Below the pieces are notes generated by a model, which saw nothing but the letters and a program-made list of their open reading frames with translations, ran no database searches and was not told the origin of the DNA. A program made the translations under genes and the position numbers. 29,528 nucleotides of DNA from positions 1-29,528 of the IMG/VR virus record IMGVR_UViG_3300047667_001108. One strand, 5' to 3'. How positions within the stretch are numbered: position 1 is the stretch's first letter; each line of letters starts with the position of its first letter. This DNA comes from a virus. Positions 1-29,528 of this stretch are shown here, piece by piece.

Positions 1-46
1 AAATGATTAATACCAAGCTACTAACAGATATATACAAGGACCTATA

Positions 47-298
47 ATGACTGATCAAGATAAACTAAATGATTTAAATAACCGCGTGAATAAATGGGGT
101 AAGCATTTTGCGGCTACTGGGTTAGGATATAATGATATGTTACATGATATTGAATTCCAATCCCTGATAGATGAGCTCATGGCACAAGACGAAGATTCCA
201 TGTCTATATTAGTAGGTATGGCAATACAAGAAGCAGGATTATGTAAAACTTTCGAGATTCTTGATGATACATTTAACGGAGACAATAAGAATGAGTAA
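47..298 (+). CDS. Hypothetical protein, 83 aa
   Basis: I do not recognise this small acidic protein. It has no signal peptide, membrane segment or metal-binding motif that I can see; it looks like a short soluble helical protein ending in a charged tail. An AAGGA Shine-Dalgarno sequence lies about 8 bases before the ATG, which supports the start. Its stop overlaps the start of the MazG-like gene in an ATGAGTAA arrangement, so it is the first visible member of a translationally coupled + strand operon running to gp46. The operon context suggests an early or middle role, but no function can be assigned. Confidence 0.7.
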   Translation: MTDQDKLNDLNNRVNKWGKHFAATGLGYNDMLHDIEFQSLIDELMAQDEDSMSILVGMAIQEAGLCKTFEILDDTFNGDNKNE

Positions 299-611
299 AG
301 ATGAAAAATTTGTATCCCCTGGTACAATGCCAACTGCGTTTGAAGCAGAACTGTTAACTATTCTTATTGAAGAGTGTGCAGAGGTGCAACAACGCGCGAC
401 TAAAGTTCTACGTTTTGGTATTGATGAAATTCAACCAGGCCAATTTGCGGATAACACTCAGCGTCTGTCATATGAGGTCGGTGACCTTTTGGCAGTTATT
501 GATAAATGCATGGACGCCAAACTAATTAATGAGAACATTGTTGCAGCACAGGTTCCGATCAAATTGCAAAAAATGGTAAAATTTATGCAGCAAGAAAATA
601 AAAATGATTAA
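291..611 (+). CDS. MazG-like nucleotide pyrophosphohydrolase
   Basis: Probable all-alpha NTP pyrophosphohydrolase of the MazG type, which hydrolyses (d)NTPs or related nucleotides to monophosphates and pyrophosphate. Of the 106 residues, E27, E28 and E31 (EECAE) and E62 and D65 (EVGD) form the EExxE...ExxD Mg-binding pattern of the family. The ATG at 291 is chosen over an upstream ATG at 261 because GGAG at 278-281 is well placed and the overlap with the preceding stop is 8 bases, as at the next junction. Phages use such enzymes for nucleotide pool control or possibly alarmone removal; which substrate applies here is not visible. Confidence 0.75.
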   Translation: MSKDEKFVSPGTMPTAFEAELLTILIEECAEVQQRATKVLRFGIDEIQPGQFADNTQRLSYEVGDLLAVIDKCMDAKLINENIVAAQVPIKLQKMVKFMQQENKND

Positions 612-891
612 AATTATAAATCAAGACGAACTAGATGCATTCATTGTAAAATATAATGCCACATGGCCTGGCCTAAATGGTGAAAATGATGCTATGGCAC
701 AAATTAAAAAGCAAGTTGAAGACTCTGGGTTTCGGTCTGTCTCGCAGATACATATTATTAAAAACTATCCGGAATACTTAGATTTCCATGGAAAGCCGCG
801 TTGGCAAGTAGTAATGTTTGTCGTGCGTTTGGAATTAGAAGAAATTGATGACCAGTCACAAAGGATACCACCAATTAATGCTCAGACTTAA
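604..891 (+). CDS. Hypothetical protein, 95 aa
   Basis: Unrecognised soluble protein, mixed charge, no obvious motif. The sequence looks like a small alpha/beta domain: an N-terminal strand-helix segment, a central amphipathic helix and a C-terminal strand rich in V, F and M. It starts inside the last codons of the MazG-like gene (8-base overlap) and its own end overlaps gp46 by 14 bases, so it is translationally coupled to both. Position just upstream of gp46 may hint at a recombination or replication accessory role, but that is only context. Confidence 0.65.
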   Translation: MIKIINQDELDAFIVKYNATWPGLNGENDAMAQIKKQVEDSGFRSVSQIHIIKNYPEYLDFHGKPRWQVVMFVVRLELEEIDDQSQRIPPINAQT

Positions 892-2650
892 AAATATCAC
901 AATTAAGAATTTTATGAGTGTGGGGAATTGCACACAGGCTATTAACTTCCAGGATGCAGGCCTAACACTTGTATTGGGCAATAATTTAGACCTTGGTGGA
1001 GATGGCGCCCGCAACGGCGTAGGCAAAACTACAATGGTCAATGCATTAAGCTATGCATTGTATGGTAATGCAATCACCAATATCCGTAAGAATAACCTGA
1101 TCAATAAAACTAATAACAAAGGCATGCTAGTATCAGTTGAGTTTGAAGTCAATGGTATTTCATATCGAATTGAGCGCGGCCGCAGTCCAAATGTGTTACG
1201 ATTTTTAGTTAATAATATCGATGCAGTAGAGGAAACTGATGAAGGGCAGGGCGAAATGCGACTTACCCAACATGAGATTGAACGTGTCTTTGGTATGAAT
1301 CATATGATGTTCAAACATTTAATTGTATTGAATACATATAACGAGCCGTTTCTTGCCTTGAGTGCAATTAATCAGCGTGATATAATTGAGAACTTACTTG
1401 GTATTACATTGTTATCAGAAAAAGCAGTTGTACTCAAAGAGCTGTTAAAAATAACTAAAGATAATATCAAGGAAGAAGAATATCGTATCAAAGGTGTAGA
1501 GAATGCCAATGAGCAGATTAAAAAATCAATTACTGACTTACAGCGCAGACACCGTGTATGGGAAAAATCAAATTCTGATGCATTAACTGCGTTGGAACGT
1601 GATATATCGATTCTCCAATCAATAGATATACAAGATGAGCTTGTGCAGCATATCGCCCTTGACTCATATAATCGTGCAATTGCTGATTTGGCAGACTGCG
1701 ATAGAGCTATTGCAGGTTTTACTGCTGAAATACAGAGAGAAAAACGAAGCTTGGAAAAGTCCAAGAATGATCTCCAGGCAGCTGAAGATCATAAATGCTA
1801 TACATGTGGGCAAGGTCTGCATGATGATACAAACCTTGCACTTATGGAACAAACACAAACAGACATAACAGCATCCAACAACACCATAATTGAATTAACA
1901 ACTGCTATTGCAGAAGTTACTCTTGCTGCACAACAGAATTGTTTGCCTGCCAACATTCCAGTAACCAAATATTCCACCGCGTCTGAAGCATACAAGCATC
2001 AGAGTCAACTTAACACATTATTAAACAAGTTGGAAGATAACCGCGCAGCTCAAGATCCATATACTGACCAAATCATACAACTGGAAACAAACGGTTTACA
2101 GTCAACTGATTGGGACACAATGAACAACCTACATAATTTGCGTGAGCACCAGGAGTTCTTGTTTAAGTTACTTACAAATAAAGATAGTTTTGTGCGCAAA
2201 AGGATTATCGAGCAGAACTTGCAATATTTGAATTCTCGCCTTAACTACTACCTCAACAAACTGGGGCTACCACATGAGGTAATATTTCAAAGCGATCTCA
2301 ACGTTGAGATTACTGAATTAGGTCGTGAGCTAGACTTTGATAATTTAAGTCGCGGCGAGAGAAATAGACTAATACTTGGTCTTAGTTGGGCATTCCGTGA
2401 CGTACATGAAAGTACAAATATTCCTATTGATTTTATGGCAATAGATGAATTAATTGATAGTGGAATGGATTCAAATGGCGTAGAGAGTGCTCTTATTGTA
2501 CTTAAAAAAATGGTACGTGACCGCAGCAAAAATATCTTCCTTATATCACATAGAGAAGAATTAATTGGTCGGGTCAATGATACGCTATATGTCGTAAAAG
2601 AAAATGGATTTACTAGTTTTAGTACAGAACAGGAGTTTGACATTGAGTAA
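878..2650 (+). CDS. 46: Recombination endonuclease subunit gp46 (SbcC/Rad50-like ATPase)
   Basis: ATPase subunit of the gp46-gp47 (Rad50-Mre11 type) complex, which resects DNA ends for recombination-dependent replication and host DNA breakdown. Of 590 residues, the Walker A loop is at about 46-52 (NGVGKTT, preceded by a Gly/Asn-rich stretch), a central coiled coil carries a zinc-hook CxxC at C307 and C310, the ABC signature LSRGE is at 490-494, and the Walker B MAIDELID lies near 518-525, followed by an ISHRE switch histidine. Length matches T4 gp46 (about 560). The ATG at 878 is preferred over 845 because AAGGA lies at 861-865 and residue 1 then starts the family's LKNI...NFMSVG motif. The partner gp47 is not in the window. 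Confidence 0.95.
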   Translation: MLRLKNITIKNFMSVGNCTQAINFQDAGLTLVLGNNLDLGGDGARNGVGKTTMVNALSYALYGNAITNIRKNNLINKTNNKGMLVSVEFEVNGISYRIERGRSPNVLRFLVNNIDAVEETDEGQGEMRLTQHEIERVFGMNHMMFKHLIVLNTYNEPFLALSAINQRDIIENLLGITLLSEKAVVLKELLKITKDNIKEEEYRIKGVENANEQIKKSITDLQRRHRVWEKSNSDALTALERDISILQSIDIQDELVQHIALDSYNRAIADLADCDRAIAGFTAEIQREKRSLEKSKNDLQAAEDHKCYTCGQGLHDDTNLALMEQTQTDITASNNTIIELTTAIAEVTLAAQQNCLPANIPVTKYSTASEAYKHQSQLNTLLNKLEDNRAAQDPYTDQIIQLETNGLQSTDWDTMNNLHNLREHQEFLFKLLTNKDSFVRKRIIEQNLQYLNSRLNYYLNKLGLPHEVIFQSDLNVEITELGRELDFDNLSRGERNRLILGLSWAFRDVHESTNIPIDFMAIDELIDSGMDSNGVESALIVLKKMVRDRSKNIFLISHREELIGRVNDTLYVVKENGFTSFSTEQEFDIE

Positions 2651-2918
2651 TATAAATGCTATAGTTAATGGGCACATGAAGCCATATGGTGGTGGCCAGA
2701 CCAGTGCTATCGGATCTCCAGTTAATGGGCACATGCCGCCATATACTGGTGGCCAGACCAGTGCTATCGGTAATGCAGGTGATTCCTTTTCACCTGAACA
2801 AATATCGATACTTACTACGTGGGCCAACAAACATAACCAATTAGGGTCTTCTACCAACAATGTACAAGCAAATGACAATATTGGGCATGGTTTGGAAGAA
2901 TTAATTAATGCGCTGTAA
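2643..2918 (+). CDS. Small protein with two tandem 19-aa repeats (TTG start)
   Basis: Not recognised. The N-terminal part is two near-identical 19-residue units containing NGHM-PY-GGQTSAIG; the rest is a short helix-forming tail. The start is decided by the ribosome binding site: AGGAG at 2631-2635 is 7 bases before a TTG at 2643, and the TTGAGTAA overlap with the gp46 stop copies the ATGAGTAA junction at 291. An ATG at 2604 would lie deeper in gp46 and has no comparable signal. The Gly, Gln and Ser-rich repeats could be a binding or structural motif; function unknown. Confidence 0.65.
   Translation: MSNINAIVNGHMKPYGGGQTSAIGSPVNGHMPPYTGGQTSAIGNAGDSFSPEQISILTTWANKHNQLGSSTNNVQANDNIGHGLEELINAL
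2664..2777 (+). repeat. Two tandem 57-bp repeats inside a small CDS
   Basis: Units 2664-2720 and 2721-2777 begin GTTAATGGGCACATG and share a long identical block ending GGCCAGACCAGTGCTATCGG. Both are in frame, so they encode two copies of a 19-residue unit. Differences are confined to a few codons in the middle and at the end of the unit, which points to a fairly recent duplication. Confidence 0.9.
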
Positions 2919-2935
2919 TATCAAATAGCACAGAT

Positions 2936-2967
2936 TATGTCCACATAAATAAAATTATGTGGACATA
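2936..2967 (+). promoter_or_regulatory. Hairpin over the start codon, with a late-promoter-like box inside
   Basis: Perfect inverted repeat with 13-bp arms (2936-2948 and 2955-2967; arm core ATGTCCACATAA / TTATGTGGACAT) and a 6-base loop. The downstream arm contains the ATG of the GIY-YIG gene (2957-2959). CATAAATA at 2944-2951, spanning 5' arm and loop, differs by one base from the T4 late consensus TATAAATA. An RNA begun upstream would fold and hide the start codon; an RNA begun from the box would start near 2957 and lack the 5' arm. Folding and box are seen; the regulation is inferred from known T4 cases such as I-TevI. Confidence 0.7.
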
Positions 2968-3376
2968 CAATAATAATAAATTTGAACCTGATTCTGATGA
3001 ACTTTCAAAGTGGGTGGGATTTGTATACTTGATTACAGAAAACGACACTAATATGAAATATATTGGTAAAAAACTTTTTTGGAGCACCAAAAAATTGCCA
3101 CCCTTGAAAGGTAAAAAACGAAAAAGAACCGTAGTATCCCAGTCAGACTGGAAAACGTATTATGGTTCTTCTGAAGAACTAAAATTATTGATAGAAAATA
3201 ATGGAAGTGATAATTATACTCGCGAAATTCTACATTTATGCACTGGCAAAGGCGAAATGTCTTATCTTGAAGCCAAGCAGCAATTTGATCGCGATGTACT
3301 ACTGCGCGATGATTACCACAACGGTATTATATCATGTAGGATTAACCACCGCGCTGTTGCACAACTAAAATACTGA
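2957..3376 (+). CDS. GIY-YIG family endonuclease (Seg-like)
   Basis: Probable site-specific DNA endonuclease. Of 139 residues, GFVYLI at 21-26 and YIG at 35-37 form the GIY-YIG core, followed by a Lys/Arg-rich stretch (about 47-58) and a YLEAKQ segment whose E105 is the likely metal-binding catalytic glutamate; an Asn at 122 fits the conserved C-terminal Asn. Related stand-alone proteins of similar length are common in T4-like phages and are often called Seg-like homing endonucleases. No Shine-Dalgarno is seen; the start lies in the hairpin at 2936-2967. No interrupted gene or intron is visible around it, so it is free-standing. Its 3' neighbour is the 650-base gene-free region. Confidence 0.75.
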   Translation: MWTYNNNKFEPDSDELSKWVGFVYLITENDTNMKYIGKKLFWSTKKLPPLKGKKRKRTVVSQSDWKTYYGSSEELKLLIENNGSDNYTREILHLCTGKGEMSYLEAKQQFDRDVLLRDDYHNGIISCRINHRAVAQLKY

Positions 3377-4026
3377 ATACTCACTTTTGGATTTTAAGTG
3401 ACTAATATGAAAATCCTGAACGGCTAATATAGGCTCACAATAAAAAACCCCCAGAACCCTGATCATAGCGACCTTACAAAATGTCTTGAGAAGGCACAAA
3501 CTAACCTTTGTGTTGACGGAACTGACATGTCGCAGTCATCTATGCACTCAGGCTGACACCTGAGAAATGAATAAGCTCTCCTGACCAATTGGAACTTATG
3601 GGTAGTGTATGTGTTATCATAACAGCACATCATGTTCCTGCGTCGTTTAAGTAGAAAGTAAAAAGGTAGCGCGTGACCGCCTTTCCCTGGCTATACAAGG
3701 TTTTTCTGTTATGTTAGTGGTCCGAGTGCGCTCGGGTGGTGACGGTAAAAAACCTGATTCTTAGCCATGCTTAGCTAAATCAGGCTAAGTGTGGCTATTA
3801 GTTCTGGTAAAATATAAGTTTCTTCTAGCTTCGCATCGCTTCGCAATGACACCATAATAATATACATTAATTAATCCGTTTCGATTACAGTATTCGAAGA
3901 ATAGATATGCTGAGAACAGATCGAGACGAAATGGAATGAAGTCGAGATATGTGAATCAACAGATGATCCGTTAGGATCATCCAGACATATGACTGTTATA
4001 TTACGGCTGAGGATGTTCTGAGTGTT
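3377..4026. ncRNA. 650-base gene-free region, candidate structured RNA
   Basis: No credible ORF on either strand, although coding density elsewhere is very high. The stretch lies between convergent genes. It holds many hairpins: GGATTTT/AAAATCC (3389-3416), CACAAA/TTTGTG (3495-3512), CTCAGG/CCTGAG (3547-3564), ATGTGTTA with a CACAT return (3609-3630), a bulged AAAG-GCG/CGC-CTTT (3662-3684), CCGAG/CTCGG with a TGCG loop (3722-3735), the switch-like element 3753-3797, TTCGA/TCGAA (3880-3898) and GATGATCC/GGATCATC with a GTTA loop (3962-3981). No tRNA T-loop and no tmRNA or RNase P signature was seen. It could be a large phage ncRNA (classes such as GOLLD or ROOL are known in phages), a terminator or packaging region, or decayed sequence. 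Strand is unknown. Confidence 0.4.
3753..3797. other. Two mutually exclusive stem-loops (switch-like)
   Basis: Helix 1 pairs CCTGATT (3753-3759) and TAGC (3762-3765) with GCTAAATCAGG (3774-3784), 11 pairs with a 2-base bulge. Helix 2 pairs TAGCCATGCTTAGC (3762-3775) with GCTAAGTGTGGCTA (3784-3797), 14 pairs including two tandem G-U on the + strand, loop TAAATCAG. The two share bases and cannot form together in full; alternatively CTGATT may pair with the helix-2 loop to make a pseudoknot. No U-run follows, so it is not a simple terminator. Confidence 0.55.
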
Positions 4027-4316
4027 TTATCGTTGTTGTGATTTCGCTTGAGGCCTATCAGCTGGTCCATTAATTTTTCCTGGTTGCATTTGAGTCTGGC
4101 GTTGTTTATTAGGACTGTTTGCATCCATTCTTTCTTGCAAAACTTCCATCAATACAGTTCTCTCTTTGAATGTCATGTCAATGACATCACTATATGGCAA
4201 TGGCGCCAATACTGAAAGTTTCATCAGATCTGACATCAAGTCTTTTTCATCTTGTTTATATGTAGCCACCAGCTGCTGGATCTCAGAATAGTCTTTAGTT
4301 AAAGCGAGCTGTTTTC
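4027..4316 (-). CDS. C-terminal extension of gp26-type protein, made by -1 frameshift (gp51-like position)
   Basis: Frame open on the minus strand from the slippery site to 4027. Read alone it could only begin at a GTG (4269, 80 aa), with no convincing Shine-Dalgarno before it. In the -1 frame it continues without a stop from T TTT TTC at 4323-4317, adding 96 residues to the gp26-type protein. The part after 4269 has a helical N-terminal half and a polar C-terminal tail rich in Q, N, K and P. In T4 gene 51 follows gene 26, so this may be its counterpart, but sequence alone does not prove it. I infer an assembly chaperone-like role in baseplate hub or tail initiation. Confidence 0.65.
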
Positions 4317-5141
4317 GAAAAAATTTGAGGGGTCAAATGCTACCTCCACTGTGGCTGTATGTTCACACTTACTACATGTAAAACTCATATCACGTGTTAT
4401 GACTTCCTGACTTAACTCATTTACAGCATCCCGTATTTTTTGATACATTGGTGCAGGTAAATCAGTTAACCATTCTCTAATAAATTCAAGATCTGTTACT
4501 GTAACACCATCTGGCGTAATGATGGATACAATATGCTTGGCTGCAATATTAAATAACAGCTCGCCGCCGCGTTTCATAATCTCACCAAGATTTTGGTTTA
4601 AGGGGGTGCGATCATCACCAGACGCTGCTGAAAATGCTTTGGCAGCACGAACTAATTCAACTTGATAGTTACTCATCATTGTATTGCTTTCACTTGTATG
4701 TGGCCGCAAGTTTATCTTTAATGATTCAATCTCAATTTGATCCACAGCCTCAATTTTCCTAGCATTAGCAATAACACTTGTTAAGTTAATTTCATATGAA
4801 TCATTATGGCTGCATTCTTTACACCCTACACCAACACTCATTATTTCCCCATATGTTGCAATACGCATAGCAATTATAATAACGTCCAAATCTGGGGTGG
4901 GAATGTCTCTGGCGTCAACAATCCCTGGAACAACATGCTCAATAACTTGAAATAAGCTTTCACTGTTCATTAATCCATCTGGATTCTTTAGTCGAATTTC
5001 ATCACTTGCCGTCATGGGCCGCACTTCTAATTCATTATCAGCAGTTAGTTTGGGCGCAACAGGATAATATTTACCAAGGCTTGGTAAAGTGACATATGTG
5101 CCGGGCCGTTGACTATATTTTTTAAGCGGATTTTCTGACAT
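4299..5141 (-). CDS. 26: Baseplate hub/assembly protein, gp26-type
   Basis: A 280-residue protein resembling the T4-type baseplate family to which gp26 belongs. The N-terminus has the PSxGKYYP segment, then a helical region and two Cys pairs, one in the middle (CxxC in VGCKECSH) and one at the C-terminus (CSKC), followed by FDPSNFF; these could hold a zinc. Translation starts at the ATG at 5141, 8 or so bases after AAAGGA; the longer frame to 5222 runs across a late promoter and is rejected. A late promoter on this strand lies at 5197-5189. The end of the gene contains a -1 slippery site giving a second, 371-residue product. The adjacent divergent gene is the probable tape measure. Confidence 0.75.
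   Translation of the reverse strand: MSENPLKKYSQRPGTYVTLPSLGKYYPVAPKLTADNELEVRPMTASDEIRLKNPDGLMNSESLFQVIEHVVPGIVDARDIPTPDLDVIIIAMRIATYGEIMSVGVGCKECSHNDSYEINLTSVIANARKIEAVDQIEIESLKINLRPHTSESNTMMSNYQVELVRAAKAFSAASGDDRTPLNQNLGEIMKRGGELLFNIAAKHIVSIITPDGVTVTDLEFIREWLTDLPAPMYQKIRDAVNELSQEVITRDMSFTCSKCEHTATVEVAFDPSNFFENSSL
4317..4323 (-). promoter_or_regulatory. Programmed -1 ribosomal frameshift site T TTT TTC
   Basis: Read on the minus strand, codons AAT TTT TTC (4325-4317) give the canonical X XXY YYZ heptamer T TTT TTC in the gp26-type frame, six codons before its stop. Slipping back one base continues with CGA AAA CAG and stays open to 4027. A possible stimulatory stem, CAGCT (4311-4307) with AGCTG (4274-4270), begins 5 bases downstream and encloses a CTTT/AAAG hairpin. 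Paired -1 products next to the tape measure gene are a hallmark of tail assembly chaperones. Confidence 0.7.
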
Positions 5142-5157
5142 TGTTTGTCCTTTTAAT

Positions 5158-5166
5158 GGATAAATA
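5158..5166 (+). promoter_or_regulatory. Late promoter for the tape measure gene
   Basis: GGATAAATA matches the T4 late -10 element TATAAATA at 7 of 8 positions. It lies 50 bases before the ATG at 5216. It forms one arm of a 10-bp inverted repeat with the opposite-strand late promoter at 5189-5197. Confidence 0.7.
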
Positions 5167-5188
5167 CCCAGTAGGTATATCTTAATAG

Positions 5189-5197
5189 TATTTATCC
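5189..5197 (-). promoter_or_regulatory. Late promoter for the gp26-type gene
   Basis: Minus-strand GGATAAATA, 48 bases before the gp26-type ATG at 5141. Together with 5158-5166 it makes two face-to-face late promoters in 40 bases that drive divergent genes, with transcription starts predicted to overlap by about a dozen bases. Confidence 0.7.
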
Positions 5198-5215
5198 AGA
5201 AAAAAGTAGTAGTTA

Positions 5216-7540
5216 ATGGCAAATAATTCTGAAATTCGTCTACCAGATGGTAGTGTAGTAAGTGGAAACTGGGCTACAGAAGAAACTCTGGCTGGCGTTA
5301 AACTTATATTAGAAAAAATTCATGGCAAAAAAGGTGCAATTGGCAACGTAAATACACAGGAAGCCAAAGACACCAAAAAAAAATTAGCCATAAACAGTAA
5401 GTATTATAAACAGCGTGAACAACTACGAAGACAATCTGCTAAATCAGAAGAAGCCCATCGAAAAGAAAGAGAAAAGAATTATCCCAAAGTAATCGAAGGA
5501 TTAAAAATTCTAGGCGACACAAGTCGTATAGCTGGTAGAGGTATTGGGAAGATAACATCATCAACCAGCGCCCTTGTTGATGAAATGGATAAACTAGACG
5601 GTAGTGTAAGCGGCGCCAGTAATGCATTTTTTAAAGTCGTGGGTAGCGCAGGCGCCATTGGTACTGCATTCGGTGTGGCCGCTGGCATTATTGATCAATT
5701 CGCAGAGTTTCAAACACAAGCTATCCAAACTGGTTTTAGTTTTAGCCAAGAATTAATTAACACACGTGGTAATATTGCTGAATTAGGTATGAATATGAAG
5801 CAATTGAGTGACATCTTAATTACAAATGGTGAAGCGGTTCGTTCATTAGGTGGTAATGGTGCACAAAGTGCAAACGCATTTATTGATCTGGTATCAAGAA
5901 TAAAAGAAGCAAGCCATAATTTTGGATTGTTTGGTATGACAAGTGAAGAAATTGCAGGGCAAACCGCAGCACGTCTTGATCTGATGCGCAGACAGGGATT
6001 TGTTGGTGATGTTGCTGCTAATGCTACCGCAGAAAGCTTTAGTACACTCAATCAGGAAATTATGGCTTACTCACGTATGACAGGCCGTGAGCGCCGTGAG
6101 ATAATGCGCAATAATATATCTATGCGTGAAGATAGCGCACTATTGGTAGGCGATCTTGCCACCCTTGGACCAAATGCATCCGGTGCCTTTGATGGGTTTA
6201 CGAATGCCATATCTGCAGTATTTGGTGATATAGGAGGTGATGCAATAGATAGCATCTTTACTAATATGATAGAAAGCCAATTGAGCGGATTACAGCGCGT
6301 CACACAGGAACAATACCAAGCCCTTGCGGCAGTACCTGGTTTGGGAGAAGTGCTTACGACTGCGGTCGAAGAGTTAATAGCCAATGTAGATAACCCAGAT
6401 GCGTTACTCAGAGCACAATTGGCATTTTCCAACTCTGCTGGTGAAATTATTCAAGGCGCGATAGAAAATGATGGACTTATTCGATTAACACGGATGATGG
6501 AAGATAACCCAGCTGGAGAAATATTGCGCGCAATTGTAAGCGCTGGGCAATCAGCTACAATATTTTTGGAGACCAGTAATGCAGAACAAGTAGCTGCATT
6601 TGCAGCTACAATGTCCGTTAGTGAGGCAAATTTACTTCGTATGCGTGATCGTATACAAGTTCTACAAAATAGTTTCTCAGCTACGTTAATTCAAGCATTA
6701 GGTTTCGGCCAGCTTGAGGATATGTTGTCTGACGATAACTTTGCGGCAGCACAGTTAGCAATTTCTGAGTTTGGTACCAACCTTTCATCTATACGTGAAT
6801 TTGTAGCTGACTTTGCAGAATTAGTTACATCTGATGGTGGTGGTAGTTTGTCATCAGCATTGGTTGTTGGTATTGCTGCAATGTTTGCAGCACAAGGACT
6901 TGTATCATTAGCAATGGTTGCTGGCATTCGCGGATTGTTTGCAATTGCATCATCTGTATTAGGAGTTAGAACCTTAGCATCGTCAGCAGTAGCACCAGCC
7001 GCCGCAGCGTCAGCAGTAGCACCAGCCTCTGCAGGTTCACGGGTAACCGCAACAGGTGCACGGGTAGCCGCCGGCGCAAGTAAAAAACTGCCAGCAATCG
7101 GTACTGCAATTAGCGCACTATTTGGAATACTTGATAGTGAATACCAAGAGGCTGACTATAATATCCTGTCACGTGGTATACTTGGGGTAACTGAGGGAAT
7201 ACTTGCATTTGGCGACTTTATGTCAGACAGCGTCGTTGACGCTATTCACGGCCCTGGCCACGATAATTATCTGGAGCTTGGCCAGGGATTTAGAGACCTA
7301 ATGCTAGCTGATAGTGCACCTATTCCAGCATTTAATCCAAGCGATCAAAGAGTTTCTACTGGAAACATGGTCATACCTGGCGCAACCCTACAGCCAAATG
7401 GTTCTATGGAAACAGGAATAAGAGATGATAACGCGTTCCGACACAATGTTACCAATGAAGAACTTATGCGCCGTTTAGTAAGGGCTACAGAGGAAACTAC
7501 TAGGCTACAACGGCGCTTGCTCGACAATACTGACGACTGA
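5216..7540 (+). CDS. Probable tail tape measure / hub protein (gp29 analogue)
   Basis: A 774-residue protein, by position and composition the likely tail length ruler that fills the tail tube and starts tube polymerisation on the hub. The N-terminal 100 residues are polar with a Lys/Glu-rich coiled stretch (about 45-85); the middle is long, Ala/Gly/Asn-rich and mostly helical; residues about 545-585 form hydrophobic segments (VVGIAAMFAAQGL, GIRGLFAIASSVLG), as is usual in tape measures; an Ala/Ser/Pro-rich linker follows; the C-terminus is a charged helix. T4 gp29 is 590 residues. It lies beside the frameshifting gp26-type gene, as tape measures lie beside tail chaperones. I do not see direct similarity to gp29, so a different structural role remains possible. 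Confidence 0.6.
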   Translation: MANNSEIRLPDGSVVSGNWATEETLAGVKLILEKIHGKKGAIGNVNTQEAKDTKKKLAINSKYYKQREQLRRQSAKSEEAHRKEREKNYPKVIEGLKILGDTSRIAGRGIGKITSSTSALVDEMDKLDGSVSGASNAFFKVVGSAGAIGTAFGVAAGIIDQFAEFQTQAIQTGFSFSQELINTRGNIAELGMNMKQLSDILITNGEAVRSLGGNGAQSANAFIDLVSRIKEASHNFGLFGMTSEEIAGQTAARLDLMRRQGFVGDVAANATAESFSTLNQEIMAYSRMTGRERREIMRNNISMREDSALLVGDLATLGPNASGAFDGFTNAISAVFGDIGGDAIDSIFTNMIESQLSGLQRVTQEQYQALAAVPGLGEVLTTAVEELIANVDNPDALLRAQLAFSNSAGEIIQGAIENDGLIRLTRMMEDNPAGEILRAIVSAGQSATIFLETSNAEQVAAFAATMSVSEANLLRMRDRIQVLQNSFSATLIQALGFGQLEDMLSDDNFAAAQLAISEFGTNLSSIREFVADFAELVTSDGGGSLSSALVVGIAAMFAAQGLVSLAMVAGIRGLFAIASSVLGVRTLASSAVAPAAAASAVAPASAGSRVTATGARVAAGASKKLPAIGTAISALFGILDSEYQEADYNILSRGILGVTEGILAFGDFMSDSVVDAIHGPGHDNYLELGQGFRDLMLADSAPIPAFNPSDQRVSTGNMVIPGATLQPNGSMETGIRDDNAFRHNVTNEELMRRLVRATEETTRLQRRLLDNTDD

Positions 7541-7586
7541 TAAAATAAACAACTAAATAAAACTAGAATAGGAATATATACACATA

Positions 7587-9317
7587 ATGGCCGGATGGAA
7601 AAAACATTTTCAAACATACAATACCGCTAGTGGGACACAAAGCCCACTCACTGGGTCTAAAAACCGTGACAGCAATAGCGCTAGCCGCTTTCAAAGTTGG
7701 TTACCTGAGGTGTATGTTGGGCAACCAAATCGACTTGAACGTTATATGCAATATGACCAAATGGATATGGATAGTGAAATTAACACTGCGGTAGATACTA
7801 TAGCAGAATTTTCAACCCAGCAAGATGAAGAAACAGAAACAGCATTTGTTCTTAAATGGAATGATACTCCTACTGAAACAGAAAGTGAAGTTCTGCAGAC
7901 AGTACTCAAGCAGTGGTGCCGTGTGAATGAATGGGATACGCGTTTATTCAAAACATTCCGTAACACAATTAAATATGGTGATCAACCATTCCTGCGCGAC
8001 CCCGAAACATGGAAGCTATTCTATGTTAATCCTGGTGATGTTATGCGGGTTCTTGTTGATGAAGCTAACGGTAAAAAACCGTCACATTACATTATCAAAA
8101 ATATTGATCCCAATTTTCAAAATCTAACTGCGACATCCAATACACAGGGCAGTGGCAATTACGCAGGCGGAGCAATACAACCAAGTGCAATGTCAAATAG
8201 TAGTTCCCGTAGTCCAGGACAAGTTGGAAATGCAAATGGTTTGGGAAGCGAAATGGAATTTATGGTTGATGCGCAGCATGTTATTCATCTTGCACTAACA
8301 GAAGGCATGGATAAAAGCTGGCCATTTGGTAACAGTATACTTGATGCAGTTTTTAAAACATATAAGCAAAAAGAATTACTTGAAGATTCAATTATTATCT
8401 ACAGAGTGCAGCGCGCTCCAGAACGTCGTATTTTCTATATTGATGTTGGTGATATGCCAGCTCATGCAGCTATGACCCATGTTGAGCGTGTTAAAAATGA
8501 GATCCATCAGCGACGAATTCCAAGTCGTACAGGCGGTGGATCAAATATGATGGACGCACAATATAACCCACTAAGCATTATGGAAGACTATTTCTTTGCA
8601 CAAACTGCTGAAGGACGCGGATCAAAGGTTGACACACTACCAGGCGGCCAAAACTTGGGTGATATTGATGATCTTAAATTCTTCAATAACAAACTTGCAC
8701 GTGGACTTGGTATTCCAAGTAGCTATCTTCCAACTGGTCCTGATGACGGTACAGCGAGTTACAATGACGGCCGTGTTGGAACTGCATTCATTCAAGAATA
8801 TAGATTTACACAGTATTGCCAACGACTGCAACGTATGATACAATCTACCTTTGATAAAGAATTCAAAATGTTTCTCAAGCATCGTGGATATGAGATTAAT
8901 TCAAGCCAATTCCAGCTTACTTTTGTTGAACCACAAAGCTTTAGTGACTACAGAGAGATCGAAATTAATAGTGCAAGGGCCAGCGTGTTTGGACAAGTTG
9001 AAGGTATACAATATATCAGTAAGAGATTTGCCCTGAAGAAATATCTACAGCTAAGTGAGAGTGAAATACTTGAAAATGAAAAGATGTGGAAACAAGAAAA
9101 CCCAATTAAAGGGGATGAATCCGGCGCAGTTGATAATGATGAGTTCAGTGATCTAAATAGTGTAGGAGTACAGGGCGGCGGCGATGGCAGCTTGGATGAC
9201 TTTGAGTCAGATTTTGATGATGCTGATGAAGATGATTTAGATAATGATGAAGGTGAATCACCAGTAAGCGGGGCAGAAGCCCTGGACGACGATGATGACG
9301 ATGGAGAAGACATATGA
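7587..9317 (+). CDS. 20: Portal vertex protein gp20
   Basis: Forms the dodecameric ring at one vertex of the capsid, nucleates prohead assembly and is the channel for DNA packaging. The 576-residue sequence follows the T4 gp20 pattern: the N-terminal LPEVYVGQPNRLERY segment, MDMDSEINTAVDTIAEF, the VQRAPERRIFYIDVG motif, HQRRIPSRTGG and LPGGQNLGDIDDLKFF. It is somewhat longer than T4 gp20 (524), mainly through a Gly/Ser/Asn insertion near residues 185-215 and a very acidic Asp-rich C-terminal tail of about 60 residues. Its stop overlaps the next start by four bases (ATGA). It opens the head cassette, followed by core, protease, scaffold and capsid genes in the T4 order. Confidence 0.95.
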   Translation: MAGWKKHFQTYNTASGTQSPLTGSKNRDSNSASRFQSWLPEVYVGQPNRLERYMQYDQMDMDSEINTAVDTIAEFSTQQDEETETAFVLKWNDTPTETESEVLQTVLKQWCRVNEWDTRLFKTFRNTIKYGDQPFLRDPETWKLFYVNPGDVMRVLVDEANGKKPSHYIIKNIDPNFQNLTATSNTQGSGNYAGGAIQPSAMSNSSSRSPGQVGNANGLGSEMEFMVDAQHVIHLALTEGMDKSWPFGNSILDAVFKTYKQKELLEDSIIIYRVQRAPERRIFYIDVGDMPAHAAMTHVERVKNEIHQRRIPSRTGGGSNMMDAQYNPLSIMEDYFFAQTAEGRGSKVDTLPGGQNLGDIDDLKFFNNKLARGLGIPSSYLPTGPDDGTASYNDGRVGTAFIQEYRFTQYCQRLQRMIQSTFDKEFKMFLKHRGYEINSSQFQLTFVEPQSFSDYREIEINSARASVFGQVEGIQYISKRFALKKYLQLSESEILENEKMWKQENPIKGDESGAVDNDEFSDLNSVGVQGGGDGSLDDFESDFDDADEDDLDNDEGESPVSGAEALDDDDDDGEDI

Positions 9318-9520
9318 AAAGTAGAGAATTTCTAAAAGAATATTATGATGAAAAAGATGACAAATACAACGTTGTAAATATTGATCATCACAGGCGTCCA
9401 CGTATTACATTGCGTCACTTACAAAAACTTCGTAAGACCCGTAGTATTGAGGATCTTGAACAAAAGCAACGCATTGATGATGTTGCTTTTATATATGGAC
9501 GACCAGACGAAGAAATGTAG
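9314..9520 (+). CDS. Small protein between portal and prohead core genes
   Basis: A 68-residue highly charged protein with an acidic N-terminus and a basic middle (RRPRITLRHLQKLRK). It is coupled to gp20 by an ATGA overlap. In T4 the same place is held by the small prohead core genes 67 and 68, so a core or scaffold-related role is plausible from context, but composition differs from acidic T4 gp67 and I do not claim homology. A short ATGAC/GTCAT hairpin follows at 9530-9545. Confidence 0.65.
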   Translation: MKSREFLKEYYDEKDDKYNVVNIDHHRRPRITLRHLQKLRKTRSIEDLEQKQRIDDVAFIYGRPDEEM

Positions 9521-9605
9521 ATTATACTTATGACTGGTCGGTCATGAATTAAATTACACTTTATGCCCTTTTTCATGCCTTTATACGAGGTAAGACACTT
9601 TGTTT

Positions 9606-9613
9606 TGTAAATA
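9606..9613 (+). promoter_or_regulatory. Possible late promoter before the acidic core protein
   Basis: TGTAAATA, one base from TATAAATA, 55 bases before the ATG at 9668. The predicted leader contains a small CCTCT-cga-AGAGG hairpin (9638-9650) that ends just before the AGGAG ribosome binding site at 9656-9660. Confidence 0.45.
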
Positions 9614-9667
9614 GTGTTGAAGTAAAGCAGAACAGTGCCTCTCGAAGAGGTATTTAGGAGTGTAAAT

Positions 9668-10504
9668 ATGAAAAAATCAAAACTTGAAAAAGTATTAGAA
9701 TACATGGTCAATGGTGAGAATGCTCTTGCCAGTGAAATGTTGCATGAACATATTATCGAAGCGGCCCGTGACATATATGCGGATCTTGCTGAAGAAGATG
9801 ACATGGCAGAACAAGAATTAGACCTTGACGAAGATTATCATGATGATGACGCAAGCGGCGACTTTTCAGATGATTTAGATTCAATGGAAGACGAACTGGA
9901 AACAGAAGAGTATTTTGGTGAAGATGACGACGAGGACGAAGATGCTATTGATGATCTAGAAGATGACATGGGCATGGACGACATGGACGACGGCATGGAC
10001 GACGACATGGGCATGGACGACGACATGGGCATGGACGGCATGGACGACGGTGACAATGCATTTGTTAATGTTGAAGATGCAATTGCAGAACTCAAAGCAG
10101 TATTTTCTGACTTGATGGGTGATGACATGGACGACATGGACATGGATGACGAAATTGAAGATGAATTTGGCGACGATGACATGGACGACATGGACGACGA
10201 CATGGACGACGACATTGAAGATGAAGATCTTGAAGAGGCAGCAACACTTACCAAACATGCACCAGTTAAAATGGCTGGTAACGAAGACGGTAAAGCTTCC
10301 CCAATTAAACAAAATCAGCCCGGAATTAGCGACAAAGGCAAAGCAGTAAACTTTGCTGGTGGCGCTGCAGAAGCAGGTGGTAAACCTGCACCGGTAAAGA
10401 AAATGTCCGTAACTGGCCCACAAGATCAAAAAGGCAAAATGGATAAAAAAGTTGCTTCGCCAACTAATAAAAGTGAAAAAGCCAAGTCGACACTTGGTAG
10501 CTAA
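9668..10504 (+). CDS. Acidic prohead core-like protein with Met-Asp repeats
   Basis: A 278-residue protein in three parts: an N-terminal helical segment (about 1-45, LEKVLEYMVNGENALASEM), a long Asp/Glu-rich region (about 50-195) with many MDD and MGMDDD units, and a basic Lys/Ala/Gly/Pro-rich C-terminus. The start at 9668 is set by AGGAG at 9656-9660; an upstream GTG has no support. Placement between portal and protease, and the acidic character, suggest a prohead core (internal scaffold) protein degraded or released during maturation. This is inference from context; the repetitive acidic region by itself identifies nothing. Confidence 0.65.
   Translation: MKKSKLEKVLEYMVNGENALASEMLHEHIIEAARDIYADLAEEDDMAEQELDLDEDYHDDDASGDFSDDLDSMEDELETEEYFGEDDDEDEDAIDDLEDDMGMDDMDDGMDDDMGMDDDMGMDGMDDGDNAFVNVEDAIAELKAVFSDLMGDDMDDMDMDDEIEDEFGDDDMDDMDDDMDDDIEDEDLEEAATLTKHAPVKMAGNEDGKASPIKQNQPGISDKGKAVNFAGGAAEAGGKPAPVKKMSVTGPQDQKGKMDKKVASPTNKSEKAKSTLGS
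9966..10216 (+). repeat. Degenerate GACGACATGG tandem repeats in the acidic gene
   Basis: Two blocks (about 9966-10050 and 10122-10216) built from GACGACATG and GGCATGGAC units of 6, 9 and 12 bases. All keep the reading frame and encode Met-Asp-Asp runs. They may change length by slippage. Confidence 0.8.
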
Positions 10505-10518
10505 AGGAAAGATAACTG

Positions 10519-11154
10519 ATGTTTAAACCACTACGAGAAGTTGTTGCCCCTGATGTAGCGCACATTACCACTGAAAGCCATGATAATGGCAAAGGTGGTA
10601 AGGACCTATTCATGCAAGGAATCTTTATCCAAGGTGACAAACGTAATCAGAATCAACGTGTATATCCAGTTAATGAAATCGCCAGCGCAGTTAAATCGCT
10701 GAAGGAAAAGATTAATGGGGGATACTCAGTCCTTGGTGAAGCAGATCATCCAGATGATCTGAACATCAATATCGACCGCGTTTCACACGCAATTGTTGAC
10801 ATGGATATGCGTGGCAACGACGGTATAGGTAAACTAAAAATGTTACCCACCCCAATGGGTAACATATGTAAAACACTACTTGAAAGTGGTGTAAAACTAG
10901 GGGTCAGTTCACGCGGTAGCGGAAACGTTGATGGCTCTGGCAATGTGTCAGAGTTCGAAATTGTCACAGTTGATATCGTGGCGAATCCAAGTGCTCCGGA
11001 TGCATATCCGGATGCAATTTACGAGCAAATAATGAATCATCGTAGATCAAGCACATTTTGGGACGTAGCATCTAACGCTAGCACTGATCGCAAAGCACAG
11101 AAGTATCTCAAAGAAGAGATGATTCGATTTATCCAAGACCTAGGGAGAAAATGA
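10519..11154 (+). CDS. 21: Prohead core protein and protease gp21
   Basis: Serine protease that cleaves scaffold and capsid proteins during head maturation. The 211-residue sequence has the phage prohead protease layout: YPVNEI near 49-54, LGEADHP with the candidate catalytic His77, then LPTPMGNICKTLLESG and LGVSSRGSG with candidate catalytic Ser130 or Ser131, and VDIVANPSAPDA. Length equals T4 gp21 (212). AAGGA lies before the ATG. The ATGA overlap with the scaffold gene gives translational coupling. A matching cleavage site (LTE/S) is present in gp23. Confidence 0.93.
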   Translation: MFKPLREVVAPDVAHITTESHDNGKGGKDLFMQGIFIQGDKRNQNQRVYPVNEIASAVKSLKEKINGGYSVLGEADHPDDLNINIDRVSHAIVDMDMRGNDGIGKLKMLPTPMGNICKTLLESGVKLGVSSRGSGNVDGSGNVSEFEIVTVDIVANPSAPDAYPDAIYEQIMNHRRSSTFWDVASNASTDRKAQKYLKEEMIRFIQDLGRK

Positions 11155-11156
11155 AT

Positions 11157-12275
11157 ATGCCTAAGTCATTTAATGAAATCCTCGGCAACAACGTTCTAAA
11201 CGAAGAACTAACGTCAGAACTCAACGAAGCGTTTGAAGCAAGAATTGCTGAAGAACGTGAGACTTTGACAGCAGAATTGCGTGAAGAATTTGCATCGCGT
11301 TATGAAAATGACAAGACACAAATTGTAGAAGCAATGGACGCAATGTTGACCGAAGCTATCAAGACTGAACTCGAAGAGTTTGCTCAAGATAAAGCAAAAG
11401 TGGCAGAAGACCGTGTACGATACAAAAAATCCGTAAAATCTCACGCTAAAATGTTAGAAGGATTTGTGAATGAAGTTCTTGCAAAAGAAATTAATGAGCT
11501 ACGTGAAGATCGTAAGACACAGAAAACTAACTTTGGTAAGCTAGAAGAATTCGTTCTTAAGCAGCTATCCACAGAACTAAACGAATTCCATGATGACAAA
11601 CGCGCGCTAGCCGAGCAAAAAGTTAAAATGGTTCGCGAAGGTCGAAAAGTTATTGAAGAAGCAAAGCGCAACTTCGTTAAGAAGGGTGCCAAGCAACTCG
11701 AAACTATGGTAGAAAGCGTCATGCGTAAAGAGCTAGTTACTCTGCGTGAAGATGTACAATCTGCTAAAGAAAACGAGTTCGGACGTAAGATTTTCGAAAC
11801 ATTCGCAAGCGAATTTATGACAAGTACCTTAAGCGAAAGCACACAGGTAGCTAAATTGGCTAAAGAAATACTTAATCTAAAGCAATCAGTTATTGAATCA
11901 GACGTCAAAATTGTAGCTAAAGATAAGCAGCTTAAGGAAGCAAACTCTCGTGCAAAAGTCGCAATTGACCTAAGCGAGCGTAGGCAGACTATTAACGCAA
12001 TGATAAAACCACTTAACAATGCACAAAAAGGCCTAATGGAGACATTATTTGAATCAGTTAAAACTTCACAGTTAAAAGCTGCATACGATAAATATCTCCC
12101 AAGTGTCCTTTCTGAGGAATTAACTGTTAAGAAAAGAAATACAAACAAAGCTAACCTTACCGAAAGATATACACAACGTGTAGTAAGCGGTGACAAGGCA
12201 ACTAAGAGTACACAACACGATGTTAGTGGCTCAGCTGATATTATTGAATTAAAGAAATTGGCAGGACTTAGCTAA
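11157..12275 (+). CDS. 22: Prohead core scaffold protein gp22
   Basis: Main internal scaffold around which the capsid shell assembles; it is degraded by gp21 after assembly. The protein (372 residues from this start) is almost entirely helical and coiled, rich in Glu, Lys, Ala and Leu, and ends with an IIELKKLAGLS tail as expected for gp22 (T4 gp22 is 269 residues, so this one is longer). Two ATGs compete: 11151, overlapping the gp21 stop, and 11157. GGAG at 11144-11147 is 3 bases from the first and 9 from the second, so I chose 11157. Identification rests on composition plus the 20-21-22-23 order. Confidence 0.85.
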   Translation: MPKSFNEILGNNVLNEELTSELNEAFEARIAEERETLTAELREEFASRYENDKTQIVEAMDAMLTEAIKTELEEFAQDKAKVAEDRVRYKKSVKSHAKMLEGFVNEVLAKEINELREDRKTQKTNFGKLEEFVLKQLSTELNEFHDDKRALAEQKVKMVREGRKVIEEAKRNFVKKGAKQLETMVESVMRKELVTLREDVQSAKENEFGRKIFETFASEFMTSTLSESTQVAKLAKEILNLKQSVIESDVKIVAKDKQLKEANSRAKVAIDLSERRQTINAMIKPLNNAQKGLMETLFESVKTSQLKAAYDKYLPSVLSEELTVKKRNTNKANLTERYTQRVVSGDKATKSTQHDVSGSADIIELKKLAGLS

Positions 12276-12286
12276 AGGAAATTAAA

Positions 12287-13447
12287 ATGGCAGACGTTCT
12301 ATTTGAAAACTGGCAGGCGACCAAAGAAGCGCTTACTGACGGTTTAACCGGAAACAAAAAAGCAGTTATGGAGACCATTCTTGAGAATACCAAGCGTGGA
12401 CTTACAGAATCTGCATCAGTTGGATCAACATCCGCTGGTAACATTGCGACACTTAACAAAGTGATCTTGCCTGTTATCCGCCGTGTTATGCCTACTGTGA
12501 TTGCAAACGAACTTGTTGGCGTACAGCCAATGACTGGCCCAGTTGGTCAGATCCACACGTTGCGTGTTCGTTATGCAGAAACATTCGACTCAGCAGTAGC
12601 TGGTGACGAAGCACTAAGCCCATTCCAGATTGCGAATGGTTACTCTGGTAATGCTGCAACTGATCGTGCTGAAGCTACTTCAGTACTTGAAGGCCGCGCC
12701 GGACGCAAACTAAACATCCAAGTCTTGAAACAGACTGTTGAAGCAAAAACTCGTAAGCTCAGCGCTCGCTGGACATTCGAAGCAGCACAGGATGCACAAT
12801 CTATGCATGGCCTAGATGTTGAAGCAGAAATCATGGCAGCACTTGCTCAGGAAATTACTGCGGAAATCGACCAAGAGATTATCTCTTCTCTTGTAAGCTT
12901 AGCTGGTACAGCAAGTGGCACATACGACCAAGCCGCCGTTTCTGGTACAGCTACATTTGTTGGTGACGAGCACGCTGCTCTTGCAGTCCTAATCAACAAA
13001 GCAGCAAACGACATTGCTTCACGCACACGTCGTGGTGTTGGTAACTGGATGGTAATTTCACCAACTGTTCTTACTGTTCTCCAGGCAGCAACAACTTCTG
13101 CGTTTGCACGTACAACCGAAGGCGCTTTTGAAGCACCTACAAACACAAAGTTTGTTGGTACTCTGAACGGCTCCATGCGCGTTTACGTTAACCAGTATGC
13201 TACAAGCGACGATATCCTTATTGGATACAAAGGTTCAAACGAGACAGATGCTGCGGCGTTCTATTGCCCATACATTCCTCTAATGAGCTCAGGCACCGTG
13301 CTTGACCCACAGACTTTCGAGCCAGTGGTAAGCTTCATGACACGTTACGGTTATGTGGAACTCAACAACCAGGCTTCATCTCTTGGTAATGCTGCGGACT
13401 ACCTTGCTAGAATTGCTGTTACGAGTGGTAACCTGCGCTTTACATAA
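12287..13447 (+). CDS. 23: Major capsid protein gp23 (short form)
   Basis: Builds the icosahedral or prolate head shell (HK97 fold). N-terminal FENWQATKEALTDG and LPVIRRVMPTVIANELVGVQPMTGPVGQIH, and C-terminal MTRYGYVELNNQ, are typical of T4-like gp23. At 386 residues it is well below T4 gp23 (521), suggesting that the insertion domain or other loops are reduced. An LTE/SAS sequence at residues 39-43 fits the gp21 cleavage rule (small motif ending in Glu), which would remove 41 residues. AAAGGA precedes the ATG. Codon choice is richer in G and C than in neighbours, as expected for the most highly expressed protein. A strong terminator follows. Confidence 0.95.
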   Translation: MADVLFENWQATKEALTDGLTGNKKAVMETILENTKRGLTESASVGSTSAGNIATLNKVILPVIRRVMPTVIANELVGVQPMTGPVGQIHTLRVRYAETFDSAVAGDEALSPFQIANGYSGNAATDRAEATSVLEGRAGRKLNIQVLKQTVEAKTRKLSARWTFEAAQDAQSMHGLDVEAEIMAALAQEITAEIDQEIISSLVSLAGTASGTYDQAAVSGTATFVGDEHAALAVLINKAANDIASRTRRGVGNWMVISPTVLTVLQAATTSAFARTTEGAFEAPTNTKFVGTLNGSMRVYVNQYATSDDILIGYKGSNETDAAAFYCPYIPLMSSGTVLDPQTFEPVVSFMTRYGYVELNNQASSLGNAADYLARIAVTSGNLRFT

Positions 13448-13468
13448 GCTGCAACTACCAAAGATAAT

Positions 13469-13497
13469 GGAACCGGCCCTAGGGCCGGTTCCTTCTT
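13469..13497 (+). terminator. Rho-independent terminator after gp23
   Basis: A perfect GC-rich palindrome at 13469-13492 (GGAACCGGCC arm, CTAG loop, GGCCGGTTCC arm) followed by TTCTT. It closes the head cassette 21 bases after the capsid stop codon. Confidence 0.85.
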
Positions 13498-13553
13498 GAT
13501 AAAATTGTCTTTATCGGGCTAATAATATTTTTTAGTATACTTCTACTATAAGC

Positions 13554-13561
13554 GATAAATA
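13554..13561 (+). promoter_or_regulatory. Late promoter for the fibre module
   Basis: GATAAATA, 7 of 8 matches to the T4 late element, 29 bases before the ATG at 13590 and after the gp23 terminator. AAGGA sits between the promoter and the ATG. Confidence 0.75.
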
Positions 13562-13589
13562 TTAATAGGTCAACAAGGAAATAACGTTT

Positions 13590-16037
13590 ATGCCAATTAA
13601 TATTGATCATAGAGCTAATATCATTATAACAGATAATGGCTTGCTTAATTTCGATATGACTGGTAGTATTCAAATACCAGTCGGCACATCTGGCCAACAA
13701 CCAACCGGCACATCTGGCATGATTCGCTACAACAGCACGTTGGGAACGTTTGAAGGATTTACATCAGTATGGTCAGATTTACTTGTATCATACACTTCGA
13801 CAGATTTTAATACAGATTTTTCAGGTAAGTCAACAACAGATTTAGCTGAAGGCTCGAATTTATATTATACACAAGACCGTACAGACGACCGGGTTGCTGC
13901 CTTAATAGTTGCAGGTACAAACCTGACCACTACCTACAATGATACTGCTGGTACTTTGACAATTGATGCAGTGGATACAGTTTATACTCACCCAAGTGAT
14001 GGTGTTGACTTAGGCGCAGCGCTGACAGGCGCAAATGTCATCAGTGATGTATCCGTTAATACAGCAGGCCACGTAATTGGGTTTGCAACTAGGGCATTAA
14101 CACCTGCCAATATTGGAGCAGCTACGAGTGGACATGATCACACTGCGGCAGACATTACAGATTTTGATACTGAAGTCGCAAATAATTCAGCAGTCACAGC
14201 AAACACTGCAAAAGTAACAAATGTAACAACAAACCTTGGATACACGACCTCAGCCAGCACTGGTATTGTTACTTCAAGCGACGGTACAGACGCGACATTA
14301 CCAGCAGCAACCACATCACTTGCAGGGTTACTGACTGGTGCAGATAAGACTAAATTGAATGGTGTTGAGGCCCTCGCCGATGTAACCGACACAACCAATG
14401 TTGTTGCCGCACTCACAGCAGGAACAAACGTCACTATTTCAGCGGCCGGCATAATAGCGGCAACCGATACAAATACCACCTATGTATCAAGCGACTTTGA
14501 CCATGACAGCTTGACAGGGTTTGTGGCAAACGAGCATATTGATTGGACAACTGACCAAGGCTCTACAAATATACATTCGGGTAATTATACCGACACGAAT
14601 ACAACATATTCAGTGGGTGACGGTGGCCTGACACAGATCAACTTTACAACTGCCAAGGACACCAAACTATCAGGCGTTGAAGCTCTGGCAGATGTAACCG
14701 ACGCAATCAACGTCACGGCTGCAGGCGCGTTGATGGATAGTGAAGTGTCGAACCTTGCTCAAGTTAAGGCGTTTAACTCGGCTGATTATGCTACATCAGC
14801 CCAAGGAACGCTTGCAGACAACGCCCTGCAAACCGCAGACATTGGTGTGGCAATACAAGCATATACATCTGTATTACAGAACACAACAGCATCCTACACA
14901 ACAGCAGAAGAAACTAAACTGTCTGGTATTGAAACAAATGCCACCGCAGACCAAACAGCAGGTGAAATAGAATTAATTGTTAACCACGACAATCTAATTG
15001 GTTTTGTGGCTAACGAGCATATCGACTGGACTGCCGACCAAGGTGCGACGAATATCAATGCTGGCAATTATACTGATACCGTATACACCCACCCAAATGA
15101 TGGAGTTGATTTAGGCGCCGCGTTAACAGGCGCAAATGTTATCAGCGATGTTACGGTTAATGTAGCAGGACACGTAACTGGATTTGCTACCAGAACGTTA
15201 ACTCCAGCTAATATTGGGGCAATTCCAGCAGGTGATATTGCATTAGGGGCAGATACATCCGGAAACTACGTTTCTACAATTACTGGCACTACAAACGAAA
15301 TTGAAGTATCTGGTAGTGGCACCGAAACAGCCGGAGTAACAATTGGTCTTCCAAATGCAGTTACAATCAGTGGTGCAATGACAGCAGGATCATTTGTTGG
15401 CGACGGTAGTGGACTAACAAATGTTAACGTTGTTGCCACTACTCCGCCCGGATCTCCAGTTCTTGGTGATATATGGTATAACTCAGAATCCGGCGGCCTG
15501 TTTATTTACTACACCGATATAACACCTGACAGCTACTGGGTGCAAGTTGGTGGGGCTGACGGCGCTGGAACATCAGGATCAAGTGGTGCTAGCCCGTTTG
15601 TCGACACTGGCACATATGTTTATTACGGTGGACCTCGTAATGTTGGTATTGGTACAGCTACACCAACAGAAGCCCTGCATGTTATTGGTAACATTTTAGC
15701 AAGTGGTGATGTAACTGCATACTCAGATGAATCATTAAAGACTAACATATCAACTATTTCCGGCGCGATAAATATCGTAACACAGTTGCGTGGTGTAAAT
15801 TACACTAAGAAAGATACTCAGCGCGAAAGCATTGGTGTTATTGCACAAGAAGTGCAAAAGGTATTACCAAATGTAGTTCATCAAGATACTACAACAGGGC
15901 TATTAAGCGTTGCATATGGTAATATGGTTGGTGTATTAATCGAAGCCATTAAAGAACAACAAAATGAAATTACAGAATTAAAATATCAAATGAATATGAT
16001 GATAACTAGATTGGATAAATTAGATGGCAGCAATTAA
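13590..16037 (+). CDS. Tail fibre-like protein with C-terminal S74 intramolecular chaperone
   Basis: An 815-residue modular virion protein. The N-terminal 65 residues (IPVGTSGQQPTG...RYNSTLGTFEGFT) are shared with the next gene. The middle is Thr/Asn/Gly-rich beta sequence with repeated modules: VYTHP-DGVDLGAALTGANV at residues 131 and 498, GFVANEHIDW twice, and KLSGVEALADVTD-type units. A GDIWYN...WVQVGG module precedes NVGIGTATP. The C-terminal 110 residues are a Peptidase_S74 domain, with YSDESLK (candidate nucleophile S712) and a final coiled coil; such domains trimerise the fibre and cut themselves off. Probably a receptor-binding fibre or spike. The gene overlaps the next by 14 bases. 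Confidence 0.85.
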   Translation: MPINIDHRANIIITDNGLLNFDMTGSIQIPVGTSGQQPTGTSGMIRYNSTLGTFEGFTSVWSDLLVSYTSTDFNTDFSGKSTTDLAEGSNLYYTQDRTDDRVAALIVAGTNLTTTYNDTAGTLTIDAVDTVYTHPSDGVDLGAALTGANVISDVSVNTAGHVIGFATRALTPANIGAATSGHDHTAADITDFDTEVANNSAVTANTAKVTNVTTNLGYTTSASTGIVTSSDGTDATLPAATTSLAGLLTGADKTKLNGVEALADVTDTTNVVAALTAGTNVTISAAGIIAATDTNTTYVSSDFDHDSLTGFVANEHIDWTTDQGSTNIHSGNYTDTNTTYSVGDGGLTQINFTTAKDTKLSGVEALADVTDAINVTAAGALMDSEVSNLAQVKAFNSADYATSAQGTLADNALQTADIGVAIQAYTSVLQNTTASYTTAEETKLSGIETNATADQTAGEIELIVNHDNLIGFVANEHIDWTADQGATNINAGNYTDTVYTHPNDGVDLGAALTGANVISDVTVNVAGHVTGFATRTLTPANIGAIPAGDIALGADTSGNYVSTITGTTNEIEVSGSGTETAGVTIGLPNAVTISGAMTAGSFVGDGSGLTNVNVVATTPPGSPVLGDIWYNSESGGLFIYYTDITPDSYWVQVGGADGAGTSGSSGASPFVDTGTYVYYGGPRNVGIGTATPTEALHVIGNILASGDVTAYSDESLKTNISTISGAINIVTQLRGVNYTKKDTQRESIGVIAQEVQKVLPNVVHQDTTTGLLSVAYGNMVGVLIEAIKEQQNEITELKYQMNMMITRLDKLDGSN

Positions 16038-18108
16038 TTTCCCAACCTCACCGTCAAATGGTGACACATATACTGAAAACGGTGCAACATATGAATATGA
16101 GTCATCCACTACCGCATGGTTAAAAGTACCAGCAACTTGGATTAATGACGGTGCATATGTTTATTACAATGGAGCATTGAATGTTGGTATTGGTACAAAC
16201 ACACCATCAACTAAATTACATGTTGTTGGTACAACTCTATTAGCAGGTGAGACGGATGTAACAGGTGACTTTGCAGTTAATACCGATGTACTTTGGGTAA
16301 ACGCATCAAATGGTAGAGTTGGTATAGGTACTATATCACCATCAACTAATTTGCATGTTGTTGGTACATCTCTATTAGCAGGCGCTACAGATATAACAGG
16401 AATTCTTACAGTTGAAACTAATGGTGGCACGTTTGCCACAAATGCCACTGTTGCTACAGCCGTGCAAGCAATCCAAGGCACCACGGCTCCTGTAATGATG
16501 ATTGCTGATAGCGTTCCAGTAGGTGTGGCTTATTCCTTAACCGCAAGCACTGAACTGGCAATTGTGCGGGATAATGATGTAGGGCTTAGCCTTATCACTA
16601 GTGCAACTGGTAACTCTAAGATCAATTTTGGCGATACTGATCAAGAGGACAAAGGGCGGATACAATACGACCACGCCACTGATCGCCTAGAATTTAGTAT
16701 TGCTGGTGCTACCAGTATCACGTTTGACGATAACAAGCGCATAGGTGTCAACACAACCACACCTGCAGTTACGCTGGACCTTCAAACCACTGATGCGATA
16801 CAACTTCCTGTCGGCACCACCGCCCAACGCCCAACTGATGTAGCTGGCCGATTACGCTACAATAGTACCCTTGGGAGCTTCGAAGGATACACTACAGAAT
16901 GGGGAGCAATTGGCGGCGCTGGGGGCGGAGGACTTGAATGGATACTAAAGACAACTACATATACATCAAGCTCGACAGAAGCAATTATTGCCAACACCAG
17001 CGGTGGAGCATGGACACTTACGTTGCCTGCAAGCCCGTCAACAGGCGACTATATTCAATTATTGGATGGTGCAGACTGGGCTGCAAACAATCTCACAGTT
17101 GCACGTAATGGACAAACAATCGAGGGCGACGCTTCTGACTTAGTGATGGATATTAGTGGTGTTGCTGTTGATCTTGTATTTGATGGTACAACATGGCAAG
17201 TCACTGCACAAGTGGGTGGCCAAGGCGGTAGCTTTTCGGGCACACCTACTGGTTCTGTTTTATATTTTGCTACCAGCACACCACCAGACGGTTGGCTTGA
17301 ATGTAACGGACAAGCGGTCACAAGCGTTTTCCCTGATCTGCGCGCCCTGCTAATCGGTGCTGGGTCGCCTTATGGCAGCGACGGTACAGGCCCATATGTT
17401 CCTGATTTACGTGGCGAGTTTGTGCGTGGTTGGGATAACAGTCGTGGGATTGATGCAGGTCGTGTGTTTGGCTCGGCACAAAGTGATGAACTTAAATCAC
17501 ACTCGCACACTATCGAAACCAATACCAATAATTTTGTTGGTGATCGGGTTGCGACGTTTACTAGTAACCAAGGCGCAACTCTTAACACTGGTGCTTTTGG
17601 CGGAGCCGAGACACGGCCACGCAACATTGCCTTGCTTGCTTGCATTAAGGCAGCATCTACTGTGGATACAGCGGGTATGGCAGACCTCTCAGAGTTACTA
17701 ACATCAATTGCCACACAGTCAGAAGCTGAAACTGGAACCGACAACACAAAGTTAATGACACCATTGCGCAGCGCACAAGCTATTGCTGCTTTAACGCCTC
17801 CCGCCGGTCCCACCTTTGAGGGAGATGTTGCCTACACTACAACATCCTCGGTAAGTCATGGACTAGGTAGAGTACCAACATCTTACCAAGTAGTGTTACG
17901 GTGCGTCAATGCAGTGGGCGGGTACTCTGTAGGGGATGAGACTGACATTACAAGTCAGGTAGATGGAGACGGCAGCAGAAATTATATGACCACAGTAAAT
18001 TCAACCACTATGTACATACGTAGAGATACAACAAACATGACCGACAACACCCCGAACTGGGCCAATTTAGGAACCACCAACTGGCGTGTAGTGTTTAAGG
18101 CTTGGTAA
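16024..18108 (+). CDS. Tail fibre-like protein with tail collar domain
   Basis: A 694-residue modular virion protein. The N-terminus (SPSNGDTYTENGATYEY...AWLKV) is a short aromatic module, followed by two NVGIGT-type units with LHVVGT repeats, then IQLPVGTTAQRPTD...RYNSTLGSFEGYT, a close copy of the N-terminus of the preceding protein. Residues about 405-480 form a phage tail collar domain (GSVLYFATSTPPDGWLECNG, PDLRGEFVRGWD, and a following SHSH). The C-terminal 80 residues are a beta-rich putative tip (SVSHGLGRVPTSYQV). Collar domains are found in T4 gp12-like short tail fibres and many adsorption proteins, so host attachment is the likely role. It begins inside the end of the S74 gene, so the two are coupled. 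Confidence 0.85.
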   Translation: MAAINFPTSPSNGDTYTENGATYEYESSTTAWLKVPATWINDGAYVYYNGALNVGIGTNTPSTKLHVVGTTLLAGETDVTGDFAVNTDVLWVNASNGRVGIGTISPSTNLHVVGTSLLAGATDITGILTVETNGGTFATNATVATAVQAIQGTTAPVMMIADSVPVGVAYSLTASTELAIVRDNDVGLSLITSATGNSKINFGDTDQEDKGRIQYDHATDRLEFSIAGATSITFDDNKRIGVNTTTPAVTLDLQTTDAIQLPVGTTAQRPTDVAGRLRYNSTLGSFEGYTTEWGAIGGAGGGGLEWILKTTTYTSSSTEAIIANTSGGAWTLTLPASPSTGDYIQLLDGADWAANNLTVARNGQTIEGDASDLVMDISGVAVDLVFDGTTWQVTAQVGGQGGSFSGTPTGSVLYFATSTPPDGWLECNGQAVTSVFPDLRALLIGAGSPYGSDGTGPYVPDLRGEFVRGWDNSRGIDAGRVFGSAQSDELKSHSHTIETNTNNFVGDRVATFTSNQGATLNTGAFGGAETRPRNIALLACIKAASTVDTAGMADLSELLTSIATQSEAETGTDNTKLMTPLRSAQAIAALTPPAGPTFEGDVAYTTTSSVSHGLGRVPTSYQVVLRCVNAVGGYSVGDETDITSQVDGDGSRNYMTTVNSTTMYIRRDTTNMTDNTPNWANLGTTNWRVVFKAW

Positions 18109-18118
18109 GGACAAACAA

Positions 18119-18688
18119 ATGGAAAAATTAGTAATAACTGAAGTAAGAAATGCACAATCTAGGGCTGTAGATAACGACTCGTTTGATGTAGAGATTAATC
18201 ATCCACAGCACGGGTGGTTACCGTATAGTGTCGGCGCAGGATTTAAGTCGGCAATCATAGACAACGAGGCAATTTTAAATTTAATACAAGGTAATTTTAC
18301 CGCATATATGCCTGAGCCGGTACAAGATCCGTTGACTACATGGCGCAACAACGCATACTTATCTCGGCTTGATTTTTGTATGGCATTGGTTAAATTTAAT
18401 ATTATCACAAAAGACCAAGCCCTGGCCACAATCGATGGTTTATGGCCTGCGCCGATGCTGAATTTCCTTGACTACTTAGATGCTGATCAAGCCTTTGGGG
18501 TACAGATGGAATGGAAGGGTGTGGTTACTGTAAACCGTAACCACACATTTATCCTGTCGTTAGGATCTTGGTTGGGACTAACAGCCACTCAACTAGATGA
18601 AATGTTCGGCTGGGTATTAGTACCCGCACCGGCACTAGAACAACACCCACAACCACAAAGCCCTGATCATCCAAATGAAGAGGTTTGA
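18119..18688 (+). CDS. Fibre-module protein, possible fibre accessory or chaperone
   Basis: A 189-residue soluble protein. Residues 20-40 (DNDSFDVEINHPQHGWLPY) resemble a short segment often seen in small phage proteins that follow tail fibre genes; the C-terminal half (WRNNAYLSRLDFCMAL...ATIDGLWP) is a helical region common to such accessory proteins. It lies 10 bases after the collar-domain fibre. A role in fibre folding or assembly fits the position, but I cannot confirm homology. Its Pro/Gln/His-rich C-terminus is probably disordered. Confidence 0.6.
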   Translation: MEKLVITEVRNAQSRAVDNDSFDVEINHPQHGWLPYSVGAGFKSAIIDNEAILNLIQGNFTAYMPEPVQDPLTTWRNNAYLSRLDFCMALVKFNIITKDQALATIDGLWPAPMLNFLDYLDADQAFGVQMEWKGVVTVNRNHTFILSLGSWLGLTATQLDEMFGWVLVPAPALEQHPQPQSPDHPNEEV

Positions 18689-18721
18689 TGCAGTGTTAAT
18701 TATATACAAAGGATAAACATA

Positions 18722-18919
18722 ATGACTAATCTATCAGCTATACTAACGCCTTCTGGGCTAGCAACATCCGCTCAAGGTACAAAGGCCGATCTTGCAGTTG
18801 CAAGTGACACATCGTTAGTCGCCGGCTCTGATCAAATTGCCAATATGGTGAGTTTGACACAAGCCGAGTATGATGCCCTAACGCCAAACGCTACAACTGT
18901 CTATGTGATTGTAGGGTAA
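18722..18919 (+). CDS. Small fibre-module protein, 65 aa
   Basis: The C-terminal half (MVSLTQAEYDALTPNATTVYVIVG) is a short beta-type motif common in phage structural proteins, where it usually leads a larger fibre or adhesin. Here it stands as a separate short protein whose stop codon is directly followed by the ATG of the lectin-like gene. AAGGA lies before the ATG. It may be a connector or a separated N-terminal module of the next protein; no frameshift was needed to explain it. Confidence 0.65.
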   Translation: MTNLSAILTPSGLATSAQGTKADLAVASDTSLVAGSDQIANMVSLTQAEYDALTPNATTVYVIVG

Positions 18920-20164
18920 ATGCCAGACTTTATATATAATACAACTTCAATAAGTAAAATATTTCTTGGCACCAATGAAGTTGATTTCATGTACCAGGGC
19001 GCTACAGAAATTTTTAGTAACATAATCCCACTTATTTGGTCGTTCGTAGCAAGTGAAACTACCAATGCTACAGCTATCACGATTCCGGCATCAGCAGCAA
19101 TAGGTGACCTTTGTATTTTATATGACATAAACGCCGGTCAGACGCCGACAATACCTGCGGGCTTTACCGAAATAATTAGTAATAACAATGTCTTTGAGAC
19201 TTCCTTTAGTCATAAGACATTGACATCTGGAGAACCTGGTAGCAGTGTGTCTGGTTCTAATGGCAGTGAATACTCTTCAAAGATTATGATGATATTCAGG
19301 CCCACAGTGCCAGTGAATATCATAAGGGGAGTCCTGGATTGGGTTGGCGAAACCGCTAATGACCCACCAGCCGTAACAGTTAACACTAGCGATATTACAG
19401 ATGCCGGAATAGCCATCGGTATAGCAAAAAATTACAATGCGACCCTTACTACCACCGGCGACGCAAACTGGAACGCAACTACTGTTAGTGTGGAAAACAC
19501 CAGGGCCGACAAAGCCAGAAGTAGATTGTACTACAAACTTCAAAACCCAGGTGCCTTAACTAACCCAACACTTGATATGACAGATCAAGGGAGTTATAAC
19601 TCGTTGATTGGTATTTACTTTGAAGGTGTTCCTGTTAGTAAAACTATATTTAATTCTGATGGTTCATCCTTGAGTGGGTGGACAGTATCAGGTGCTACTG
19701 TAGACACGACATTTGGACAGCCAATTCCTGCGTTTCTGGCAACAGGAGGGCAGTACGCCTACCGAGATTTAGGTACTTCATTCCTTTCAAAGAGAATTAC
19801 ATTTATGATGGGTGTGATACCAGGCACCACACCATTGGCAAATTTCTTTTTTGGTGCCGACGCTTCAGGAGCTGGAAATCTTTTTAGACTCGAAACACGG
19901 ACCGGCGAATCTAGTGGATTTGCAACTACAAATTCCTGGACTTCTTGGAATGCCCCAACCAGCGGTCCTATTTACACTCCTAATGTTTGGCTGAATGTAA
20001 CAATAACAATAGACAGCCAATCGCGGGCCTCTTACTTTGTAAATGGGTCATTAGTGGCTAGTAATGTACCTGTCACGCTTCAGGGAAATTATTTTGCCAT
20101 ACATGGTGACGGCGGCAGCGTAACCGGTGCCGGTTACGATAATATTATGATCAGTGATCTATAA
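18920..20164 (+). CDS. Lectin-like (concanavalin A fold) virion protein
   Basis: A 414-residue beta-rich protein. The N-terminal region (about 1-220) is a Thr/Ser/Ile-rich beta domain of unknown type. The last 170 residues (FNSDGSSLSGWTVSG...DNIMISDL) look like a concanavalin A/LamG-type jelly roll: a Gly-Trp opening, a WLNVTITID strand with a FVNGSLV turn and a terminal DNIMI strand. Such domains bind glycans, so host surface recognition is likely. It starts immediately after the stop of the 65-residue gene, with no intergenic base. A perfect late promoter overlaps its stop codon, and a GTAACCGG/CCGGTTAC hairpin lies in its last codons (20120-20137). Confidence 0.75.
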   Translation: MPDFIYNTTSISKIFLGTNEVDFMYQGATEIFSNIIPLIWSFVASETTNATAITIPASAAIGDLCILYDINAGQTPTIPAGFTEIISNNNVFETSFSHKTLTSGEPGSSVSGSNGSEYSSKIMMIFRPTVPVNIIRGVLDWVGETANDPPAVTVNTSDITDAGIAIGIAKNYNATLTTTGDANWNATTVSVENTRADKARSRLYYKLQNPGALTNPTLDMTDQGSYNSLIGIYFEGVPVSKTIFNSDGSSLSGWTVSGATVDTTFGQPIPAFLATGGQYAYRDLGTSFLSKRITFMMGVIPGTTPLANFFFGADASGAGNLFRLETRTGESSGFATTNSWTSWNAPTSGPIYTPNVWLNVTITIDSQSRASYFVNGSLVASNVPVTLQGNYFAIHGDGGSVTGAGYDNIMISDL

Positions 20165-20167
20165 ATA
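20160..20167 (+). promoter_or_regulatory. Late promoter, exact TATAAATA
   Basis: Exact match to the T4 late promoter element, overlapping the stop codon of the lectin-like gene and 53 bases before the ATG of the 55-residue gene at 20220. It is the only perfect match found in the window. Confidence 0.8.
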
Positions 20168-20219
20168 CTTGACAAAATTGAGTAAATCTAGTATTATCAG
20201 ACTAATATGAAAGTATAAC

Positions 20220-20387
20220 ATGGCGCTACCACCCACAGGATCCCAAATTAGTATCAATCAAGTGCAAAATGCCTATGGCTACACTGACGAAAGTAGGCGT
20301 AGTCTTAGCCAACTTGGTGATGATGAAGCAGGAATTACGGTGGGCAATCCAGTTAGTCTTTCAGCTACCTTTGGGGGAACAACATAA
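20220..20387 (+). CDS. Small structural-type protein, 55 aa
   Basis: Short gene starting LPPTGSQISINQVQNAYG. The start PTxGxIS(L/I)N-V is a motif often found at the N-terminus of phage collar or fibre proteins; here the protein ends after one such unit (SLSQLG...NPVSLSATFGG). The start follows an exact late promoter, and the stop overlaps the next ATG (TAATG), so it is translationally coupled to the 132-residue gene. It may be a remnant or a stand-alone virion module. Confidence 0.65.
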   Translation: MALPPTGSQISINQVQNAYGYTDESRRSLSQLGDDEAGITVGNPVSLSATFGGTT

Positions 20388-20785
20388 TGACACAATACGA
20401 ATATGAAACCTTTATATTAGCAGATTGTACAACACTTGCGTCTAAATACAAAAAAATCTGCGAAGACTATACTGCTAACCATGGCAATAGTCCTTATAAT
20501 GAAATGAAAACTAAGATGGAGGAACAGTATACCACTGTTGAACTTGAATCCACAGACGAAGATGAACGAGATTATTGGATTAAGTCACTTGGTAGAGCAG
20601 CAGGCATTCAACTTATTACAACCAGTCGTGTTGAACATGATACCATGTTCAGGATGTCTTGTTTGGATGACGATGGATTTGATCAAGCTATTAGATTATG
20701 CACACAAGTTGCTAGTGAGATTGACCATAAAGTTAAAAGAGCTGAACAAAACTATAAGCAGCAAACCAGTAATGGATTCTTGTGA
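20387..20785 (+). CDS. Hypothetical protein, 132 aa
   Basis: Unrecognised, soluble, acidic, predicted helical at both ends with a beta core (IQLITTSRVEHDTMFRMSCLDD). It shares one base with the preceding stop and overlaps the next gene by four, so the late operon from 20160 runs from the small structural gene into the glycosyltransferase. Co-transcription with virion genes suggests a late function. Confidence 0.65.
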   Translation: MTQYEYETFILADCTTLASKYKKICEDYTANHGNSPYNEMKTKMEEQYTTVELESTDEDERDYWIKSLGRAAGIQLITTSRVEHDTMFRMSCLDDDGFDQAIRLCTQVASEIDHKVKRAEQNYKQQTSNGFL

Positions 20786-21378
20786 ATAAACTCTCCATAT
20801 GTATACCCTGTCGTGACCATGTTAATGCAGAATTTGCATATTGTCTTTCGGAATTAACGGCAGAATTATCAAAACAAGGTATTTCTTATGTGCTACATAT
20901 GCGCAAGGGCAGTATGCTACCTGAGCAGCGGTCGCATTTAGCAGCAGAAGCCTTGGATGTAAAATCAGATTATATACTATGGCTTGATAGCGATATGACA
21001 TTTCCAAATGATATATACAAACGGTTGTTGGACCAAGATAAAGACATTATAGCATGTACATATGCAACTAAAGATAAATTACACGGATCAGTTGCCTTTC
21101 GCGATGTAAATGGTGTGGCTGAAAGAGTCTTTCAACAGCATGGGGAAGCAGTTGAAGTTGATGCTGTTGGTATGGGTATAATGCTAACAAACACCTCAGT
21201 GTTTACATACCTACCAAAGCCCTGGTTTCAATTTTATTGGGATCATCAATTTCAATATTATAATGGTGAAGATATTTACTTTTGTGAACAATTACGTGAG
21301 GCTGGATATTCTGTGTATGTAAATTTTCAAGACTCTGTGTTAATAGGACACTGTGGTACATATGAGTATAAATTATGA
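20782..21378 (+). CDS. GT-A type glycosyltransferase-like protein
   Basis: A 198-residue protein with the fold signature of family 2-like glycosyltransferases: an opening LSICIPCRD strand, a helix, LPEQRSHLAAEAL, then YILWLDSDM with the DxD metal and nucleotide-sugar site at D69-D71, IACTYATKD and a late GEDIYFCEQLREAG segment that fits the conserved ED acid region. It starts at GTG 20782, overlapping the previous stop. Targets may be virion proteins, DNA or host surface glycans; the late operon and fibre neighbours favour virion decoration, which is inference. Short relative to full GT2 enzymes, but compact phage versions exist. Confidence 0.75.
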   Translation: MNKLSICIPCRDHVNAEFAYCLSELTAELSKQGISYVLHMRKGSMLPEQRSHLAAEALDVKSDYILWLDSDMTFPNDIYKRLLDQDKDIIACTYATKDKLHGSVAFRDVNGVAERVFQQHGEAVEVDAVGMGIMLTNTSVFTYLPKPWFQFYWDHQFQYYNGEDIYFCEQLREAGYSVYVNFQDSVLIGHCGTYEYKL

Positions 21379-22058
21379 TCTTTTCTGGTATATCATCACT
21401 TGCTGATAGTTTTCGAAAGCCCTGGATGGTAATAAGAACCAGTAACATTTATGATTACACCCAGGCTGATGGTATAGATGATCAATATGTTTGGTTAGTT
21501 GATCAATATGCCAAATTAGAAAGTAACTTTTCATTGAGCTGGCTTCCTGATTCAGATCAAAAAGATATGTGTCATGTGTTTATGAAGGTGAATGATGTAA
21601 GTGGACATGAAATTAAGCCAATCGCAATTTTGGTCCCAACAAACAAAAATCGTCGCCTAAAACAACATCACCATAACCGTCCGGCACAGGTTGAACGCAA
21701 TCTTTACTGCATCTATGTAAAAATTGACAGAACGTCTGAATCGAGAACACGCTTTAAAGAATTTGCAGATAGATGGTCAAACGTTTCGCCTCTTATCATT
21801 AACAATCAAAATGCAATGAACAAAGGGGTATTGCGATCATTAAATACTCCATATGCATGGATAATTGATCCTGAGCAACAATTTGCAAATGAGTGGGACT
21901 TTGCCTTTTCACCAGACTATATATCAACAATTTACATAGCCCCAAAAAATAAAATATATGTTATGCCAAATGGTGTAAAATTATACCCAAAGACATATTT
22001 TTTAAGTATGGGTGAAGAAAGCTTTGATGATATTATAATTGATCAACAATCGTCTTAA
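21375..22058 (+). CDS. Hypothetical protein with an internal duplication
   Basis: A 227-residue protein, not assigned. Two regions match each other in pattern: YVWLVDQYAKLESNFSLSW (about 38-56) and YAWIIDPEQQFANEWDFAF (near 158-176), each an aromatic-Trp-(V/I)-D strand followed by a helix and an F-x-F/W turn. The C-terminus (KLYPKTYFLS) recalls proteins beside glycosyltransferases in T4-like phages. It is coupled to the glycosyltransferase by a four-base overlap and converges with the Nudix gene (26-base overlap at the ends). A partner role in sugar modification is possible from context only. Confidence 0.6.
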   Translation: MIFSGISSLADSFRKPWMVIRTSNIYDYTQADGIDDQYVWLVDQYAKLESNFSLSWLPDSDQKDMCHVFMKVNDVSGHEIKPIAILVPTNKNRRLKQHHHNRPAQVERNLYCIYVKIDRTSESRTRFKEFADRWSNVSPLIINNQNAMNKGVLRSLNTPYAWIIDPEQQFANEWDFAFSPDYISTIYIAPKNKIYVMPNGVKLYPKTYFLSMGEESFDDIIIDQQSS

Positions 22059-22458
22059 TCTTACTTATAATGCGTGGATTTTGTAGCACTAATTTGGCGC
22101 CTGGATGTAATGGTACAGGATATCTATTATAATTGACCCAAGCGTATCCTTCACTCTCGTGGTTTATAATAGGAATAAATTCATTGGCCACTGTTGCCAA
22201 GAATGTGTTATATTCAAAACTTTCATCATTGCTTACCATTTTGTGCAACGGATAAAATTTAGTAATTACAGGTAAGAATCCTAATTCTTCAGTTAATTCA
22301 CGCTCAATTGTTTGTACTGGCAGTTCATCGTGTTCACTACCACCTCCCCAAAAACCCCAAAAGTTTTTATTCCTACGGTCTGGACTCCGTAGCTGTAATA
22401 GTATTCTTTTCGTATCCTCACTTAAGAGTATACATCCACTTGCATTTACTGTATTCAT
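22033..22458 (-). CDS. Nudix hydrolase
   Basis: A 141-residue Nudix hydrolase, cleaving a nucleoside diphosphate linked to another group. The Nudix box Gx5Ex7REUxEExGU is complete: G39, E45, R53-E54, E57-E58, G60, F61. The N-terminal strand and the GFWGGGSEHDE approach are typical. It may act on sugar nucleotides, capped RNA ends or damaged nucleotides; the substrate is not visible. It is the last gene of the minus-strand gp14-gp15 operon, 8 bases after gp15, with only a weak ribosome binding site. Nucleotide sugar clean-up would suit the neighbouring glycosyltransferase, but that is speculation. Confidence 0.85.
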   Translation of the reverse strand: MNTVNASGCILLSEDTKRILLQLRSPDRRNKNFWGFWGGGSEHDELPVQTIERELTEELGFLPVITKFYPLHKMVSNDESFEYNTFLATVANEFIPIINHESEGYAWVNYNRYPVPLHPGAKLVLQNPRIISKIKTIVDQL

Positions 22459-22466
22459 AAACTTAC

Positions 22467-23798
22467 TTATATGTATAATCTAAACCAACCTGGTCGGTAT
22501 GTGCCCTCATAGCTGTTTTGCCATGCAGTACCAGACCATTCAAACTGATCGCTAGTAGCTAAGTTTGTAACATAATCTGTACCAGTATTTGCACTTGAAT
22601 TGAAACTAACAACCCAATTGGCACCATTGTATTCAATTATGTCATTTGTGTTTGCAGTAATAGTCCCCCACGACCCGCCGTCTGGCACGTCATCCAGAAC
22701 TAGATAGCGCTGGCCTGATGCCGCGGCAGCAAGCGTACCATCACCTGGATAATTATTTTGTGGGTTAATAATAGCGTTTACTGCGACTTGTGTATTTGTT
22801 GGTAACGTGTCAGGGTCTATTGTCACAGCTAACTTTTGAGTGTCAGCATCATAATCAATTGTGCCTATAACGTCGTTGTCAGGGTCAGTTACATCATTAC
22901 CTTGTCGCAAACGTATCTGACTAATTCCTGGTCGCAACTCACCATAAGCTGCAAATACATCAGTTTTCCAGTTACCATTGTTGTCTACACCACCATCATT
23001 CAGCAATGTAGCAAAACCATCTTCAAATCGTATCCAATAATTTTCTAATGTAGTTATAACATAGCTTGAGTCCGCTGTTAATGCATCCACTGTCCAAGCT
23101 TCAAAATCATCCTTATCCAGAGTATGTATTTGTGTTAGAATTGTTTGAATAATATTCATGCGTTGCACTTTGACTGGCGGGTTAATATAAATTGGCATAT
23201 CAAATTGCAGAGTAGCAACATCAATTACAGTATCAGTACCACCAGGCAGGCTCCGACTGGACCATGTTGTGCTAGTCAACTCACAGTATGTTAAGCTAGT
23301 CCAGTCCAACGTATTTTGGTTTTTATGCAAGTTGATACCTGGATTAAACAATACAAGAATTTGCTCAAGCAATTGTAGTTTCTGATCAGTATTGCTTGTC
23401 CATATATCAACATTCATTCGTAGTATATATGGTACTGGCTGGTATCTGGTAACATTATAACTTTGACCTGGCTGGTCAGTGTATGCATGAGATGCCTCAT
23501 CAAACTGCTTTTCAATTACTTGTAATGTTTCTTCAAATTGCGGATAACGCCGCAAGTCTGGGTTCATCTCCAAATTGTTGACATAGCAGCTAATAAACGG
23601 CACTGTGTTAAGACTGTTTTCACTATTGTCTTTAAGAATATGTCCTACCTGTCTGCTCATATCACCATAACGTGCAGGCACACTTGCATAGATGGGGTTT
23701 TGTTGTTCATCCCATCCTTTTTGTACAGTAAACGCACCAAAGACACGAATGAATTGTTGTAGGTATTTACGAATTTGGTTGTCATAAAAATGTTGCAT
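22467..23798 (-). CDS. 15: Tail sheath stabiliser / completion protein gp15, extended
   Basis: Caps the tail sheath and tube and joins the tail to the neck. The first 235 residues follow T4 gp15: FYDNQIRKYLQQFIRVF, VPARYGDMSRQ, PFISCYVNNLEMN, YQPVPYILRMNVDIWT, QLLEQILVLFNP and a late FDMPIYINPP. T4 gp15 is 272 residues; this protein is 443. The extra C-terminal 170 residues include LRQGNDVTDPDND and two short aromatic modules (IIEYNGANWVVSF and FEWSGTAWQNSYEG) like those in gp14, gp18 and the fibres. The start overlaps the gp14 stop by one base (TAATG). Confidence 0.85.
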   Translation of the reverse strand: MQHFYDNQIRKYLQQFIRVFGAFTVQKGWDEQQNPIYASVPARYGDMSRQVGHILKDNSENSLNTVPFISCYVNNLEMNPDLRRYPQFEETLQVIEKQFDEASHAYTDQPGQSYNVTRYQPVPYILRMNVDIWTSNTDQKLQLLEQILVLFNPGINLHKNQNTLDWTSLTYCELTSTTWSSRSLPGGTDTVIDVATLQFDMPIYINPPVKVQRMNIIQTILTQIHTLDKDDFEAWTVDALTADSSYVITTLENYWIRFEDGFATLLNDGGVDNNGNWKTDVFAAYGELRPGISQIRLRQGNDVTDPDNDVIGTIDYDADTQKLAVTIDPDTLPTNTQVAVNAIINPQNNYPGDGTLAAAASGQRYLVLDDVPDGGSWGTITANTNDIIEYNGANWVVSFNSSANTGTDYVTNLATSDQFEWSGTAWQNSYEGTYRPGWFRLYI

Positions 23799-24847
23799 TA
23801 GTTATCAAGTCCTGTATCATTGTCAAAATCATCGCGCGGTTGTATTGCGTCGCTAATGCTTTGTCGGCTATCATAAGTGCGTCCCTGGGCAACACCCTCG
23901 TCAATGTTATTTACAAAGGTAGATGCATTAAAGGTTCTGTCGCTCCATGTTTGTGTGTCAATATTATCATAAAGTCGTACCCACTTTGTATCTTGGTAAA
24001 CAAATAAACGATTGGGTTGAAAATCACTACGTATAAAGAAGTCGCCCTGATTAGATCCTGATGGAAAATTTGTGCCTGTGGTAATAGTTTCACCAGGCAC
24101 CCAAGTAAATCCCTGTGCGTCAATATAGTTATACAAATGTTCTGTTAATTGTGTGCCACCACCGTTTGGATCATCTTGTGCAGCACCAGCAACCACAGCG
24201 TCACGAATATTAATCTCATCGCTAAATGTACTAAAGATATTTGCCATACTATCAGCATCAGCCCCTTGTCCAAGGATGTCATCGTATTCCTGACTGTCAG
24301 CAATTGGCTCAAGTTTAACACGCCAAATGTGTGGCCACCAGGTAGCACTAAAGCCCTCACCACCTTTGTTACCATCGCCAACAGTGTAAAACTTTGGAAT
24401 GGGCGGGCTATTTGCGTCAAGCCCATAATTCTCAATAAGATGTGGCAACTCTATAACATCACCATTCATTAGTTTTCTGCCAAGTAATTCCACCATTGCA
24501 TTAAGGTGGAATGTCATGTATAGTGTGTCGTTGGTCAGGAATAGACCAAATTGTGTGAGATCAAAGTCGTTATCGCTTACATTATACACACCACGTAATT
24601 CATAAATGTCTCTGTCGTACTTGCGGTCACGATTTTCAAGAAACAGTAAATCTTGTATTGATGTTTCGTTTATTAAGTCATCATAAGCTGGCAATGTTGG
24701 ATCATTTTGATTTGGTGCTGATTCAGGACCAACATACTTATGAATGATTGTACCAACGCCGCCAATATTAAATTGCTCACGAATTGTGCGATCGTGAAAT
24801 CTATAATCATTGGTCTTGTTGGGATTCCACATACTGATACGGGGCAT
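23798..24847 (-). CDS. 14: Neck protein gp14, extended
   Basis: Head-closure or neck protein that with gp13 completes the filled head before tail joining. The N-terminal and middle part (INETSIQDLLFLENRDR, LTQFGLFLTNDTLYMTFHL, LMNGDVIELPHL, HIWRVKLEPIADSQEYDDIL) fits the gp14 pattern of T4-like phages. Length 349 against 256 in T4, with a C-terminal addition holding an NQGDFFIRSD...VYQDTKWVRLYD module and an acidic tail. AAGGA precedes the ATG, and a late promoter on this strand lies at 24871-24864. It leads the operon 14-15-Nudix, opposite to gp13. Confidence 0.8.
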   Translation of the reverse strand: MPRISMWNPNKTNDYRFHDRTIREQFNIGGVGTIIHKYVGPESAPNQNDPTLPAYDDLINETSIQDLLFLENRDRKYDRDIYELRGVYNVSDNDFDLTQFGLFLTNDTLYMTFHLNAMVELLGRKLMNGDVIELPHLIENYGLDANSPPIPKFYTVGDGNKGGEGFSATWWPHIWRVKLEPIADSQEYDDILGQGADADSMANIFSTFSDEINIRDAVVAGAAQDDPNGGGTQLTEHLYNYIDAQGFTWVPGETITTGTNFPSGSNQGDFFIRSDFQPNRLFVYQDTKWVRLYDNIDTQTWSDRTFNASTFVNNIDEGVAQGRTYDSRQSISDAIQPRDDFDNDTGLDN

Positions 24848-24863
24848 TATAATTCCTTTCTGG

Positions 24864-24871
24864 TATTTATC
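24864..24871 (-). promoter_or_regulatory. Late promoter for gp14-gp15-Nudix
   Basis: Minus-strand GATAAATA, 17 bases before the gp14 ATG, which gives a very short leader. With 24879-24886 it forms an 8-bp inverted repeat separated by 7 bases, a back-to-back divergent late promoter pair. Confidence 0.7.
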
Positions 24872-24878
24872 ATGTTAA

Positions 24879-24886
24879 GATAAATA
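24879..24886 (+). promoter_or_regulatory. Late promoter for gp13
   Basis: Plus-strand GATAAATA, 21 bases before the gp13 ATG at 24907; AGGAG lies at 24895-24899 in the short leader. Confidence 0.7.
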
Positions 24887-24906
24887 TAGATAACAGGAGT
24901 AACACT

Positions 24907-25650
24907 ATGACGACCCGTGCAAAAATTACAAAAGAAATTGAACTTCGACTAGGTGGACAAATGATCGACGTGGAATTAGATCTTGAGCATTATGAGTTAG
25001 CCATAGATAAAGCCTTGGAAAAATATAGACAACGCAGCGAAAACGCAGTTGAAGAATCGTTTGTTGAATTAACCTTAGAGCTTGACAAAAATACATATGT
25101 TTTAGATAGCAGCGTAATCGAAGTTAAAGACATATACCAACGTGCAACTGGTAGCCAATTTAACCAAGGTGTTGAGTTTGAACCATTTGGTGCACAATAC
25201 GTCAATACTTATTTGGGATCCATGTCGTCTGGTCGTAGTGGTTCACTTGCTACATATGATTTCTTGGCCCAACGTTTAGAGCTCATGGGCTTGATGTTTG
25301 GCTATGAATTTCAATTCACTTGGAATCGTACAAAGAAGCTACTGACCCTGCATCGCCGTGTCCGTAGCGATATTGTAGTTTATCTACATGCGTATGTGTA
25401 TCGTGAAGAAGAGGACTTGTTTTCTGATTATAGCTGCATGGGCTGGTTAAAAGACTATGCCCTTGCACAAAGCAAGTTAATGCTTGGTGAGGCCCGTGGT
25501 AAGTTTGCTACTGTTGCAGGCCCACAAGGCGGTACGACATTAAATGGTGAACAGTTAAAAGCTGACGCGAACGCTGAACTGCTACAATTAGAAGAAGATC
25601 TCAAGTTGTACAAAGACGGCTCAGCAGGACTTGGCATTATAATAGGCTAA
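24907..25650 (+). CDS. 13: Neck protein gp13
   Basis: Head completion protein that closes the portal after packaging together with gp14. The 247-residue sequence has the gp13 layout: an N-terminal helical ELDLEHYELAIDKALEKYRQRS, VIEVKDIYQ, a Tyr/Phe-rich middle (FAQRLELMGLMFGYEFQFTWN-type region), LHAYVYREEEDLFSDY and WLKDYALAQSKLMLGEARGKF, close to T4-like neck proteins. T4 gp13 is 309 residues. Supported by AGGAG 7 bases before the ATG and a late promoter. In T4 genes 13, 14 and 15 run in one direction; here 14 and 15 are on the opposite strand. Confidence 0.85.
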   Translation: MTTRAKITKEIELRLGGQMIDVELDLEHYELAIDKALEKYRQRSENAVEESFVELTLELDKNTYVLDSSVIEVKDIYQRATGSQFNQGVEFEPFGAQYVNTYLGSMSSGRSGSLATYDFLAQRLELMGLMFGYEFQFTWNRTKKLLTLHRRVRSDIVVYLHAYVYREEEDLFSDYSCMGWLKDYALAQSKLMLGEARGKFATVAGPQGGTTLNGEQLKADANAELLQLEEDLKLYKDGSAGLGIIIG

Positions 25651-25658
25651 TATTAAGC

Positions 25659-25687
25659 TTGACACCCCGCGCGTCATACTTTATACA
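25659..25687 (+). promoter_or_regulatory. Sigma-70 type promoter for the accessory cassette
   Basis: TTGACA (25659-25664), 17-base spacer, TATACA (25682-25687). It lies just after gp13 and before the 125-residue gene, so the accessory genes can be read by host polymerase without late factors. Confidence 0.7.
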
Positions 25688-25717
25688 TTGCATGAAACAC
25701 ATAATGGAGTACATGCA

Positions 25718-26095
25718 ATGTCCAAAGATGATGATAAAGTTCTTAAATCCAATGGCGCAGGCGCTTGGGCAAAAGCCGCAGCGATTGATGTAAAACTCAA
25801 AAATCAAGCTGCAAACGAAAAATACCAAGATAAATTTTGTGACCCAGCCCACAGCGCAAAAGTTGAAGCAGTGACCAAGATTGTGAAAGATTTCTTTAAG
25901 GTTAAAGAAATCTTTGAAAACCAGCGTGAAAACCGCGGCAAACCGTTCACAGTGATTAAGGTATGCAATCATATTTTCCCGCATGTTAGCCTTGCTGAAA
26001 AGGCGCGGCGTTTCCGTAACCCTCTTACAGAACTTGGTGTTGAACCAATTGCTACCAGCACAAACAGTCTTTTGTTTAGAATTTATTGCGAGTAA
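25718..26095 (+). CDS. Hypothetical protein, 125 aa
   Basis: Unrecognised basic, mostly helical protein with repeated Lys-Ala and Phe-rich stretches (VTKIVKDFFKVKEIF), and a C-terminal LFRIYC. GGAG at 25706-25709 is 8 bases before the ATG at 25718, deciding against an upstream start at 25688 which would lie inside the -10 element. It is driven by the promoter at 25659. Its place in the host-promoter cassette suggests early expression, perhaps host takeover; no function is visible. Confidence 0.65.
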   Translation: MSKDDDKVLKSNGAGAWAKAAAIDVKLKNQAANEKYQDKFCDPAHSAKVEAVTKIVKDFFKVKEIFENQRENRGKPFTVIKVCNHIFPHVSLAEKARRFRNPLTELGVEPIATSTNSLLFRIYCE

Positions 26096-26111
26096 TAACG
26101 ACTAATTAATC

Positions 26112-26161
26112 ATATTAGTTGTTGACATCACCAATGCGTATTGCTAGACAGTATGAGTAAA
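26112..26161 (+). repeat. 50-bp direct repeat, copy 1, carrying a promoter
   Basis: Identical over 50 bases to 26569-26618. It contains TTGACA (26122-26127), a 17-base spacer and TAGACA (26145-26150) with an upstream TGC giving an extended -10. Copy 1 leads directly to AAAGGAG and the 53-residue gene at 26176. Confidence 0.9.
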
Positions 26162-26175
26162 AAGGAGACGATGAT

Positions 26176-26337
26176 ATGACATACCAAGAAATCCAAGTTA
26201 TGATCAGGGATTTGCAGGAAGTGCGATCAGAAATCACATGTATAAACCAAAATGCAGGTGAAACGGTGTTTAATCCAGCATTAACCACATCCGTTGAACG
26301 AATGATCACCAATCTAACTGATATGACACAGCTCTGA
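26176..26337 (+). CDS. Small hypothetical protein, 53 aa
   Basis: Short gene preceded by AAAGGAG (26161-26167) 8 bases before the ATG and by the first copy of the repeated promoter. The protein (starting MTYQEIQVMIRDLQEV) is a helical, mixed-charge sequence with a VERMITNLTDMTQL C-terminal helix. It may be a small regulator or inhibitor, as is common in early phage regions, but nothing specific is recognised. Confidence 0.6.
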   Translation: MTYQEIQVMIRDLQEVRSEITCINQNAGETVFNPALTTSVERMITNLTDMTQL

Positions 26338-26370
26338 TCCGTTACAATCTTACATAATAGGAATAGCGAT

Positions 26371-26553
26371 GTGAAAATTGATCTTAACGAGCGCGACGCC
26401 GGAAGGCTCGCGCGCATTGCCAAATACAGAGGTATGACCAGCGAATACTGCGCGGTTGGTTTAATCCAGCAATCCTTAAAAAAGTGGGAACAGGCTATTG
26501 AAGAACGTACGAAGTCCTGTGAAATCCAAAATAGCCTGAAAAATACCAAATAA
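26371..26553 (+). CDS. Small hypothetical protein, 60 aa (GTG start)
   Basis: Starts with GTG at 26371 after AGGA at 26359-26362. The protein is basic and helical: KIDLNERDAGRLARIAKYRG with SEYCAVGLIQQSLKKWEQAI. A short strand followed by two helices resembles a ribbon-helix-helix DNA-binding domain, but I cannot confirm that. It lies between the two copies of the 50-bp repeat and is read from the first. Confidence 0.5.
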   Translation: MKIDLNERDAGRLARIAKYRGMTSEYCAVGLIQQSLKKWEQAIEERTKSCEIQNSLKNTK

Positions 26554-26568
26554 TAATTGGCAATGGTT

Positions 26569-26618
26569 ATATTAGTTGTTGACATCACCAATGCGTATTG
26601 CTAGACAGTATGAGTAAA
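26569..26618 (+). repeat. 50-bp direct repeat, copy 2, carrying a promoter
   Basis: Second exact copy, TTGACA at 26579-26584 and TAGACA at 26602-26607. It leads to AAAGGAG and the 115-residue gene at 26635, matching the layout of copy 1 (promoter, ribosome binding site, ATGAC start). Confidence 0.9.
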
Positions 26619-26634
26619 CAAAGGAGATAACGAT

Positions 26635-26982
26635 ATGACTACGCAACTTGATATGCAAAACGAAATCCAAACGCTTTTGGAACGCATCAAATTAGACTAC
26701 CTTAACTGGACGTCGCGCTACGGCACCAAAGAGTTGACAAATACCAACACGCGGATGATCGCAGAGTTCGACGCAGGCATTGGTTACACCGTGGGCAAAA
26801 AGTACATCAAAGTTATTTCTGGTGGCAGCGTTTGGGGCTTTGTTGTTGCATGTGACAATGACAAGAAATTTGCCAAAGGCGCGATCCTCAAAGCAGCTGG
26901 TTATGCTACGCCAGCTCGTAACTTTAGCCGTGGTAACATCCTCAAAGGTGGCTACAACATTTCTTGGACTGGCACAAACTAA
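26635..26982 (+). CDS. Hypothetical protein, 115 aa
   Basis: Unknown protein: N-terminal helix (LDMQNEIQTLLERIKLDYLNW), then beta strands with GKKYIKVISGGSVWGFVVA and a basic Gly-rich C-terminus (ARNFSRGNILKGGYNISW). The strand-rich basic half could bind nucleic acid, but that is only an impression. It is directly preceded by promoter copy 2 and AAAGGAG. The base composition here and in the next gene looks more GC-rich than most of the window. Confidence 0.65.
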   Translation: MTTQLDMQNEIQTLLERIKLDYLNWTSRYGTKELTNTNTRMIAEFDAGIGYTVGKKYIKVISGGSVWGFVVACDNDKKFAKGAILKAAGYATPARNFSRGNILKGGYNISWTGTN

Positions 26983-26992
26983 AGGACATGAC

Positions 26993-27211
26993 ATGAAAAT
27001 AGTTTTTGAAAAAATCATTGACCTAAACGGGACTCAGTGGATTGGGATGCAGTTGCACGGCAACGGCTACGCGGTAAGCCTGCCATCGGCCGCAGAACGG
27101 CAAGCATTCGCGGCAGGCTTTAATCTTGCAGAGCAAATCCTCAGCGTCGCAAAAACAAAAATCGAATTAATTGAACAGAAGGCTGGCCAGAATGACACGC
27201 AAAACAATTAA
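26993..27211 (+). CDS. Hypothetical protein, 72 aa
   Basis: Small protein with two strands (KIVFEKIIDLNGTQWIGMQL) and a C-terminal helix ending in polar residues. Unrecognised. AAAGGA before the ATG at 26993; the ORF overlaps the next start by 20 bases. It is co-transcribed with the preceding gene. Confidence 0.55.
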   Translation: MKIVFEKIIDLNGTQWIGMQLHGNGYAVSLPSAAERQAFAAGFNLAEQILSVAKTKIELIEQKAGQNDTQNN

Positions 27212-27380
27212 CCGTAATGTCCTAGGTCCACAATCATGGCGCGAATATCCTGTTTTTTGGACGGAACACGCCCTTGGTGCAATTGCATCACAATTGCGAG
27301 CTTTAGCGGATTGGTTATTTCCAGATATTGCTCTTGAGCGCGCAATCAAAGATGATAAGGACGCCCAGAATGACCCGTGA
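27192..27380 (+). CDS. Hypothetical protein, 62 aa
   Basis: Short protein starting MTRKTINRN with a basic N-terminus and a hydrophobic helix (ALGAIASQLRALADWLF) then acidic end. The ATG at 27192 with AGAAGG upstream is chosen over a TTG at 27171. Unrecognised. It overlaps the previous stop and the next start, typical of a compact early operon. Confidence 0.55.
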   Translation: MTRKTINRNVLGPQSWREYPVFWTEHALGAIASQLRALADWLFPDIALERAIKDDKDAQNDP

Positions 27381-27636
27381 AGTTAACAGATGGTGCGATA
27401 CCGGTGTTTTTTCAATATCAGAACTCCGTAAAGAGTGCCAGCATCTTATAACAGAGTTGGAAAAATGGGACCAATACCCTTTAATTCGATACCCACGGCC
27501 AATATATGCAAGTAAAAGACAACTGACTACACTAATTCGAACCACATTTAATATGAAAAAGTTGAACCGAGTGTATTATCTATTGCGTACCTCAGTTGAT
27601 GGTGAAATGCTGACGAAACTTTCTGAAGGATTATGA
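27370..27636 (+). CDS. Hypothetical protein, 88 aa
   Basis: Basic helical protein (ISELRKECQHLITELEKW, RTTFNMKKLNRVYYLLR). Its start overlaps the previous stop by 11 bases (ATG at 27370); an earlier start at 27328 lacks a ribosome binding site. The function is unknown; short basic helical proteins of this kind in early cassettes often bind host proteins or DNA. Confidence 0.55.
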   Translation: MTREVNRWCDTGVFSISELRKECQHLITELEKWDQYPLIRYPRPIYASKRQLTTLIRTTFNMKKLNRVYYLLRTSVDGEMLTKLSEGL

Positions 27637-27637
27637 T

Positions 27638-27805
27638 ATGCCTTGTTCTGCTAAAAAGCAAAAGCTTCCAAAAGAGCGTAACTTCTCGGCAGCGGCAATC
27701 AGAGATCCTAATGGGCCATTCCGTCCAAAGACTATCCCTGATAAGCATGAAGTAAAAACAGGTCGGAAACGCAAGCATAAAGGGCAATCATCAAGTGACA
27801 CATGA
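27638..27805 (+). CDS. Small basic hypothetical protein, 55 aa
   Basis: Very basic short protein (MPCSAKKQKLPKERNF start, RKRKHKGQ near the end) with an NGPFRPKTIPDK centre that resembles short conserved proteins in other tailed phages. Lys/Arg clusters suggest nucleic acid binding. It starts one base after the preceding stop and overlaps the next gene by 11 bases. Confidence 0.6.
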   Translation: MPCSAKKQKLPKERNFSAAAIRDPNGPFRPKTIPDKHEVKTGRKRKHKGQSSSDT

Positions 27806-28031
27806 GCATAATATTGCTACTGATTGTGCGGCCCTAAGGGCCGACGCACATAAGATTCTTTCAGAATTTATAAAATGGCATTACCCACAGCCCCTGCACC
27901 ATTCACAATATGTTGTTATATATGGGCTCACGCGTGATATCATGACCAAATCTAAACCAGAACTACAGCAATTAATCGATGACATGACTGCAAGAAATAG
28001 TATTGCACTATACAACAAACTAAAGTCTTGA
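27795..28031 (+). CDS. Hypothetical protein, 78 aa (GTG start)
   Basis: Helical soluble protein with HH-rich middle (WHYPQPLHHSQYVV) and a C-terminal helix ending YNKLKS. It starts at GTG 27795 inside the previous gene, no strong Shine-Dalgarno, so translation probably depends on coupling. It ends the accessory cassette. Unknown function. Confidence 0.55.
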   Translation: MTHEHNIATDCAALRADAHKILSEFIKWHYPQPLHHSQYVVIYGLTRDIMTKSKPELQQLIDDMTARNSIALYNKLKS

Positions 28032-28056
28032 TTTTACAGGACAAATATGCTATAAC
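28028..28056 (+). promoter_or_regulatory. Sigma-70 type promoter for dNMP kinase
   Basis: TTGATT (28028-28033), 17-base spacer, TATAAC (28051-28056) with an extended -10 TGC directly before it. It lies 25 bases before the kinase ATG, with AGGAAA in between. Confidence 0.7.
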
Positions 28057-28080
28057 TATAGTATTATTATAGGAAATGGC

Positions 28081-28707
28081 ATGAAAAGAAAAATTATTGG
28101 TCTGGGTGGATTTATCGGTAGTGGTAAAGGAACTGTGGCAGACTTTCTCGTTGATAGTTATGGATATACGAAAATCAGCTTTGCTGACAAACTCAAAGAC
28201 GGTGTCGCAGGTGTATTTGGATGGGACAGAGAAAGTCTCGAAGGTGATTCTGCAGATAGTAGAAAATGGCGCGAGACACCAGACCATTTTTGGACAACTG
28301 AATTGGGCCGTGATATTACACCTCGTTTAGTTCTGCAACTATTTGGAACTGATTGTATGCGGCATGGTTTTGATAATGAAATTTGGGTGTTGACGCTCAA
28401 GCGACAATTGTTAGAAAATCCTGACACCAATTTCGTTGTACCAGACTTTCGATTTTATAATGAAAGAGACATGATCCGCAGTATAGGCGGAGAAGTGTGG
28501 CGTGTTAAGCGAGGCAATGACCCAGAATGGGTTAATAATGCAATTAACGATAACCGATATGATACTACATGGATGTCAGATTATTCTGACATCCACGAAA
28601 GTGAATGGCGGTGGCTTGATTATGGCAGTGAATTTGATCAAACCATAATGAATGATAGTGATAAGAGTGCACTACATAATGAAATTAATCGAGTAATGCC
28701 ACGTTAA
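28081..28707 (+). CDS. 1: Deoxynucleoside monophosphate kinase (gp1-like)
   Basis: Phosphorylates dNMPs to dNDPs with ATP, feeding phage DNA synthesis from degraded host DNA. The 208-residue sequence has a P-loop GFIGSGKGT at 10-18, then SFADKLKDGV, DHFWTTELGRDITPRLVLQLFGTDCMR and VVPDFRFYNERDMI, as in T4 gp1-type kinases (241 residues). The C-terminal WMSDYSDIHESE matches family patterns for this group. It has its own sigma-70-like promoter, consistent with early expression. It is set immediately upstream of the tail sheath gene, which has a separate late promoter. Confidence 0.9.
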   Translation: MKRKIIGLGGFIGSGKGTVADFLVDSYGYTKISFADKLKDGVAGVFGWDRESLEGDSADSRKWRETPDHFWTTELGRDITPRLVLQLFGTDCMRHGFDNEIWVLTLKRQLLENPDTNFVVPDFRFYNERDMIRSIGGEVWRVKRGNDPEWVNNAINDNRYDTTWMSDYSDIHESEWRWLDYGSEFDQTIMNDSDKSALHNEINRVMPR

Positions 28708-28750
28708 CTGCATAGTTAATAGCTTAACCACCCTAGATAAGTAGCCATCA

Positions 28751-28758
28751 AATAAATA
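28751..28758 (+). promoter_or_regulatory. Late promoter for tail sheath
   Basis: AATAAATA, 7 of 8 to TATAAATA, 48 bases before the gp18 ATG; AGGAG at 28787-28791. Confidence 0.65.
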
Positions 28759-28798
28759 CTAGCAGAGCAAAAGAATAAGCTTTGATAGGAGATTATAC

Positions 28799-29528
28799 AT
28801 GGCTACATTAGTATCACCAGGTGTTGACGTCACAATTGTAGACGAAAGCGCATACGCTAGCCCAGGGGCTGGCACGATCCCTCTGATTGTTGTTGCTACA
28901 GCGCAAGACAAGATTGATCCAACAGGAACAGAAACTGGCGGAATTGCAAAATACACCAAGGCAGTTAATGCTGGCCTTGTTGTGCCTGTAACATCACAGA
29001 GAGAACTAACACAATTTTTTGGAGACCCAAAATTTGCACTTACTGAAGGTGCAGAAACAAGCGAGTATGGGCTTCTAGCAGCATACAGCTATCTGGGACA
29101 AGGTGCACAGGCATATGTTGTTAGAGCAAATATTGACTTGTCTGCACTTACATCCAGCGAAACAGCACCAACTGGACCAGCAAATGGCAACCAGATTTGG
29201 CTTGACACTGACGGTTCAAGCTACGGCGTTCACGCATGGAACGCAACTTCCGGCGCATGGGTATTGCAAACTGTTGTAGTAGAAGTTGCACTTGATGCAG
29301 CGGCTGGCGAAATATCCAGTCCAAGCACTTATGCACCAACTGCAACCGCAGCGACAACACCAAATGACCAAAATTATCTGGTAGCTGTTCTAAGCGATGG
29401 CACAACAGGCTTTGCCCTTGGTTACTTTGTGAATGAAAACGGTACATGGACTGCACTTAACGATGCATGGCAGACAGCAGAAACTAAAGTTGTTACACTT
29501 GCACCGCATTATGACAGCCCAACACCAA
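28799..29528 (+). CDS. 18: Tail sheath protein gp18 (5' part, runs off the window)
   Basis: Subunit of the contractile sheath. The visible 243 residues open with MATLVSPGVDVTIVDES, a hallmark of T4-like sheath proteins, followed by the SQRELTQFFGDP and LAAYSYLGQGAQAYVVRA conserved segments. After residue 120 comes an insertion domain holding NGNQIWLDTDGSSYGVHAWN and an aromatic tail-like module, matching modules in gp14, gp15 and the fibres. AGGAG is 7 bases before the ATG. The 3' end lies beyond the window. Confidence 0.93.
   Translation, partial: MATLVSPGVDVTIVDESAYASPGAGTIPLIVVATAQDKIDPTGTETGGIAKYTKAVNAGLVVPVTSQRELTQFFGDPKFALTEGAETSEYGLLAAYSYLGQGAQAYVVRANIDLSALTSSETAPTGPANGNQIWLDTDGSSYGVHAWNATSGAWVLQTVVVEVALDAAAGEISSPSTYAPTATAATTPNDQNYLVAVLSDGTTGFALGYFVNENGTWTALNDAWQTAETKVVTLAPHYDSPTP

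Follow-up and report, generated by a model that had tools for sequence, protein, structure and literature searches.

Frameshifts in the tail chaperones of T4-like phages have been proposed earlier (Vladimirov, Gautam and Davidson 2022, Virology 566:9-15, cited in PMC12846349 and PMC10885494), and PMC12846349 describes polyT sequences as known -1 signals in the TAC-N genes of these phages. PMC10885494, citing Vladimirov et al. (2022), adds that there are T4-like phages that instead carry two genes, one short and one long. The frameshifted T4-like chaperone consists of a gp26-family TAC-N with a poly-T slippery site at its 3' end and a -1 extension giving TAC-NC. Phages lambda (gpG/gpGT) and P2 (E/E+E') also make a short and a long chaperone via a -1 frameshift beside the tape measure gene, which in both follows in the same operon. 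According to PMC12846349, a -1 frameshift at a poly-T site (GTTTTT) at the TAC-N 3' end is also predicted in the Vandenendeviridae and Andersonviridae.

Here we describe a locus of this kind in the window, meaning the whole stretch of DNA analysed, a 29.5-kb linear fragment comprising positions 1-29,528 of the IMG/VR virus record IMGVR_UViG_3300047667_001108. The window contains T4-superfamily genes for a gp46-like nuclease, a SegE-like GIY-YIG endonuclease, gp20 portal, a prohead protease, the major head protein, tail fibres and the sheath (start only). Comparison with phages at the DNA level gave just small matches to cyanophages, annotated as portal. We infer, with a probability of about 0.93, that the locus encodes a T4-superfamily tail assembly chaperone made as a 280-aa TAC-N and, by -1 frameshifting, a 371-aa TAC-NC, the slip, its frequency and the chaperone function being putative. 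The features of the locus are:

4027-4317, minus strand: putative TAC-C, the -1 frame extension, 96 aa plus stop (open frame, homologues, codon-position bias)
4270-4311, minus strand: candidate stimulatory hairpin, its stem beginning 5 nt past the heptamer, with the 0-frame stop inside
4299-5141, minus strand: putative TAC-N, gp26-type tail assembly chaperone, short product of 280 aa (PF12322, PHROG 150, AF2 model)
4317-4323, minus strand: slippery heptamer T TTT TTC, inside AAATTTTTTC (in-frame T TTT TTY in relatives)
5159-5166, plus strand: GATAAATA, late-promoter-like element facing the tape measure gene (sequence likeness to T4 late promoters)
5189-5196, minus strand: GATAAATA, late-promoter-like element facing the chaperone gene (sequence likeness to T4 late promoters)
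5216-7540, plus strand: tape measure protein candidate, 774 aa, divergent from the chaperone gene (weak PHROG tape-measure match, E 0.14)

Compared with the described T4-like chaperones, the window shares the gp26-family TAC-N, the poly-T site and the -1 extension, but its TAC-C of about 96 aa is only marginally similar to the C-terminal regions of cyanophage and T4 gp51, and its tape measure candidate is divergent. The likeness to lambda and P2 is one of arrangement. The Vandenendeviridae and Andersonviridae are different phage families from that of the window, and the likeness there is one of poly-T site position.

The N-domain of the chaperone belongs to the gp26 family. In profile searches the gp26-type product matches PF12322 T4_baseplate (E 5e-21) and PHROG 150 (E 1e-24), and its AF2 model (pLDDT 91) matches T4-like baseplate hub/gp26 models in BFVD with a best E of 9e-26; a fold search of the PDB with TAC-N returned no solved structure at E <= 0.001. 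On the minus strand the gene ends in ...TCA AAT TTT TTC GAA AAC AGC TCG CTT TAA, the 0-frame stop being the TAA at 4301-4299, which places T TTT TTC at 4323-4317 as the first-pass annotation had read it. AAATTTTTTC also includes A AAT TTT, which overlaps the heptamer and likewise fits X XXY YYZ. Past the slip, the -1 frame is open for 96 residues, with its stop ending at 4027; an open run of at least 80 codons has a P of about 0.003-0.009 in shuffled sequence, for any single genome. That this frame has no good start of its own also holds, the sole start listed for it being a GTG at 4269 that falls downstream of conserved -1 residues. TAC-C is probably expressed just as the C-terminus of the 371-aa fusion (275 + 96). 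Its product had no match in Pfam, none below E 0.1 in PHROG and no significant tblastn match to phages.

Under the proposed mechanism, the majority of ribosomes would terminate at the TAA and release TAC-N, whereas a minority would slip one base back with UUU and UUC of U UUU UUC in the P and A sites, both Phe-tRNAs re-pairing with UUU UUU, and would then follow the -1 frame to 4027 to complete TAC-NC. Stimulation of the slip probably comes from the hairpin that starts 5 nt downstream. If lambda gpG/gpGT is a guide, TAC-N would coat the tape measure, and the TAC-C domain may recruit the tube protein or connect the complex in some other way to the tail under assembly.

Two IMG/VR contigs, L002 and L003, with 60 and 57% protein identity to the window across the whole of gp26, retain AAATTTTTTC plus the dual-coded stretch CAGCTCGCTTTAA. 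In each, the -1 frame specifies a homologue of the window's -1 product (52 and 46% identity, respectively), and the homology runs from the first post-slip codons, ahead of any start codon. Substitutions in the -1 region fall at codon positions in the order 3>1>2 of the -1 frame, the same pattern as in the gp26 frame, and this bias matches coding selection.

The arrangement extends well beyond these contigs. T TTT TTC with an open -1 frame was present in all seven jumbo-phage genes fetched (Atu_ph07, Phosso, PAC2, Vibrio 2.275.O, 121Q, XbC2 and RaK2), as well as in the cyanophages S-SSM7 and S-RIM8, the KVP40-like PC-Liy1 and Citrobacter phage Ci1, while Stenotrophomonas CM1 has T TTT TTT at the equivalent site. 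Comparison of gp26/51 boundaries in T4-like relatives, a check proposed in the first-pass annotation, was made by two scans, and the heptamer and open -1 frame were kept throughout both. An in-frame T TTT TTY lies 6-39 nt ahead of the stop in 82/82 gp26-type genes (the window plus 81 other IMG/VR contigs), and an in-frame heptamer with an open -1 frame occurs in 80/80 cyanophage-type contigs; both sets are samples, since each scan took the best-scoring 80 of at least 594 matches. All 79 untruncated -1 frames in the 82-gene set span 74-95 codons. No other in-frame T TTT TTY was found within the 82 genes, and their 13 other Phe-Phe pairs never use TTT TTC (0/13), so that conservation acts at the nucleotide level, beyond Phe-Phe. 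The heptamer and open -1 frame thus occur more often than expected by chance. Whether T4-group relatives share the site had been left as a question; most T4-superfamily branches sampled do, but the slip site is absent from the end of gene 26 in T4, 44RR and AM101, the three T4-proper phages sampled. Vibrio phage SD25 (L016 3019), a distant gp26 relative, is without T TTT TTC and has GTT TTT CGC TAA instead, with an open -1 frame and an ATG overlapping the stop.

The 5-bp stem (CAGCU/AGCUG) noted in the first-pass annotation does lie 5 nt after the heptamer, but with an unremarkable folding z of -0.64 the window hairpin is no evidence by itself. The corresponding segments of L002 and L003 fold with z of -2.98 and -2.74, the hairpin starting within 1-5 nt of the heptamer in these two relatives. 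For the 60 nt that follow the slip, the mean folding z across 57-59 non-redundant loci is -1.72, versus +0.10 to -0.46 at four control positions. Together, the conserved heptamer, the open -1 frame and this downstream structure give the central proposal, a -1 frameshift that would yield a tail-chaperone-like pair, strong support. Two further stems lie past the end of the chaperone gene: 3762-3797 forms a strong terminator-like stem of 15 pairs, and at about 3950-3985 the minus strand reads as a hairpin, GATGATCC-TAAC-GGATCATC; similar hairpins were seen by eye after the chaperone gene in L002 and L003.

The -1 frame might instead be a separate small gene translated by termination-reinitiation from a coupled start near the gp26 stop, as it is annotated in 121Q, XbC2 and PC-Liy1. 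These three phages do have an overlapping TAATG at the stop, and T4 gene 25 begins likewise after 26. However, the heptamer is found even in relatives with TAATG, and no ATG is present at the gp26 stop in the window, L002 or L003; their first possible -1-frame starts (GTG, TTG and GTG, respectively) differ from one another and lie inside the conserved domain. We therefore consider reinitiation very unlikely.

The T run itself invites two other explanations. Slippage of RNA polymerase rather than the ribosome would be in keeping with the strict conservation of TTTTTT, but the run is mostly just six long, the codon phase T TTT TTC is kept and downstream RNA structure is enriched, all of which make a transcriptional origin more improbable still. 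Transcriptional slippage usually requires longer A/T runs, of about nine or more. A run of six Ts is also a classic site of sequencing or assembly error, and loss or gain of one base could have split a single gene into two frames; this split recurs, with the frame preserved, in finished phage genomes as well as in over 160 independent contigs, which refutes this explanation and leaves its likelihood negligible. Ribosomal frameshifting is thus the preferred reading of the locus.

T4 gp26 belongs to the same family as the N-domain of the window's chaperone. T4 gp51 (L012 4480-5229) is a full-length gp26 paralogue with a C-terminal extension (PF12322, E 4e-52), and this C-terminal part is common with cyanophage 'gp51' (phrog_634, E 1e-23), a pattern to be expected had two genes taken the place of the slip in T4. 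Vladimirov and colleagues reportedly assigned T4 genes 26 and 51 to TAC-N and TAC-NC, and these sequence matches of T4 gp51 agree with that assignment. Whereas the window has a slip site and a -1 extension, T4, 44RR and AM101 lack a slip site where 26 ends; gene 51 is instead separate and divergent, at the head of 51-27-28-29. In cyanophages, the 'gp51 baseplate hub assembly catalyst' (L013 3193-3384 and L014 3232-3369) is annotated as a separate gene and is actually the -1 continuation of gp26 after T TTT TTC. The placement of the window's -1 frame in a gp51 position is therefore apt for cyanophage annotation, in which the -1 tail is named gp51, but not for T4, where 51 is divergent from 26 and a full-length paralogue. 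Between the TAC-C of the window and the T4 and cyanophage gp51 C-terminal regions, hhalign gave P of 0.007 and 0.011, marginal matches of low probability, with an M...ER motif in common.

The product of 5216-7540 is probably a tape measure, judging from indirect features of its sequence and model. Tape measures typically show variable length, helicity and hydrophobic segments. Homologues of 5216-7540 are adjacent and divergent in 73 viral loci, with lengths of 558 to at least 1335 aa; the AF2 model of the 774-aa protein is almost all helix, at low confidence (pLDDT 56.5), and hydrophobic peaks lie near residues 141 and 550. A tape-measure-like gene thus adjoins the chaperone gene, as had been claimed, but on the opposite strand and not downstream in an operon as in lambda. 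Of 59 non-redundant loci, 45 have T4-late-promoter-like elements on the tape-measure strand, 54 on the chaperone strand and 43 on both, whereas control stretches have none. The window as a whole has seven copies of GATAAATA versus 1.9 expected, and a second back-to-back pair, on opposite strands between divergent genes, lies at 24864-24886. On balance we lean towards the view that in this lineage and in jumbo T4-like phages the chaperone and tape measure genes, normally co-transcribed, are divergent and fired from back-to-back late-type promoters, their ratio being set by the paired promoters and the frameshift. If true, this combination would amount to a conserved regulatory alternative by which tail length is controlled.

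With the frameshift already reported for T4-like phages, the window locus is a solid new example and not a new mechanism. Among the T4-superfamily phages sampled, jumbo phages included, the present comparison indicates a tail-chaperone frameshift in nearly all that lie outside the T4 group, and many small genes annotated as 'gp51' or 'hypothetical' after gp26 are probably C-terminal parts of fusions, not genes. Such near-universality fits the two-gene arrangement of T4 (26, 51) as the exception.
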